Source: Methanosphaera sp. (GTDB lineage Archaea > Methanobacteriota > Methanobacteria > Methanobacteriales > Methanobacteriaceae). From it: DNA of 64,000 nt. Shown here piece after piece: positions 1 through 64,000 of the stretch. Below the pieces are notes generated by a model that had not been told where the DNA came from, ran no database searches, and saw only the letters and a program-made list of their open reading frames with translations. The position numbers and the translations under genes are program-made. The stretch's first letter is position 1; each line of letters opens with the position of its first letter. Location: NCBI RefSeq assembly GCF_022768985.1, contig NZ_JALEKL010000009.1:124001-188000 (forward strand). The letters run 5' to 3'.

Positions 1-1422
1 ACAGACTACAATGGACATGAATATAGATTACCTTCCATTGTTAAAGATAGTCAACTTTCATTTACAGTAACAGATAATGTAGATGCAGGACATTACACAG
101 GATTTGTAAATACTCAAGCAACAGATATATATTCATCACATTCATTTAGTGCAGTAGTTGATGTAACACCAGCAAATGTTAAAATTACAGAAATAAGTGA
201 TGATATAAAAACAGCATCAAAACTTAATGCAACAGTAAGAGTTCAAGATGACAATCAAACACTAATTAATGGTGGATATGTAATCTTTAAAATTAATGGT
301 GTAACACTAAAAGATGAAAATAATAAAACAATACAATCAGATGTAGTAGATGGTATTGCAAAACTTACAGAATATGAACTTAAAGGCAGATACAATACTG
401 GAGATTATAAACTTGTAGCTGTATATAAAAATGGTAACGTTTCAAAAGAAGCTAAAAGAAGCTTTACAATTGAAAGAACAGACCTTGACTATTACATGGA
501 ACTTCCAGAATACACAACAAAAGCACTTACAAATACAACAATAGAATTAAATCTAACAGATGAATTTGGACAACAAGTTTATGGAAAAACAAAAGTATCA
601 GTAAAAATAGGTGGAAAAACAGTAGTTGAAGCAGCAGAAGTAATTGATGGTAAAGTTAACATTACAGTTAACACAGAAAAAATGAAATGTAATGACTACT
701 ACATGGAAGTAATTATAGCAGGAAATAACAGATATAATGAACGTAGATTATACACATATTTAACAATTATTATACGTGATGCAACAATTGAAATAAGTCC
801 AATTAATACAACAACAAAAGGAAATATTACAGCAAATATAACAGTTAAAGATGACGATGGAAAACTTGTAAATGGTGGATTTGTAATTGCTAAAGTTAAT
901 GGTAAAACATTAAAAGATGCAGATGGAAATACATTAAAATTCAATGTTGTTAATGGAAAAGCAGAAATAAATACAGCAGTTGCAGGTGGACTTAAAGCAC
1001 AAGACTATGATCTTGAAGTTGTATATTCAAATGATAAATACTTCAACAGAGCATCAGAAATTTCAAAACTTAGCGTTGTAAAAACAGATATTAAAGATTT
1101 AGATATACCAAATGTACCTATAAATACTAATAAAGGTGAAAATACAACAATAGTTACACAAGTATACGATGTATATGGTAATGCTATTGAAGGAAAAACA
1201 AAAATAGCAGTGAAAATTAATAATAAATCAGTACAATTTACACCTAAAGAAAAATATATCATGAATGGAAATCTTAACATTACAATAGATACCAGTAATA
1301 TGGGTGCTAAAGAATATACTATAGAAATTATACTTGGTGAAAATAATTATTATAACACCAAAAAATCTACAGTTGCTTTAAATATAACAGAACCAACTAA
1401 TGTATTAGAAAGTAGAATTTAA
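1..1422 (+). CDS. adhesin-like surface protein with Ig-like repeats (3' part; 5' end outside window)
   Basis: The reading frame is open from base 1 to the TAA at 1420-1422, so 473 C-terminal residues are visible and the start lies upstream. The protein is made of two alternating beta-rich Ig-like domain types. One type contains NGGYVIFKING followed by LKD (near residues 90-105) and recurs as NGGFVIAKVNG plus LKD about 201 residues later. The other carries DEFGQQVYGKTK and recurs as DVYGNAIEGKTK. This architecture is typical of the large secreted adhesin-like proteins of Methanobrevibacter and Methanosphaera, thought to act in attachment to host or partner cells. No C-terminal membrane segment or sorting motif is visible: the protein simply ends after the last Ig-like domain, so how it is held at the surface is not shown. 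Function is inferred from architecture only. Confidence 0.85.
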   Translation, partial: TDYNGHEYRLPSIVKDSQLSFTVTDNVDAGHYTGFVNTQATDIYSSHSFSAVVDVTPANVKITEISDDIKTASKLNATVRVQDDNQTLINGGYVIFKINGVTLKDENNKTIQSDVVDGIAKLTEYELKGRYNTGDYKLVAVYKNGNVSKEAKRSFTIERTDLDYYMELPEYTTKALTNTTIELNLTDEFGQQVYGKTKVSVKIGGKTVVEAAEVIDGKVNITVNTEKMKCNDYYMEVIIAGNNRYNERRLYTYLTIIIRDATIEISPINTTTKGNITANITVKDDDGKLVNGGFVIAKVNGKTLKDADGNTLKFNVVNGKAEINTAVAGGLKAQDYDLEVVYSNDKYFNRASEISKLSVVKTDIKDLDIPNVPINTNKGENTTIVTQVYDVYGNAIEGKTKIAVKINNKSVQFTPKEKYIMNGNLNITIDTSNMGAKEYTIEIILGENNYYNTKKSTVALNITEPTNVLESRI

Positions 1423-1450
1423 TTCTACTTTACATAACCTCCCCTTTTTT
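1411..1450 (+). terminator. hairpin plus C-rich/T-run terminator of the adhesin-like gene
   Basis: A perfect 8-bp inverted repeat (AGTAGAAT at 1411-1418, ATTCTACT at 1422-1429, 3-nt loop) overlaps the stop codon. It is followed by ACCTCCCC and a run of T. The C-tract plus T-run recurs after many genes in the window. Confidence 0.55.
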
Positions 1451-1473
1451 ATTTAGAAAAAATATTTCTTTTT

Positions 1474-1884
1474 TTATACTTTTATTGTAACTTTAAGATC
1501 ACAACTATTTTTAAGATCATCTACTAGTTTTTCATCAAGATCTGCTGCAGCTTTATCTGCATTTATCATGAGTGTTCTGCTACATGTAAAGTTACTTTTT
1601 CGACATACCATATCTGATGGATGATTGAGTGTTAATTTTTCTGATCCATAGCCTACGATTTTATCTTCACTATTTGGTGTTTGTAGTATTATTTCAATTT
1701 TTGTGTTATCTGTCATTATCTTTTCTCTTATTTCAGTTGGTATATCTTCTAGTGTTGTCCTGCTTGCCACACCTACTATACAATCTCCACGTGGTGTTAG
1801 TGTTTTATCTGTTGTTATTTCAAATGTTGATTTATGTTCTGATTTTACATTTTCATGTCCTTTTGCTATAAATGAAAATTCCAT
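1474..1884 (-). CDS. DUF371 family protein
   Basis: A 136-residue protein matching the archaeal DUF371 family in length and sequence. The N-terminus MEFSFIAKGHENV and the segment LTPRGDCIVGVAS are the recognisable family features. The family is widespread in euryarchaea, small and probably cytosolic, and to my knowledge has no assigned function. No membrane segment or signal peptide is seen. The ATG at 1884 is preceded by an AAGGGACGG stretch that may serve as a ribosome binding site. It converges with the upstream adhesin-like gene, sharing a 51-bp intergenic gap rich in C and T runs that probably terminates both transcripts. It diverges from the DUF123 gene at 1963. Confidence 0.8.
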   Translation of the reverse strand: MEFSFIAKGHENVKSEHKSTFEITTDKTLTPRGDCIVGVASRTTLEDIPTEIREKIMTDNTKIEIILQTPNSEDKIVGYGSEKLTLNHPSDMVCRKSNFTCSRTLMINADKAAADLDEKLVDDLKNSCDLKVTIKV

Positions 1885-1962
1885 ACTTAATCTACCGTCC
1901 CTTTAAAGTTTTTATTTTATATAATTATATTTTTATATTTCCTTATTTAATAATAAATTATT

Positions 1963-2418
1963 ATGAAAGATGAAAATATAGACATTCCAGATAAGGGTAA
2001 TTATTGTCTTATTATTGAGATGAAAAATGATACCACAATTAAAGTTGGTGCAAAAGGAGATATAGATTTTAGGAGGGGATTTTATGTTTATGTTGGATCT
2101 GCTCTTGGAAAACTTTCAAGTCGTATAAAAAGACATCTATCAGATGATAAGAAAAAACATTGGCATGCTGACTACCTTCTTTTAGATAAAAATACAAAAA
2201 TACATCAGGTGATATACACCTATTGTACTGAGAAGATTGAATGTAGTATTGCAGGTGAAATTCTTAAAGATAGCTCTGATTATATTAAAGATTTTGGATG
2301 TTCTGATTGTAAATGTCCTAGTCATTTATATTATTTTAATACTTATGATGAAGCTCTAAGAAGTAGTATAAAGTCATATGAAAAAATAGGATACACAGCA
2401 TATAAATGGTATGAATAA
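1963..2418 (+). CDS. DUF123 / GIY-YIG-like nuclease-domain protein
   Basis: 151 residues. The segment RRGFYVYVGSALGKLSSRIK (about 38-57) is a GIY-YIG-type core in which YVYVGSA replaces the canonical GIY-YIG string. It is followed by H, KKHWHADYLL and a Cys-rich stretch, CSDCKCPSHL (about 110-119). These are hallmarks of DUF123, a domain found alone or fused to endonuclease III in archaea, so a DNA-repair-associated nuclease or DNA-binding role is possible but unproven. There is no good Shine-Dalgarno sequence before the ATG, and a TATA-like stretch lies about 40 bp upstream, so the mRNA may be nearly leaderless. It converges on cfbC with a 35-bp gap containing an A-run. Confidence 0.8.
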   Translation: MKDENIDIPDKGNYCLIIEMKNDTTIKVGAKGDIDFRRGFYVYVGSALGKLSSRIKRHLSDDKKKHWHADYLLLDKNTKIHQVIYTYCTEKIECSIAGEILKDSSDYIKDFGCSDCKCPSHLYYFNTYDEALRSSIKSYEKIGYTAYKWYE

Positions 2419-2453
2419 ATTAATTCAAAAAAAAAGAGTATGGTGTGAGGATT

Positions 2454-3242
2454 TTATACATATGAAAAGAAGAAATCCTCAAATTCCTCAACACCCATAG
2501 GTTTAGGTGTTGAAATATCATCATTTTCCATGATATCACAAATTAACTTACGATAAATGTCAGCTTGTTGAGATTCTGGGAATGATTCAATAACAGTCTT
2601 TGCCTGATATTCACTTTTTTGTACAAGATCAGATCTTGGAACAACACCAATAACACGACTTGAAATACGCTGTGCAAATTCAGTGACAATTTCAACTTCA
2701 CGATCAACATTACGACAGTTACAAATTACACCACCAAGCTTACCATTAAGTTTTTCAATACCTTTTGCAATGTTATTTGCAGCATAAAGTGACATGTACT
2801 CACCACTAGTTACAATATAAACCTCATCAGCATACTCATCACGAAGAGGTACACTAAAACCACCACATACAACATCACCTAAAACATCATACATTACAAC
2901 ATCAGGATCATCATCAAATGCACCAAGCTTATCTAGAAGCTGCATAGCAACAATAACACCACGACCAGCACATCCAACACCAGGCTCTGGACCTCCTGAT
3001 TCAACACAATGAGTATTATTATATCCATCAAATTCAATATCCTCAAGTGAACAGTTACGATTTTCACGCATTGTATCAAGAATTGTAGGTATACGTTCAC
3101 CTACAAGTGTACGTGTTGTATCAGCCTTAGGATCACATCCAATAACAAATGTTAATCCATCAAATGCTGCTGCCATATTTGAAACAGTTGTAGATTTTCC
3201 TATTCCACCTTTACCATAAATTGCAATTTTCTTTAAAACCAT
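2454..3242 (-). CDS. cfbC: Ni-sirohydrochlorin a,c-diamide reductive cyclase, NifH-like subunit
   Basis: 262 residues of the NifH/BchL P-loop reductase family. The N-terminal Walker A is YGKGGIGKST (residues 9-18). The two Cys that bridge a [4Fe-4S] cluster between subunits lie in GVGCAGRGV and DVVCGGFSVPLR. In methanogens, CfbC passes electrons from its cluster, with ATP hydrolysis, to CfbD, which reduces Ni-sirohydrochlorin a,c-diamide on the way to coenzyme F430 of methyl-coenzyme M reductase. There are no nifDK or other nitrogenase genes nearby, which favours CfbC over nitrogenase NifH. Its ribosome binding site GGAGG lies within the 3' end of the upstream U32 gene, with a 4-nt gap, so the two are probably co-transcribed and perhaps translationally coupled. 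cfbD is not in the window. Confidence 0.9.
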   Translation of the reverse strand: MVLKKIAIYGKGGIGKSTTVSNMAAAFDGLTFVIGCDPKADTTRTLVGERIPTILDTMRENRNCSLEDIEFDGYNNTHCVESGGPEPGVGCAGRGVIVAMQLLDKLGAFDDDPDVVMYDVLGDVVCGGFSVPLRDEYADEVYIVTSGEYMSLYAANNIAKGIEKLNGKLGGVICNCRNVDREVEIVTEFAQRISSRVIGVVPRSDLVQKSEYQAKTVIESFPESQQADIYRKLICDIMENDDISTPKPMGVEEFEDFFFSYV

Positions 3243-3246
3243 AAAC

Positions 3247-4464
3247 TTAATCCTCCTTAATATCTTTTTTTAAGTATACATGATCATTTTCACGAACTAA
3301 ATTATCAACCTTTATTCCAACAAGTCCAGAATCTATAGTTTTAATATTTTCACCATCAACTTGCATTGATTTTACAGATTCATTCACACTTCCTGTCTTA
3401 TTTCCCTGAATTATTATTTCATCACCAACAGATAGTTTTGACCATAACTTTATTTCAGCAACACCTACTTTTTTATAGTAATTTGTAACCTGTCCTATGT
3501 CAATTTTTTTATATGTTGCCTTATTATCAAAGCTCATCTTTTTAGGAACACGGTAGTAAAATCCAGTGTCAAATCCACGATTAAATACAGATGATAGTTC
3601 TTCCATCCATCCTGGTAGTAGTTGTTGTGATTTTTCATTCCAAAGTTCCTCTTCATATAACTTTATTGCCTCATGATATGTATGTGTAACAGTTGCAACA
3701 TAATCTGCAGCACGTGCACGTCCTTCTATTTTAAAAGCATCAATACCAGCATCTATTAGATCATCAACATGTTCTATCATACACATATCACGTGGACTTA
3801 GAAGTCTTGAATGTTCAATACTATTATTTTCAGGTTGAGTTAGTATTAATTCTTTATCTTCTGTTGATGATAGTTTCCATTCCTGACGGCATGGTTGCAG
3901 ACATTCACCACAATTTGCATTACGATCATAGAAGTATGAACTAAGGAAGCACCGCCCTGATATTGCAACACACATTGCTCCATGAATAAATGTTTCAATT
4001 TCAATTGGTGAATTTTTCTTAATTTCTTTTATCTGCTGTAGTGATAATTCACGTGAAAGTACAGCACGACTAATTCCAAGATCCTTATATAACTTTAATG
4101 CTTCTGTATTTGTTGTATTTGCCTGTATACTAAGATGAAGTGGTATTGATGATTTATTTGCAATATTAATCAATCCCATATCTGAAATTATCAGTGCATC
4201 AACATTGAAACTTTCAAGCTTTGGAAGTTGACTTTTAAATAACTCCACTCCCATATCATCTACAATAGTATTTGTACATACATATAATTTTACATCATGA
4301 TCATGGCAAATATCTACATAATCTTTTATTTCATCAACTGCTATATTTGCTACATTTGCACGCATATTATAGCCTTCAACTCCAACATAGATACTGTCAG
4401 CTTTATTGTTTATTGCAGCCATGAGTGATCTTTTATCTCTTGCTGGTGCTAGTAATTCAACCAT
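3247..4464 (-). CDS. peptidase U32 family protein
   Basis: 405 residues. The N-terminus MVELLAPARD and the segment IETFIHGAMCVAISGRCFLS, followed by NCGECLQPCRQEW, are diagnostic of the U32 family. The conserved Cys are likely iron-sulfur ligands, as in the RlhA/TrhP/UbiUV members that support hydroxylation of RNA or quinone. A beta-barrel C-terminal domain (about 315-400) fits the family. The protein may modify RNA or be a protease; the true substrate cannot be told from sequence. It lies directly upstream of cfbC with a 4-nt gap, but a link to F430 synthesis is only suggested by position. The ATG at 4464 has AAGGAGT upstream. Confidence 0.85.
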   Translation of the reverse strand: MVELLAPARDKRSLMAAINNKADSIYVGVEGYNMRANVANIAVDEIKDYVDICHDHDVKLYVCTNTIVDDMGVELFKSQLPKLESFNVDALIISDMGLINIANKSSIPLHLSIQANTTNTEALKLYKDLGISRAVLSRELSLQQIKEIKKNSPIEIETFIHGAMCVAISGRCFLSSYFYDRNANCGECLQPCRQEWKLSSTEDKELILTQPENNSIEHSRLLSPRDMCMIEHVDDLIDAGIDAFKIEGRARAADYVATVTHTYHEAIKLYEEELWNEKSQQLLPGWMEELSSVFNRGFDTGFYYRVPKKMSFDNKATYKKIDIGQVTNYYKKVGVAEIKLWSKLSVGDEIIIQGNKTGSVNESVKSMQVDGENIKTIDSGLVGIKVDNLVRENDHVYLKKDIKED

Positions 4465-4556
4465 AAAAATAATAACTCCTTAATTAAAATTATAAGCTAA
4501 AAATTATATAAAAAAAATAAAATTTAATAAAAAAAAAGAAAAGAAATTTTTAGAAT

Positions 4557-5972
4557 CTAGAATTCATCTTCTAGTTCTTCTGGTATAACAGTTGGATAAT
4601 TACCTGTAATACATCCTAAACAAAGATCATCATATGGTGTTCCTATTGCATCAACAAGTCCATCAATACTAATATAATGTACTGAATCTACACCAATTGC
4701 ATCTCTGATTTCTTCATTGGTCTTACCAACTGCTAAAAGTTCATCTTTTGTTGCCATATCAACACCATAATAACATGGTGATATAATTTCAGGACATCCA
4801 ACAAGAAGGTGAACCTCTTTTGCTCCAGCTTTACGTAGCATTTTTATAATACTTTTTGATGTTGTTCCACGTACAACACTGTCATCTATTACAATAACAC
4901 GTTTATCTTTAATTTGTGATGTTACTGCATTCATTTTAAGTCTTACAGCAATTTCTCTATCTTCCTGTGTTGGCATAATAAATGTACGTCCAACATATCT
5001 GTTTTTAATTAATCCTTCAGCATATGGTATTCCTGATTTCTTCGCATATGCTAGTGTTGCAGGTATTGATGAGTCAGGTACTGCAATTACAACATCTGCA
5101 TCTATTGGATATTCTTCTGCAAGCTTTTCTCCAACTTTTAATCTTACATCATATACACTTTTATCAAATATTGTACTGTCTGGTCTTGCAAAGTATAAGT
5201 ATTCAAACATACAATTTGCTGTATGATCAGGTGTATCTAAAAAGTAGCTTGTTTCATTTCCATCTTCATCAATTTCTAGTATTTCTCCAGGTTGTAGTGT
5301 ACGAACATAATCTACACCAATTGAATCAAATGCCACAGTTTCTGATGCTAGTACTGTGAATCTATCATCCATACCAAGTGATAATGGCTTCATTGCCAGT
5401 GGATCACATATTGCATATAGTTTTCCATTTAATAATAATACCAGTGCATATGATCCTATTAACATTCCACATACACTTTTAAGTGTTGCAATTATATCTT
5501 TTGTTTTAGGATATTCTCTGAGTATTAAATGACAGATAACTTCAGAATCAGTATTTGACTTAAATTTAAATCCATCATCAATTAACTGTTTTCTGAGTAT
5601 TTCTGAATTTACAATGTCACCATTGTGTGCCATTGATATTTGTAGATGTTCTGTTTCTTCAACAAATGGTGAACAATTTTCATGGGATGATGTTCCTGTT
5701 GTTGAATAACGTACATGTCCTACACCCATATGTCCATTTAAAAGTTCTACTATATTATCACTAAATACATCAGCAACAAGTCCCATACCTACATGAGTAT
5801 TTACTATACCATTTTTTATAACACTAATTCCTGCTGATTCCTGTCCTCTATGTTGAATTGTATGTAACCCTGATAATATCCAAGGTGCAACTTCAACATT
5901 TTCATCAGGAGAATATATTCCTATAACACCACATTTATCTTGCAAATCATTTTGCACTTTATGTCTCTCCAT
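4557..5972 (-). CDS. purF: amidophosphoribosyltransferase
   Basis: 471 residues. It carries out the first committed step of purine synthesis, PRPP plus glutamine to phosphoribosylamine. The N-terminal Ntn glutaminase domain has its likely catalytic Cys at residue 14 in CGVIGIYSP, behind a short propeptide that would need to be cleaved. Further glutaminase motifs are QHRGQESAGI, VGHVRYST, MAHNGDI and NTDSEV. The phosphoribosyltransferase domain has the PRPP loop VIVIDDSVVRGTTS (about 360-373). The C-terminal Cys residues CLGCITG near residue 455 resemble the Fe-S/Cys cluster of the Bacillus-type enzyme. It is a lone gene on the minus strand with A/T-rich flanks and no other purine gene nearby. 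Confidence 0.95.
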   Translation of the reverse strand: MERHKVQNDLQDKCGVIGIYSPDENVEVAPWILSGLHTIQHRGQESAGISVIKNGIVNTHVGMGLVADVFSDNIVELLNGHMGVGHVRYSTTGTSSHENCSPFVEETEHLQISMAHNGDIVNSEILRKQLIDDGFKFKSNTDSEVICHLILREYPKTKDIIATLKSVCGMLIGSYALVLLLNGKLYAICDPLAMKPLSLGMDDRFTVLASETVAFDSIGVDYVRTLQPGEILEIDEDGNETSYFLDTPDHTANCMFEYLYFARPDSTIFDKSVYDVRLKVGEKLAEEYPIDADVVIAVPDSSIPATLAYAKKSGIPYAEGLIKNRYVGRTFIMPTQEDREIAVRLKMNAVTSQIKDKRVIVIDDSVVRGTTSKSIIKMLRKAGAKEVHLLVGCPEIISPCYYGVDMATKDELLAVGKTNEEIRDAIGVDSVHYISIDGLVDAIGTPYDDLCLGCITGNYPTVIPEELEDEF

Positions 5973-6163
5973 ATCTTATCTTTAAAAAAAAATCTAGGTT
6001 TAAGTATAATTATATTTTTATTTTTAACAATACTTATAATTTTAGTATATAAAACATGACTAAAACTTCAGTTAATAATAATAATAAAAATTAGTTAATA
6101 AAAAGAAATGATTTTAAGACTATAAACTATAAAAAGGAGGTTAAGGGGTTGTGGAGTATTTAC

Positions 6164-6712
6164 TTATAATAAGTTTTCTCCAAGTTTCTGTGCTCTTTTT
6201 ATTTGTTCATCAGATAGACTATTTGGTTCATTAACATCTCCAAAGCATTCAATATCCATAATTTTAAATCCAAGTGATTCAAATCCTTTTGCTGCAAGTT
6301 CTGCAGATGCTCTGAATTCATCTTCATCTGCTATTTCTTGTGTTGTTATTATTGAAAACTTCTTACCTTTATATTCTTCTGGAAATGTTGAAAGATAGAA
6401 TGCATATAGTCTATCAATAAATATTCTAGTTATTCCTGTTAGGTCAAAGAAGTATATTGGTGATGCTAAAACTACTCCATCACATTCTTTAAGTGCACTA
6501 TATAGCTGTTGCATGTCATCATTTACTGGACATTCACCATTGTGTGATTTACAATAGTCATCTCCTTGACAGTCTGCTATATTCATCTTTGTTAGATCAA
6601 AGATTTCAACATCAGCACCATTATCTTTTGCTACATCCAATGCTAGATTTAATGCTGTTGTTGAATTACTTCCTTTTCCTCTTGGACTGGATGTTATACC
6701 TATTATTTTCAT
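6164..6712 (-). CDS. flavodoxin-fold NAD(P)H-dependent FMN reductase / Fe-S flavoprotein-like, copy 2
   Basis: 182 residues. The N-terminal MKIIGITSSPRGKGSNSTT is the FMN phosphate-binding loop of the NADPH-dependent FMN reductase superfamily. LASPIYFFDLTG near residue 85 is the second flavin-contact segment. A three-Cys cluster, CQGDDYCKSHNGEC (about 49-62), sits where methanogen iron-sulfur flavoproteins carry their cluster ligands, but only three Cys are present and the spacing differs, so an Fe-S cluster is uncertain. Likely a cytosolic flavin-dependent reductase, perhaps in redox or oxygen protection. It follows a close paralogue with an 18-bp gap. A C-rich/T-run 3' signature follows the stop on the minus strand (about 6130-6155). 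Confidence 0.8.
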   Translation of the reverse strand: MKIIGITSSPRGKGSNSTTALNLALDVAKDNGADVEIFDLTKMNIADCQGDDYCKSHNGECPVNDDMQQLYSALKECDGVVLASPIYFFDLTGITRIFIDRLYAFYLSTFPEEYKGKKFSIITTQEIADEDEFRASAELAAKGFESLGFKIMDIECFGDVNEPNSLSDEQIKRAQKLGENLL

Positions 6713-6730
6713 GTGAAATCACATGCTGGT

Positions 6731-7279
6731 TTATAATAAGTTTTCTCCGATTTTTTTAGCTTTTTCTACTTGTTCATCAGTTAAGCTGTTTGGTTGGTTT
6801 CCGTCTCCAAATGCTTCTACATCTACAACTTCAAAGCCTATTGTTGCAAATGCTTGTGCTGCAAGATCCATTGCTGCTTTAAATGCACTTTCATCAGGCA
6901 TTCCTTGTGTTGTGATGAGTGAGAATTTTTTTGCACCGTAGTTTTCTGTAAATGGTGTCATGTAGAATGCATATAATCTGTCGATGAATGCTCTGGTTCT
7001 TGCTGTTAAGTCAAAGAAGTATATTGGTGATGCAAGAACTAATGCGTCACATTCTTTGATTGCTTCATATATTGGATCCATTCCATCTTTGATTGCACAT
7101 TCATCACCGTGTGCTTTACAGTAGTTATCTCCGTGACAGTCTGAAATTTCCATTTCTGCTATGTTGAAGATTTCTACTTCTGCTCCTTTTGCTTCTGCTG
7201 CATCTAATGCTGTTTTTAATGCTATTGTTGAGTTACTTGCTTCGCCTCTTGGGCTTGATGCTATTCCTATAATTTTCAT
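6731..7279 (-). CDS. flavodoxin-fold NAD(P)H-dependent FMN reductase / Fe-S flavoprotein-like, copy 1
   Basis: 182 residues, the same length as its downstream neighbour and clearly paralogous over the whole length, so the pair arose by tandem duplication. MKIIGIASSPRGEASNST is the FMN loop and LASPIYFFDLTA the second flavin segment. The three-Cys element is CHGDNYCKAHGDEC (about 49-62). The GGTGA ribosome binding site lies 7 nt before the ATG. It is the first gene of a two-gene operon. Base composition differs slightly from copy 2, which is more AT-rich at third positions, suggesting that the duplication is not very recent. Confidence 0.8.
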   Translation of the reverse strand: MKIIGIASSPRGEASNSTIALKTALDAAEAKGAEVEIFNIAEMEISDCHGDNYCKAHGDECAIKDGMDPIYEAIKECDALVLASPIYFFDLTARTRAFIDRLYAFYMTPFTENYGAKKFSLITTQGMPDESAFKAAMDLAAQAFATIGFEVVDVEAFGDGNQPNSLTDEQVEKAKKIGENLL

Positions 7280-7597
7280 TTAAAATCACCTATTATGTTT
7301 ATACATTGTTAAATATAGTATTTAAATATTATGAATGTTTAACAAACCTAAAACACTTAAAAGAACAGTAAATACTAAAATAATCCCTAAATTACCCTTA
7401 TTTGATAAAAAAATATATTGTTAATCATTATATCATATTTAAAAAGAATATTATGACTATAAAAAAGATAATACAAACTTTCTTAAAAAAAATAAGAAAT
7501 ATTAAAATTTCCTTAAAAAACTTCAATATATACTATAAAATACAAATATAATATTATTATAAAAGATTCAAATAAAGAAAAAAGGAAACTTGAAAAA
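7280..7597. other. divergent intergenic region, 318 bp, no gene seen
   Basis: Extremely AT-rich spacer between the divergently transcribed flavoprotein operon and the DUF89 gene. Several TATA-like stretches are present, so both promoters should lie here. No ORF with a convincing start, tRNA or repeat was found. Confidence 0.5.
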
Positions 7598-8473
7598 ATG
7601 AAAGTAAACTATGAATGTGCACCATGTATGATGAGACAAGCATCAGAAGCAATAGAACATGCACTAGATGATGAAGATAAAAGAATGCAAGTAACACTAA
7701 AAATACTAGAATATTTAAATGAAAACTTTAAAGAAAATGTACGATCAAACAAGCTAGGAACAGATATGCATCATGAAATAATGAAACTAACAGACAACAA
7801 CGACCCATACAAAGTACTCAGAGAGATGGGAAATAATGTTGCAGAAAAACTCATACCTTCAATGAAAAAAGTATTAGATGATGATCCAAGCTTTGCAAAC
7901 TATGTGCAAATAGCAGTAGTAGGAAATATAATAGACTTTGGTGCTCTAACTCAGGATACTGATATGGAAGCAATGATAAAACAACAACTAACACAACCAC
8001 CAGTAATAAATGATATAGACAAACTAGATGAAGCACTAAGAAATTCACAAAACATACTATATTTAGCTGATAATGGTGGAGAAATAGTATTTGATAAATT
8101 ATTAATTGAAAAAATAAAACAAGACTACGATGTAAATATAACACTTGCACTAAAGGAAAATCCTATACTTAACGATGCACTACTACCAGATGCACAGAAA
8201 CTTGAACTTGACAAGTATGCAAAACTAATAACAACAGGTGCAGCATCAGTAGGAGTAGTTGAAGACTACATATCAGATGAACTTAAAGAACTTATTGACA
8301 CATCAGATATTATAATAAGTAAAGGTATGGGAAACTATGAAGGACTAACAGAGATGAACATAAAAACACCAGTATACTTCCTTCTTAACACAAAATGTCA
8401 AGTAATATCAGATGATGTTGGTGTACCACTTAAAAGTAATGTTGTAATAAAAAGAGATCTATCAGATAACTAG
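7598..8473 (+). CDS. DUF89 / ARMT1-like damage-control phosphatase
   Basis: 291 residues of the DUF89 family, metal-dependent phosphatases thought to hydrolyse damaged or over-accumulated phosphometabolites. The N-terminal CAPCMMRQASEA with a CxxC pair (residues 7-10) is typical of archaeal stand-alone members. The metal and catalytic motifs are LADNGGEIVFDKL (about 156-168), with the conserved D-N-x-G-E, and SKGMGNYEGL (about 245-254). Residues near RSNKLGTDMH form the substrate side. The physiological substrate is unknown; sugar phosphates and cofactor-related phosphates are candidates from the family. A monocistronic gene with its own terminator-like tract. Confidence 0.85.
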   Translation: MKVNYECAPCMMRQASEAIEHALDDEDKRMQVTLKILEYLNENFKENVRSNKLGTDMHHEIMKLTDNNDPYKVLREMGNNVAEKLIPSMKKVLDDDPSFANYVQIAVVGNIIDFGALTQDTDMEAMIKQQLTQPPVINDIDKLDEALRNSQNILYLADNGGEIVFDKLLIEKIKQDYDVNITLALKENPILNDALLPDAQKLELDKYAKLITTGAASVGVVEDYISDELKELIDTSDIIISKGMGNYEGLTEMNIKTPVYFLLNTKCQVISDDVGVPLKSNVVIKRDLSDN

Positions 8474-8484
8474 ATTCATATATT

Positions 8485-8508
8485 ACCTCTCCCCACCTAC
8501 CATTTTTA
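8485..8508 (+). terminator. C-rich tract plus T-run after DUF89 gene
   Basis: ACCTCTCCCCACCTACC followed by ATTTTTAT shortly after the stop codon. It is the same 3' signature seen after many genes here. Confidence 0.45.
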
Positions 8509-8607
8509 TATTAAATCTAATTTTTTTCATAAAAAAATAGTTCATGACATATAGATATCATGCTAAAAAAAGAATAAAAAAAGGGTGTTATGTGTTGAAG
8601 GTCATTT

Positions 8608-9714
8608 TTATGCTTTTGGATTTGTTGTTGTATTTAAAACATCGCTAAATTCTAGATCTGCTTCCCATTTATCTTTACATGCACATGTAAATTCTTCAAG
8701 TTCTTTTGTAACTTCTTGTTTAAGATTTGATTCAATTATAAGATTTTTAAGTTTTGAGTTACATTTTTTACAATTATATGGGCCACGTCTTGTTCCAAAT
8801 CCTGCTGTATCCATTATCATTGGAATGTCAACATTTGCACGTACCTGTTTTATTATTTCAACTGTTGTCCATATCCATGGTGGATTGTATGATCCACGTT
8901 TCCAGAGTGAATCCATTAGTGTTCCTCCATGTACTGTTGCAGGACAGTATGCAAGACGTTTTACACCTACATCTTTTGCATATTGTGCAGATTGTACTGC
9001 TTCATTTAATGCATCTTTTTCAGATAGAAGTATTGGTTTTACAAGAAGATATGCTTTAGCACGTACATCATAATCTTTTATTGAATTAATTTTATTTACT
9101 GCATCTTCAAATGACTTATTTGTAATTCCCTTATTAATATTATTAAGACGTGTTTGTTCATTTGATGTTTCAAGACCTATACCAATTTCAAATATTTTAT
9201 CAGGTATTAGTGATGCAAGATGAATAAGTGCATCTTCTTCTATAAATTCAGGTTTTGATTCAACAATTACCTCTTTTATGTTATCATACTTATTAAATTC
9301 ATTGAAGATATGATCTTGTACATTTTCTGCAACTTCATTTCTATTAAGAAAACTACCTGATACAAAGAGTTTTATTGCAACATTTTCATGTGATGTAATA
9401 TCTGTCTTTTCAAGTTGACGATTCCATTGTTCATCAAATATTTCAATAAGCTGATCATCACTAATTGGACAAAGTGGTGAATCTGCAATATAACTACACA
9501 TTGTACATCCACCAGTATCTACAGCCCATTGACATCCACTTGTTGGAAGAACAATAAAGATTGTATATCCAACAGAATCATATAATCTATCTTCTCCTGC
9601 CCAGCTTGCTGCATACTTATTTATTGGCTTTTTATCTTTTTTACGTTCTCTTTTATTTTTAATATTTTCTATTGCATTTTCTCTTAATTGTTTATTTATC
9701 TTTTGTATCTGCAT
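8608..9714 (-). CDS. raSEA: archaeosine biosynthesis radical SAM protein RaSEA
   Basis: 368 residues. The Cys-rich segment SGCQWAVDTGGCTMCSY (about 59-75) is the atypical radical-SAM cluster motif of the family once called TIGR01210, now RaSEA. RaSEA works with ArcS: ArcS adds lysine to preQ0 at position 15 of tRNA, and RaSEA cleaves it to give archaeosine. Other family features are ESKPEFI, EIGIGLET and a Cys-rich C-terminal zinc-like set (CKKCNSKL, CACKDKWE). arcS is not in the window. It lies just upstream of nothing on its own strand except mer, which ends 43 bp before its ATG. A minus-strand ACACCC/T-run tract follows the stop. Confidence 0.85.
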   Translation of the reverse strand: MQIQKINKQLRENAIENIKNKRERKKDKKPINKYAASWAGEDRLYDSVGYTIFIVLPTSGCQWAVDTGGCTMCSYIADSPLCPISDDQLIEIFDEQWNRQLEKTDITSHENVAIKLFVSGSFLNRNEVAENVQDHIFNEFNKYDNIKEVIVESKPEFIEEDALIHLASLIPDKIFEIGIGLETSNEQTRLNNINKGITNKSFEDAVNKINSIKDYDVRAKAYLLVKPILLSEKDALNEAVQSAQYAKDVGVKRLAYCPATVHGGTLMDSLWKRGSYNPPWIWTTVEIIKQVRANVDIPMIMDTAGFGTRRGPYNCKKCNSKLKNLIIESNLKQEVTKELEEFTCACKDKWEADLEFSDVLNTTTNPKA

Positions 9715-9756
9715 ATTAACTCATAAACCCCTATTATATTTATTTCATATTTTTAT

Positions 9757-10725
9757 TTAGAATGATGCCAGTACATCCTCTAGTAATCTTAGTGAATTTA
9801 GCCTATCTTTTCCTATTGGAGAACCTACAACAAATTCATTAATTCCAATATTTTCAAATAACTCAATTTTCTCCATTATATTTTCTGGATTTCCACATAC
9901 AGCAAATGCATTACACATATCATCCGTTACAAGGCTTGCTGCCTTTTTAAAGTTATGACTTGCAAGGGCAACATTAATATCATCTGCAATACTTAGTGGT
10001 ATGTTATGACGCTCTAGCACTACACTTGGTGCTCCTGCTATAATAAATGCCACAACTACCTTTGCATTATTATATGCTTTTTGCATGTCATCTTCAATAC
10101 TACATGCTGTATATGCTGCATAATTAAATTTCTTATCCTTATTTGCTGATTTTTCAATTCCCTTATTTATCAGTGGTATTGCAACTTCAAAGTCTTTTTC
10201 ATTTGATGCATTAATAAGTGCACCATCTGCAACTTCTCCTGAAGCTTCAAGCATACGTGGACCTTGTGCTGCCATATATATTGGAATATAGTCTTGAACC
10301 TTACTTATACCACTAAGTGATGCTTTATTATCATTTATCTTATCACCATCAACAAGAGATCTGATAGTTCCTATTGCATCTTTAACAGTTGACACAGGCT
10401 TATTCCATGAAATATTTAATGTTTCCATTGTAGCCTTATCACCAGGACCTACACCTACAATTGCACGACCATTTGATATTTCATCAAGTGTTGCAGTTGC
10501 AGCTGCAATTGTAACAGGATTACGTACATATGGATTTGACACACCTGATCCCATCTTAATTGTTGATGTTTCATGTGCAATAATTGCAAGTACTTCAAAA
10601 ACATCACGATTATTATAATGATCTGTAATCCATACATTTTCAAAGCCAATATTCTCTGCTACCTTAACAACATCAACAACATCACCTATTGGCTCATTTG
10701 GAAGTAGTTCTAAACTAAATTTCAT
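9757..10725 (-). CDS. mer: 5,10-methylenetetrahydromethanopterin reductase (F420-dependent)
   Basis: 322 residues, matching Mer of methanogens in length and sequence. It belongs to the bacterial luciferase-like F420 TIM-barrel family. MKFSLELLPNEP and VWITDHYNNRD form the N-terminal F420-binding side. GSGVSNPYVRNP and AIVGVGPGDKATMETL are the most diagnostic segments. Mer interconverts methylene- and methyl-tetrahydromethanopterin using reduced F420. In methanol-using Methanosphaera it would serve biosynthesis and the oxidative branch rather than the main energy flux. AGGGG precedes the ATG by about 10 nt. Possibly co-transcribed with raSEA downstream, with a 43-bp gap. Confidence 0.95.
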   Translation of the reverse strand: MKFSLELLPNEPIGDVVDVVKVAENIGFENVWITDHYNNRDVFEVLAIIAHETSTIKMGSGVSNPYVRNPVTIAAATATLDEISNGRAIVGVGPGDKATMETLNISWNKPVSTVKDAIGTIRSLVDGDKINDNKASLSGISKVQDYIPIYMAAQGPRMLEASGEVADGALINASNEKDFEVAIPLINKGIEKSANKDKKFNYAAYTACSIEDDMQKAYNNAKVVVAFIIAGAPSVVLERHNIPLSIADDINVALASHNFKKAASLVTDDMCNAFAVCGNPENIMEKIELFENIGINEFVVGSPIGKDRLNSLRLLEDVLASF

Positions 10726-10918
10726 CTGATTTAATCCCCTATTTTTTAGTTGAATATAAAATTAATTAATTTTTAATAAATTTGATATAGATTTATTAAT
10801 TATTAGAAAAATAATTTTTATTAATAAATACTATGTTTTACTTAACATATAATTTTTAATAACAAAATATACTAAAATTTAAGAAAAAAATTGAATTTAT
10901 AGGAGTGTAACAATTTAT

Positions 10919-12754
10919 ATGAAACAAGAAAATTGGCTATTAAACAATATTATTGACACAGATCAATGTGCAAAATGCGGAACTTGTACAATACTATGTC
11001 CAAATAATATACTTACATTTGAAGATGTGCCAACTCTTACAGATAAATGTCTAAGAAATGGACGTGGAACATGCCATGAAGTATGTCCAAGAGTATCATC
11101 ATCAAAATATCAGATACAAATCAGAGAAAAACTAGAAGATCACAGATATACAACACCACTAAGCTATGATGATGCACTAAAAGCTATAATTAAAACACTC
11201 ATGGATAAAGATGAAATAGATGGTGCAATAATTGTAGGTGAAGACCACTGGAAATCATTATCACTTGTTGTAAATGAGCCAGGAGAACTAGAAGTTGAAG
11301 AACACACACATAACTACTACCAATCTCCTCTTGCAGCACTAGAGCATATGGGAGAAATTGACCTTGAACGTGTAGCAATAGTAGCACTTCCATGTCAAAT
11401 ACAAGGATTTAGAAAAATACAATACTTCCCATATATTGCAAAACATGAACTTGAAAAAAGTCTCAAAGGTCATAAGCCTGTAAAAATACCACAGATAAAA
11501 TATCTGATTGGTCATTTCTGTACAGAAAAATATGATCATGGAAATATGATGGAAGTTCTAAGAAGTGAAGGAATTAATATTGAAGATGTAAAAAAATTCA
11601 AAAGAGAAGTTCCAAAACTTAAAGTTGAAACAGAAAATGACACATACACACTTCCACTTAAACCAATTGCAATGAATGAAGGATGTAAATTATGTAATGA
11701 CTATGAAGCTAACATGGCAGATATTTCAATAGGTGTTGAAGGAAAAACAACATGTATTAACATACGAAAAGATGAACTTAACTACTTCAAAGACATACTA
11801 GATTTAACAGAAGATACAGAAGATCTTCCAAAAACAAGACATGAACATAAACTTAACAGATTCATGGTAAATGTTACAAAAAGACAAGATGAAGGAAAAC
11901 CAGTATCATACTACTGGATGGGAGACTATCCTGGTGTTGGAAAACAGATGGATGGAAATCATTTCATACGTCTTAAAGCAGGAAAATCAGGATGGTATAC
12001 ACACAGACAACTTGAAGATATACTAGATATATCAAAAAGATATGATCTTGAAATTAAAATTACAACACGTGGAGCATATGAACTTCACAATGCAAAATCA
12101 TCCATGGTACCTGTAATTATTGATGATCTTAAAAAACGTGACCTGGTATCAGGATCTGAAGGACCACTTCTCAGATCAACAATTGCATGTCCTGGAGATA
12201 AACACTGTAAAATGGGATTAATTGATACACTTGCACTTTCTGATAAAATTGAGGAAAAATTTGCAGAATATCCAACACCATATAAATTTAAAATTGCAAT
12301 ATCAGGATGTCCAAATAAATGTGTAAGACCTACAATACATGATATTGGTATTATGGGAGTTGTATATTCAACAGTAAATGCTGACATGTGTGTAAATTGT
12401 GGACGTTGTGCTGAGGTATGTAAAGTTGATGCAATAGACTTCACAGATGTTGCAGTGCCAAATAGTGATATATGTATTGATTGTGGTAAATGTTATCGTG
12501 CATGTCCAAATAATGCAATTGAACTAGATCATATGGGATTTGAAGTATTCCTTGGAGGTAAAAGTGGACGTGAAGTTGTAGAAGGACGTAAAGTTGATAT
12601 TAAAGATGAAGATGAACTATTTGAATTCATTGAAAAAGTATTAATTTTATACAATAAACTCGCTGATATGCCACAAAAAGAAAGAGTTGCAGATACAATT
12701 AAAAAAGTTGGATTTGACAACTTCATAGCTCAACTTGATGATATAAAATTATAA
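10919..12754 (+). CDS. fsr: coenzyme F420-dependent sulfite reductase (Fsr-like)
   Basis: 611 residues with the two-part architecture of Fsr. The N-terminal half is F420-oxidising and FrhB/FpoF-like. It has a ferredoxin cluster CAKCGTCTILCP (about 17-28), a further CHEVCPR, and EGCKLCNDY near residue 257. The C-terminal half is a siroheme sulfite/nitrite reductase. It has the coupled siroheme-[4Fe-4S] Cys motif ACPGDKHCKMG (about 422-432) and SGCPNKCVRP (about 461-470), followed by two 4Fe-4S ferredoxin repeats, CVNCGRCAEVC and CIDCGKCYRACP (about 491-530). Fsr lets methanogens reduce toxic sulfite to sulfide with F420H2. Nitrite or another oxyanion as true substrate cannot be excluded. GGAGTG lies upstream of the ATG. 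Monocistronic. Confidence 0.88.
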   Translation: MKQENWLLNNIIDTDQCAKCGTCTILCPNNILTFEDVPTLTDKCLRNGRGTCHEVCPRVSSSKYQIQIREKLEDHRYTTPLSYDDALKAIIKTLMDKDEIDGAIIVGEDHWKSLSLVVNEPGELEVEEHTHNYYQSPLAALEHMGEIDLERVAIVALPCQIQGFRKIQYFPYIAKHELEKSLKGHKPVKIPQIKYLIGHFCTEKYDHGNMMEVLRSEGINIEDVKKFKREVPKLKVETENDTYTLPLKPIAMNEGCKLCNDYEANMADISIGVEGKTTCINIRKDELNYFKDILDLTEDTEDLPKTRHEHKLNRFMVNVTKRQDEGKPVSYYWMGDYPGVGKQMDGNHFIRLKAGKSGWYTHRQLEDILDISKRYDLEIKITTRGAYELHNAKSSMVPVIIDDLKKRDLVSGSEGPLLRSTIACPGDKHCKMGLIDTLALSDKIEEKFAEYPTPYKFKIAISGCPNKCVRPTIHDIGIMGVVYSTVNADMCVNCGRCAEVCKVDAIDFTDVAVPNSDICIDCGKCYRACPNNAIELDHMGFEVFLGGKSGREVVEGRKVDIKDEDELFEFIEKVLILYNKLADMPQKERVADTIKKVGFDNFIAQLDDIKL

Positions 12755-12771
12755 AATAAGAAAGATATCTT

Positions 12772-12797
12772 CACCCTCCCCATAACCACCTTTTTTA
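12772..12797 (+). terminator. C-rich tract plus T-run after fsr
   Basis: CACCCTCCCCATAACCACC followed by TTTTTTAT a few bases after the stop of fsr. No strong hairpin is seen. Confidence 0.45.
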
Positions 12798-12895
12798 TGA
12801 GAAGACTAATTTTTAAAAATAGAATAAATTTTTTTTTGATAAAAATATTAAAAAAAAATAAAAAAAAAGAAAGTTAAATAACCTTAGAAATAATT

Positions 12896-14965
12896 CTAAA
12901 ATGGTAGTTCTATGTATCGTTTATGATTAGTACAACTATACCAATTTACAATATTTCCAAAGCTGTTACGTTTTGATGTAGCATCACATTTATACCATTT
13001 ACCATCTATATATACTTCTGCCCATACGTGTCCTGTTACAAGTCCACTTGAGAAGTAACATGTTGCATGGTTATATCTTGCTGGTATTCCAAGTGTACGC
13101 ATCATTGCAATAACAAGATTTGACATATCACAACAGTTACCATATCCACGACTTAATGTACCTTTTGCACCATAACGTGTATTATAATATCCACTATATG
13201 ATGTTCTATCACGTACATAGTTAAATATTGCAACTGCCTGGTTATAGATACCTGTAACACCAGATATTGCTGTATGTACTGCTTGTTTTATTGCAGAATC
13301 ATTTACTTCACAGTTTGCTGTTCTTTTTACATAATCCTCATATCCCTCAGGTACAGGATATGGTTCATCTCCAGCTGAAAATGAAAGTACAGTTCCATAT
13401 GCAGAACATATTCCATGATTTGCAATATATGCTACAGCTCTTGTATAGAAATAGAATGCATCAGCAAAGTCCATAACTTTACCATTTACTTCAAGAGTTC
13501 TTGGAGCACGTCCATTTTTAGCATAGCATTGAACTATTTCATTTGCAAGTTTAATGTAGTCTTCTTTGTATATTTTTTCATTATTACAATTTGTTTTTGA
13601 TGTAACACCATTATCAAATCCTGCTACACAGAATGTTGAATTATCAGTATATACCTGACATAACATGTAGAGGAAATCCTCAGGTGATACATGGTCATCT
13701 GGAAATGTTACATAGTTTGGAAGTTGTCCCCATTTTTCAATGAAAACTTTTGTATCATTTGCTTTTCTGAGAACATCAGCATAGGAATAGTTTGCTACCC
13801 TTGATTGTACTCGAAGAGTTGATGTTGCATTTGATTGTGTTATATAACTATTACCTGAGTATTTTACTGTAATATTATTTATTACATTAGATAATGCATC
13901 AGTATTTGAATATACAACTTTTGCTTCACCATTTGATACTTTTACATTGTCAACTGTTTTTCCATTTACTTTAAATGCTACAGTTCCTGTATTTATTTTA
14001 TTATTTTTTGAATCTAAAATTTGTGCAATTATTGTTACTGCACTACCTTTTTTTGCAAAAAATATGTCATTAATTATTATTTTTGAAGAACTTCTAAAGA
14101 CAGCATTTGATGTCTTTGAGTTTTCATTAGTATATGAAGTTTCACCAACTTTAAGCATAAGTGAGTATTCTCCACTTGATGGTGCTGTGTAGTTAAGTGC
14201 TACTACTCCATTTTTTACTCGTGTTGAACCTATTGTTTTACCATTTAACTTAAATACAGCTGGTGCATCAGCTAGGATACGTCCATCTGTATAGTATACA
14301 TTAGCTTTAAATTCAACATTACTATTTCCATCTTCTGAATATGATGGTAAATCAATTACAATGTTACGCTTTTGTAGTGTTAGTGTTGAAGTTGTAGAAC
14401 CTCCATATGTTGAATCTGTTTCTCCAACTTTCACTAGCATTTCATAATCTTTTGATGTCCAATTTGGAATTTCAAGATAAAATGTAGCGATTCCATTGAT
14501 TACAGTAGTTCTTGATTTTGTTATTCCATTGATTTTTAGCACTGATTCAGGTCCTGTTACTTTACTTCCTGATGTTGTTTTTACTACTGCATTAACTTCT
14601 ATTGTTTGATTACTTACTGTTTTTATTGGATCTAGTTGTATGTTTATGTCTGATTTTGATTGTGTTGCTATTTGTTTTGCTGTGGCTGTTTTTTGTTGTT
14701 TTGTTGTATTGTTTGTAGTTTGAATTGATTCAGTTTTTTCAGATTTTATGCTTACATTATCATTAGATTCAAAATTTGATTTTTTTAATGAATTAACATT
14801 ATATGATGTAATATCATTGTATGATGAGTGATCATAATTATCAGATGTTACTGTTGGCTGTTCATCTAAAGATAATGTAGTGTGATTAGATGAATCTGCT
14901 GCTACAACAGTTCCTGCTCCGATAAATAATGTGACTAAAAAAATCAAAAATAAATGAGCCTTAAT
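12896..14965 (-). CDS. secreted pseudomurein-binding transglutaminase-like peptidase (PeiW/PeiP-like)
   Basis: About 690 residues. A signal peptide (KAHLFLIFLVTLFIGAG then VVAAD) is followed by a Ser/Thr/Asn-rich linker, three Ig-like domains (about 105-385), two segments resembling pseudomurein-binding repeats (one with FIEKWGQLPNYVTF near 405, one with YAKNGRAPRTLEVNGK near 478), and a C-terminal transglutaminase-like fold. That fold has a likely Cys-His-Asp triad in YGNCCDMSNL (about 608), TGHVWAEV (about 645) and KCDATS (about 658). The layout resembles the phage enzymes PeiW and PeiP (peptidase family C71), which cut the peptide cross-links of pseudomurein. It is probably a chromosomal wall hydrolase or remodelling enzyme. 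GGAGGCGG lies 5-7 nt before an ATT codon at 14965, which is the best start; the nearest upstream TTG (14989) has no ribosome binding site and would put one inside the gene. Confidence 0.8.
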   Translation of the reverse strand: MKAHLFLIFLVTLFIGAGTVVAADSSNHTTLSLDEQPTVTSDNYDHSSYNDITSYNVNSLKKSNFESNDNVSIKSEKTESIQTTNNTTKQQKTATAKQIATQSKSDINIQLDPIKTVSNQTIEVNAVVKTTSGSKVTGPESVLKINGITKSRTTVINGIATFYLEIPNWTSKDYEMLVKVGETDSTYGGSTTSTLTLQKRNIVIDLPSYSEDGNSNVEFKANVYYTDGRILADAPAVFKLNGKTIGSTRVKNGVVALNYTAPSSGEYSLMLKVGETSYTNENSKTSNAVFRSSSKIIINDIFFAKKGSAVTIIAQILDSKNNKINTGTVAFKVNGKTVDNVKVSNGEAKVVYSNTDALSNVINNITVKYSGNSYITQSNATSTLRVQSRVANYSYADVLRKANDTKVFIEKWGQLPNYVTFPDDHVSPEDFLYMLCQVYTDNSTFCVAGFDNGVTSKTNCNNEKIYKEDYIKLANEIVQCYAKNGRAPRTLEVNGKVMDFADAFYFYTRAVAYIANHGICSAYGTVLSFSAGDEPYPVPEGYEDYVKRTANCEVNDSAIKQAVHTAISGVTGIYNQAVAIFNYVRDRTSYSGYYNTRYGAKGTLSRGYGNCCDMSNLVIAMMRTLGIPARYNHATCYFSSGLVTGHVWAEVYIDGKWYKCDATSKRNSFGNIVNWYSCTNHKRYIELPF

Positions 14966-15220
14966 CTTACCGCCTCCATAATAAACCAAAATATGAAATA
15001 TTATTTAATTTTGACTAAGTAAGGTATTTACACCTTTATATTCTGATTTTTTTTTCTAAAATTTGTTTTTTGATAATCAATTCTTTTATCTATAGTCATT
15101 TTTTTTAATAAAAAAATTAATAAGCTCTGAAATAAGAATCTTTTTTTCAATTCTTAACTATATTTTTAGTTTAGAAAGTATTTAAAAGTAGTGTCATATT
15201 TAATTGAAAAACAAGTCAAA

Positions 15221-15236
15221 CCGAAAAGTATATATA
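15221..15236 (+). promoter_or_regulatory. BRE/TATA promoter of tRNA-Gln
   Basis: CCGAAAAGTATATATA is a strong archaeal BRE plus TATA box. It lies about 50 bp before the mature tRNA 5' end, as expected for a short 5' leader. A second AAGTATATATTAA lies just downstream (15244-15256). Confidence 0.7.
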
Positions 15237-15285
15237 CTATGATAAGTATATATTAATATGTGCCTTGAGCACAGCCATATAAGTT

Positions 15286-15357
15286 AGTCCCGTAGGGTAG
15301 TGGCAATCCTCCTGGTCTTTGGAACCGGGGACAGCGGTTCGACTCCGCTCGGGACTA
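15286..15357 (+). tRNA. tRNA-Gln (anticodon UUG)
   Basis: A 72-nt cloverleaf. The acceptor stem AGTCCCG pairs fully with CGGGACT and the discriminator base is A. The anticodon stem CTGGT/ACCGG encloses the loop CTTTGGA, giving anticodon UUG for CAA/CAG codons. The T-arm contains GGTTCGACTCC. The 3' CCA is not encoded. The sequence starts with A1-U72, as is usual for archaeal glutamine tRNAs charged by the Glu-tRNAGln amidotransferase route. No intron is seen. It stands out from its AT-rich surroundings by high GC content. Confidence 0.95.
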
Positions 15358-15546
15358 CTATTTTCTAAAAAATATGGAAAAAACTTCTCTTTTTAACAAC
15401 AATTAATTTAAAATCTAATTTTACATAATAATTTTATAAATATATATAATAAACAAACTATTTTAATATAACTATAAACATAATATATATTTAACAAACA
15501 GATATTATACTTTTAATAAAATAAATTTAAGGGAGTAGTAGAAGAT

Positions 15547-15702
15547 ATGCCATATGAAGATGTAGTAACTAAATATTTAGATGAAGATCCAGAAAGAAGA
15601 GTAAAATTATTTAAGTTATATACAAGACTTATGATAATTTCAACATTTACAATAGCAGCTGGAGTAATTCTATACATATTTATAGCATTCCATATAATAT
15701 AG
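15547..15702 (+). CDS. small single-span membrane protein (51 aa)
   Basis: The ORF starts at ATG 15547, behind GGGAGTAG at 15531-15538, and ends with TAG at 15700-15702. The product has a charged N-terminal half (MPYEDVVTKYLDEDPERRVK) and one hydrophobic segment of about 22 residues near the C-terminus (MIISTFTIAAGVILYIFIAF). I do not recognise a named family. The good ribosome binding site, the acidic-basic start and the clean membrane helix argue for a real gene. A CCTTCC/T-run tract follows. It lies downstream of the tRNA and converges on the ATP-grasp gene. A role as a small membrane-complex subunit is possible but unsupported. Confidence 0.6.
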   Translation: MPYEDVVTKYLDEDPERRVKLFKLYTRLMIISTFTIAAGVILYIFIAFHII

Positions 15703-15760
15703 ACACTAACTACTATTTTAATTTAACCTTCCTTCCATTTTTTTAATAGCTACTTTTATT

Positions 15761-16843
15761 TTAAAAACCTGAATTATAAATTAAATTCTGCAAAGAACGA
15801 GTTCTACTCATAGCATTCTCAAGGATCTTATCTGAAACAACAAGTGTAGCAATAGGATCACCAACATCATAAACATAATTCATATCACACAAATCATGCA
15901 CACAATCAATATTACGTAAATCATAACAAGCTTTCTTCTGACTAAATACAATCAACTTAACACAAAAACTAGACACAGGATTCATTTGAACTTCAACTCC
16001 ACTGCATGCATCAATATGAGCCTGAGCCATATTCATATTATATGAATTTTCAACACACTCAAAAGTACCCTGAATTCTAGGATTAACCTCAATAACATAA
16101 GCCTTATTATCTTTAATAATAAAATCAACACCATTAGATCCAACAAGCTTATACATACGAGCAATCTTTTGTGAAATATTTTCAAGCTTATCAATATGAT
16201 TAATACAAGGTGTAATATTACCACAATATGAAAAATCACTCTTATCAAGTCCACGAGGAGCAATAATTTGATCAGAAGATGTAACCATAGTAGTGCTATG
16301 ATCAGGATAAGCTAAAAATGATGTACTAACACTATTTCCATCAACAAATTCCTGAAGTAAAAACTTATCATCATATTCAAATCTTGCATCAAACCACTTA
16401 ATATTCTTACCACCAGAACCATTAACAGGCTTTGTAATAAATCTTTTATCAGGATAATTTTGTACAATTTCATCAGCCTCATCCATACTAGATACAAGAT
16501 ATGTATCAGGCATTAAGAAATTCTTATGTAACTTCTTATACAACTTATACTTATCATTAACAGCACCTGTATCTTTATTTCCAATAATCTTAGATTTAGG
16601 AAAACGAGATGTATCAATATCTCCACAACAGATAATATAATCAACATCAACAACATAATTAAGAGCTAAATTTTCAATATCAACATTATTATAACCAGGC
16701 TTATCAATAATAATAAGCTTATCTACATAATCATGCATATCAAGAATATCAAAAAAACTAGTAGCATAAACAGTATGACCTAACTGCTTTAAGGATTTTG
16801 CAACAGCACGAGTATTTGAACCTACAACTAAAAATTTACTAAT
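15761..16843 (-). CDS. ATP-grasp domain protein (COG2232-like carboligase)
   Basis: About 361 residues if started at the ATT at 16843. The first in-frame ATG (16738) would remove a conserved-looking N-terminal segment, KFLVVGSNTRAVAKSLKQLG, which reads as the Rossmann-like first domain of ATP-grasp enzymes. No ATG, GTG or TTG lies in frame upstream, while AAGGGG sits about 10 nt before the ATT; a second ATT at 16849 is also possible. The ATP-grasp core includes RFITKPVNGSGGKNIKWF, FLLQEFVDG and VIEVNPRIQGT, with metal- and ATP-binding E and N. The enzyme should join an amino group to a carboxylate with ATP; the substrate is unknown. Related methanogen ATP-grasp enzymes act in cofactor synthesis, for example tyramine-glutamate ligase. 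Confidence 0.75.
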   Translation of the reverse strand: MSKFLVVGSNTRAVAKSLKQLGHTVYATSFFDILDMHDYVDKLIIIDKPGYNNVDIENLALNYVVDVDYIICCGDIDTSRFPKSKIIGNKDTGAVNDKYKLYKKLHKNFLMPDTYLVSSMDEADEIVQNYPDKRFITKPVNGSGGKNIKWFDARFEYDDKFLLQEFVDGNSVSTSFLAYPDHSTTMVTSSDQIIAPRGLDKSDFSYCGNITPCINHIDKLENISQKIARMYKLVGSNGVDFIIKDNKAYVIEVNPRIQGTFECVENSYNMNMAQAHIDACSGVEVQMNPVSSFCVKLIVFSQKKACYDLRNIDCVHDLCDMNYVYDVGDPIATLVVSDKILENAMSRTRSLQNLIYNSGF

Positions 16844-17007
16844 AAAAATACAACCCCTTAAAATTAATTAATGGATATAGATATGTTAAACATAAAATAA
16901 GTATTTAATTAAAAAATAGAATTCTAATATAAAAAATAAAATCTAGATAAAAATAAGTAAAAAAATATAATTCAAAAAAAATAGTCTTTTTCTAAAAAAG
17001 AAGTTTA

Positions 17008-17037
17008 AAGAAAGAAAATCATGGAAAAATCCATGAA
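17008..17037 (-). terminator. hairpin terminator of the atp operon
   Basis: A perfect 7-bp stem TCATGGA (17019-17025) / TCCATGA (17030-17036) with a 4-nt A loop lies just after the atpD stop. On the minus strand it is followed by a T-rich stretch, like an intrinsic terminator. Confidence 0.6.
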
Positions 17038-17039
17038 AT

Positions 17040-17693
17040 CTATTCTGCTTCTTCTCTTGCATTAATGTTTTTCTTAATAACTTTAAGTTGTGCAAAACTT
17101 TCTCTTTCCATTTCCTCTAAACGCATTTCAATAAATTTGATTGTGTTTTGAATACGAGGAATAGTTACATGCTCTAAAGCATTTACTCTTCTTTTAGTTG
17201 CTTCAACTTCTTTTGCAAGAAGCATGATGGTTTTTTCAATTTCACCAAGTTCTATAATAATTTTTATAGATTCTTCAAATTCCTTTGCAGCTACATCTAA
17301 GTTAGCTGAAGTTCCAGCAAAACCGTAACCTCTGCTTATTACATCGTTGGTTGTAGTTTTACTTTTTACAACTGGTACTGAAACTCCCATAATACTTCTG
17401 GAAGTAATATCAAGTTCAAGAGATTCTCGTACAGATAAAGCTGCACGTTTTACTGCCATATCTCCCATGTCTATTTGAGCTTTATTAAGTTCTGAGTATG
17501 CGATTGTTAATTTTTTTTCAACTTCATCACGAGAACCTTGAACACGATCAAGAATTTCGAAAAACTCTTTAATGAGAGCATCTCTTTTTTCTTTAAGAAG
17601 ACTATGTCCTTTAGTAGATAATTTTGCTCTATCTTTCAGATTAAGAAGTTCATTACGTGTTGGGTTAACATCGTCTAATCTTTCATCTGCCAT
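17040..17693 (-). CDS. atpD: A-type ATP synthase subunit D
   Basis: 217 residues, the usual length of the archaeal D subunit, the central rotor shaft that turns inside the A3B3 head. The N-terminal [20 protein letters not shown] motif and the long helices at both ends (strong heptad-like pattern near 20-75 and 150-215) are typical of the family. The ATG has AGGAGG about 6 nt upstream. It is the last gene of atpHIKECFABD, 47 bp after atpB, and is followed by a hairpin terminator. Confidence 0.95.
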
Positions 17694-17740
17694 ATTTAGC
17701 CTCCTATACTGAGATACTTAAATCGAAAGAATAAATGAAT

Positions 17741-19156
17741 TTATTCCTCAGAAGATTCGGTTGATCCTTCTTTAGGTAAGTATTTTTCAATAAGTTCTTC
17801 TTTAACACGTTTAAGTTCAGTTTCAGGTAAGATAGATAATAATTTCCAACCTAAGTCAAGAGTTTCTTGAATTGATCTGTCTTCATCTTTAGCTTGTCTG
17901 ATGAATTGATCTTCAAATGCATCAGCAAATTCTAAGAATTTAAGATCACGTTCGGTTAATGCTTCTTCCCCTACTACAGCGGTTAAGTCACGAAGTTCAC
18001 GACCTTCTGCATATGCAGCATATAATTGGTCTGATACTCCACTGTGGTCTTCACGGGTACGTCCGTCACCAATTCCACCACTCATTAATCTTGAAAGTGA
18101 AGGTAATACATCTACTGGTGGGTAGATACCTGTCCTATCAAGTTCACGTGAAAGTACGATCTGACCTTCTGTAATATATCCAGTTAAGTCAGGAATTGGG
18201 TGAGTAATATCGTCCTGTGGCATAACTAATATAGGCATCTGTGTAATTGAACCAGGTTTACCTGATATACGTCCTGCTCTTTCATATATACCTGCTAAGT
18301 CGGTATACATGTAACCAGGGTATCCTCTACGTCCAGGTACTTCGTTACGTGCTGATGAAATTTCCCTTAAAGCTTCACAGTAGTTTGTAATATCTGTAAG
18401 AATTACAAGTACGTGCATTCCTTTTTCAAATGCAAGGTATTCTGCTGTTGTTAAAGCCATTTTAGGTGTCATAATTCTTTCGATAGCAGGGTCGTCTGCT
18501 AAGTTCATGAATACTGTTACTCTTTCAAGAGCTCCAGTTTGTTCGAACTCGTTCATGAAGAAGTTTGCTTCTTCGTGAGTAATACCCATAGCACCGAAAA
18601 TTACAGCGAACTCACTGTCTTCTGAAATTACTTTTGCTTGTCTTGCAATCTGTGCTGCAAGGTCGTTGTGAGGTAATCCAGATCCAGAGAAGATAGGTAA
18701 TTTCTGACCACGTACAAGAGTGTTCATTCCGTCAATTGTGGAAATACCTGTCTGGATAAACTCTGCAGGGAATTCTCTTGCTGCTGGGTTCATTGGGGAA
18801 CCGTTTACATCTAACTCTACTTCAGGAATGATGTCAGGTCCACCGTCAATAGGTTTACCTATACCGTTGAATATTCTTCCAAGCATGTCTGTTGATAGAC
18901 CAATTTTAGCTGTTTCTCCTGTGAAACGAACTTTTGTTGATTCTGTGTTGAGGTCACTTGTACCTTCAAATACCTGAACAACTGCAAGGTCATCTTTAAC
19001 TTCAAGAACTTGACCAGTTCTCATTGAACCATCTGGTGTTTCAATATCTACGATTTCGTTGAATGCTACACCTTCAACACCTTCAACCATCATTAAAGGA
19101 CCTGAAACTTCTGCTACAGTTGTATATTCTTTTGTTTTTACATCTATATCATTCAT
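17741..19156 (-). CDS. atpB: A-type ATP synthase subunit B
   Basis: 471 residues. The regulatory, non-catalytic nucleotide-binding subunit that alternates with A in the head. The family-typical segment [20 protein letters not shown] (about 152-171) replaces a true Walker A loop, as expected for B. Other conserved stretches are [34 protein letters not shown] and [13 protein letters not shown]. Its ATG overlaps the atpA stop as ATGA, pointing to translational coupling. The C-terminus is acidic (STESSEE). Confidence 0.97.
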
Positions 19157-20910
19157 TGTAAAGCCTCATTACATTGTGTTGTTATACTTTCTTTGATTTG
19201 TTCAACTTTTGTCATGAATTCGTCTTCAGGAACGTATTTCATTCTGTCAAGATCTACTCTTACATCTAATGTTACAAGTTTATCTACATCTGCACCATCA
19301 GCAAGTGCTGCTTGTGCTGTTGTGTTGTATTGTAAGATAGTTTTTAACATGTTGTACTGTTTTTCTGGTGAACAGTATGTATCTGTATCATCGAAAGCGT
19401 TTTGTTGAAGGAAGTCTTCTCTTAACATACGTGCTGCTTCAAGAGTTACACGGTCTTTTGGTGGAAGTGCATCAGGACCTACAAGTTGTACAATTTCGTT
19501 AAGTTCTGATTCTTTCTGTAAAAGAGCCATAGCTGTATCTCTTAATTCTCTCCAATCTTCACCTATTTCAGAAGTCCACCATTTGGTGATACTGTCAACA
19601 TAGAGTGAGTAACTGCTTAACCAGTTAATTGAAGGGAAGTGACGTTTATCAGCAAGTGATGCATCAAGTGCCCAAAATACTTTTGCAATACGTAATGTGT
19701 TCTGTGTAACAGGTTCAGATAAGTCCCCACCAGGAGGTGATACTGCACCTACAATTGTAATGGATGATTCAGCTTTGTGAGATCCAATTGTTGTTACACG
19801 TCCTGCACGTTCATAGAACTGTGCGAGTCTTGATGCGAGGTAAGCAGGGTAACCTTCTTCCCCAGGCATTTCTTCAAGACGTCCTGAAAGTTCTCTCATA
19901 GCTTCTGCCCATCTTGATGTACTGTCTGCCATAAGAGCTACATCGTATCCCATATCTCTGAAGTATTCAGCAATGGTAATACCTGTGTATACACATGCTT
20001 CCCTAGCTGCTACAGGCATGTTTGATGTGTTTGCGATAAGAACTGTTCTGTCCATTAAAGGATTTCCACTTTTTGGATCTTCTAGTTCAGGGAACTCTGT
20101 AAGTACCTCTGTCATTTCGTTTCCACGTTCTCCACATCCGATATATACTACAATATCAGCGTCTGCCCATTTTGCTAATTGTTGCTGTGTTACAGTTTTT
20201 CCTGAACCGAATGGTCCTGGCATAGCTGATGTTCCACCTTTTGCAAGACAGAAGAATGTATCTTGTGCTCTCTGTCCTGTTATAAGAGGTACATCTGGGT
20301 CTAATTTGTTAACAAATGGTCTTCCTACACGTACTGGCCAAATTTGCATCATTTGAACTGTTTCAATACCGTTTTCAGTTTCAACTTCTGCAATATCGTC
20401 AACAATTGTGTATTTACCTGGAGCTACGATTGATTTAATTTTACCTGACATTTTAGGTGGTATCATAATTTTGTGTTCAATTGATGATGTTTCATCTACT
20501 GTACCTATGATGTCTCCACCATTTACTTCGTCTCCAACTTGTGCTGTTGGTTTGAAGCTCCATTCTTTTGTTTTATCTAATGCTGGTACGTCTACCCCTC
20601 TAGGAATGAAATCTCCTGTTTTGAATTTGATTTCATCTAAAGGTCTTTGAATACCGTCGTAAATTGATTTAAGTATTCCAGGACCTAATTCTACTGAGAG
20701 TGGACCACCAGTACTTTCAATTTTTTCTCCTGGTTTAATACCAGCAGTTTCTTCGTATACTTGAACTGTAGCTGTGTCGCCGTGAAGTTCAATAATTTCA
20801 CCTATGAGTCCTATGTCTCCTACACGTACCATTTCGTGTACTTTGGTACCACGCATACCGTCACCGACAATAACCGGACCTGCAATTTTAATAATATTTC
20901 CTGTGATCAT
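19153..20910 (-). CDS. atpA: A-type ATP synthase catalytic subunit A
   Basis: 585 residues, the usual A subunit length, including the archaeal non-homologous insert (about 115-190). The Walker A loop is [11 protein letters not shown] (about 233-243). Other catalytic-site segments are [15 protein letters not shown] with the catalytic Glu, [14 protein letters not shown] and [14 protein letters not shown]. No intein is present, although this gene is an intein site in some archaea. It overlaps atpF upstream and atpB downstream by 4 bp each (ATGA). The enzyme couples ion flow to ATP synthesis at the cytoplasmic membrane. Confidence 0.97.
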
Positions 20911-21227
20911 TTTACCATCTCAACCCCAATAACTCTTTTAATAAGTGCATTCATTGGGTCAGTTTCTCTTTTATGTGAACCTGACTTATCGGGTACTTCT
21001 ATTATCATTGGTAATGCTGTTGATTCACTGTATTTTGTGATATCATCACGTAATTCATCACCAATTTTTTCTGTAGTTATGATGATTGCATATTCATCAT
21101 CAACTAATTGCTTTAAAGTAGCTTTTGATTCTTCTTTGTTATGTACAGGGAATCCACTTTTGATTCCACCTAACATAAAACCAGTTACTGTATCTGGATC
21201 TGCCATTATAGCTATATTATTTTTCAT
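20907..21227 (-). CDS. atpF: A-type ATP synthase subunit F
   Basis: 106 residues. A small central-stalk subunit with a CheY-like fold. Diagnostic segments are [18 protein letters not shown] at the N-terminus and [16 protein letters not shown] in the middle. It overlaps atpC upstream and atpA downstream by 4 bp. Its role is to link the D shaft with the head and modulate ATP hydrolysis. Confidence 0.95.
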
Positions 21228-22381
21228 AATAACATCTCCTTAATTTCGGAACTAGGTATTGAGTTTCCTCTTTTACTTCTTGCAATAATTTTTAGATTTT
21301 TAATTTCAGTTTCTTTTTTATTTAAGAAACCAATGATTGGACCTACTCCGAATGGTTTTTTCTTAAATATGTTATTTGCCATATCTCTTTCGTATCCATC
21401 TAATGCGTCATCAAATACTGTGATAGATCCAGTTTGATTGTATTCTGGAATATGGTCTATGATAATTTTACCATATTGTGAACTTTCAATACTGCTTAAT
21501 AAAGAAGTCATATCTTCAGATTCCATGAGTTCTTTAAGTTTCCAATCACGTAATTCATATCCGCTTTTTATAACATAAGGCTTAATTTGATCGTAACTTA
21601 AGTTATCAGATTTTGCTCTTAATATTATTTTAATGTTTGCAATGTCTACTTGAGTTCCTACATAACTGTGTAACATTCTAGTGTTTTCATCAGATTGATC
21701 TGCTGATTTTGCTAGTAATCTTTCATAATAGTAATTATCTAATGCTGATTCTAATGTTAATAATGTTTTATTTTCATTGAAATCAGGAAGTGCATCTTCT
21801 AAGATTTTTGCATATGGTGTTCCTTCAAGAGCAACAATCATATTTTGTACAGAATCTGCTTCAACAAGTTTTGAAAGATCGTCTTTTAAAACTCCGTAAG
21901 GTACGAGTAATTCGTTTGTTTCTTCTTCGTTTAGTTTTGCTTCTTTAGCAATTAAAACACTTTTAATGTTTTTAATATCCCATTGATCAAGCATTAAATC
22001 AAATGTTGGTTTAAGATCTTTAGGTGCAATTCTTGCAAGTAAATCATATGATTCAGCAAGGTTTACATCAAGTGCTTGTTCTGTTGGGTATTTGTCAACT
22101 AAACCTGCGAAGTCTTTGTGACCTCTTAAGTAGTTTTTAAATTCGTCTTCGTTTTCTGTTTCTGTTAATTCTGTAAGTTGTTTATCATTGAAGATTTTAC
22201 CTATTTTTGCTCTTACCCTTGAGTTAGGATAAGTGTATGGGTAATATTCCATTAAAGGTCTGAATGTAATTACTACAATGAGTGCTCCAATTACAGCAAG
22301 TCCTACAACTAATAATGCCATGAATGACTCAATAGAAGAGAATCCAAGAGATGTTATGATTCCTGTAATGGTTTCTTCCAT
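21224..22381 (-). CDS. atpC: A-type ATP synthase subunit C
   Basis: 385 residues, the funnel-shaped subunit (like V-ATPase d) that connects the D/F shaft to the proteolipid ring. It has an N-terminal hydrophobic helix (about residues 18-42, MALLVVGLAVIGALIVVITF), which some archaeal C subunits carry, before the all-helical repeats. The C-terminal segment FLNKKETEIKNLKIIARSKR is the family signature. The SD GGAG lies before the ATG. 14 bp separate it from atpE. Confidence 0.95.
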   Translation of the reverse strand: MEETITGIITSLGFSSIESFMALLVVGLAVIGALIVVITFRPLMEYYPYTYPNSRVRAKIGKIFNDKQLTELTETENEDEFKNYLRGHKDFAGLVDKYPTEQALDVNLAESYDLLARIAPKDLKPTFDLMLDQWDIKNIKSVLIAKEAKLNEEETNELLVPYGVLKDDLSKLVEADSVQNMIVALEGTPYAKILEDALPDFNENKTLLTLESALDNYYYERLLAKSADQSDENTRMLHSYVGTQVDIANIKIILRAKSDNLSYDQIKPYVIKSGYELRDWKLKELMESEDMTSLLSSIESSQYGKIIIDHIPEYNQTGSITVFDDALDGYERDMANNIFKKKPFGVGPIIGFLNKKETEIKNLKIIARSKRGNSIPSSEIKEMLL

Positions 22382-22395
22382 TTAAATCTCCTCCA

Positions 22396-23019
22396 TTAGT
22401 TAAACAATGTTTTTGCAACTTGTGATCTTAGATATTTTCTATATCGAAGCATACGTGCTTCAATTGTATTTTTAACTTCAACATCACCATCAATTGTGCT
22501 TACTACAGCTCCACCAATAATGTCAATTGGTGCTCCAATGATGAATGATATTTCTTCACCAGTCTGTTCTTTAACAGATGCTGAGATTTCGTCAATCATA
22601 TTTTTTACATTATCAATATCGTCTGCTCTGACGAAAATTTCAAGTTGATTACTTCCTATTTCTACAGAAGCATCTTCAATCATTCTTTTTAATGCTTCCA
22701 CATAATTTGCGGAATTTTCAGATGCTAATTTTTCGATTTTTTCTGATGCAATTCTGAAAGCTTTTTCAATTAATTCTTCACGTGCTTCTAATTCTTTACG
22801 TCTTGAATTAACTTTTGCTTCTGAAATTATTTGTTGATATTTCATATCAGCTTGTTTGTTAGCTGATTCAATGATGGATTCTTTTTGTTGTTGTGCTTTA
22901 ACTTGTCCATCTGCTATGATTTTATCACTTTCAGCTGTAGCTTTGGAGATAATTTCATCAGATTTTACTTTAGCATCGTTTTTAATATTTGCTATTATTT
23001 TATCTGCTCCAACGCTCAT
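22396..23019 (-). CDS. atpE: A-type ATP synthase subunit E
   Basis: 207 residues, the peripheral stalk subunit that pairs with H. It has a long N-terminal coiled coil (about 1-100, rich in A, K, E and Q), then a globular C-terminal domain with GGAVVSTIDGDVEVKNTIEA (about 168-187), which is conserved in E subunits. GGAACG lies a few bases before the ATG. It lies between the proteolipid gene and atpC, in the order normal for methanobacterial operons. Confidence 0.95.
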   Translation of the reverse strand: MSVGADKIIANIKNDAKVKSDEIISKATAESDKIIADGQVKAQQQKESIIESANKQADMKYQQIISEAKVNSRRKELEAREELIEKAFRIASEKIEKLASENSANYVEALKRMIEDASVEIGSNQLEIFVRADDIDNVKNMIDEISASVKEQTGEEISFIIGAPIDIIGGAVVSTIDGDVEVKNTIEARMLRYRKYLRSQVAKTLFN

Positions 23020-23081
23020 CTACGTTCCTCCGAAAAAAATATTAATTTTAAAGGCTAAAATCAGCCTTTTTATTTTTAACT

Positions 23082-23570
23082 CTATGCTCCGAGTATTCCA
23101 CCGAATACTAATAATAAGATAGCGATAAGGAAACCGTAAATAGCCTGTGTTTCAGGAATAGCTGTGAATACTAAACCTTGTGCAAACATATCTGGTTCTT
23201 CTACAACTGCTCCTACGGATGCTGATGATGCGATACCTTGACCCATACCTGAACCAAGACCACCGAAACCAACTGCTACACCTGCACCAATTGCTACTAA
23301 ACCTGATGCTACTCCAAGTGGAGATCCTCCCATAATTCCTGAGAATACTAATAATAAGATAGCGATAAGGAAACCGTAAATAGCCTGAGTTTCAGGAATA
23401 GCTGTGAATACTAAACCTTGTGCAAACATACCTGAATCTTCTGCTACTGCACCTACAGATGCTGAAGATGCTATACCTTGACCGATACCTGAACCTAATG
23501 CTGCAAATCCTACTGCTGCTCCTGCACCAATTGCAGCTAGGGCTGAACCTAATGCTAATTCTGCTGCCAT
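23082..23570 (-). CDS. atpK: A-type ATP synthase proteolipid subunit K (duplicated c-subunit, four helices)
   Basis: 162 residues from ATG 23570. GGAGG stands 8 nt before this ATG, so the TTG at 23585 is not the start. The protein is two fused hairpins of about 80 residues, each with GxGxG-rich helix 1 and a second helix with IPETQAIYGFLIAILLLVF. Each hairpin keeps its ion-binding Glu (in PETQAIYGF), so a ring of these subunits has one carboxylate per hairpin. The Q and T near this Glu are compatible with Na+ binding, but the coupling ion is not proven. The two halves are nearly identical at DNA level over 88 bp (23103-23190 and 23343-23430, one mismatch). Confidence 0.95.
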   Translation of the reverse strand: MAAELALGSALAAIGAGAAVGFAALGSGIGQGIASSASVGAVAEDSGMFAQGLVFTAIPETQAIYGFLIAILLLVFSGIMGGSPLGVASGLVAIGAGVAVGFGGLGSGMGQGIASSASVGAVVEEPDMFAQGLVFTAIPETQAIYGFLIAILLLVFGGILGA

Positions 23571-23667
23571 GATATTTTCCTCCAATTTAATGAATTTAAA
23601 TTTATTTTTTTAATATAATAATTTTGTTTTGTTTAAGTAAATAATTTTAATACTAAAGTATTTTTAC

Positions 23668-25665
23668 TTATTTTTTTACTTTAGTATATACTCTTTCTGC
23701 TTCAAATGGTTCGAATGCTTCACTAGTTCCATTGTAGAAGTTTCCGAAGAATTCAACAAAGTGGAGACGTAATGCGTGAATGAATGAACCGAGTGATTGG
23801 AAAGCAATGTTGAATAAGTGTACTGCAAAGAATACAACTATTCCTATTATTATTCCTACGAATGGGATCATGTCACCAAGTAACTGGAATAATAAGTTTG
23901 CTGTCATACCTATACCACCAGTGGATAGACATAAAGCAAGAAGTCTTGAGTATGAAAGTACATCTCCGATAAATCCGAAAATGTCCATAACTCCCATTGC
24001 ACCTGCACCGTAGATTAATAATACTAATGCTATAATGAATAATACAGCAAATGGTACTACTCCACCTACAAGTAAACCAACAATAGCAAGTTCAATTAAT
24101 ACCCAACATAATTGACTTCCACATAATTCTTTTATGTTGTGACGTTTTATGTTGTCTATCATACCGAATAAGAATGCTATGTTGAGGTGTATTAAACCTA
24201 TGATGATTGCTAAAATCAAGATGTTTTCTGGATGTGCGAATGCATTTATATCTGGAATTACTGTTGGTAGTGGTGCGTTAGCATCACCTAAGATAAATCT
24301 AGGTACAAAGTCTCCTATGAAACCTCCAGTTAACAGACCCAGCAATATAGTCCATAGACCCATTTGGGTGAGTATTGTTCCAAATGATTTGAATGTTTTG
24401 TTTACTTTTCCAATTCCATTGTATAATACAAATCCTACAATTGCAATTATAATTCCATAGAATGCATCGGTTAAACAGAAACCGAAGAAGAATGGGAAGA
24501 ATAATGCCATAATTATTGTCGGATCTAAGTCGTTATAGTTTGGTGTTGAATACATGTTAACAAGTAACTCGTATGGTTTTGCAAAACCAGGGTTGTCTTG
24601 TTTTACAGGTACTTTATTTTCGTCGATTTCTTCCTGTGTAGGATCTTCAACTTCTATGATACTGTTACCTTCGGTAACTTGATCAATAACTGTTAAAGTT
24701 TCATCAACGTCTTTTTTCATTACCCAAACTTTAAACATTTTTGTTGTTTGTGTTTCACCGAAACAAGAGTAGATTTCTGTACGTTCTTTTTCAATTGCAA
24801 GTTGTTCATTTAAAACTAGTAATTGATCTTTTGAACGAAGTCCAACTTCTCTTATATCTTTTACACATTGTTCTTTTTCGTTTTTTAATTCATCTAGTTT
24901 TCTTGTAGCTGCTTCAATGATTTCACTAGATTTACCACTTAATCCTGTAATGTCTAGTTTTTCAAATTCTGAGCGTCTTAAGATACTAGAAATTTCCTCT
25001 TCAAATCCAGCTGATGATACTACAACAAGTGGTGTTACTGCTGTATCGCCGTCTGAATTTGATGAACCTTCAAATATAATAACTTCATCAGTTACTTCAT
25101 CAATTGCTTCTTTTGCTTCAGATAAGTGTTCATTTGGGAGTAATCCTGTTGTGAATTTTACATATTCTGTATCTTGAAGATATGCAAAGTCTATATCAAA
25201 GCTTGATAATTGAGTTGCAACTTTGAGTTGGTCTTTATATTTATTTTCTTCAGTACCAATTGCATTCATGTGTGATTCAATTGGACTGAGAACTGAATCA
25301 ACTTTATTAATGATACTTTCAGCCTGTTGAACTAAATCTTCAGGAGAGAGATTTTCTACTTCTTCAGGTTTAATTTCTTTAGGACTGAGGAATCCTTTAA
25401 TAACGTCAACCATACCTGTTTTTTGCTCTGCAGATTTTAATGTATCAATGATGTTATCACATTTCATTGATAGTGATGCAATCTTAGTAGCATAAGGATC
25501 CTGTTTTGATACATCTAAGCCTGTGTATTCTTCATCTTCCCCTATTTGTTCTGAAAGATCTTCTATTTCTACAAGACCTCTTTCATAGAGTACATCTACT
25601 ACAGGTTTAATGTATTGATTCAATGTTACTATGCTTAATTTTTGCATTCTTGCTGGTCTAAACAT
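23668..25665 (-). CDS. atpI: A-type ATP synthase subunit I (a-subunit)
   Basis: 665 residues. The N-terminal cytoplasmic half (1-370) has coiled coils that contact the peripheral stalks. The C-terminal half has about seven or eight membrane spans, including the segment MALFFPFFFGFCLTDAFYG (about 376-394) and LSYSRLLALCLSTGGIG (about 563-580) with the conserved Arg that faces the proteolipid Glu. The C-terminal HALRLHFVEFFGNFYNG is the family signature. AGGAG precedes the ATG. The gene follows atpH by 10 bp and precedes atpK by about 97 bp, a gap with only AT-rich sequence. Confidence 0.95.
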   Translation of the reverse strand: MFRPARMQKLSIVTLNQYIKPVVDVLYERGLVEIEDLSEQIGEDEEYTGLDVSKQDPYATKIASLSMKCDNIIDTLKSAEQKTGMVDVIKGFLSPKEIKPEEVENLSPEDLVQQAESIINKVDSVLSPIESHMNAIGTEENKYKDQLKVATQLSSFDIDFAYLQDTEYVKFTTGLLPNEHLSEAKEAIDEVTDEVIIFEGSSNSDGDTAVTPLVVVSSAGFEEEISSILRRSEFEKLDITGLSGKSSEIIEAATRKLDELKNEKEQCVKDIREVGLRSKDQLLVLNEQLAIEKERTEIYSCFGETQTTKMFKVWVMKKDVDETLTVIDQVTEGNSIIEVEDPTQEEIDENKVPVKQDNPGFAKPYELLVNMYSTPNYNDLDPTIIMALFFPFFFGFCLTDAFYGIIIAIVGFVLYNGIGKVNKTFKSFGTILTQMGLWTILLGLLTGGFIGDFVPRFILGDANAPLPTVIPDINAFAHPENILILAIIIGLIHLNIAFLFGMIDNIKRHNIKELCGSQLCWVLIELAIVGLLVGGVVPFAVLFIIALVLLIYGAGAMGVMDIFGFIGDVLSYSRLLALCLSTGGIGMTANLLFQLLGDMIPFVGIIIGIVVFFAVHLFNIAFQSLGSFIHALRLHFVEFFGNFYNGTSEAFEPFEAERVYTKVKK

Positions 25666-25675
25666 AGTACTGCTC

Positions 25676-25990
25676 CTATAATACGGTTTCGATTATTACA
25701 TCAGCTGCGCTTTCAACATTTTGTTCTGATCCTGCTAGGGATTGTTTAATGTCAGCATCAGATTGATTGGTTATAACTACTGCTTCTTTTCCTGCTTCTT
25801 CTTCTTTAGCAAGAATGATGTGTTTTGCTTCATCATTAGCTTCAGCAATAGCTGCTTCAATATCTGAATCTACTTTAAAACGAGCTTCTTGGATCATTTG
25901 AGTTGATTTTGTGTTTGCTTCATCAATCATGCTTTCAGCTTCAGACTCTGCTTGTCTGATTGAACTGATAGCATCAGAAATATTTGCCAT
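25676..25990 (-). CDS. atpH: A-type ATP synthase subunit H
   Basis: 104 residues, almost entirely an alpha-helical coiled coil rich in A, E, D and K (ISSIRQAESEAESMIDEANT at the start), as in the H/G peripheral stalk subunits that pair with E. It is the first gene of the nine-gene operon. GGTGA stands about 9 nt before the ATG. A promoter-like TATA element lies some 30-45 bp upstream of the ATG. Confidence 0.92.
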   Translation of the reverse strand: MANISDAISSIRQAESEAESMIDEANTKSTQMIQEARFKVDSDIEAAIAEANDEAKHIILAKEEEAGKEAVVITNQSDADIKQSLAGSEQNVESAADVIIETVL

Positions 25991-26388
25991 TTATAAATCA
26001 CCTTTTTTATGATCTTTGTTTTTTCTATAAATATACCCAGTAAAACAAAAAAATTTCTCTCTTTATATTTTGTTTTTTAAAGAGATCTGAGCATACACTT
26101 TGTAATATTTAATTTAAATAAAAAATTTATAACTAATTCAAATATCACCCCAATAGACATGAGAACTTAAAATTTAACATAACCTAAAAGTATTATGAAA
26201 AATTTTAAAATGTTCATAAAATTATCTTATAATAATATATTAGGTATTATTAGTTATATAATTTTATAAAAAAAAGGTATTTTAACTATGAAATTTGGAG
26301 GTTAATTTTTTTGAAAATATTAGAAAATATGATTTTTAGTAAAAAAAAATTAAAAAGTAATTAAAAAGTAAATAACTATAATAATTAC
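25991..26388. other. intergenic region between atpH and tiaS
   Basis: About 400 bp of AT-rich DNA. It holds the likely atp promoter (RC of 26021-26037 reads GGTATATTTATAG in a TATA context) and an inverted repeat TCTCTTT/AAAGAGA (26058-26064 and 26079-26085). A minor plus-strand ORF of 17 codons starts at TTG 26311 behind a perfect GGAGGT (26297-26302) and ends at 26364. It could be a tiny gene, a relic or chance. No tRNA or larger gene is seen. Confidence 0.4.
26021..26037 (-). promoter_or_regulatory. putative TATA promoter of the atp operon
   Basis: Read on the minus strand this is GGGTATATTTATAG, a TATA-box-like stretch about 30-45 bp before the atpH ATG, consistent with a short 5' leader carrying GGTGA. 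No operator-like sequence is obvious. Confidence 0.45.
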
Positions 26389-27708
26389 CTACATTTTTTG
26401 ATGATTTTTCATATATATTTTATCAGCACCAGTTTCAATTCTAATTATCGGCTTTGAAAGATGACGTCTTGCCTCAGTTGGCACTTCATAAAATCCAACT
26501 TCTACATCACTACGTGGAATTTCAATTTTTACTTTCTCAGATGATCTTATCCTATTTTTACACTTTGGACATTTAAATCCTTTATCTTTTCCTGCTGATT
26601 TCATACGTTTTCCACATTCACATACTGGATTTTCATATGAATATATTGTAGCTTTTTTATTTAATTTAAATTTTTCAATGTTAAGTGTATGATTATCATT
26701 AACTCCACCATATATTGTAAGTTCATCACCAACTTTTAATTTACGAACAATATCTCTAAATGATTTTGTAGGCTCAAATGCTGCACATTCAATAGAACCA
26801 CTACCATCTTCTACTTTGAAAAATACATGTCCACCTTCAATATCATGTGGATCTTCAGATACAACACAATCAAATTTATAACATCCAGTATTTTGCATAT
26901 CACCAATTGCTACACCCTCTTGTATGTGCATATCTGTATGTTGATTTGTTGAAAATATACAATAATCTGCAATTTCCTCACCTGATTTTACAATAGAATG
27001 TGCTTTAAGTACTGCATCTGGCGTATTTCCACGTATACCATATAGTACTGGACATGGTGTGTGTGGTTCTATTGCTGCATAGTTTTGGTCTGTATCAATA
27101 TTTTCAAATGTATCAGGATATGTTATTTCATTCATCTCAAATATGGATGCTTCATCTAGTTTTCTTTTTGTTCCAATATTTTCAGGCATTCTATATGCAA
27201 GAAGTTCAAATGTTTCATCTGTAAGTTCAAGTGAAATTGCAGCAATTGCACCTATTATTCCACGACCTTTTTTAAATCTATGTGATCTTGCACCAATTTT
27301 ATCTGCAAATTGCTGTGCATAGTCTATTGTATATATCTGATATATTGCATTTTTTGCATATTCTCTCATTTCATCTGTTATTTCACCTTCATAGAAGATT
27401 ACTCCAGGATTTGTATTTTCTCCATCAAACATTGCATATTTTTCAACATTATCAAGTACTATTTTTTCAATTAAATTTACATCTTCTCTATCATCAAGTT
27501 CTACTTTAAATGATAATGCTCCATTTCCCCGTGTTTTATATCTTGCAAATGGGTTGAGTCTTATAAGTCTTGGATAACCTACTGGTTGTATGTTATGTTT
27601 TTTTAGTTCATTTATTATGATACATGTTAGATATGTTGTACACATTCCATCTGCTGAGTCTGTATCATCTATTCCTATGTGTAATTTTATTGGTTTTTTG
27701 CTATTCAA
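26389..27708 (-). CDS. tiaS: tRNA(Ile2) 2-agmatinylcytidine synthetase
   Basis: 439 residues. TiaS uses ATP and agmatine to convert C34 of the CAU-anticodon isoleucine tRNA into agmatidine, so that it reads AUA. The N-terminal IGIDDTDSADGMCTTYL (about 11-27) is the nucleotide-binding start. RYKTRGNGALSFKV and GRGIIGAIAAIS follow. An OB-fold (about 265-350) and a C-terminal zinc ribbon, CECGKRMKSAG with KCPKCKNR (about 373-397), complete the family layout. The start is a TTG at 27708 with GGGAG 9 nt upstream. The gene is needed for AUA decoding; AUA is frequent in this AT-rich genome. Confidence 0.93.
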   Translation of the reverse strand: MNSKKPIKLHIGIDDTDSADGMCTTYLTCIIINELKKHNIQPVGYPRLIRLNPFARYKTRGNGALSFKVELDDREDVNLIEKIVLDNVEKYAMFDGENTNPGVIFYEGEITDEMREYAKNAIYQIYTIDYAQQFADKIGARSHRFKKGRGIIGAIAAISLELTDETFELLAYRMPENIGTKRKLDEASIFEMNEITYPDTFENIDTDQNYAAIEPHTPCPVLYGIRGNTPDAVLKAHSIVKSGEEIADYCIFSTNQHTDMHIQEGVAIGDMQNTGCYKFDCVVSEDPHDIEGGHVFFKVEDGSGSIECAAFEPTKSFRDIVRKLKVGDELTIYGGVNDNHTLNIEKFKLNKKATIYSYENPVCECGKRMKSAGKDKGFKCPKCKNRIRSSEKVKIEIPRSDVEVGFYEVPTEARRHLSKPIIRIETGADKIYMKNHQKM

Positions 27709-27905
27709 AATAAGATACTCCCATAAAAAATATTTATTTAAAGTTTTTTTCTTTTAAAAAAAAATATAATTTCTATAATTCCATCTATACTACATACTAT
27801 ATTTTCCATATAAATTCAATGATTTTCCCATATAATTAAAATTCATACTATATGTAGTTATTTTTCATAATAATATTTTATAATAAAAAATATATATTAT
27901 TATAT

Positions 27906-28964
27906 ATGCAATTAGATTATTCTTCAATTACAAGGGAAAATATGTTAAATGATATCAATGTCTTACTTACATTGAATGATTTTAAAACATCTAATATCTA
28001 TGATAGAAGTTGTTTTGATATTCTTGCACGTAAGGATGATGTTCTCATAATTCTTAAGATCTTCCGTAACATTGATAGTTTAACACAACAACAAGCTGAA
28101 GAATTATCAAAAGTAGCAGGTACATTTCTTGCAAATCCTATTATTATAGGTCTTAAATCAAAACATAACTTCCTTGAAGAGGATGTTGTATATGAACGTT
28201 ATGAACTTCCTGTAATTTCACCACAAACACTATGTAATATTATTGTTAATGAAATTCATCCTGAAATTCTTTCAAAACGTGGTGGATATTATGTTAAAGT
28301 TGATGGTAATCTTCTACGTGAGGTTCGTGAAAAAAATAACTTATCACTTAAGGAACTTGCAGATTTAAGTCATGTATCTCGTGAAACTATTTATAAATAT
28401 GAACAGGGAAATAGTCAAACATATCCTGAGACAATTATGATGCTTGAGGAAATTCTTCAAACAAATCTTGCTGTTGGTATTAATCTTCTATCAACTGCTG
28501 ATCAATTTAACAAGACTCTTGATGAAGTTATAAAAGAACCACAAGAATTAATTAACCTTGGATATGATGTTAAATCCTCATCAAAAACTCCATTTGATGC
28601 TATATCTGAACGTAAGCTTGAAAATGAGAAGTTAAATAAATTAAAAAAGAAGCTTGAAGATACAATTGATGAGGTTGAAAAGATTAAAAAAGAAATTAAT
28701 AAGAAGACTGTTCGTAACAATATCCTAATTACTAATATGGAACGTCAAAGAAATGAAAAGAAACTCAATGAAATAGCTGAACAAACAAAGGATATTGCAC
28801 AAATTACACAAAATGAAGCACTCTTTGTTCTTGAAGATAGCAAAGACACAAAAGTTGTTAAAAATATACCCTCTATATATACATGGGAACTAGAAAATAT
28901 GGATAGTTTTGAAGATTTAAAAAAATTATTAAAAGAAAGAAAACAAGAAGTTGAAGAGTTATGA
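27906..28964 (+). CDS. archaeal HTH transcriptional regulator (COG1395-like)
   Basis: 352 residues. The N-terminal domain (1-125) resembles a nuclease-like fold of unknown role ([20 protein letters not shown]). It is followed by a clear Cro/CI-type helix-turn-helix, [32 protein letters not shown] (about 138-169), split here only for description. The C-terminal third contains a Lys/Glu-rich coiled coil (about 238-300). It matches the family of putative HTH-type regulators found throughout methanogens. Targets are unknown. The ATG is close to a TATA-like stretch without a clear ribosome binding site, so the mRNA may be leaderless. It overlaps the convergent downstream gene by 6 bp. Confidence 0.8.
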
Positions 28965-29699
28965 TTTAACACTATTAATAACTTCCATTGTTTCTTCAAC
29001 TTCAGAAATATTAGCCATACCAACACATACACAATCCAAATAATCAATATCCTTAATAAAATTATATGCTTCAGATGGCATAAGAACACCTGCTGCAAGA
29101 GTTCTATTTGCAACTATTTTTTTATCTGAAAACTTACCAATTAAATTCTTAATTAATGCTTTATTGTCATTATTTAGGAAATTACAATCCATCATATAAC
29201 CATAAAAGTTAAGTGGAAACATTAAAACATCAAAATAATCCATAAGCTCTGAATTTGCAATTAAGTCAAGATGTGTAAATGGCATACGTGTTTCAATACC
29301 TGCTGTGAAACCAGCATCTTTTATTAACCTTAGATATTTAATAATTTCATCAAAATTACCTTCTTTTAGGTTATCATCAACAAAGAAACCATCAACAATA
29401 ACACAACTTGTATCATATTTTGCAAATAACTCCATAGAATAGTCAAAATTTTCAATTGTTGTAAATCCAACACACCTCCATTTTGACCCATTTGCTATTG
29501 ATATATCAATTGCACATTCAAGTTCATCAGACTTTTGAAGCATAAGAGTGTCAACACCCATAGAATATGCCTTATCTAAAATTTTAGCCACATTTTCTGG
29601 CTGTCTTTGAAAGTCAAGTTCATATAACCTGGATCTGTGACCAAATTGTTTTGCAAATAAAAATGGTGAAGTTCCAAATATTACCTCATTAAATGTCAT
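28959..29699 (-). CDS. uncharacterised TIM-barrel-like protein
   Basis: 246 residues, no membrane segment or signal peptide. The pattern of alternating strands and helices (for example [84 protein letters not shown]) suggests a TIM barrel. The closing segment with [10 protein letters not shown] resembles the C-terminal end of aldo/keto reductase-like barrels. The start of the barrel, [13 protein letters not shown], also fits that group, but the catalytic tetrad is not evident. I cannot assign an enzyme activity. GGGGAGG lies 12 nt before the ATG. The 3' end overlaps the convergent HTH regulator gene by 6 bp. Confidence 0.65.
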
Positions 29700-29998
29700 G
29701 TGAAAAATATTCCTCCCCTTTATTATATTTTTAAATTTTTTCCATAATATTATATATTAAATTTATAGATTCTCTTAATATATCAAAATTTTTAAATTTC
29801 ATAAATAAAATTAAAAACAAATATTAGTAAAAATACCTTCCATAGTTCTTAAATATTTAAAATAAAAAAATAGAATATTTATAATAAAAAAAATATAATT
29901 ATATATATCTTAGTAATAAGGTAATAAAACTAAACTAATATAAATATTTTAAAAAAAATATGATTTTAACTTAATTCAACTTATAAAGGAGAGTTTAT

Positions 29999-31576
29999 AT
30001 GCAGAAAGTTTTAGTTGCAGATAAGATAAATGAAAAAGGAATAGAAGTACTTGATGGTGTAGCTGAAGTTGTAAACAACCCAGAAATCACACCTGAAGAA
30101 TTACTAGAAACAATTGATCAATACACAGGAATCATTGTAAGAAGTAGAACAAAAGTAACAAAAGAAGTTATTGACAAAGCAGAAAACTTAAAAATTATTG
30201 CAAGAGCAGGAGTTGGAGTAGACAACATCGATGTAAATGCTGCAACAGACAAAGGAATTCTTGTAGTAAATGCACCACAATCCACATCAATTACAGTAGC
30301 AGAACATGCAATGGGATTAATCCTATCATTAAGCCGTAAAATTGCAATTGCTGATGCATCAGTAAAAGCAGGTAAATGGGAAAAAAGCAGATTCATGGGA
30401 ATGGAACTTAGAAACAAAACCCTAGGTGTAATAGGTATGGGAAGAATCGGAAGTCAAGTTGTAAAAAGAGCAAAAGCTTTCGAAATGGATGTAATTGTAT
30501 ACGACCCATACATAACAGAAGACACAGCAAAAGAATTAGGTGTAAGAATTACAACACTTGATGATCTAGTAGAAAATGCTGATGTAATGACAATCCACGT
30601 ACCACTCACACCAGAAACCAAAGGATTAATATCCAAAGATGAACTTACACGTATGAAAGATCATGCAATAGTAATCAACTGTGCAAGAGGAGGAATCATA
30701 AACGAAGAAGACCTCTACGAAGTACTTAAAGAAAGACCAGAACTCAAAGCAGGTCTTGATGTATATGAAAATGAACCACTCGAAGACAGTCCACTTGCAA
30801 CACTAGATAACGTAGTACTTACACCACACATTGCAGCATCAACAAAAGAAGCACAAAGAGATGCAGCTATCATTGTAGCTAAAGAAGTTAAGGAAGTGAT
30901 TAATGGTAACAACCCCAGTAACGTACTGAATGTACCCATCGTAGATTCAGAAACCTTACAACAAATCAAACCATACTTCAGCTTAACACAAAAACTTGGA
31001 CAAATTCTTGTACAAACAGCATCACCAAACATAAAAGAAGTAAAAATCATCTACAGTGGTGAAATTACAGGAAGAGCAAAAGAACCACTTACACGTGAAT
31101 TATTAAAAGAATTCCTAAACCCAATTCTTACAGAACCAGTTAACTCAATAAATGCAAAATCTGTAGCAAACCAGAGAGGAATCACCATCACAGAAGGTGA
31201 AACTGACAAAAACGGTAAATACGATGCTACAATAAAAGTAGATGTAATCACAGAAAATGGTGACGAATTTACAATAGAAGGAACAGTAGAAAACGGTGAT
31301 GTAAAAGTTATATCAGTAGATGACTACGACATAAACCTTGTAGTAGAAAATCTTATGGCAATCATCAAATATGTAGATCTACCAGGCACAATTGGTAAAA
31401 TTGGTAAAATCTTAGGAGACTATGAAATTAACATTGGCGAAATGAAAGTTGGTAGAAAAACTGCTGGTGGAGAAGCTGTAATGGTTATTAAAGTTGACCA
31501 AGAAATACCAGAAGAAGTTGCAACAAAACTTGAAGAAACAAAAGATATTGAAAGTGTAAAAACACTCAACTTATAA
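29999..31576 (+). CDS. serA: D-3-phosphoglycerate dehydrogenase
   Basis: 525 residues. The long form: an N-terminal substrate-binding/NAD-binding dehydrogenase core, a middle allosteric substrate-binding domain (about 315-445) and a C-terminal ACT domain (about 450-525, starting near [15 protein letters not shown]). The NAD loop is [17 protein letters not shown] (about 142-158). Catalytic residues are R in [15 protein letters not shown] in DVYENEPL and H in LTPHIAAST. It oxidises 3-phosphoglycerate, starting serine synthesis; the ACT domain suggests serine feedback. AAAGGAGAG lies 5-8 nt before the ATG. Codon use is slightly less AT-biased than its neighbours, as often in highly expressed genes. 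Confidence 0.96.
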
Positions 31577-31588
31577 GTTTAACAACAA

Positions 31589-31611
31589 CACCCTAACCTT
31601 CCTCTTTTTTT
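31589..31611 (+). terminator. C-rich tract plus T-run after serA
   Basis: ACCCTAACCTTCCTC followed by TTTTTTTAT about 12-35 nt after the stop. Same 3' signature as at other genes. Confidence 0.45.
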
Positions 31612-31746
31612 ATATTTTTTTTAGGATTAATTTTAATAAATACACATTAAATCTAGTTTTATAAGTAAGATAATTCTCATTAAAGAAAATTTAGTAAAAA
31701 AAATAGTAAAATGGGGGTTATTATAAATTGAAAAAATGAATTTTCT

Positions 31747-32874
31747 CTATTCATTACGCAATTGCTCATTTTCAGCTTTAAGTCTTTTAATGTCCTCTTC
31801 CATCTTCTTAATTTCATCTTCTAATTCTTTGGAAGTTTTAGGTTTTGCATCTACTTCATCAACTGGTTTTTGTGCATCTACATCTATAATACCACTAGCA
31901 TCTGTTGTAGATTCTATTGGCTGTTGTCCTGGTTTCATAACATTAATTGTTATTTCATCAATTTCATCACCAGGTGTTTTATCTGTACGTATTGATACTT
32001 CAAGATCATCTCCTGGTTCATATTCTGGTGGTAGTGGTACTTTTTTTGTTATTAATTCTCCGTTAACTTCTAGTTCTAATTCTACTACGTGCTGTTGTTG
32101 TTGCATATTATTCACATCCATTGTAATATTGTTATCTATAATATTTTCATTGTTTATATTGTTAGTGTTACTATTACTATATTCTAACTCATTTATACTA
32201 TTTTCACTTGAATCTATAAAGTTTTGATTTATACTACTTATTTCATCAGATACTTTCTTATTTGCCATTTGAAGATCTTCAATTACTTTATCAATATCAC
32301 TCATTTGACTATTAGATGTAACTTCATCTTCTTGTTCATCATCTAGTAGTTGTTGTTCATCTTTTTTCATTTCCTCAATAAATTCCTCATCAAAGTAGTC
32401 TTCAAATTCAAAATCTTCAAGTTTTCTAATTTCAACATCTTCACCCATATCCACTACTCTATATGGTACAGGATTTCCTGATGGATCATATGAGCCTATT
32501 GTATATTCATTATATGGCTGTGCTATAATCATATGGAAATACCCATTTTTTCCAAAAAATTGAAGATCAGCATCAGATGGCATATTACTTGGTCCTGGAT
32601 GACTATGTACAGATCCCACTGCATCAGTTGAAAGTGGTAGCATAAATACTTGCATCACAGCACTTGTTGATGATGCCTGAAATGGTAGAAATATAAGTCC
32701 TTTAATTTTAAGAATCTTCTTTTCTACTTTTCCTGAAAGTAGTGCTACATATTCCTCTGGATCTGCCTGTCTTGCAATATCTATTATTTCATCTATTACT
32801 CTTTGATCTATTTGTACTTCATTGAATTTCTTATCATTGCCTAGTAGTTTTGCTAGTGTTTTATTAAAGTCCAT
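31747..32874 (-). CDS. JAMM/MPN metallopeptidase-domain protein with long acidic tail
   Basis: 375 residues. The N-terminal domain (about 10-150) is Mov34/MPN/JAB-like. The JAMM metal motif is visible as HSHPGPSNMPSDAD (H-x-H-x7-S-x2-D) near residues 88-101, with a candidate catalytic Glu upstream in PEEYVALLSG. Archaeal JAMM proteins remove ubiquitin-like SAMP modifiers or act in cysteine/thiol chemistry, so a desampylase-like role is plausible but not shown. The C-terminal 220 residues are unusual: very acidic and Asn/Ser-rich (about 160-260), then a beta-rich segment (VVELELEVNGELITKKVPLP), then a coiled coil KELEDEIKKMEEDIKRLKAE at the end. Two domains may have been fused. AGGA stands before the ATG. 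Confidence 0.8.
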   Translation of the reverse strand: MDFNKTLAKLLGNDKKFNEVQIDQRVIDEIIDIARQADPEEYVALLSGKVEKKILKIKGLIFLPFQASSTSAVMQVFMLPLSTDAVGSVHSHPGPSNMPSDADLQFFGKNGYFHMIIAQPYNEYTIGSYDPSGNPVPYRVVDMGEDVEIRKLEDFEFEDYFDEEFIEEMKKDEQQLLDDEQEDEVTSNSQMSDIDKVIEDLQMANKKVSDEISSINQNFIDSSENSINELEYSNSNTNNINNENIIDNNITMDVNNMQQQQHVVELELEVNGELITKKVPLPPEYEPGDDLEVSIRTDKTPGDEIDEITINVMKPGQQPIESTTDASGIIDVDAQKPVDEVDAKPKTSKELEDEIKKMEEDIKRLKAENEQLRNE

Positions 32875-32939
32875 TGTCTTTTAATCCTCCAGTTTAGATT
32901 TAATGAGTTGTCTTTTTTTTATGTTTTATATTTATTTGA

Positions 32940-33662
32940 TTATAATTTTTCAACTTCTGTGTCTGTATATACTATATTTTTCATTGATATATTCTTTTGT
33001 CCAGTTTTAGGATTAATGCCAACACTTTCTTTTTGAATCTTATAAACTGCTATGCCACGCTTATGCCATGTTGGAACATGTGATATGTTAATTCCATTAT
33101 CATATATTAGATCATTAATTTCACTCTTATTTAATTTATATAGAATTTCTGCTGTATGTTTACTTGAATGATTCATATTTAGTATTGCCTGTGCATAACT
33201 ATTAAGACAGTTACGCCATGCCTCATTTTGTCTTGCTTTAAAATACTCCCTTATATTATTATATGCCATTATGATACGACAATCAAATGATGGTATTTTA
33301 AGGGAATCTATATCTACATCAAATTTATCAGAAGATTGCATTAAATGTTTCATAAATGATGATGAAATAAACGATGCAAATACAGAATCTAGCTTTTCAA
33401 TACGTCCATTAAATGGTACATCTTCAAGTAGTATGTTTATTTCATCAGAAAATGTATAGATATATCGTGGATTAAACTCTGCCATTAAATCACATGAAAC
33501 ATCAATAAATAAATCACGAAGCCGCACATCAAATGGTTTTTCTAGTTTTAATTGTTTTGTATACTTTGAAAAATAGCGTCCATCAGCACGTAGAATTACA
33601 GGCATATTATGGACTGTTTTAAGTGATGAGAATTGTTCATAATCTTTAAAAATAAATAACAT
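32940..33662 (-). CDS. thg1: archaeal tRNA-His guanylyltransferase / 3'-5' polymerase
   Basis: 240 residues. The catalytic palm has LRADGRYFSKYTK (first metal Asp, about 24-36) and YTFSDEINILL (about 68-78), as in Thg1 and Thg1-like proteins. ARQNEAWRNCLNSYAQ matches the family segment that contacts the tRNA and GTP. Thg1 adds nucleotides in the 3'-5' direction; in archaea it probably repairs tRNA 5' ends, because G-1 of tRNA-His is usually encoded. The ATG at 33662 directly abuts GGGGAG, an unusually tight spacing. An ATT at 33653, 9 nt from that ribosome binding site, would give a start at FKDYEQFSSL, typical of other family members, so the true start may be this ATT. Confidence 0.88.
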   Translation of the reverse strand: MLFIFKDYEQFSSLKTVHNMPVILRADGRYFSKYTKQLKLEKPFDVRLRDLFIDVSCDLMAEFNPRYIYTFSDEINILLEDVPFNGRIEKLDSVFASFISSSFMKHLMQSSDKFDVDIDSLKIPSFDCRIIMAYNNIREYFKARQNEAWRNCLNSYAQAILNMNHSSKHTAEILYKLNKSEINDLIYDNGINISHVPTWHKRGIAVYKIQKESVGINPKTGQKNISMKNIVYTDTEVEKL

Positions 33663-33840
33663 CTCCCCTTTTTAGTTTATAGTCTCTCTCTTTTTTTGTT
33701 AGAAAATATTATAAAAATAAAAATTAATAAAAAAAAAGTTTTAAAGTAGGTAAAAAAAGTAAAAGAATTTGAAAAATAAAAAAAAATACATATCAATTAT
33801 TTTTCATTTCCCATTTTTTTCTAATTAAATAATAGATCTT
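33663..33840. other. intergenic spacer between nadX and thg1
   Basis: Under 200 bp of A-rich sequence. It contains several A-runs and no ORF with a credible start. It separates the thg1 gene from the nadX/PRC-barrel unit upstream on the minus strand. Confidence 0.3.
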
Positions 33841-34611
33841 CTATGATCCAACTTGAATAGTTTTTGATAACTTATTAAGAAGACTTGCTGCTGAAAATGC
33901 TGCAAGCATACTTGTTTTTGGATTTTCAGGACTACTTACATTAGATGTGATTGTTGTAAGTTCTCCAAATGTTCCTTTAAGATGAATTTCATGAGTATTA
34001 TTTTCAATCTTTGGATCTGCAATTATTTTAACATCAACATTTATTCCTGATGCTAAACTTAAAGTTGAAGAAACATTAATATTTTTTGGAAATTCATTAA
34101 CAGCATCTGATGCTTTACCATCAAATAATACAACTTCATCCATACCTTCAACTTCAACAGATAATGATTTTGGAGGTTTACGTGTTGTAAGTGAAATTGA
34201 TGTTATTTCACCAAGTGTTGCAGCTTTTACTGTGTCAATTCCTGTAATTGCACCTGTTGGTAGATGAATTTTTGAACCACTATTTTCTGCTTTTTGCTCA
34301 AGTTGTGATCTGAATTCCTCATCCATTAGTGCTCCAACACTCATTATTATTACATCACAGCCATGATCTATAATGTTTGGCATTAAAGCCCGTACAGCTC
34401 CCTGAGATGCTGCTTCCATTATAAGATCACAGTTTTCAATTAAATCATTAATATCTTCTGTTGCTATTGCATCTGCCTTTTTTGCAAGTGATACTGCACT
34501 TTCATGATCTATATCATAAAAGTATGCTATATTTACTTCAAGTTTATCTTCTAGTTGGAATTCAACTAATTTTTTGGCAATAGATCCACAACCTATAATA
34601 CCTATATTCAT
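33841..34611 (-). CDS. nadX: L-aspartate dehydrogenase
   Basis: 256 residues from ATG 34611 (a TTG one codon earlier is also possible). It converts aspartate to iminoaspartate with NAD(P), feeding NAD synthesis. The N-terminal NIGIIGCGSIAKKLVEF is the dinucleotide-binding loop. The middle MEAASQGAVR and MSVGALMDEEF, plus LPTGAITGIDTVKAATLG, are family-typical active-site regions. The C-terminal CDS end, PKTSMLAAFSAASLLNKL, is the conserved terminal helix. AAAGGAG is upstream at 10-13 nt. The gene follows the PRC-barrel gene by about 23 bp and may be co-transcribed with it. Confidence 0.92.
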   Translation of the reverse strand: MNIGIIGCGSIAKKLVEFQLEDKLEVNIAYFYDIDHESAVSLAKKADAIATEDINDLIENCDLIMEAASQGAVRALMPNIIDHGCDVIIMSVGALMDEEFRSQLEQKAENSGSKIHLPTGAITGIDTVKAATLGEITSISLTTRKPPKSLSVEVEGMDEVVLFDGKASDAVNEFPKNINVSSTLSLASGINVDVKIIADPKIENNTHEIHLKGTFGELTTITSNVSSPENPKTSMLAAFSAASLLNKLSKTIQVGS

Positions 34612-34634
34612 CAAGTTATTTATTCTCCTTTTAC

Positions 34635-35021
34635 CTAGTTAGGTTTTTGTAATGGTTTTTTTGCCTGTTTTTGTGGCATTGGATTTGCTTTTTGATATGC
34701 TGCCTGGTACTGGTTTAGTTTTGCTTGTTCTATGATGATAATGTCACCTACAGCTGAAACAATTTCATATGGAATATCTACAATTTCTTCTGTTACTGCT
34801 GCTGTTTGTTCTTCTTCTTCATCACCATCTGGTATAAGTCTCATTGAATTTCTTAGCACATCACGTAATCCAACATTTTTGTTATCTTCTGATATTGCTT
34901 TTGTTTTGAAAAATGAAATTCTTCCTTTTTTAATGTTAAGTACTACTTCTTGTACTTTTCCTACATATTTTCCTTCTGTGTTGTAAATTTTTTTATTATA
35001 AAATCTAGTTAAGTGTACCAT
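34635..35021 (-). CDS. PRC-barrel domain protein
   Basis: 128 residues from ATG 35021. GGTGA stands 5 nt before this ATG, whereas the GTG at 35030 overlaps the ribosome binding site and is less likely. The N-terminal PRC-barrel (about 1-55, KKIYNTEGKYVGKVQEVVL) is followed by a linker with an acidic patch DGDEEEEQTAAVTEE and then IPYEIVSAVGDIIII. The C-terminus is Gln/Lys/Pro-rich. PRC-barrel proteins act in RNA processing or membrane-protein assembly; in archaea small stand-alone ones are thought to bind other proteins. The specific partner is unknown. First gene of a small unit with nadX. Confidence 0.75.
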   Translation of the reverse strand: MVHLTRFYNKKIYNTEGKYVGKVQEVVLNIKKGRISFFKTKAISEDNKNVGLRDVLRNSMRLIPDGDEEEEQTAAVTEEIVDIPYEIVSAVGDIIIIEQAKLNQYQAAYQKANPMPQKQAKKPLQKPN

Positions 35022-35030
35022 TGATTTCAC

Positions 35031-35266
35031 CCAATTTTGTGATGCTTTTTTTGTGTTATAAAAAAATATTTAATTAGATTTAATATATTCCTTTAAAGTA
35101 TTTTAATAAACTGATAAAATATTTGTTTAACATATTATATAATTATTTCTTTATAATAAAAAAATTGCTTATTATTTAAGTTATAATATAATAAAAGATA
35201 AAAAAAAGAAATTATATAAATTATAATATTATTATTTAAAAATTATTTTTATGTGAGTTAATATAA
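35031..35266. other. divergent intergenic region, no gene seen
   Basis: AT-rich promoter region between the divergent PRC-barrel and tRNA-binding genes. It holds several TATA-like stretches and no ORF or RNA gene that I could support. Confidence 0.35.
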
Positions 35267-35992
35267 ATGTGGGATACAAGTAAAGATTACAGATTAAAAG
35301 TTGCAGAAAAATCAATTGAAGATTTTATAAGAGTTGTTGAAGGAGCAAACCTTAGAGGTTCATGGAATAAAAAACAGGTAAGACTTATTGCAAAAAATAT
35401 GAATCCTGATATACAAACATTGTATTATTCATATGTCTCACCAGAGGAACTTGCAAAAACACCACAGATGGATAAGTTACTTGCAAGTATTGATGATATT
35501 ATTGAAAATCTTGGTGGAAAAGATTATGCAAGAAAATTTACCTCAGAACTTAATCGTGAAGAACGTGAAAAGATTGATCTTCCACTTTCTAAGATGAAAT
35601 TCTTCTTTAATACAATACGTGGACTTCCTGAAAGACTTGCTCTTGGTGAAGTTGATGATCCTGTAATGGGTGTTGATATTAAAGTTGGTGAACTTGTAAG
35701 TGTAAGTAAACATCCAAAAACAGACACTCTTATGGTATGTAATGTAAACATTGGAAGTCGTGCTCTTACTGTTATTACAAACGATTTAACAGTACGTGAT
35801 AATGATCATATTGCTGTTGCTCTTCTTCCACCTACAGCTTTCATGGGTATTGTTAGTGAAGGAATGTTCCTTGGTGCAGGAGAAGGTATTCTTAAAGATG
35901 TTGAAGGTGAACTTGGAACTCTTCCACAACATATTGATGTTGCAGCATTAAATGAAACACGTAACATGGTAGATGCATACCTTAAAGACTAA
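35267..35992 (+). CDS. tRNA-binding-domain protein (EMAPII/MetRS-beta-like)
   Basis: 241 residues. The C-terminal half (about 125-225) is an OB-fold tRNA-binding domain: [20 protein letters not shown], then [14 protein letters not shown] and [16 protein letters not shown], as in the EMAPII/Arc1p/MetRS-beta group. The N-terminal half is helical and specific to archaeal members. It may bind tRNA or associate with an aminoacyl-tRNA synthetase. There is no catalytic synthetase domain. GTGAG precedes the ATG. The gene ends against a region with two opposite terminator-like tracts. Confidence 0.8.
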
Positions 35993-36082
35993 AAAAAGGG
36001 GGATAAGTGGAAATTTTATTATATTTCCTCTTTTTTTATTTTTTTAACTACTCCCCCAAAATTGGAAAACTTATTTTATTTT
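35993..36082. terminator. interleaved convergent terminators
   Basis: Two 3' signatures overlap head-on. Read on plus, TTTCCTC plus TTTTTTT (about 36026-36040) and ACTACTCCCCC follow the tRNA-binding gene. Read on minus, TTATCCCCCCTTTTTTT (about 36009-35993) ends the pilin transcript. The gap is only 90 bp. Confidence 0.45.
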
Positions 36083-36280
36083 TTAAAGATTTTTTATATG
36101 ATTATCTAGTTGCATAAATTTTTCATTTAATGAATCTAGATCTGTGCTAAATTCACTACCAAGATCTATTATGTAGTTTTGATACATATTCATCATTATC
36201 ATTACAACTATGACAATTGCAGATATTAGTAGTATTAATTCAACAGTGCTTTGTGCTTTTATGTCATTTATTATGTTCAT
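36083..36280 (-). CDS. class III signal peptide pilin-like protein
   Basis: 65 residues. A short basic start, DIKAQSTVELILLISAIVIV, carries the class III prepilin motif (Q-S-T-V-E-L followed by a hydrophobic helix) that is cut by EppA-type prepilin peptidases in methanogens. The remaining 35 residues are hydrophilic. It is probably a structural or adaptor pilin of a type IV-like pilus. GGGGGAAT lies just before the ATG. It follows the TadC-like gene with a 1-nt gap, so the two are translationally coupled. No prepilin peptidase gene is in the window. Confidence 0.78.
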   Translation of the reverse strand: MNIINDIKAQSTVELILLISAIVIVVMIMMNMYQNYIIDLGSEFSTDLDSLNEKFMQLDNHIKNL

Positions 36281-36281
36281 G

Positions 36282-37211
36282 TTATATTCCCCCTAATAGC
36301 ATGTTTGATATTAATAGTTGTGAAATATAGTAGATTGCTACTGCAGTTGGCAGTATTAGAAAGATGAATTTTATACTTTTTTTATAGTTTGAATACATTA
36401 CATCTGCAATTAGAAAGCTTACAATTATTGAATGTATTATTATATATCCTATTGATGCTATGGGTATTGAATTTATGAGTGGATTTGTTTTTCCAAGTTG
36501 TGCTAGAAATAGGCTGTATAGTTGCATCATTGAAAATGAAAATGGTATTGCTACTGTTGATGCAATTAATAGAAACATTACAGACATCATTACAGCTGCC
36601 TTTTTCTCCTTTTTTAGTTGTAGTGTTTGTGTTAAGTCATCTGCTATCATTTCAAGAATTTCAGCCAGGTTTGCTCCTGCATTTCTTGTATGTATTATTA
36701 TTTCTATTGTATTTTTCAGGTTTTCTGATTTATTACGTTTTGTTATTGATTTTAATGCATCATTGAATGTTTTTCCAAATTGTATTTCTGTTAGTGCTAT
36801 TTTTATTTCATTATTTAGTGGTCCTGTCATATTTTCTGTTAGTTCATATAATGCTCCTTCAAGTCCTACTCCTACCTTTAGTAGTGATGATATACTTCGA
36901 AGATATAAGGGTAAGTCTTCTTCTATTTGATCTTTTATTTTCTCATTTTTATAGATTATATAGTTTATTGTAACTGTTGGTATAGAAATTAGTACAATTA
37001 GTGTTATGATGTGTGTCATTTTAAGTATTTCAACAATTATTGCCACTATTGTTGTTGTAGTCATGGTTAGTGTTGTTATTATTATGAAGAATTCTTCAAT
37101 TTTCAGGTTGAAGTTTGCTAAAATTAGTTGTCTTTGTAGTTGTGATAGTTTTTCATCAGAAAATAGTGCCTTCAAAATATTTTGTGATATTTGAATTAAT
37201 TTATTATACAT
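36282..37211 (-). CDS. TadC/FlaJ-like type II secretion F-domain membrane protein
   Basis: 309 residues. An N-terminal hydrophobic pair (about 38-95), a cytoplasmic F-domain with LPLYLRSISSLLKVGVGLEG (about 98-117) and GAN/NLAEILEMIADDL (about 180-193), then three C-terminal membrane spans. This is the TadC/FlaJ platform family of archaeal type IV pili. It is paired with a class III pilin just downstream but has no ATPase beside it; a TadA-like ATPase with its own TadC is at 59.4-61.5 kb and could serve both. The exact pilus type is unknown. Confidence 0.82.
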   Translation of the reverse strand: MYNKLIQISQNILKALFSDEKLSQLQRQLILANFNLKIEEFFIIITTLTMTTTTIVAIIVEILKMTHIITLIVLISIPTVTINYIIYKNEKIKDQIEEDLPLYLRSISSLLKVGVGLEGALYELTENMTGPLNNEIKIALTEIQFGKTFNDALKSITKRNKSENLKNTIEIIIHTRNAGANLAEILEMIADDLTQTLQLKKEKKAAVMMSVMFLLIASTVAIPFSFSMMQLYSLFLAQLGKTNPLINSIPIASIGYIIIHSIIVSFLIADVMYSNYKKSIKFIFLILPTAVAIYYISQLLISNMLLGGI

Positions 37212-37359
37212 AACATTTTTTTTAGTATTATTCTATTTTTTATTATGATAATTTTTAATATTTAATAGTTTTTAATATACAATGTATAATAAATTTAATA
37301 TTTGATAAAAAAAGGAGAAGTTTGAAAAAAATAAGGGTGAGGATGTAGTGGTGTTTATA

Positions 37360-38370
37360 TTATAATGTGAAGTCAAGCTGTTTTTCAAGTTTTGATGTTA
37401 AAACTTCACTGTTTTTAGATACAAGTACATCATCTTCTATTCTTACACCAAATTCTCCTGGTATATAGATACCTGGCTCTACTGTTATAATCATGTTCTC
37501 TTTTAGTATATTATCATTATTATATGATATATTTGGCTCTTCATGTATGTCAAGACCAAAGCTGTGTCCTGTTGAATGTATGAAGTATTCACCATATCCA
37601 TACTCATCTATCACATTACGTGCTGCCATGTCAACATCTGAGCATTTAACTCCCACATCTACTGTATCAATTGCAGCTTTCTGTGCTTCTGCTACTATGT
37701 CAAATATTTCCTGTTGACGTTCAGAGTCTATAAATGTACGTGTTATATCACAACAGTAATGATCATATCTTGCACCAAAATCAACTACAATTGGTGTTTC
37801 AACTCTTTTTAGTGTTGGTGTTGCATGTGCTGATGCTGAATTTTCACCTGATGCTACAATTGTATCAAATGCTGGATAGTTTGACCCATTAATTGACATA
37901 TTAAATTCAAGTGTTGCTGCTGCATATTTTTCTGTTGATGTAAAGTCAATTTCTTTTATTGATTTAGATGCTATGTCTATTGATTTTCTAATATTTTCAA
38001 TTTCAGAATTTGTTTTTATCATTCTCTGTTTTACTATTGCATCTGATGATTTTAGTGATGAAATATCACCAGTTAAGTATTTAAGAAAATTAAAGTCAAG
38101 TGTTGATTCAACAGCAATACTGCCAGAGAGCATGTCTTTTATTTCTGATAATTTTCTGATGTCTTCTGTTTTTATCTGTGATTGTTTTTCTGCTTCTGGT
38201 TTATCTATACTATTTACATATAATACTGGTTCATCACCTATTACTAGGTATGCAAAGCTTGTTGGATAAAATCCTGATATGTATTTTATATTGTATGGAT
38301 CATAGATAAACATTGAATCAAATCCACTACTTTTTAGGTTGGTTATTATTTCTTCATTATTTTTATTCAT
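37360..38370 (-). CDS. pepQ: M24 family Xaa-Pro dipeptidase
   Basis: 336 residues from ATG 38370. It hydrolyses X-Pro peptide bonds in the cytosol. The N-terminal creatinase-like domain is followed by the pita-bread catalytic domain, with five metal ligands visible: D in VVDFGARYD, D in CDITRTF, H in HSTGHSFGLDIHE, E in TVEPGIYIPG and E in VRIEDDVLV. The VTPxG-like region ASAHATPT includes the family His. A TGTGA element lies upstream; a TTG three codons earlier is a possible alternative start. Alone on its strand between AT-rich gaps; a minus-strand CACCC/T-run follows the stop. Confidence 0.9.
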   Translation of the reverse strand: MNKNNEEIITNLKSSGFDSMFIYDPYNIKYISGFYPTSFAYLVIGDEPVLYVNSIDKPEAEKQSQIKTEDIRKLSEIKDMLSGSIAVESTLDFNFLKYLTGDISSLKSSDAIVKQRMIKTNSEIENIRKSIDIASKSIKEIDFTSTEKYAAATLEFNMSINGSNYPAFDTIVASGENSASAHATPTLKRVETPIVVDFGARYDHYCCDITRTFIDSERQQEIFDIVAEAQKAAIDTVDVGVKCSDVDMAARNVIDEYGYGEYFIHSTGHSFGLDIHEEPNISYNNDNILKENMIITVEPGIYIPGEFGVRIEDDVLVSKNSEVLTSKLEKQLDFTL

Positions 38371-38573
38371 AATTATCAAGTCACATTCTTTAAGTTCTTA
38401 TATTATATTTATATAAAATCTAGAATTTATTAATACTATTATATTATTATTAAAAAATTAGTTATATTATCTAAATATAATATAATATTAAAAATGAATT
38501 ATACAATAGAATTTTTCATTTAATTATAATCAATAAGTAAAAAAAAGAAATTATATGGGAGGTGTATGTAGAT

Positions 38574-39185
38574 ATGGTTAGTTTTTCAAAAGTTGAAATT
38601 AAAGATCTTAGTATTGCAATTGTTGTTATAACACTGCTTTTTGCATACCTATTTTCAGCTGGAGGCTCAGTTGGTGGATTAATAATTCTTATACCTTTAT
38701 CATTTATTACAGTTGGTATTAGTTTTATTTTACATGAACTTGCACATAAATTTACAGCACAAAAGTATGGATTTTTTGCAGAATTTAGAAAATGGAATAT
38801 GGGACTTGTAATTGCTGTTATTTCATCACTTTTTGGATTTGTATTTCTTGCACCAGGTGCTGTTTATATAACATCATATATGCGTGAAATTACAGATAAA
38901 GAAAATGGTATAATATCACTTGCAGGACCTGTTGTTAACATAATTCTTGCCGGAATATTTTATGTAATATCTGTTGCTATTAATCCTATAGCTCAAACAT
39001 CTATATGGCTTATGTATCTAGCACTTATTTGTTCAATAGGATTTAATGTTAATAGTTTCCTTGCATTTTTCAATCTTCTTCCAATACCACCATTTGATGG
39101 ATCAAAAGTTTTCAAATGGAATAAAATCATATGGATTATTGCAATAGGAGTATCAGTAATATTAATGCTAAATCGATTTATATAA
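38574..39185 (+). CDS. site-2 protease family (M50) membrane protein
   Basis: 203 residues from ATG 38574. GGGAGGTG is 9 nt upstream, so the GTG at 38562, part of that ribosome binding site, is not the start. HELAH (about 61-65) is the HExxH metal motif. PPFDGSKVF near residue 183 is the third-ligand region, NPxDG-like. About six hydrophobic spans are visible. Small archaeal site-2 proteases of this group cut membrane-embedded substrates; substrate unknown. It stands alone, upstream of the glycosyltransferase block, and has its own T-run terminator. Confidence 0.85.
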   Translation: MVSFSKVEIKDLSIAIVVITLLFAYLFSAGGSVGGLIILIPLSFITVGISFILHELAHKFTAQKYGFFAEFRKWNMGLVIAVISSLFGFVFLAPGAVYITSYMREITDKENGIISLAGPVVNIILAGIFYVISVAINPIAQTSIWLMYLALICSIGFNVNSFLAFFNLLPIPPFDGSKVFKWNKIIWIIAIGVSVILMLNRFI

Positions 39186-39197
39186 CATTAAATAAAT

Positions 39198-39213
39198 TCT
39201 TCACCTTTTTTTT
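39198..39213 (+). terminator. terminator-like tract after site-2 protease gene
   Basis: CTTCACC followed by TTTTTTTTATTAC about 15 nt after the stop. Same pattern as other 3' ends. Confidence 0.4.
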
Positions 39214-39493
39214 ATTACTTTTTTTAAGATCTATTCTAATTTAATTTAAATATGACTTATTTTTCATTTGATTCATTATATATTATCTTTAATTAATATT
39301 TTAAGAGTTTTATTTCAAAAAATTAAATAAAAAGATAAAATAATTAGTAAAATATAAAAAAAATCTAATTAATATATATACTAAGTTAAAGAATAAAAAT
39401 ATTAATTTAATACAAAAAATATGAAAATAAATTCCTAACCACCAAACTAATTTAGAAAAATATAAAATATAAAATTTTAAAGAGTAGATAACT
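39214..39493. other. intergenic region before glycosyltransferase block, no gene seen
   Basis: About 280 bp of AT-rich sequence between the protease gene and the first glycosyltransferase. TATA-like stretches suggest a promoter for the block. No ORF with a good start is present. Confidence 0.35.
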
Positions 39494-40534
39494 ATGATTA
39501 AAGTTTCAATTATACTTCCAATATATGATAATAAAAGTATAAACAAAACATTTGAAAGTATAATTAATCAAAAAATTACAGATATCGAAGTTATATGTAT
39601 TCTAGCTGATACTACAAATACTACAGCTGAGAAATACTCACAAAAATATGATTTTATCAAACTATATGAAGAAAACATAAAGCAACAATCAACTATACGA
39701 AACTATGGAATTGAAATTGCAAAGGGTGAATATGTAGCATTTATTGATGAGGACACTATATTAGTTGATGAAACATCACTTGATAAGATGTTTCTCTTTG
39801 GATATGCAAACGATGCAAACATAGTATGTGGAAATATTAAAACACGACAAGATAATGAGAAAATAGTAAGATATGAAAATAAAGATATACAATTTGATTA
39901 TTTCCTAACTAAACCACGTGAAAATAGTATTCCAACACTATTTATGAGATACATATATAAAAGAAGTTTTTTAATTGAAAATAATATAAAATTTAGAAAT
40001 AATATCTCAATTACAGATCCACAATTTCTCATTGAAGTTCTAATAAATGTAGAAAATGTATACAATGTAAATACAAACTACCAATTTGTACGATATAATG
40101 ACTTAGAACTTAGTTCATATGAAGAAAAATATGAATTTATTAAAATATCAAAAGACTGCTATGACATGCTAGATGATGCAGGCTTTAGTGAAATGGCAGA
40201 GAAATTAATGGATTTTATCATGTACTATATTAGATATAAAAAAAATAGTTTGGAAATGCGTCAAGTTATAAATGAAGTATTTGATGATAAAGATCATTAC
40301 TTTAAAAATAAGACTGATAAACTATTAATTGAACTTGTTGGACAAAAACAACTAAATAAGTATAGTGAAATTAAAAAGCAGATGATAAATGAAACATTAA
40401 CATCAGATAACTTCATAGACTATGAAACACTACGTGAATATAATACATGTGAAGAAGATATCAATGAAAAATTCAACAAAGAAGATGTAAAAAAAGCATC
40501 AAAACTTGCAATAAAAACCATAAAAACGATGTAA
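39494..40534 (+). CDS. family-2 glycosyltransferase, type A (C-terminal SDNFI domain)
   Basis: 346 residues. An N-terminal GT-A fold, VSIILPIYDNKSINKTFESI, with a metal/donor motif at FIDEDT (about 92-97) close to the usual DxD. The second half (about 215-340) is helical and includes NETLTSDNFIDYETLREY, a domain shared with three other genes of this block. The closing part has KKASKLAIKT but lacks the long C-terminal end (SNSWK) seen in related copies, so it may be shorter than its paralogues. Likely transfers a sugar to a surface polymer or glycoprotein; donor and acceptor unknown. GAGTAG precedes the ATG. Confidence 0.78.
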   Translation: MIKVSIILPIYDNKSINKTFESIINQKITDIEVICILADTTNTTAEKYSQKYDFIKLYEENIKQQSTIRNYGIEIAKGEYVAFIDEDTILVDETSLDKMFLFGYANDANIVCGNIKTRQDNEKIVRYENKDIQFDYFLTKPRENSIPTLFMRYIYKRSFLIENNIKFRNNISITDPQFLIEVLINVENVYNVNTNYQFVRYNDLELSSYEEKYEFIKISKDCYDMLDDAGFSEMAEKLMDFIMYYIRYKKNSLEMRQVINEVFDDKDHYFKNKTDKLLIELVGQKQLNKYSEIKKQMINETLTSDNFIDYETLREYNTCEEDINEKFNKEDVKKASKLAIKTIKTM

Positions 40535-40578
40535 AAGACGAAATAGAACAATAGAAATAGAAAAGAGGAGTTGAAATT

Positions 40579-41784
40579 ATGGCTAAGGTTTCAATAATAA
40601 TGCCAGTACTTAATGCAGAAAAATACATAGATACAGCATTTGAAAGTATACTCTGCCAGAAACTATCAAATATAGAAGTTATATGTATTGATGCAGGATC
40701 ATCTGATACATCATTTAATATACTTCAGAAATATTCAAAACAATACAACAACATTGAAGTTTATCAAATGCCTGATATGCACTTTGGAAAAATAATGAAT
40801 CATGCAATACGTCGTGCAACAGGTAAATATATTGCATTTTTTGATGTTGCAAATGGATTTGTTGATGATGAATCACTTAAGTTAATGTATGATGAAGCAA
40901 AATCTCAAGATGCTGATGTGATGTGTGGAAATCTTCTTAAAATATCAAAAAGTGGAACACAAGGATATGCAAGTCGTATTGTAAAGATAAGATATTTTGA
41001 AAGAAAAGATACTCTTGAACCAGCAGAATATGGACTTCCATATGCATTTCATAAAAACATATACAAAAAAGACTTCTTAATTGAAAATAACCTGGAATTT
41101 CCAGACATAGTATATTATGATGATCCACTATTTATGGCAAAGATACTTAGTAAAGTTAATGAATTACATGTAATAGATGCAAATCTATATAATTTCAAGC
41201 CAAGAATTCAATATAAAGATATGCAAACATACAAACAACAATATGCATATACTCAAAACTTCAAAGATACACTAGATACTCTTATAGATGCAGGTTTTGA
41301 AAGTATGGTTAGAGACTATCGTAAAGAAATGATAGAACATATTAAGTTTGAAGACAATATTGAAGATGAAACACTAAAAACTATTATATGTGATGTATTT
41401 GGTGATGTTGATAAATACTTCAAGGATGATGATGAAAAATATGTTATTGATCTTCTCCTAAATGATGATGTAGATGAAGATGATGAATATTATTCTATGA
41501 AAAAAGAGTTATATGATGATATTTTAAATAGTGATGAACTAGACTTTGATATGCTACATAAATTTATTAAATGTGAAGATAAATACACACAAGATGAAGT
41601 TCAAAAAACATCATATAAACTACAAAAACAGGTAATAAAAGATATTAATAATGAAGAAGATCATCTTAGATATGAAAATATGAAGCTTGATGAATATATA
41701 AAACTTCAAGATGACATTAAAAGACAGATAATGGATTCAAAAAATACTAAAGCTATAGAACTTCTTGATGAAAAACAATTATAA
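40579..41784 (+). CDS. family-2 glycosyltransferase, type A, degenerate DxD
   Basis: 401 residues. The GT-A start is VSIIMPVLNAEKYIDTAFES. The donor motif region reads AFFDVANGF (about 92-100) where most relatives have D-x-D, so metal binding may be altered. The C-terminal half contains the helical domain with the acidic segment DVDEDDEYY, LNSDELDFDMLHKF and QKTSYKLQKQ, paralogous to the other type A proteins. Ends KNTKAIELLDEKQL without the SNSWK tail. GAGGAG precedes the ATG. 44 bp after the first gene and 20 bp before the next, so in one operon. Confidence 0.75.
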   Translation: MAKVSIIMPVLNAEKYIDTAFESILCQKLSNIEVICIDAGSSDTSFNILQKYSKQYNNIEVYQMPDMHFGKIMNHAIRRATGKYIAFFDVANGFVDDESLKLMYDEAKSQDADVMCGNLLKISKSGTQGYASRIVKIRYFERKDTLEPAEYGLPYAFHKNIYKKDFLIENNLEFPDIVYYDDPLFMAKILSKVNELHVIDANLYNFKPRIQYKDMQTYKQQYAYTQNFKDTLDTLIDAGFESMVRDYRKEMIEHIKFEDNIEDETLKTIICDVFGDVDKYFKDDDEKYVIDLLLNDDVDEDDEYYSMKKELYDDILNSDELDFDMLHKFIKCEDKYTQDEVQKTSYKLQKQVIKDINNEEDHLRYENMKLDEYIKLQDDIKRQIMDSKNTKAIELLDEKQL

Positions 41785-41804
41785 ATTTGGGATGTGATGA
41801 TGAA

Positions 41805-43802
41805 ATGATTAAAGTCTCAGTTATAATTCCAGTATATAATGTTGAGAAGTTTCTCAGAGACTGTATAGAAAGTGTTATTAATCAAACACTCAGTGATATT
41901 GAAATAATATGTATAAATGATGGATCACCAGATAATTCAATTGACATACTAAATGAATATGCATCAATAGATCCGCGAATTACAGTGATAAGTCAGGAAA
42001 ATCGTGGACTTTCAGTTGCAAGAAATAGGGGAATGAGGTTAGCTAAGGGAAAATATCTCTACTTTATAGACTCTGATGATAAACTCTTAGATCCTGATGC
42101 ACTTGAAGTATTATATACAAAAGCAGAAGAGAAAAATACAGATATTTTAATTGCAACTAGTGTGTATTATAGTCAGCTAACAGGTAAATATGAAAGAAGA
42201 CCTGTACATACACAAGTAGATAAGCTTGCAGAAGAATTTGGTGATAGAGTATTTAATTATCATGACCTGGATAAATATCTCTTCTATATTCCTGTAACAA
42301 TATGGGATAAACTTTATAGGCGTAGTTTTCTCATAGATAATAATATCTTTTTTATTGAAGGATTAATATTTGAAGATAACCCATTTCTCTTTGAAACTAT
42401 GCTTAAAGCTCAAAGAGTATGTGTACTTAACAGGCCAATATATCAATATAATATTGAAATTCCTAAGACATTATCAAATGCTGATGATTTAAGACTTCTT
42501 GATATGATACAAATAAATGACATGTTAATTGATATGTTTAAAGAACATGGAGCTTATAGAAAATATGAAAAAGAGTTAATTCAACGTAAAATTAGCATGG
42601 CATATAAACGAATCTTATCAATACAAGATGAATATAAGGAAATAATCTTTCAAAAGGTACATGAAAGCTTCTTTAAATTATTTAATGATGAAAAATCATA
42701 CAATAATATTCGACAAATTATAGACTATTCACATGCTAAGATGTTTGAACAGGTAATAATATCTGATAACTACAGGGAATTTAAGTTAATTCATGATGCA
42801 CAAGAAAATGAGAATGTAAATCGTAAAGAAAGAAAATACATGCTAAATACAATAATTAATGAAGAAGTGGGAAATCTTAAAAACCTACCAAAATCTCTAC
42901 AACAGTATCATTATAACAAGATACGAAACTTCATAAAAGTACAACTAGAAGATGCATATAACTTCAGACGATTTAAAAACATACTATCAAATAAAAATAA
43001 GATGACAGTAAAGAAGATCATTATATGTGCTAGCTATGATGAATACTTACAACTTGAAGAAATACAGAAAAACAACAATAAAAATAAGACAGAAACAGAA
43101 GAACTTAAAAAGCAAGAAGATAATATCATCAAATTCTATATGAATTTAGAAGAAAATATCAGCACACTTCTTTATGATAGAGAAAAATTCAATACATACA
43201 TACAAGGGTCACATTACACAAAAGAAGAAACATTTGAAAGAATTCTACTACCATCAAGATATAATGAACTTAAATTAATAGCAAACATAAATGAAATAAT
43301 TAATGAAATAAGATATGAAGTTCTAAATAAGATGATAGATGAAGAAATAGAAAAACTAGAAGATATGAACAGTGATGAATCTAACAACTACTACATACAG
43401 ATGAGAAACTTCATAAAAACACAGACAAAAGATAAAGAAAAATTTAACAGATACATAAAACTACTAAATAATAAAAATAAGAAGATTGTTAAAAAATTCA
43501 CACTATGCTATAATTACTCAGAATATAAAAAGATAGATTCAATTAAAAAATCAGAAAAACAAAGACAATACCTTGAGTTTTTATGTGATAATAAAAATGA
43601 AATAACACAACAATTCTTCAATACATTAAAAGCAAATCTTCAGGAAATTTTAGAAGATAAAGATGAATTTGAAAAACTAATAGAATCTCTAGATTACACT
43701 ACACATAAGATAATAGAACAAATATTAATTGCATCAAATGCTACTGAATTCTATAAAATACGAAAAACATACAATATGAAGATGAAAAGTGAAAATAACT
43801 AA
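41805..43802 (+). CDS. family-2 glycosyltransferase, type B, with five C-terminal repeats
   Basis: 665 residues from ATG 41805; the ribosome binding site GGGATGTGATG lies just upstream, and the TTG at 41787 is too early. The GT-A domain is canonical: VSVIIPVYNVEKFLRDCIES, NDGSPDNSIDIL and FIDSDDKL (DxD, about 92-99). From residue 275 on the protein consists of five copies of a helical unit of about 55 residues with EQ(V/I)IISDNYREFKLI-like ends (about 279-332, 367-422, 441-495, 527-580, 599-655). The same unit occurs twice in the type B enzyme at 48.4 kb. The repeats probably bind a partner or acceptor, but their function is unknown to me. Confidence 0.8.
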   Translation: MIKVSVIIPVYNVEKFLRDCIESVINQTLSDIEIICINDGSPDNSIDILNEYASIDPRITVISQENRGLSVARNRGMRLAKGKYLYFIDSDDKLLDPDALEVLYTKAEEKNTDILIATSVYYSQLTGKYERRPVHTQVDKLAEEFGDRVFNYHDLDKYLFYIPVTIWDKLYRRSFLIDNNIFFIEGLIFEDNPFLFETMLKAQRVCVLNRPIYQYNIEIPKTLSNADDLRLLDMIQINDMLIDMFKEHGAYRKYEKELIQRKISMAYKRILSIQDEYKEIIFQKVHESFFKLFNDEKSYNNIRQIIDYSHAKMFEQVIISDNYREFKLIHDAQENENVNRKERKYMLNTIINEEVGNLKNLPKSLQQYHYNKIRNFIKVQLEDAYNFRRFKNILSNKNKMTVKKIIICASYDEYLQLEEIQKNNNKNKTETEELKKQEDNIIKFYMNLEENISTLLYDREKFNTYIQGSHYTKEETFERILLPSRYNELKLIANINEIINEIRYEVLNKMIDEEIEKLEDMNSDESNNYYIQMRNFIKTQTKDKEKFNRYIKLLNNKNKKIVKKFTLCYNYSEYKKIDSIKKSEKQRQYLEFLCDNKNEITQQFFNTLKANLQEILEDKDEFEKLIESLDYTTHKIIEQILIASNATEFYKIRKTYNMKMKSENN

Positions 43803-43965
43803 TCTTCACTCTTATTTTTTTATGAAATTAAGTTATATTAAAAAATATAATTTAAAATGCTTTTTTTCTAAATTAATAATCTAAAGTAAAGTTTAATATT
43901 TTATTTTAACATAAATATAAAACATAAAATAGAATACTATAAAAAATTCGAAAATAGGAAAAAAT
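43803..43965. other. short intergenic region inside glycosyltransferase block
   Basis: Contains CTTCACTCTTATTTTTTT right after the preceding stop, a likely terminator, then TATA-like sequence (about 43838-43900), so a new transcript probably starts here for the second part of the block. Confidence 0.35.
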
Positions 43966-45183
43966 ATGGTTAAAATTTCAATTATAATGACAATAAACAA
44001 TACTGAATACTTAGTTGAAAGAACAGTTGAAAGTATTATTAAACAGACAATAAAGGATATTGAAGTTATATGTGTTGATTGTAACTCTGATAGTGGAGTA
44101 CTTAGAAGACTTAGTGAAGAGTATGATTTCATTAAAGTATTTAGAACAACAGAAATATCACAATCTGAAGCAAGAAACTATGGATTATCAAAAGCAAACG
44201 GTGAATATGTAGCATTTATCAATTCTAAAGATCAATACATGGATGAAAATGCACTTGAGAAAATGTACATGTATGCACATAAAAATGATGCAGATATGGT
44301 ATGTGGAAATATTCAAGTTATAAAACAGGATGGATCAGTGGATAAATCATATGATAGAAAATCTTCTAAATTTAACTATTTCCTTAAAAAGGATGTTCTT
44401 GAACCTGTAGAGTATGGAACTCCTGAAATATTTAATAAAAATATTTACAAAAGAAGTTTCCTCACCCAGAATGGATTTGAATTTTCAAATGACATAACAT
44501 TTGATGATCCTATTTTTATGGCAAAAGTACTTACTAATATCCGTGATCTTTATGTTATAAACACAGACTTCTATGGACTTAACAACAATATTGATCTTAT
44601 TGATACATATGATAAGAAATATGAATATATCAAACAATTTAAAGAAGTATTTGACATACTATCTGATGCTGAATTTGAAAGTCCACTTGCAAGTTATAAG
44701 AAGGAATTTATCAATATAATTGAATATAAAAATAATCTTAAAGATGAAGAAATTAGTGAAATTACAACTAACTTATTTACAGATGCAGAAGAATACTTCA
44801 AAGATGAAGAAGACCGCTTCATAATAGAACTTCTTAAAAATTCAAAAGTAGATAGTGACTTTGATGAATTCAGTAATCTTAAAAAGGAAATGTTTGAAGA
44901 AACATTAACATCTGATAACTTCATAGGCTATGATCAACTATATAATTACATTAAATGTAAAGAACAATTAAAACAGAAACATGATAATGTTGAAATTAAA
45001 AAAGCATCATACATGGCATTGAAAGATATTTCAAATGAAGTATTAGATGAAAGAGAAATATTAAATGAGAAAAATAAGAAAATGGATAAAGATATTGCAT
45101 CACGTAAACATGTGAAAAATGAGATATTATCATCAAATAGCTGGAAAATCACTTCAATTCTAAGAAAAATAAGAAACTTATAG
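43966..45183 (+). CDS. family-2 glycosyltransferase, type A (unit 1)
   Basis: 405 residues. GT-A start VSIIMTINNTEYLVERTVES in place of the usual PVYN (about 8-11), so the canonical nucleotide-binding turn is changed. The DxD region reads AFINSKDQYMD, with N-S-K for D-x-D, suggesting weak or altered metal binding. C-terminal domain: FEETLTSDNFIGYDQLYNY, ASYMALKDISNEVLDE, then SNSWKITSILRKIRN as the tail, a motif seen at the ends of many cell-surface glycosyltransferases. 11 bp before a type B gene that is broken. Confidence 0.75.
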   Translation: MVKISIIMTINNTEYLVERTVESIIKQTIKDIEVICVDCNSDSGVLRRLSEEYDFIKVFRTTEISQSEARNYGLSKANGEYVAFINSKDQYMDENALEKMYMYAHKNDADMVCGNIQVIKQDGSVDKSYDRKSSKFNYFLKKDVLEPVEYGTPEIFNKNIYKRSFLTQNGFEFSNDITFDDPIFMAKVLTNIRDLYVINTDFYGLNNNIDLIDTYDKKYEYIKQFKEVFDILSDAEFESPLASYKKEFINIIEYKNNLKDEEISEITTNLFTDAEEYFKDEEDRFIIELLKNSKVDSDFDEFSNLKKEMFEETLTSDNFIGYDQLYNYIKCKEQLKQKHDNVEIKKASYMALKDISNEVLDEREILNEKNKKMDKDIASRKHVKNEILSSNSWKITSILRKIRNL

Positions 45184-45194
45184 AGGGTGTAGGA

Positions 45195-45972
45195 ATGGTT
45201 AAAGTATCAGTTGTTATACCTGTATATAATGTAGAAAACTATCTACGTGATTGTCTTGACAGTATTGTCAATCAAACACTTGATGATATTGAAATAATAT
45301 GTATTGATGATGGATCACCTGATAATTCTATTGATATTCTCAATGAATATGCAGCAAAAGATAAACGTATGACTGTAATACGCCAGCCTAATGGTGGTCA
45401 TGCTGTTGCTACAAATCGTGGAATGAACATGGCAAAAGGTAAATATCTTTTCTTAATGGATTCAGATGACATTCTTGATATTCATGCTCTTGAACATGCA
45501 TATGAAAAGGCAGAAGAGAAAAATGTTGACTTTGTACTATTTAAGGCAATAAACTATGATGATCCAACAGATTCATACTATGAAACAGAAGTATATTCAA
45601 TGGATAAGATTGCAAAAAAAAGTAGGAGAAAATGTATTTAACTATAAAGACATTGGAAGTTTAATGTTTGAAGCTAGTATAACTCCATGGAGTAAATTAT
45701 ATAATCATGAATTTATAATGAACAATAATATTCGCTTCCCAGAGGGTCTTATATTTGAAGATAATGTATTCTTTTATGATGCACTATTTTGTGCAAAAAG
45801 AATCTACTTCCTTAAGGAGTTTCTCTTTATACGTCGTTGGTATGCAACATCATCAACAAAAGCGGGAGATCTACGTTTCCTAAATTCAATTGATGTTATA
45901 AATCTCATGATTAAAGTATTTAAAAAACATGGAGAATATGAAAACTATAAAAAAGAACTCTACAATATTTAA
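45195..45972 (+). pseudogene. type B glycosyltransferase, frameshifted in a poly-A tract and truncated
   Basis: The first part (45195 to about 45641) reads a GT-A domain starting VSVVIPVYNVENYLRDCLDS and including DSDDILD. It goes out of frame in a run of eight A (45614-45621), where the intact paralogue at 48381 has seven A (48800-48806). The rest continues in another frame (from about 45615 to 45972). It then ends KKELYN plus stop, where the paralogue goes on for about 200 more residues with two helical repeats. Removing one A would restore a ~258-residue GT without repeats. It may be a decayed copy or an on/off phase-variable one. Confidence 0.8.
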
Positions 45973-46096
45973 TTCATTAAATAGGTTATTTTTGAAAAAA
46001 TAAATATAAATATATTATTTTATAAAATTAAATATTAGTATAATAATAAATAAAATTTTTAAAGTAAATTTTTTAACTAAATGGAGTATATTATAA

Positions 46097-47065
46097 ATGA
46101 GTCAAAGTGAACCTAAAATATCAGTAATAATGCCTTCATTAAATGTAGGAGATTATATGGATCAATGTATTTTAAGTGTTATTAATCAAACACTAGATGA
46201 TATTGAAATAATATGTATTGATGCTGGTTCTACTGATGGAACTATTGAAATAATTAATAAATATGCAAAAAAGGATCCAAGAATAACACTAATAAATACT
46301 GATGTTAAAAGTTATGGATATCAGGTAAATCTTGGAATTAAACATGCAAAGGGTAAATATATTAGTATTGTTGAAACTGATGATTATATAGCAAAAGATA
46401 TGTTTAAATCATTATATGATCTTAGTGAAGATGAAACAGTTGATATAATCAAGTCAAACTTCTATCATAGATATGATTATAAAGATGGAAGCTACACTCT
46501 ACGATGTGATGCAGCAAAAGATAATCTTAGAAATACTGAGAAGTTCATACTTTCTGATGAACCACTATTTCTTGAAGGACATCCATCAATATGGTGTGGA
46601 CTTTATAAGCGTAGTTTTATAGAAGATAATGATATTGAATTTCTTGAAGAACCTGCTGGTGGATGGGTAGATAATCCATTCTTCTATGAAAGTGCAATAG
46701 TAGCAGAAAGTATCAAATACACACCAGATGCATTCTACTATTACCGTGAAAGTAATCCAAATTCATCATCAAATACATTTAAATCATTTACACTTCCAAT
46801 GTATCGTATTATGGACATATTTGATGTAATAGAAAAATATAACTGTCATGATGCAAATGTTATGGAAATGTTTTACAATAGACTATTTCGTTATATTGAA
46901 ATAATTCTTGAAAACAATGATAATAATCCAGAAAATCTTGATATGCCAACAAAGCAAAGTATTTATGATGTACTAAAACGTATAAATCCTAATGATATAA
47001 AAGATGTAAAAACAAGCTTCCAGAAACTATACTATAAATATTCATCACCACTATTTATCAAATAA
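46097..47065 (+). CDS. family-2 glycosyltransferase, type C (EpsJ-like)
   Basis: 322 residues. GT-A domain ISVIMPSLNVGDYMDQCILS, then IDAGSTDGTIEI and IVETDDYIA with an intact D-D element (about 93-100). The C-terminal half is helical without the type A or type B repeats, and ends SSPLFIK. It differs from its neighbours and resembles the short EpsJ/WcaA-like enzymes of polysaccharide loci. ATGGAGT lies upstream of the ATG, about 12 nt off. Likely a sugar transferase for a surface polymer; donor unknown. Confidence 0.75.
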   Translation: MSQSEPKISVIMPSLNVGDYMDQCILSVINQTLDDIEIICIDAGSTDGTIEIINKYAKKDPRITLINTDVKSYGYQVNLGIKHAKGKYISIVETDDYIAKDMFKSLYDLSEDETVDIIKSNFYHRYDYKDGSYTLRCDAAKDNLRNTEKFILSDEPLFLEGHPSIWCGLYKRSFIEDNDIEFLEEPAGGWVDNPFFYESAIVAESIKYTPDAFYYYRESNPNSSSNTFKSFTLPMYRIMDIFDVIEKYNCHDANVMEMFYNRLFRYIEIILENNDNNPENLDMPTKQSIYDVLKRINPNDIKDVKTSFQKLYYKYSSPLFIK

Positions 47066-47118
47066 GTATTCAAAAAAATATAAAAAAAAATAAAATAAAA
47101 AAAAGAGGAAATAACAAA

Positions 47119-48369
47119 ATGGTTAAAGTTTCAATTATAATGCCTGTATATAATGCAGAAGAGTTTCTTGATGAAACATTTAAAAGTATAATAAATCAAA
47201 CACTAAAAGATATAGAAGTTATATGTGTTGATGATGGATCAACAGATGAATCACTCAAAGTACTTAACAACCTAGCTGAACAATATGACTTCATCAAGAT
47301 CTTTTCAATAGAAAATCAGGGATCAGGAAAGGCAAGAAATTATGGAATAAGCAAAGCTACAGGTGAATATATTGCATTTCTAGATGCTGATGATAGCTTC
47401 CTTGATAAAGTAGCACTTGAGAAGATGTACATGTTTGGACATAAAGAGGATGCAAATATTGTATGTGGAAATCTTCTAAGAATCCGTCAAGATCGTAGTA
47501 TTGAAAAAGGTTATGATCCTAAAGGTGCAAGATTTAGCTACTTTATACAGAAAGATATTCTTGAACCTGTTGAATATGGAATACCATGGGGATTTTATAA
47601 AAATATCTATAAAAGAAGCTTCCTTACAGAAAATGGTATAGAATTCCCAGATCTTATACGTGGACAGGATCCAATCTTTCTTGCAAATGTACTGACAAAA
47701 GTTGATAAAATTTATGTAATGAATACAAATCTCTATGGATACAATCATAGTGTAAGTGGTGGAGTTAATATTAAACTTAACACATATGATAAAAAATATG
47801 CATATATTCAACATTTCAAAGATACACTTGACATACTCATAGAAGCAGGATTTGAAAGTCCAGTACATGAATATAAAAAAGAGTTTATAAACTATCTTAA
47901 ATTCCAGGATAACCTTGAAGATGAAGATTTACATGAAATTATTCCAACTGTATTTGGAGATATAAATGAATACTTCCAAGATGAAGATCAGAAATTCTTT
48001 ATTGAATTACTTTCAAATCCAGAAGTAGATCGTGACTTTGATGAATTTTGTGATATTAAAAGATGTCTATTTGAAGAAACATTAATTTCTGATAACTTCA
48101 TAAATTATGATACATTATGTAAATATGTTGAATACAGACAAAATTTAGAAGATAAATATGAAGAAAATGAAATTAAAAAAGCATCATATCAAACACTAAA
48201 ACCTTTAGCAAATGAAGTGCATGATGAAAAAGAATTACTTGAAGCTAAAAATGGAAAACTTGATAAAGATATTGCTAAAGAAAAACGTGTGAAAAATGAT
48301 ATTTTAACATCAAATAGTTGGAAAGCAACAGAAATACTAAGAAATCTAAGAAATAGAAGATCAAACTAG
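47119..48369 (+). CDS. family-2 glycosyltransferase, type A (unit 2)
   Basis: 416 residues, paralogue of the protein at 43966. GT-A start VSIIMPVYNAEEFLDETFKS, with DDGSTDESLKVL and FLDADDSFLD (DxD intact, about 92-99). It therefore looks more active than unit 1. C-terminal SDNFINYDTLCKY domain, ASYQTLKPLANEVHDEKELL, and a tail SNSWKATEILRNLRNRRS. GAGGAAATAACAAA precedes the ATG. 11 bp before an intact type B gene, repeating the A-B order of unit 1. Confidence 0.78.
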   Translation: MVKVSIIMPVYNAEEFLDETFKSIINQTLKDIEVICVDDGSTDESLKVLNNLAEQYDFIKIFSIENQGSGKARNYGISKATGEYIAFLDADDSFLDKVALEKMYMFGHKEDANIVCGNLLRIRQDRSIEKGYDPKGARFSYFIQKDILEPVEYGIPWGFYKNIYKRSFLTENGIEFPDLIRGQDPIFLANVLTKVDKIYVMNTNLYGYNHSVSGGVNIKLNTYDKKYAYIQHFKDTLDILIEAGFESPVHEYKKEFINYLKFQDNLEDEDLHEIIPTVFGDINEYFQDEDQKFFIELLSNPEVDRDFDEFCDIKRCLFEETLISDNFINYDTLCKYVEYRQNLEDKYEENEIKKASYQTLKPLANEVHDEKELLEAKNGKLDKDIAKEKRVKNDILTSNSWKATEILRNLRNRRSN

Positions 48370-48380
48370 AGGTGTAAGAA

Positions 48381-49772
48381 ATGGTTAAAGTATCAGTTGT
48401 TATACCTGTATATAATGTAGAAAACTATCTTCGTGACTGTCTTGATAGTATTGTTAATCAGACACTAAGAGATATTGAAATTATATGTATTGATGATGGA
48501 TCACCAGATAATTCAATTGACATTCTTAATGAATATGCAGCTAAAGATAAACGTATGACTGTAATACAACAACCTAATGGTGGTCATGCTGTTGCTACAA
48601 ATCGTGGAATGGACATGGCAAAGGGTAAATATCTCTTCTTAATGGATTCTGATGATATTCTTGATGTTCACGCACTAGAACATGCATATGAAAAGGCTGA
48701 AGAGAAAAATGTTGATTTTGTTCTTTTTAAGGCAATGAACTATGATGATCCTACAGATTCATACTATGAAACAGAAGTATATTCAATGGATAAGATTGCA
48801 AAAAAAGTAGGAGAAAATGTTTTCAACTACCATGATATTGGAAGTTTAATGTTTGAAGCTAGTGTAACTCCATGGAGTAAGCTTTATAATCGCGAATTTA
48901 TTATGAACAATAATATTCGCTTCCCTGAAGGTCTTATATTTGAAGATAATGTTTTCTTCTATGATGCATTGTTTTCAGCAAAAAGAATTTACTTCCTTAA
49001 AGAATTTCTTTTTATTCGTCGTTGGTATGCAACATCATCAACAAAAGCAGGAGATCAACGTTTCCTAAATTCAATAGATGTTATAAATCTTATGATTGAT
49101 GTTTTCAAAAAACATGGAGAATATGAAACATATAAAAAACAACTCTTTGATAAAAAAGTATCAACAGGACTTATGAGATATAATAAAATTAAAGAAGAAT
49201 TTAAAGATGTGTACTATGATACACTACGTGCTGATTTCCTTAAAATATTAGATGATCCTGTTGAATATAATGATCTTATATCTACTGTTAAATATTCAAA
49301 TAAAAAGATCTTTGAACAAGTAATAATATCTGAAAATCATGATGAATTTGATCTTCTAAGAAGTGCATATTCTGAGGAAATGGATAATCAAAATGAAAAA
49401 AGAGAATATTTCAACAATCTTCTAAATGAAGACTTTAAAAACCTTGAAAGAATAGATTCTGATTATAAAAATGCATATTTCAATAAAATAAAATCTAACT
49501 TTACAGATATTCTTATGAATAAAAAAAGTTTTGGTAAAATATATCAATTCTTATACCGTAATAATAAGAAAAGATTTGAAAGAGTTATTATATCAGATAG
49601 TTATGATGAATTCAATGCTTTAAATCAGAAAGATAAGATTCAAAATGATGTAAATAGATTAAATTCACAAATTAGAAATAAACAAAAACAGTATAATAAG
49701 GCTAAAGCTGAGGCTGATGAGTTGTTATCATCAAATAGTTGGAAATTAACAAAGATACTTAGAAGAAATTAA
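48381..49772 (+). CDS. family-2 glycosyltransferase, type B, with two C-terminal repeats
   Basis: 463 residues. GT-A domain VSVVIPVYNVENYLRDCLDS, DDGSPDNSIDIL and LMDSDDILD (DxD). Two helical units (about 276-330 with EQVIISENHDEFDLL, and about 364-417 with ERVIISDSYDEFNAL) belong to the repeat family of the 41805 gene. The end is a coiled coil followed by SNSWKLTKILRRN. It is the intact paralogue of the broken gene at 45195. GAGGTG is just upstream. A C-rich/T-run terminator follows, closing the block. Confidence 0.78.
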   Translation: MVKVSVVIPVYNVENYLRDCLDSIVNQTLRDIEIICIDDGSPDNSIDILNEYAAKDKRMTVIQQPNGGHAVATNRGMDMAKGKYLFLMDSDDILDVHALEHAYEKAEEKNVDFVLFKAMNYDDPTDSYYETEVYSMDKIAKKVGENVFNYHDIGSLMFEASVTPWSKLYNREFIMNNNIRFPEGLIFEDNVFFYDALFSAKRIYFLKEFLFIRRWYATSSTKAGDQRFLNSIDVINLMIDVFKKHGEYETYKKQLFDKKVSTGLMRYNKIKEEFKDVYYDTLRADFLKILDDPVEYNDLISTVKYSNKKIFEQVIISENHDEFDLLRSAYSEEMDNQNEKREYFNNLLNEDFKNLERIDSDYKNAYFNKIKSNFTDILMNKKSFGKIYQFLYRNNKKRFERVIISDSYDEFNALNQKDKIQNDVNRLNSQIRNKQKQYNKAKAEADELLSSNSWKLTKILRRN

Positions 49773-49783
49773 ATTATATAATT

Positions 49784-49806
49784 TAACCTCCCCTAATTTT
49801 TTTTTA
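49784..49806 (+). terminator. terminator of the glycosyltransferase block
   Basis: AACCTCCCC then TTTTTTTTTATC-like T-run, just after an A/T palindrome (AAATTATATAATTT) next to the stop codon. Same signature as other 3' ends. Confidence 0.5.
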
Positions 49807-49818
49807 TCTATGTTTTTT

Positions 49819-50232
49819 TTATGATTTATCTGGAAGTTTTTTCTGATCTGAATCATATGAACTTCCTATTAGTTTTCCAGATTTTGTATCATATTGTCTG
49901 AAGTTACCATCTGAATATTCAACTTGTCTGTAGTGACTTCCATCACCTGCTTGGTAGTTTTCACGTACATCTTCACTTACTACTGATGGTCCTGAATGTC
50001 CTGAATGGTGTGATGATGATGCTGTTGATTGTTCATGATGATCACCTGCTGGTGTTGTTGTGTTGTTGTCTGTTGTATTGTTTGTATCGTTAAGTGTTGT
50101 GTTGTTTGCTGTTGTGTTATTTGTTGTATTGTTTTGATTCATCATTGATGGTATTATTGTTGCTGCTGCACATACTAGGGCTGCTACAATAACTACTGCA
50201 ACGATAATGGTTATTATTCCTCTTTGTCGCAT
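49819..50232 (-). CDS. membrane-anchored surface protein with C-terminal SDGxFRQY motif, copy 1
   Basis: 137 residues. A short basic N-terminus, one hydrophobic segment (IITIIVAVVIVAALVCAAATI, about 6-27), then an Asn/Thr-rich linker with about ten N-x-T sequons that could be glycosylated, a His/Ser-rich patch (HHSGHSG), and a C-terminal motif YSDGNFRQYDTKSGKLIGSS plus YDSDQKKLP (about 107-134). The same motif ends the next gene. I do not recognise the family. It is probably exposed at the surface on a flexible stalk. A GGGAGG sits before the ATG. Confidence 0.68.
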   Translation of the reverse strand: MRQRGIITIIVAVVIVAALVCAAATIIPSMMNQNNTTNNTTANNTTLNDTNNTTDNNTTTPAGDHHEQSTASSSHHSGHSGPSVVSEDVRENYQAGDGSHYRQVEYSDGNFRQYDTKSGKLIGSSYDSDQKKLPDKS

Positions 50233-50357
50233 ATTTAAGCCTCCCTTATATTTTATTTTATCTTAAATATAATGTATTTTATTTTTAATCTATTATATTA
50301 AGTTTTTTAGTATTTTATTTGGGAGTTTATGCAAACTTTATTCAAATGATGAAATAT

Positions 50358-50777
50358 TTATTCAATTGATGGAAGATATTTTTGATCTTCAGGATATGAA
50401 CTTCCTATTAGTTTTCCTTTTTCATTATATTGTCTAAATCCTCCATCTGAATATCTAATTTCTTTGAAGTATCCTCCACTATTTTGTCCATTTTTAACTT
50501 TTTTTATTGAAACTACTTTTCGTTGAACACCTTGTTTGTTTTTTGATACTTTTTTTCCTTCTTTTTTTAGTGCAGCTTTTACATCTAGATTTTTTAGATT
50601 ACATTTTACTGTACTTTGTTTTATGTTGTCTTTTATGTTTTCTTCTAGTTTATCTTGATTTAAATCTGTTTTTTTCACTGTATCTTTATGTTGTATGTCT
50701 GATGTTGCACATGCACATGACATTGCTGCCATCATTATGCATACAAACATTACAGCAAATAATGATTTTGATTTCAT
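50358..50777 (-). CDS. secreted protein with C-terminal SDGxFRQY motif, copy 2
   Basis: 139 residues. A signal peptide (MKSKSLFAVMFVCIMMAAMSCACA) with Cys near the cut site, then a Lys-rich middle and a C-terminal YSDGGFRQYNEKGKLIGSS plus YPEDQKYLPS that matches copy 1 nearly residue for residue. The middle differs. The shared ending suggests a common small domain, perhaps recognised by a surface or export partner. It is not a known domain to me. GGTGATAAA precedes the ATG at about 5-9 nt. Confidence 0.68.
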   Translation of the reverse strand: MKSKSLFAVMFVCIMMAAMSCACATSDIQHKDTVKKTDLNQDKLEENIKDNIKQSTVKCNLKNLDVKAALKKEGKKVSKNKQGVQRKVVSIKKVKNGQNSGGYFKEIRYSDGGFRQYNEKGKLIGSSYPEDQKYLPSIE

Positions 50778-50987
50778 AGTTTATCACCCACTTTTTAATA
50801 ATTTTTATGATTATCTATCTTTTATTTTAATTATTTATAGTTAATTTGGAGTGTTTTTTAGTATTTTACGAATTATTTATTCTTTTTTTTAGGTTATTAT
50901 CAAGCTATTTTTATAGTTTTTTATTTCTAAAAACCTTTTTTTATTATGATTATTTTTTCTTATTTTTTTAATTAAAAAAAAAATATT
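50778..50987. other. AT-rich intergenic region upstream of duplicated module
   Basis: About 210 bp, almost wholly A and T, with long T-runs. It holds the promoter of the secreted protein on the minus strand but no ORF, tRNA or repeat that I can support. Confidence 0.35.
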
Positions 50988-51070
50988 TTGTCATAACATT
51001 TTTAGAACAACCTTTAAATACTACGTAGTATAAATTATAATTTAGAGTGTCATAATATGTTGTGACACTC
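50988..51070 (+). repeat. promoter/hairpin module, copy 1
   Basis: 83 bp. The order is TTGTCATAACAT, then TTAGAACAACC with a TATA-like CCTTTAAATACTA, then TATAAATTATAATTTAGAG, then a perfect 8-bp stem GAGTGTCA (51045-51052) / TGACACTC (51063-51070) with a 10-nt loop. TGTCATAA occurs on both sides of the TATA element. A near copy lies 245 bp downstream. Confidence 0.75.
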
Positions 51071-51232
51071 AGAAAAATACCTAAATAATATAAAATAAAA
51101 ATACTAAAAACTTTAAAAATAACCATTTAATTGGATAAATAAAGCATAATTATATTATTTAGATATTGAAAGATAAGTGATCATGAATTATTATAACATG
51201 AAAAAAAGCCTTTCAAAAAAAAATTAAAATAG
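51071..51232 (+). other. spacer between the two modules; possible short transcript
   Basis: About 160 bp between the two modules. It has no ORF of note. If copy 1 is a promoter it would transcribe this stretch, so a short RNA is possible, but no folded structure strong enough to call was found. Confidence 0.25.
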
Positions 51233-51316
51233 TTGTCAGAAATATATTAGAACAAAACCTTTATATACTAATGACTATAAATTATAATTTAGAGCGTCAT
51301 AAAAATATATGACACC
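51233..51316 (+). repeat. promoter/hairpin module, copy 2
   Basis: 84 bp with the same order as copy 1: TTGTCAGAAATAT, TTAGAACAA, TATA-like CCTTTATATACTA, an identical TATAAATTATAATTTAGAG, then GCGTCATA (51294-51301) / TATGACACC with a 6-bp perfect core GTCATA/TATGAC. It lies about 70 bp upstream of the small ORF of the type I locus and probably drives it. Confidence 0.75.
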
Positions 51317-51386
51317 ACAAAAAAAATAGTGGAGATCAAAAAAATATATAATTTAAAAAAAAATATAGAAAAAGGTGGGATAAGCC

Positions 51387-51578
51387 ATGCAAATAGAATA
51401 CATGGATGAAATAAAACACTTACAATCAAAGATGACAAAATCAAAATTATATTTTCTAAAAAAATCATTACTAGAAAATAAAGAAAATAAAAATAAAAAA
51501 GACAATGTCATAAAATACTTCAATCAAGAAGTATCAGAAAATATGAAATGGAAATTAAGACTAATAAACAACACATAA
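51387..51578 (+). CDS. small basic protein in the type I methylase locus
   Basis: 63 residues, rich in Lys and Asn, without Cys or a membrane span. It reads mostly as amphipathic helix (MDEIKHLQSKMTKSKLYFLK). AGGTGGG stands 5-9 nt before the ATG. It is followed 34 bp later by the specificity subunit, so it is the first gene of that operon, directly behind the duplicated module. I do not recognise the family. By position it could be a controller or an accessory of the methylase; nothing in the sequence shows an HTH. Confidence 0.55.
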   Translation: MQIEYMDEIKHLQSKMTKSKLYFLKKSLLENKENKNKKDNVIKYFNQEVSENMKWKLRLINNT

Positions 51579-51611
51579 AAATTAGTAAAATCAGATAAGA
51601 GGAGATGTAGC

Positions 51612-52172
51612 ATGACACAAAAGAAATTATATGAAATTGCAGATATCATAATGGGAATGAGAACATCAAGATACATAAAAAATGAAAAAGAAGATACAAA
51701 AGAGCAGAAAATATTTGGACGTAAAATAAAAACAGAAGAAGTTGCAAAAGATATAGATGAAAAATTCTATGCAAAAAAAGGTGACATAATACTTTCAACA
51801 GCACAACCATACAAATGTCAAATAATAGAAAATGAAAAATACACAGATACAATAATTCCAATGAAATATGCAATAATTCGAATAAAAGATCCAGAAAAAT
51901 ATGACATATCATACCTCTACTATCTACTAAATAGTGACAGCTGTAAAAAACAAATACAAAGAGTAAATGAAGGAACAGGACCACTTAAAATAGTAAAAAT
52001 GAAAGATATACGTGAATTAGAATTTAACTTCCCAGAAATTGAAAAACAAATAAAATATAGTGAATATCTAAAACTAGTAGATAAAAAAATAGAACTACAA
52101 CAACAAGTTATAGTGATGAATAAGATAATTAAAAAAGACATCATCAATAGAATTGCAAATAAAGAACAATAA
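51612..52172 (+). CDS. hsdS: half-size type I specificity subunit
   Basis: 186 residues. One target-recognition domain (about 1-150: KLYEIADIIMGMRTSRYIKN, then YAKKGDIILSTAQPYKCQII with the typical GDI(I/V) step, then SYLYYLLNS and GTGPLKIVKMKDIRELEF with the family K-I-x-x-L/I-x-x-L/I-E) and one C-terminal coiled coil (KLVDKKIELQQQVIVMNKII). Normal HsdS has two of each (about 400 residues). Half-size forms can pair to recognise a symmetric site. GAGGAGATG precedes the ATG. It lies upstream of the methylase gene, the reverse of the usual M-S order. Confidence 0.82.
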   Translation: MTQKKLYEIADIIMGMRTSRYIKNEKEDTKEQKIFGRKIKTEEVAKDIDEKFYAKKGDIILSTAQPYKCQIIENEKYTDTIIPMKYAIIRIKDPEKYDISYLYYLLNSDSCKKQIQRVNEGTGPLKIVKMKDIRELEFNFPEIEKQIKYSEYLKLVDKKIELQQQVIVMNKIIKKDIINRIANKEQ

Positions 52173-52188
52173 GAAAAGGGTGTATAAT

Positions 52189-53646
52189 ATGGATAAAATT
52201 ACAAATATAATGGGAAAAGTACGTGGATCAAGATTTGCATATGAATATAAAGACTACATATTATCATTCATATTCTACAGATATCTATCAGATAAACAAC
52301 AAAAACTTCAAAATATGAAAGAAGACATCACACAAGATGAAATAAAATCAGAACTCGGATATTATATAGATGAAAAATACACATGGAATAATATAATATC
52401 TAAAATTGAAGATAAAAACATTAAAACAACCACAGATGACTACAAAGAAGTATTTGAAAACTTTAAAAAAGAAGTTCAAGATACAATCTATGATGAAATA
52501 TTCAATTATATTAATTTTGATAATATAGAATTTAGAGAAAATCCAATAGATAATGAAATAGGAATATTAGATGAAATCACATTAATTATCAATGAAGTTG
52601 ACTTTGAAAATCCAGATAAAAGTATTGGTGAAATATTTGAAGAATGTATTGAACAATTAGGACTTCAAGGTAGAATAGGAGAATTCTACACACCATGTGA
52701 GATAAGTGATCTTCTTGCTGAAATTGTAACATGCAACATTAAAGATAAGAATCAATCATTTAATATCTATGATCCAACAGTAGGATCTGCATCACTACTT
52801 CATAAAGTAGGTCAAAAACATGGAGGTTCTAATATTAAATACTTTGGACAGGAAATTAACTATAATACATACAACATGGCATGTATGAATATGTTAATTA
52901 ATGATATTAAACCTGATAATATCAAATTAAATCATGCAGATACACTAGAAGATGATTGGCCATGCTATATTGACTATGATGGAGTAAATCAGCCATATAC
53001 ATTCGATGCAGTAATTTCAAATCCAACATATTCAATGAGGTGGAATAATAAAGAAAGAAGTGATGATCCAAGATTTAGTGGATATGAACGCTTACCACCA
53101 AAATCTGACTATGCATTCATACTTCACAGCCTATATCACTTAAATGAAACAGGAACAATGGCAATTGTTCTACCAGAAGGTGTACTTTTCAGAGGACTTA
53201 ATGAAAGAAATATTAGAAAAACACTAATTGATGAAAACTACCTTGATTGTGTTATAAGACTACCTGAAAATCTCCTCTACTATACAAGAATTTCTGTTGT
53301 AGTACTGGTATTTAAGAAAAATAAATCCAATAGTGATGTTTTATTTATTGATGCAATCAATGAATATGAATCATTCAGGGGAGGAAATAAACTTACATCT
53401 ATTGATAAAATTATTAATACATACAAAAATAGGTGTGATATAGATGAATTTTCACACCTTGCAACAGTTGATGAAATCAGAGAAAATGAGTATAACCTTA
53501 ATTTACCACGATATGTTGATACATTTGAAGGAATGCCACCTGTTGATATAGATGATTTCCTTAATGAAATAGAAGATATTGAAGAGGAAATAAAAGAAAT
53601 TGATGCAAAACTTGAAGAATATAATAAACAATTAAATCTATTCTAA
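52189..53646 (+). CDS. hsdM: type I DNA adenine methyltransferase subunit with altered motifs
   Basis: 485 residues from ATG 52189, with AAGGGTG 7-10 nt upstream. HsdM layout: an N-terminal helical domain (FAYEYKDYILSFIFYRYLSD), then QGRIGEFYTPCEISDLLAEI, then the SAM motif I reading YDPTVGSASLL (about 195-205), where the family usually has D-P-x-x-G-S-G-S. The catalytic motif IV reads SNPTYSMRW (about 283-291), where N-P-P-Y/F is usual. So both motifs depart from the norm at one residue each. A C-terminal coiled coil (EIEDIEEEIKEIDAKLEEYN) is present. No hsdR follows. It could be an orphan methylase or a weakened enzyme. Confidence 0.85.
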   Translation: MDKITNIMGKVRGSRFAYEYKDYILSFIFYRYLSDKQQKLQNMKEDITQDEIKSELGYYIDEKYTWNNIISKIEDKNIKTTTDDYKEVFENFKKEVQDTIYDEIFNYINFDNIEFRENPIDNEIGILDEITLIINEVDFENPDKSIGEIFEECIEQLGLQGRIGEFYTPCEISDLLAEIVTCNIKDKNQSFNIYDPTVGSASLLHKVGQKHGGSNIKYFGQEINYNTYNMACMNMLINDIKPDNIKLNHADTLEDDWPCYIDYDGVNQPYTFDAVISNPTYSMRWNNKERSDDPRFSGYERLPPKSDYAFILHSLYHLNETGTMAIVLPEGVLFRGLNERNIRKTLIDENYLDCVIRLPENLLYYTRISVVVLVFKKNKSNSDVLFIDAINEYESFRGGNKLTSIDKIINTYKNRCDIDEFSHLATVDEIRENEYNLNLPRYVDTFEGMPPVDIDDFLNEIEDIEEEIKEIDAKLEEYNKQLNLF

Positions 53647-54237
53647 TTGTATTAATGGTTGTTGAATTTATGGCAGGAAATGGAGGCAAATAATAATGGT
53701 AGGTATGGTTGGAAATAGTTGGAGGAATGATATTTAGGAATTTTGTGAGCATATACATTTAATGGAAACTCTTCAGTAGATAAAAACACCTATTGTATAA
53801 TATTAAGAATTAAAAGAATATCTGAATGAAGTTTTGACATCTAATGTATAGTTGTTTATTTATTCATTTTTATTTCACTTTGTTTTAAGTTTATAACCCC
53901 CGATAGTCATAATAATTTAAACATCCAAAAATCTTTGAAATTGCATAGGAAAAATAGGGTTTAAGTTTCAAGGATTAATTAATCTTAAATATAGGATTAT
54001 GGGATGATTATGTACTATATCACCACCAATAATTGAAAAGTTTTCTATTTTAACCCTAAAACTTTTTTTTATATTTGTTTAAGTTGGTTAATACATAATA
54101 GGTGTTAGTTTTATATGCTAACACCAATCACTCTTTTTAAATTAATTTTATATTATTAAATATTTTAAGAAATATAAATTCTATATATAGCAATAAATTA
54201 AATATATTTTAAATTTAAATTTTTTTTACATTAATAA
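53647..54237. other. intergenic region after hsdM
   Basis: 591 bp. It holds a possible gene relic (53696-53851), then a T-rich spacer, then a C-rich AACCCTAAAAC plus T-run (about 54050-54070), and finally a very AT-rich promoter zone for ycaO. No tRNA, insertion sequence or intact ORF was found. It is where an hsdR gene would be expected but is absent. Confidence 0.4.
53696..53851 (+). pseudogene. possible relic ORF with in-frame stops
   Basis: Reading from ATG 53696 gives VGMVGNSWRNDI, then EFCEHIHLMETLQ, then IKTPIV and ELKEYLNEVLTSNV, with TAG at 53735, TAG at 53777, TAA at 53798 and TAA at 53804, and TAG at 53849. Each stop could have come from CAG or CAA by one C-to-T change. The phrase ELKEYLNEVL is protein-like. 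It could be a decayed gene, perhaps of the methylase locus, or chance. Low confidence. Confidence 0.3.
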
Positions 54238-55443
54238 ATGGATTATAATATTATGTTAAGTCAATCACCAGTTAATTATAGAAAATCAACACATAGAAGT
54301 AAAACTCCTGAGGAGACACTTAGTGAAATTTCTGAAGTTACAAAACAAATAGGTCTTACAAGAACATCAAATATTACACATCTTGATCGTGTAGGTATTC
54401 CTGTTTTTACATCAATTCGTCCAATGGCACAAGAGGGTGCTGTTAGTGTATATGCAGGAAAAGGTCCAAATGAGGTTCATGCAAAGGTATCATCTATAAT
54501 GGAGGCAATTGAGCGATATTCTGCTGAAATGCAAGATGATGATGAAACTATTATTAAAGAGTATGATCCATGTGATTGTCTTAATCCTGAAGATTTAATT
54601 CTTCCACGTGATGTATATGATGGACAACCTCTTGAATGGACTAAAGGATATTCAATTAAGACAGGAGAAGAAGTTCTCATTCCATCAAATGCTGTGTATC
54701 ATCCATATAACACAGAAGATATTACACATATATTCTATTCAAATACAAATGGTCTTGCATCAGGAAATACAATTGAAGAGGCAATATTTCATGGTATGAT
54801 GGAAGTAGTAGAACGTGATGCATGGAGCTTTTTTGAAGCATTTAAAGAAGAGAAAAAAGAAGTTGACTGCCAGGATGCATCAAATGAATATATATGTGAG
54901 TTACTTGATAAGTTCAGAAGTGCAAACGTTGCAATAAAGCTTATTGATCTTACAGCAGACAATAATATCCCAACAATAGGTGCTGTATCTGAGGATTTAA
55001 CACTTAAAGATCCTGCTCTTTTAACTATTGGTATTGGAACACATCTTGATGCAAATATTGCAGCAATTCGTGCAATTACAGAAGTTGCACAGAGCCGTGT
55101 TACACAAATTCATGGTACACGTGAAGATACAACCCGTGCAAATCTCTTACGTGATACAGGTTATGATCGTATGAAACGTCTTAACAGACACTGGTATCGT
55201 GAAAATAAGGAGTCTGTTGCAATTGATGATATTGAGAATTTATCTAAGAATTCATTTAAGGAAGATATTGAAGTTACACTTAAACTTCTTGAAACCTCAG
55301 GAGTAGAAGATGCATACTATGTTGATCTTACACGTGATATTAATATTCCTGTTGTTCGTGTTATTATTCCACCACTTGAAGTTTATAGTGTTGATTCATC
55401 ACGTGTTGGTATGCGTTTAAAACCTAAGGATATGTTTTATTAA
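54238..55443 (+). CDS. ycaO: YcaO-related McrA-glycine thioamidation protein
   Basis: 401 residues of the YcaO family. Core motifs are SSIMEAIERYSAE (about 82-94), EAIFHGMMEVVERDAWSFFE and IGTHLDANIAAIRAITEVAQSRVTQIHGTRED (about 277-308, described in parts), which carry the ATP/Mg ligands. In methanogens YcaO, with TfuA or alone plus a sulfur donor, makes the thioglycine of the McrA active site. No TfuA is beside it. The ATG at 54238 has no clear ribosome binding site and a TATA stretch close upstream, so a leaderless message is likely. It begins a row of five tightly spaced plus-strand genes. Confidence 0.88.
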   Translation: MDYNIMLSQSPVNYRKSTHRSKTPEETLSEISEVTKQIGLTRTSNITHLDRVGIPVFTSIRPMAQEGAVSVYAGKGPNEVHAKVSSIMEAIERYSAEMQDDDETIIKEYDPCDCLNPEDLILPRDVYDGQPLEWTKGYSIKTGEEVLIPSNAVYHPYNTEDITHIFYSNTNGLASGNTIEEAIFHGMMEVVERDAWSFFEAFKEEKKEVDCQDASNEYICELLDKFRSANVAIKLIDLTADNNIPTIGAVSEDLTLKDPALLTIGIGTHLDANIAAIRAITEVAQSRVTQIHGTREDTTRANLLRDTGYDRMKRLNRHWYRENKESVAIDDIENLSKNSFKEDIEVTLKLLETSGVEDAYYVDLTRDINIPVVRVIIPPLEVYSVDSSRVGMRLKPKDMFY

Positions 55444-55471
55444 ATTAGATAATAATGGAGTGTGGATTATT

Positions 55472-55813
55472 TTGAAACAAGCAATAGTTGTTAGAACAGA
55501 TTTAAAGATGGGAAAAGGTAAAATTGCAGCTCAAGCATCACATGCTGCAATTGGTGCATATAAAATTGCAGATAAAAGTAGCATTCGTAAATGGGAACAG
55601 GAAGGACAGAAAAAAGTTGTACTTAAAGTATCATCAGAACGTGAGCTTCTCGAGTTATTCTACAAAGCTAAAAATACATCACCTGTTGCATGTACTTTAA
55701 TTACAGATGCAGGTCATACACAAATTGAGCCATCAACACGTACATGTATTGGACTTGGACCTGCATCAGATGATGAAATTGATGCTCTTGTTGGGGATCT
55801 AAAACTTCTTTAG
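55472..55813 (+). CDS. pth2: peptidyl-tRNA hydrolase, Pth2 type
   Basis: 113 residues from TTG 55472, with GGAGTG 9 nt before it; the GTG at 55460 belongs to that ribosome binding site. KQAIVVRTDLKMGKGKIAAQ (start, with the conserved K) and ASHAAIGAY, then TLITDAGHTQIEPSTRTCIG and GLGPASDDEIDALVG are diagnostic of archaeal/eukaryal Pth2, which frees tRNA from dropped-off peptidyl-tRNA. 28 bp after ycaO and 13 bp before the next gene, so probably co-transcribed. Confidence 0.95.
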   Translation: MKQAIVVRTDLKMGKGKIAAQASHAAIGAYKIADKSSIRKWEQEGQKKVVLKVSSERELLELFYKAKNTSPVACTLITDAGHTQIEPSTRTCIGLGPASDDEIDALVGDLKLL

Positions 55814-55826
55814 ATGTGATATTTCT

Positions 55827-56486
55827 ATGGTTTGTGTTGTTAAAATTGGTGGTAGCCTATTTCCAGAATATCTTAATGATTTATATCCGGTATTTCAACA
55901 TTTTAGTAGTGAAATAGTTCTAGTTAATGGTGGTGGTGATCTTGCAAATAAGATCCGTGATTATAACTTGGAATTTAATTATTCAGATGATGTAAATCAT
56001 TGGTGTGCAATTCGTTGTATGGATATTCTTGGTAAATTAATATGTGATAAATTTGATGATATTATTGCCATAAAATCATTTGATGAAATAGATAAGGTTC
56101 ATAAGATGGGTAAAATTCCATTAATTCTTGCATATGAGTTGATGAGACAATTAGACCCTCTAGAGCATAGTTGGGATGTTAGTAGTGATTCTATTGCATG
56201 TTGGGTTGCAAGTGAAATTAATGCTAAATTATTAATATTAACAAATATAAATGGTATATATAATGGTGACATTTACTCAGCAAATAGAAAACTTATAAAA
56301 TATATAAGTGCCAACGAACTATTACTTTTTGATGAAACTTGCGTAGATAAATGTTTACCTAAATTACTACTCAAATATGAAGTAGACTGTTTTATAATCA
56401 ATGGAAAACGTCCCGAATGGGTTTATAGTTTTTTAGATGATAATTTAAATGCAAACGATACATATACACTTATAGGAGGAAAATAA
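55827..56486 (+). CDS. mfnE: amino acid kinase-fold protein, MfnE-like
   Basis: 219 residues of the archaeal kinase family related to aspartate and uridylate kinases (COG2054). [13 protein letters not shown] (phosphate-binding start), [15 protein letters not shown] and the substrate-side [16 protein letters not shown], plus [11 protein letters not shown], are characteristic. In Methanocaldococcus the MfnE member phosphorylates the aminomethylfuran phosphate on the way to methanofuran, the C1 carrier of the first methanogenesis step. The assignment is by family; a paralogue with another substrate cannot be ruled out. GATGTGAT precedes the ATG. 1 bp separates it from the zinc-ribbon gene. Confidence 0.75.
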
Positions 56487-56487
56487 C

Positions 56488-56649
56488 ATGGCAAAAATGA
56501 TTTGTACATCATGCAAACAGGAAATTTCACCAATTGATGAATATGTAAAATTCCACTGTCCTGAATGTGACTCAGAAATTTACAGATGTCCTAAATGCAG
56601 AACCTTTGGTCACGAATATGAATGTGAATGTGGATTCAAAGGACCATAG
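56488..56649 (+). CDS. small zinc-ribbon RNA-binding-type protein (HVO_2753-like)
   Basis: 53 residues, not easily found by length cut-offs. Four CxxC pairs or single knuckles are visible: CTSC, CPEC, CPKC and CECG, giving two zinc sites. The sequence ([19 protein letters not shown], then [20 protein letters not shown]) matches the conserved small zinc-finger family often located before aEF-1beta in euryarchaea. AGGAGGAAAATAAC precedes the ATG. The conserved neighbour order with EF-1beta supports a link to translation. Confidence 0.88.
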
Positions 56650-56699
56650 ATTCAACTTTGAATTAATTTAAAATTTAAAATTTATAGGAGATATTGATT

Positions 56700-56966
56700 A
56701 TGTCTGATGTAGCAGCAATATTAAAAGTAATGCCTGAAAGTCCTGAAGTAGACTTAGATGCATTAAAACAAACAATTACTGAAACAATTGATGAAAATGT
56801 TCTTGAAAGAATTGAAGATGAACCTATTGGATTCGGATTAGTTGCACTTAATATTACTATCGTTGTAGACGATGGTGAAGGTGGAACAGAACCTATAGAA
56901 GAAGCTTTAGCAAACATTGATGATATTCAAAGTGTTGAAGTAGTTGATGTAAGAAGATTAATGTAA
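56700..56966 (+). CDS. translation elongation factor aEF-1 beta
   Basis: 88 residues from ATG 56700, with AGGAG 10 nt upstream; the TTG at 56694 is less likely. KVMPESPEVDLDALKQTITE at the start, then GFGLVALNITIVVDDGEGG and IQSVEVVDVRRLM at the end match archaeal EF-1beta, the guanine nucleotide exchange factor of EF-1alpha. Its partner zinc-ribbon gene is 50 bp upstream. The end of this gene closes the ycaO row. Confidence 0.95.
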   Translation: MSDVAAILKVMPESPEVDLDALKQTITETIDENVLERIEDEPIGFGLVALNITIVVDDGEGGTEPIEEALANIDDIQSVEVVDVRRLM

Positions 56967-57116
56967 ATTTTTATATTTACACATAAATCTTTTTTTTATA
57001 TAGAATTGAATTCTCTTTTTTTTATACTTAATTTTTATAATTATATACTTTTTTTTGAATTATTATTTTCATAAAACATAAGTATTACTTTTTATAAAAT
57101 TATTATTAATTTTGTT

Positions 57117-58358
57117 ATGTTAGATATAATATGTGCAATAATAATTGGAATAATTTGTGGAATAATAACAGGAATAATACCAGCACTTCATGTAAATACA
57201 GTTGGTATAATAATATTTTCAATATCAGATAAAATTCTAGCCCATGTAAATATAGCAACACTTACAACTTTTTTTATAGCAATTGCAATAACACATGCTA
57301 TGTTTGAATTTATACCATCACTTCTTGTGGCAATACCACAGGATGATACAGTAATGTCGATTCAACCTGCACATAGATTGATTTTTAAGTCAAAAGCATG
57401 TGAGGTAATACGCTGTGTTAGCTTTGGTGGATATTTATCAATAATTATTTTGATAATTTTAATGCCATTGCTTTTTATGATGCTGCCACCAATTTATGGT
57501 ATGCTTCATGACTATATTGGCTATTTATTAATTGTTGTAATGATTATTATATTATATAATAGTGGTGAAAATAAGATAAAAAAGTTAACATCAACACTTA
57601 TATTTCTTACATCAGGAATTCTTGGTGTTGTAATGCTTGGTGGTAATGTTAATAGTAATTTAAGTCTTCTTTGTATGTTATCTGGACTTTTTAGTGTTAG
57701 TAGTTTGATTTATTATTTTAATAGTAATTCACAAATTCCTCCGCAAGATGAAATTCATAGTATTAATGTTAATTTTGATTTTATAAGATCTGCATTTGCA
57801 GGTAGTATTTCAGGTTGTATTCTTGGTCTTCTTCCTGGTCTTGGTCCTGCTCAGGGTAGTGTTATTGCCCAGGCATTAACATTTAATTCAAAGGTATCTT
57901 CGCGTGATTTTCTTATTACAAATAGTGGTGTTAATATTTCAGATACACTTTTTTCTATAATTGCAATTTTTCTTATTGGAAATCCTCGTAGTGCTATTAG
58001 TGTATATGTTGCAACAATAATTGGTGATGTTACATTTAATTATATCATATTTTTCATATTTGTTTGTCTTATCTGTGTATCTGTTAGTTGTATCATCTCT
58101 ATTAAGGTTGGTGATTTTCTTATTTCTAAGATTTCAAATATTAATTATAGAAAATTAAATACAATACTTATTGTTGCAATTACATTAATTGTTATAATTT
58201 ACTGTATTTATACCTCTGAATGTATATGGTATGTTCTTATTTGTTATACTACATCAGTAGCTCTTGGAATTATAGTAAATGTAGTTGATTTAAATAAAAC
58301 TTTACTTATGGGTGTTTTAATTATACCTTCTATTGTCATATATCTTGGATTGTTTTAG
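57117..58358 (+). CDS. TctA/DUF112-like tripartite carboxylate transporter permease
   Basis: 413 residues and about ten membrane spans. IIGIICGIITGIIPALHVNT at the start and LGLLPGLGPAQGSVIAQAL near residues 238-256 are the repeated G-L-x-P-G loops of the TctA family. TctB and the periplasmic TctC are not in the window, so it may be a lone archaeal DUF112 permease with a different substrate. No strong ribosome binding site; TATA-like DNA is close before the ATG. Its 3' end overlaps the convergent methyltransferase gene by 4 bp. Confidence 0.8.
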   Translation: MLDIICAIIIGIICGIITGIIPALHVNTVGIIIFSISDKILAHVNIATLTTFFIAIAITHAMFEFIPSLLVAIPQDDTVMSIQPAHRLIFKSKACEVIRCVSFGGYLSIIILIILMPLLFMMLPPIYGMLHDYIGYLLIVVMIIILYNSGENKIKKLTSTLIFLTSGILGVVMLGGNVNSNLSLLCMLSGLFSVSSLIYYFNSNSQIPPQDEIHSINVNFDFIRSAFAGSISGCILGLLPGLGPAQGSVIAQALTFNSKVSSRDFLITNSGVNISDTLFSIIAIFLIGNPRSAISVYVATIIGDVTFNYIIFFIFVCLICVSVSCIISIKVGDFLISKISNINYRKLNTILIVAITLIVIIYCIYTSECIWYVLICYTTSVALGIIVNVVDLNKTLLMGVLIIPSIVIYLGLF

Positions 58359-59302
58359 ATAATTATAACATCTTTTGCAATTTTTGATAAAACATCCCTA
58401 AATTTATCACAATCAATTCCTGGAAATGCATCAATAAAGGCAACATCAAATTCTATATCAGTATGATTTGCTATATCTTCAATATCACAACATAAAAGTT
58501 CATAACATTTTGGATCATTAAATCCATTAACTTCAAGATTAAGTTTTGTTGTCTTTATTGCTTCAGGATATATATCATTAAATACAACCTTTTTTGCACC
58601 ACACATAAGAGCATAAATTCCAAGACTTCCAGGTCCTGCCATTGCATCTAAAACTGTGGGATTATCATATTTTTTCAGTGCATTATCTACATCTACTATT
58701 TTTTGTGATATTTCTTTTGGATATTCTATGTGTATTTTACTCTGATTTTTATATACAACTACAGGATCATCTAGTGGTGTATTTTGTATGTCACAGCGTA
58801 TTGGACATCCTACTTTTAACTCATAGTTGTTAATTTGTGAATCCTTAGTTTTTTGTCCTATGGTTGTATTTACATCACCACATATTATTGCCTTAACTTC
58901 ACATACTTCATTATAAATTTTTTGTGCAACTTCACCATTAATTTCATCCATTATTATTACAACAGATCGTTTAGGTAAATATGGTGAGCTTTGAAGATAT
59001 ATTGCAGGTGTTATTAGTGGCATTCCAACTTTTCGTATTGATGCTGAATTTGATATTTCCCCACTTTCTATCATTATTTTAAGTATGTGTGCCATTACAA
59101 TGTCTATGTGGCGTTTATTACACACAGGACATCTCATATAATTTGTATCTATTTTTTCAAGTTTTATTTGACGCTTTAGTGGTATTGCCTTTTTTAGTGT
59201 CTTGCTATGACAACTACTACATGGCATGTATCGTTCATTGATATTTTCTAGAATTTGCTGTTTTGTTTTTATACAGCTGGTATTATCACAATTACATTTC
59301 AT
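58355..59302 (-). CDS. SAM-dependent methyltransferase with N-terminal Cys-rich ribbon
   Basis: 315 residues. The N-terminal third has several Cys pairs (CNCDNTSC, CSSCHSK, CPVCNKRH), suggesting zinc sites. A beta-rich middle part is followed by a Rossmann SAM domain with motif I VLDAMAGPGSLGIYALMCGA (about 216-235) and the acidic VFNDIYPEAIKTTKLNLEVNG (SAM ribose and catalytic region), then FIDAFPG (motif IV). This is like Trm5/Trm14-type RNA methyltransferases. Target probably tRNA or rRNA, not proven. No ribosome binding site is clear before the ATG. It overlaps the TctA gene by 4 bp at the 3' end. Confidence 0.75.
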   Translation of the reverse strand: MKCNCDNTSCIKTKQQILENINERYMPCSSCHSKTLKKAIPLKRQIKLEKIDTNYMRCPVCNKRHIDIVMAHILKIMIESGEISNSASIRKVGMPLITPAIYLQSSPYLPKRSVVIIMDEINGEVAQKIYNEVCEVKAIICGDVNTTIGQKTKDSQINNYELKVGCPIRCDIQNTPLDDPVVVYKNQSKIHIEYPKEISQKIVDVDNALKKYDNPTVLDAMAGPGSLGIYALMCGAKKVVFNDIYPEAIKTTKLNLEVNGFNDPKCYELLCCDIEDIANHTDIEFDVAFIDAFPGIDCDKFRDVLSKIAKDVIII

Positions 59303-59393
59303 ATTATTATATTTCTAGTTTTATAGTATATAACATAAAAGTAATACTTTTATAATAAAGTTGTAATAAAATATTATTAAATCAAAAAATATT

Positions 59394-60731
59394 ATGAAAC
59401 ATATTCCAGAATATAAAATAAAAAAAGACATAAAACTTGATGAAGAACAACAAAAAGAATATGAAAAAATAAAAGAAAAAATCATACAACAAAACCTAAA
59501 CAACCAAGACATACAACAAGATATAAAAAAGGTAGAAATTGAGATAAAAAAACATACAAACAACACACAAATAATATCAAAACTACTAAAAGACATAAAC
59601 AATTATGGAAAACTAGATGAACTACTAAAAGATGATGAACTTGAAGAGGTAATGATAATAGGAGATATGAAGCCTGTATATGTCTATCACAGACAACACG
59701 GCATGATGCAAACAAACATTAAACTAACATCAAATGAGACACGTGAAATAATTGAAAAAATAGCAAACAATGTACAAAGAAAAATAGACATACAAACACC
59801 AATTGTTGATGCACGTCTTGATGATGGAAGTCGTATCAATGCAACAATACCACCAATAAGTGTAGATGGACCAACACTAACAATACGAAAATTTAGAAAA
59901 AATCCATACACAATAGTAGATCTAATAAAATCAAATACAATAAATATCCACTTTGCAGCATTTATGTGGCTTGCAATAGAGGGAATGGGAGTTAAATCAT
60001 CAAATATAATAATTGCAGGAGGAACAGGATCTGGTAAAACAACAACACTCAACACACTTACAACATTCATACCACCATATGAACGTATAATAACAATAGA
60101 AGATACACTAGAGATGCAAATACCACACAATCATATTATACGAAATGAGACAAGACCACCAAATATAGAAAATAAGGGAGAAATAACAATGGACTTACTT
60201 CTTAAAAACTCCCTAAGACAAAGACCTGACCGGATAATTGTAGGTGAGGTACGGACAAATGAGGCAATAACACTCTTTGGAGCACTTAATACTGGACATT
60301 CTGGTATGGGAACAGTACATGCAAACTCTGCACATGAAACAATAACACGACTTATTAATCCACCAATGAATGTACCACCGATTATGATAAAATCAATAAA
60401 TTATATAATAATGCAAAACAGGCTTTATAATCCAAAGCTTGGAACAATACGACGTATAAGTGAGGTTGCAGAAGTTGTTGGAATGGAAGATGAACATATT
60501 CAGTTAAATAAGATCTTTACATATGATCCCTCATGTGATATGCTAAGGTATGTTGCAATAAATTCAATTACATTAAATGAAATTGCAAAGCTTAAAAATA
60601 TTACAAATCACAAAATAAATGAGGAAATTGAAAAAAGAAAACAATACATCCAATCATATATTGATAAATACCCAGGCACCTCAGATATAGAACACCTGCA
60701 AAGATACATTAACAATTACTACTTTAGCTAA
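59394..60731 (+). CDS. type II/IV secretion ATPase (TadA/FlaI-like)
   Basis: 445 residues. A helical, Lys/Gln-rich N-terminal part (1-75) is followed by an N-terminal domain ([20 protein letters not shown]) and the ATPase core. Walker A is [15 protein letters not shown] (about 205-219), the Asp/Glu box [12 protein letters not shown] follows, and Walker B/His boxes are [15 protein letters not shown] and [15 protein letters not shown]. This is the motor of an archaeal type IV pilus. It is followed 11 bp later by TadC, so they form one unit. A pilin-TadC pair lies at 36.1-37.2 kb. Confidence 0.88.
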
Positions 60732-60742
60732 AATTAAAGGTT

Positions 60743-61546
60743 ATGATTAAAGAAATTCTAATTAAAATAGGACATATCATACTTACAGGTGATATTAAAT
60801 TATATAGAAACAATATGGGTGATGATATTGATGATGAAAATAATGATAAGATCTATAAAAACCATTACCTGATAGTAGTGTTATTGTTTGTAAATATTAT
60901 CTTAGCAGTTATCATACCATATATTATACTTCCCTTAATTATTATTGAAGTTAGTGTATTATTTATTAAATATAAGCTCCCTGATGCAAGGAAAAATAAG
61001 AGAAAATCTATGATACTAAAACAACTTCCCTTCATGCTACGACAACTTGCAACACAACTTAAAGCAGGAATAGGACTTTTTGATGCAATGGCAATGATAG
61101 CTGATGGAAACTATGGTATACTATCTGATGAATTTAAAATAACACTAAAACAGATACAATATGGAACAAACTACATCCAAGCATTAGATGAACTATCAAA
61201 AAGAGTAGACATTGAAATATTTACAAAAATAATAAATCAAATAACAAGAACACTAAAAAATGGTGGAAATCTAGCAGATATACTAAATACAATGGCAAAT
61301 GAAAATTCAGAAAATATGAAGATAAAATATAAACAATACTCACAGAAACTAAACTCTGTAATGTTAATATACATGTTTATATCAGTACTAATACCTACAA
61401 TAACATTTATCATGATAATAGCAGCATCAATGATAATGGGACCTATAATACCACCAGAACTATTTATACTACTATATCTAGTATTTTTTCCACTAATTGT
61501 AGTGTTAATGGTCATATTTATTAAAAGTATGGAACCTACAATATAA
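60743..61546 (+). CDS. TadC/FlaJ-like type II secretion F-domain protein
   Basis: 267 residues. A hydrophobic N-terminal pair (VVLLFVNIILAVIIPYIILP), then the cytoplasmic F-domain (FMLRQLATQLKAGIGLFDAM, NGGNLADILNTMANENSENM), then two C-terminal spans with MGPIIPPELFILLY. It is the platform partner of the upstream ATPase. A single TadC domain, shorter than the paralogue at 36282. It is not followed by a pilin gene, though a pilin may lie elsewhere. Confidence 0.85.
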   Translation: MIKEILIKIGHIILTGDIKLYRNNMGDDIDDENNDKIYKNHYLIVVLLFVNIILAVIIPYIILPLIIIEVSVLFIKYKLPDARKNKRKSMILKQLPFMLRQLATQLKAGIGLFDAMAMIADGNYGILSDEFKITLKQIQYGTNYIQALDELSKRVDIEIFTKIINQITRTLKNGGNLADILNTMANENSENMKIKYKQYSQKLNSVMLIYMFISVLIPTITFIMIIAASMIMGPIIPPELFILLYLVFFPLIVVLMVIFIKSMEPTI

Positions 61547-61648
61547 TAGAAAAATTCATAAAAAAATATAATTTAAAACTAACTAATATTATATATTAAA
61601 AGATTTTTAAAAAAACAATAAAAAAAAAGAGAATGGGATTGAAAAACA

Positions 61649-62536
61649 TTGAAAAAACAGGAAGATTATATTAAAAATTTCTCAGAAAATAAAAATATAA
61701 TAAGTCAATTTCTAATAAAAGAAAAAGAAATCAGAAGAACAAAACAAAACAAGCCATACCTTCAACTTACAATGCAAGATAAAACAGGTGAAATAAAGGG
61801 AAGAATGTTTTCAAACCATACACATAAAGAATTTAATAAAATTAAAATTAACAATGTATACAATATAAATGGAGAAGTACGTGAATTCCCTGAAAATTCA
61901 AAAAGATATAATATAATAATAAATTCAATAATGCCATCAAAGAAATATGACATGGAAAACTTCATAAAAAAGGCTGAAAACTATGAAGAAAACATTGAAT
62001 TTTTCAATAAAACAATAGATTCAATAGAAGATCCTGACTTATCTTTAGTTCTTAGTCAATTCTTTGATGATGAAGAATTTAAAGAACAATTTATAAATGC
62101 ACCAGCTGCAAAAATGCATCATCATAACTATCGTGGAGGATTACTTGTTCATACAAATGAAGTTATAAAACTTGCAGATGCAATAGCAAGTATTTACTCA
62201 AAGATAGATCGTGACTTACTTATTGTTGGTGCAATTCTTCATGATATAGGAAAGACAAAAACATACACCTTTAACGATGAAATTATTGATATTAACTATG
62301 AAGGACGTATGCATGATCACCTCTATATTGGTGCAAATATGGTAGACAATAAAATTAAAGATCTTAATATTGATGATGATCTTAAAGTTAAACTTGTTCA
62401 TATGATACTTTCACATCATGGTGATGCATCACTTGGATGGGGTTCTACTGTAAGTCCTCAAATTCCTGAAGCTATAGCACTTCATTATGCTGATGATATG
62501 AGTGCAAAGCTTACTAAGGCTGTTGAAAATATATAA
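61649..62536 (+). CDS. HD-domain 3'-5' exoribonuclease, YhaM-like
   Basis: 295 residues. An N-terminal OB-fold (about 15-95: ISQFLIKEKEIRRTKQNKPY, then LTMQDKTGEIKGRMFS) and a C-terminal HD domain (about 155-285) with HHHNYRGGLLVHTNEV, VGAILHDIGKTKTY, and SHHGDASLGWGS. This is the YhaM/CBF1 family layout of metal-dependent 3'-5' exoribonucleases. The start is a TTG at 61649 because no ATG is present before the OB-fold; GGGATTG lies upstream. RNA turnover is the likely role. Confidence 0.85.
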   Translation: MKKQEDYIKNFSENKNIISQFLIKEKEIRRTKQNKPYLQLTMQDKTGEIKGRMFSNHTHKEFNKIKINNVYNINGEVREFPENSKRYNIIINSIMPSKKYDMENFIKKAENYEENIEFFNKTIDSIEDPDLSLVLSQFFDDEEFKEQFINAPAAKMHHHNYRGGLLVHTNEVIKLADAIASIYSKIDRDLLIVGAILHDIGKTKTYTFNDEIIDINYEGRMHDHLYIGANMVDNKIKDLNIDDDLKVKLVHMILSHHGDASLGWGSTVSPQIPEAIALHYADDMSAKLTKAVENI

Positions 62537-62542
62537 TATAAA

Positions 62543-62565
62543 CCCCCTTAATTTACTTTTTTTTA
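62543..62565 (+). terminator. C-rich/T-run terminator after YhaM-like gene
   Basis: ACCCCCTTAATTTAC followed by TTTTTTTTATAA soon after the stop. Matches the recurring 3' signature. Confidence 0.45.
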
Positions 62566-62703
62566 TAATTAAATTTATTATGAAATAAAATCAAAGTAAT
62601 ATATATTAAACTTTTATAATAAGAAAATTTATACACTTACAATTATTATAAAAACTAAGAGATAAAATTTTTTTATAAAATCAAACTTTTAAAGGTGTAG
62701 AGA

Positions 62704-63807
62704 TTGGAGAAAATCAAAATCGCAATTGTTGGACTAGGAAACTGTGCTAGTTCACTAATTCAAGGAATATACTATTATGCTAATAAAACAGAAGATGACG
62801 TAGATGGACTAATGCATTGGAGTATCGAAGGATACAAGCCATCAGACATAGAAGTTGTAGCAGCTATTGATATCGATGAAAGAAAAGTAGGTAAAGATGT
62901 AAGTGAAGCTATCTTTGCAAAACCTAACTGTACAACAGTATTCTGCCCTGATATAGATGAAATGGGAGTAGAAGTTACCATGGGAAAAGTTCTTGATGGT
63001 GTAGCTCCTCATATGGAAAATTATAAGGATGATTCAACATTTATTATTTCAAAAGAAGCTGAAAAATCAAAAGAAGAGATTGTTGAAGTTCTTAAAGAAA
63101 GTGGAGCAGAAATGCTCGTTAACTATCTTCCTGTAGGTTCTGATAAAGCAGGAAAATTCTATGCAGACTGTGCACTTGATGCTGGAATTGCATTTATTAA
63201 CTGTGTTCCAATATTTATTGTAAGTGACCCTGAATATGAAGCTAAATTTAGAGAAAAATCAATACCATGTATTGGTGATGATATAAAAGCACAAATTGGT
63301 GCAACAATAACTCACAGAACACTTGCAAGTCTATTTAAAGATAGAGGTGTTCGTCTTGATAAAACATACCAACTTAACACTGGTGGAAATACAGACTTCC
63401 TTAACATGTTAAATCATGATCGTCTTGCATCAAAAAGAGAATCAAAAACAGAAGCTGTACAATCAGTACTTGCACACCGTCTTGATGATGATGACATACA
63501 CATAGGTCCTAGTGATTATGTACCATGGCAAAAAGATAACAAGCTCTGTTTCCTACGTATGGAAGGACGTACATTTGGTGATGTGCCAATGAATATTGAA
63601 CTTAGATTAAGTGTAGAAGACAGTCCTAACAGTGCAGGATGTGTAATTGATGCAATTAGATGTTGTAAAGTTGCACTTGAACGTAAAATTGGAGGAGCAC
63701 TTACATCAATTTCATCATATACAATGAAACATCCACCAATACAATATACAGATGATATTGCACGTGAAAAAGTTGAATCCTTCATTAAAGGAGAACTTGA
63801 AAGATAA
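62704..63807 (+). CDS. ino1: myo-inositol-1-phosphate synthase
   Basis: 367 residues from TTG 62704, with AAAGGTG 6-7 nt upstream. It makes inositol-3-phosphate from glucose-6-phosphate with NAD, for archaetidylinositol lipids or related polyols. KIAIVGLGNCASSLIQGIYY is the NAD-binding start, LVNYLPVGSDKAGKFYADCA and FINCVPIFIVSDPEYEAKF lie in the middle. IGDDIKAQIGATITHRTLA is the catalytic Lys region. NTGGNTDFLNML and the C-terminal segment match archaeal members. The gene is monocistronic with a C-rich/T-run end. Confidence 0.95.
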   Translation: MEKIKIAIVGLGNCASSLIQGIYYYANKTEDDVDGLMHWSIEGYKPSDIEVVAAIDIDERKVGKDVSEAIFAKPNCTTVFCPDIDEMGVEVTMGKVLDGVAPHMENYKDDSTFIISKEAEKSKEEIVEVLKESGAEMLVNYLPVGSDKAGKFYADCALDAGIAFINCVPIFIVSDPEYEAKFREKSIPCIGDDIKAQIGATITHRTLASLFKDRGVRLDKTYQLNTGGNTDFLNMLNHDRLASKRESKTEAVQSVLAHRLDDDDIHIGPSDYVPWQKDNKLCFLRMEGRTFGDVPMNIELRLSVEDSPNSAGCVIDAIRCCKVALERKIGGALTSISSYTMKHPPIQYTDDIAREKVESFIKGELER

Positions 63808-63840
63808 GAATGTGAAAATTATCTTTTAAATTTTATTTAC

Positions 63841-63866
63841 TCTCCACCTTATATTCTTTTTTTTTT
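63841..63866 (+). terminator. terminator-like tract after ino1
   Basis: TCTCCACCTTATATTC followed by TTTTTTTTTTAAC. The same C-rich plus T-run signature as at other 3' ends. Confidence 0.45.
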
Positions 63867-63934
63867 AACTCATTTTTTTAAAATTAAATTACTAGGATAA
63901 ATATTATATTCATAAAAATAAAAAATAGCTCTAT

Positions 63935-63961
63935 AAAAAAAATTTATGGGGGATGAGGATT
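63935..63961 (-). terminator. minus-strand terminator-like tract at right edge
   Basis: Read on the minus strand: CCTCATCCCCCATAAATTTTTTTTAT. This has the usual 3' signature and implies that a minus-strand gene ends just to its right, near 63979-64000. Confidence 0.4.
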
Positions 63962-63978
63962 AGAAATAGTTATTGATT

Positions 63979-63999
63979 TTATTCTTTTTTAACTACTTC
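63979..63999 (-). CDS. 3' tip of a minus-strand gene entering from beyond the window (tentative)
   Basis: One minus-strand frame reads E-V-V-K-K-E then TAA at 63981-63979, followed by a terminator-like tract. The bulk of the gene would lie outside. Only six codons are visible, so the frame is a guess based on the terminator position. Confidence 0.25.
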   Translation of the reverse strand, partial: EVVKKE

Positions 64000-64000
64000 T

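Follow-up and report, generated by a model that had tools for sequence, protein, structure and literature searches.

Two diverged promoter copies stand before a short operon in the Methanosphaera window analysed here (the whole 64,000-nt stretch of DNA, AT-rich at 29% GC), and each has its TATA box set between two dyads. The same architecture recurs in front of genes for half-size type I specificity subunits (half-HsdS) in divergent clades of the Methanobacteriaceae, the putative operators occur together with those genes, and the HsdM partner is altered in its catalytic motifs in the window and in many relatives. Taken from these sequence data, a half-HsdS dimer carried by HsdM probably binds the interrupted palindromes and represses its own promoter. 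We further lean towards regarding such pairs as a regulator class of the Methanobacteriaceae, with a half-HsdS dimer as reader and an often dead HsdM as scaffold, in which the TRD would be exchanged together with the TATA-sandwiching operators.

A duplicated promoter with paired dyads and its operon

The two promoter copies (copy 1, 50980–51077; copy 2, 51226–51324) share 78% identity across ~98 bases (E 2e-15, and 8e-14 in a separate comparison), and a weaker alignment reaches ~140 bases; the copies therefore go back to an old tandem duplication and not to chance. The spacer between them (51071–51234, plus strand) lacks a credible ORF, is AT-rich with ~66% gapped identity to the copy 2 leader, and is possibly a continuation of the old duplication. 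Both copies are well supported as archaeal TATA promoters of Methanosphaera-like type by their sequence. On the plus strand, the TATA box of copy 1 is TTTAAATA (51013–51020, context AACCTTTAAATACTA, core AACCTTTATATACTA) and that of copy 2 is TTTATATA (51260–51267, context AAAACCTTTATATACTA), and the core recurs genus-wide. The promoter-proximal and start region of each copy holds an identical 19-mer, TATAAATTATAATTTAGAG, at exactly 51029–51047 and 51276–51294 (plus strand). Judging by TATA spacing, transcription would be expected to start near 51040–51046 in copy 1 and near 51287–51293 in copy 2. The first-pass annotation had described two copies of a module with common elements, and all elements that it named were recovered exactly or within a few bases of where it had placed them, including TGTCATAA at 50989 and 51048 and TTAGAACAA at 51002 and 51247. 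It had also named a dispersed repeat unrelated to promoters as the contrary case. A search of the 1.6-Mb genome found no other copy of the module beyond short AT-rich pieces, and this reading was rejected; the site search that it had suggested placed GTCATA-N6-TRTGACA at the two copies only and nowhere else in the genome. The relaxed pattern GTCNTAN6TNNGAC has three other genomic sites; the one examined in full falls within a coding sequence (L080), and we claim no wider regulon for these operators in this genome.

Each promoter is 'sandwiched': one dyad lies over the transcription start, and a degenerate counterpart directly precedes the TATA box (all coordinates on the plus strand). The downstream candidate operators, GTCATAATATGTTGTGAC in copy 1 (51049–51066, over the initially transcribed bases) and GTCATAAAAATATATGAC in copy 2 (51296–51313, with perfect 6-bp arms and a 6-bp spacer), are 18 bp long with the consensus GTCATA-N6-TRTGAC and begin exactly 36 bp from the first T of the TATA box. 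The upstream candidate operators are GTCATAACATTTTTAGAA (50990–51007) and GTCAGAAATATATTAGAA (51235–51252), which begin 23 and 25 bp, respectively, ahead of their TATA boxes. They had gone unnoticed as dyads: upstream of each TATA box, TTGTCA...TTAGAA repeats the 18-bp dyad in degenerate form, with TTGTCA and TTAGAACAA as its two ends. Against dinucleotide shuffles the paired-dyad score gave p=0.0075 for copy 1 and p=0.005 for copy 2, and the downstream dyad of copy 2 alone gave p=0.003. Two low-complexity A/T sites outscored the pairs in a scan of the 64-kb window, so that the window's own statistic is modest taken alone, and the weight of the case comes from the relatives. The right halves of the upstream dyads are degenerate, which makes them poor operators and counts against the reading favoured below.

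The operon stands behind copy 2; no gene belongs to copy 1. Its first gene is a charged 63-aa ORF with a good ribosome-binding site (51387–51578, plus strand), for which no convincing relative or domain was found and which had only weak matches in 20 genus genomes. The second encodes a half-HsdS of 186 aa with one TRD and one 42-residue C-terminal helix (51612–52172, plus strand; PF01420, E 1e-6). Its AlphaFold model (pLDDT 88, helix 143–184) matched Esub1 best in Foldseek, followed by the HsdS structures 1ydx, 1yf2, 3okg and EcoKI, and the predicted fold, in which one long dimerisation helix follows a single TRD, is that of a half-HsdS homodimer. We propose this protein as the DNA-reading subunit. 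The third gene encodes an HsdM of 485 aa (52189–53646, plus strand; PF02384, PF12161), in which alignment to the canonical motifs shows DPTVGSA for DPTCGSG in motif I (GSG to GSA) and NPTY for NPPF in motif IV; it is probably catalytically impaired and no longer methylating, and we propose that it supports DNA binding. An adjoining HsdR, a two-TRD HsdS and intact HsdM motifs, the marks of a type I restriction-modification (R-M) system, are thus all missing from the operon (HsdR matches of the genome lie on contigs C3, C10 and C12 and at C9:62615), and its own promoter carries candidate operators, as that of an R-M controller would. No HTH protein was found by Pfam among the three products. The initial label of an orphan type I methylase calls for correction: the genes encode a half-HsdS and an HsdM with altered catalytic motifs, and this pair is itself the best candidate for the binder. 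Next to the promoter pair, and pointing away from it, two minus-strand genes (49819–50232 and 50358–50777) encode small, probably secreted proteins with a similar C-terminal segment, in which the stretch AACTTCCTATTAGTTTTCC recurs.

Sandwich promoters and half-hsdS loci in related genomes

A half-HsdS profile search had matches in 99 of 139 family genomes, some of them single domains of full-length HsdS. We extracted 95 distinct half-size proteins, which fell into 18 clades at 50% identity, and scanned the regions upstream of half-hsdS for a TATA box flanked by two 18–19 bp dyads that share half-sites. Sixteen half-hsdS promoters beat all 400 shuffles and two more gave p=0.0025 and p=0.0075. 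The scoring promoters belong to clades 1, 3, 5, 6, 7 and 12, that is, to six clades besides clade 8 of the window. Measured from the first T of the TATA box, their upstream dyads begin at −22 to −35 and their downstream dyads at +30 to +39, with the window alike, and dyad spacers in the scored loci are 6–7 bp. The half-sites vary by clade: GTCTTT/GTCTTA (clade 5), GTCCTA (6), GTMATT (3), GTCATT (1), GTTCCT (7), GTTCAA (12) and GTCATA (8, the window). Dyads of GTAAGT, TTCATA and GTAGTT were seen by eye in clades 2, 4 and 11, respectively, which did not reach the sandwich score. The operator half-sites of clades 3 and 6 have been preserved while much of the intervening sequence has changed.

Several top scorers in a control set of 406 TATA sites were themselves further promoters of half-hsdS or hsd loci, for example one in genome G014, where hsdR is followed by another sandwich that carries the same operator. 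A second sandwich after hsdR was also found in G056 and tandem sandwiches in G023, and extra promoter copies like copy 1 are therefore a recurring feature. In two genomes the second promoter just behind hsdR has the clade-6 operator pair: at locus L063 (~6190–6300, minus strand) no gene directly follows it, and at L173 (~6084–6154) there is a GNAT-type gene ~600 bp on. A scoring sandwich is missing at many half-hsdS loci, including the 41-member clade 0 and most of clades 1, 2 and 4, which weighs against the reading favoured below. For clade 0 (41 genomes) the operator scan gave none, perhaps because the promoter lies further upstream. This clade, the largest found, comes from ~40 genomes of one related genus (g4), where the half-HsdS gene (L122–L169, e.g. 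L136 and L126) is followed by one for an HsdM-like protein of ~560 aa without motif IV; its half-HsdS may be a domesticated regulator.

The candidate operators occur where the matching gene occurs. The clade-3 pattern GTMATTARTNATTAATTAC was found in exactly 7 of 139 genomes, all with a clade-3 half-hsdS on the same contig within ~6 kb (one match for the reversed control pattern), and GTCTTTGTAANNNAAAGAC in 2 of 20 genus genomes (G001 and G003), with two sites each, at the half-hsdS promoter. GTCCTAN6TRTGACA was matched four times in G014, three times in G056 and once in G018, always in an hsd locus, and had one or two scattered matches in each of six other genomes, about the control rate. Over the relatives, paired or repeated matches of the three operators were thus confined to genomes with the matching half-hsdS and lay beside that gene. 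Similarity of half-HsdS tracks similarity of half-sites (Mantel r 0.71 for 19 loci; r 0.60, p 0.013 for eight representatives), with the half-sites hand-assigned from the sandwich scan and some of the representatives related. The co-occurrence, together with the same sandwich and spacing before half-hsdS genes of divergent clades, gives good support to the earlier suggestion of promoters with operator half-sites. Because operators move with their locus, co-occurrence alone cannot separate binding by half-HsdS from binding by another product of the locus.

The half-hsdS gene is the only one common to all loci, and no HTH gene is common to them. Clade 3 has the order R-[promoter]-half-S-M-S, in some cases with an additional gene ahead of half-S, and clade 6 has a divergent R; in L067, as in the window once the 63-aa ORF is set aside, half-S and M stand alone. 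Complete systems (R, M and full S) also have half-hsdS, in first or second place within the M-S operon. In L068 the order is half-S, an altered M, small genes that include a STIV_B116-like one, and then complete R, M and S. The STIV_B116-like gene (PF08960, DUF1874), which belongs to a family of viral ring nucleases, and a second small gene are found repeatedly beside half-hsdS/hsdM, sometimes divergent (L068:5982–6572, L069:8770–9355, L070:10368–10943, L072:7709–8283 and L071:10795–11404).

The HsdM encoded after half-hsdS has lost motif IV (NPPF/Y) in clades 0 (mostly S[KR]IP), 1 (mostly QIPF), 2, 4 (HPPF), 7 (IPP), 8 (NPTY of the window), 11 (DLPL), 12 (CPPF) and 16 (KPPF), and motif I is often damaged too in these proteins. 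NPPF is mostly kept in clades 3, 5, 6, 13, 14 and 17. In L068 and L069 the altered HsdM stands alongside intact M, S and R downstream and is therefore more than a mere relic of a vanished R-M system.

The putative binder and alternative readings

Under the reading that we favour, the operators would be interrupted palindromes with 6-bp half-sites and a 6-bp spacer read by a half-HsdS dimer, which the HsdM partner would hold in the way that type I methylases engage a bipartite target. A half-HsdS2-HsdM2 complex on both sites would block assembly or escape of the transcription machinery, by excluding or trapping it, and repression of the operon would scale with the amount of HsdS-HsdM. Copy 2 would be the promoter driving the operon, and copy 1 an older duplicate, perhaps a distal promoter or an extra operator pair. 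Relatives with half-HsdS leading a full M-S operon would in this way control the level of restriction-modification; in the window only the regulator pair would remain. Interrupted palindromes (GAA-N7-TTC and GCA-N8-TGC) are known targets of half-HsdS dimers, and neither S alone nor M alone binds DNA (PMC3874165, PMC2877798); this mutual need of S and M for DNA binding would explain why a non-catalytic HsdM is kept. Two observations count against half-HsdS as the reader. Half-sites of 6 bases in an 18–19 bp site exceed the usual 3–5 bases of type I TRDs, and the half-sites of nearly all clades begin with GT, which a family of HTH regulators could give likewise.

A separate repressor of the HTH type, linked or global, with half-hsdS as just one of the genes that it controls, is the alternative that fares best, and we consider it unlikely. 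Palindromes ending in GT...AC suit ordinary dimeric repressors, and some type I systems are known to have dedicated controllers (RptR, PMC12255303; HsdC, PMC5282649). The window locus, however, has no HTH gene detectable by Pfam, the loci of relatives share no other gene, and a single global factor cannot account for half-sites that differ among loci even inside one genus. The intact HsdM motifs of clades 3, 5 and 6 raise another alternative, an epigenetic switch in which operator adenines are methylated by an active half-HsdS/HsdM and promoter activity depends on their methylation. The last base of both GTCATA and GTCCTA is an adenine beside the 6-bp spacer, and a methylation interval of 6 occurs in known type I enzymes; in GTCTTT and GTTCCT, on the other hand, the strand that is read into the spacer lacks adenine, the window HsdM is altered in motifs I and IV, and motif IV is missing from the partners of about nine clades. 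We regard such a switch as improbable overall, even though HsdM looks active in clades 3, 5 and 6, where methylation rather than plain binding may matter.

An RNA function of the hairpins, be it as 5′-UTR element, attenuator or short RNA from copy 1, appears more improbable still. The inverted repeats reported in the first-pass annotation are present and fold into stable predicted stems, of −14.8 kcal/mol for GAGTGTCA...TGACACTC in copy 1 and −5.5 kcal/mol for GTCATA-N6-TATGAC in copy 2 (z −4.7 in both), and the missing gene behind copy 1 would suit a short transcript. Any DNA dyad folds as RNA, however, and the dyads are best read as DNA operators because the untranscribed upstream site has the same half-site and, in relatives, matches the downstream one; an Rfam search gave no match to a riboswitch or known RNA, which leaves the proposed short RNA from copy 1 unsupported. 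Mere promoter duplication with chance dyads and no regulation could be argued from the window's p values and the high-scoring A/T-rich sites, but hardly fits the same architecture and distances in six other half-hsdS clades or the restriction of the operators to their loci.

Known systems and meaning for restriction-modification control

The half-HsdS reading has partial counterparts among characterized systems. In the type I R-M islands of E. coli, RptR is likewise the product of a small first operon gene and represses its own promoter through repeated core-promoter sites, but it is a 9-kDa dimeric repressor that sets recognition helices on TAGCTA repeats (PMC12255303), whereas the candidate in the window and its relatives is half-HsdS plus HsdM on clade-specific interrupted palindromes of 18–19 bp. 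HsdC of Mycoplasma gallisepticum (PMC5282649) and the type II C proteins resemble it as controllers linked to R-M genes, with an operator over the promoter and start site and likely feedback, and differ in being HTH proteins without the specificity-subunit fold. The half-S proteins of EcoR124I (HsdS(delta50)/EcoR124INT), the EcoDXXI truncations and NgoAV share one TRD and one helix, and two copies with HsdM read an interrupted palindrome (PMC3874165, PMC2877798). Unlike the loci described here, they are working R-M methylases; here the HsdM motifs are altered, many relatives have a separate full HsdS and the sites are concentrated at promoters of their own locus. Esub1 (PDB 8vsr, 8vsq), the best Foldseek match, is also a single protein of similar size (184–196 residues), with structures solved alone and with the protein Prx. 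An evolutionary discussion in PMC6158711 likens homodimeric regulators on long split palindromes to half-HsdS dimers as a structural comparison only and describes no natural half-HsdS regulator; we found no published one in the open-access literature, to which the search was confined.

Known transcriptional controllers of type I systems are few, and those that we found in the literature are small dedicated DNA-binding proteins. The locus most likely represents, from the sequences compared here, R-M self-control arising from the specificity subunit, outside the HTH controller families. If true, this would account for the leading position of half-HsdS genes in complete hsd operons and for the persistence of so many HsdM partners that have lost catalysis, and it would show a restriction enzyme on its way to becoming a transcription factor. 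With an operator attached to each TRD, the family would also hold a natural catalogue of TRD-to-half-site pairs, which could help to decipher type I recognition without methylome data.
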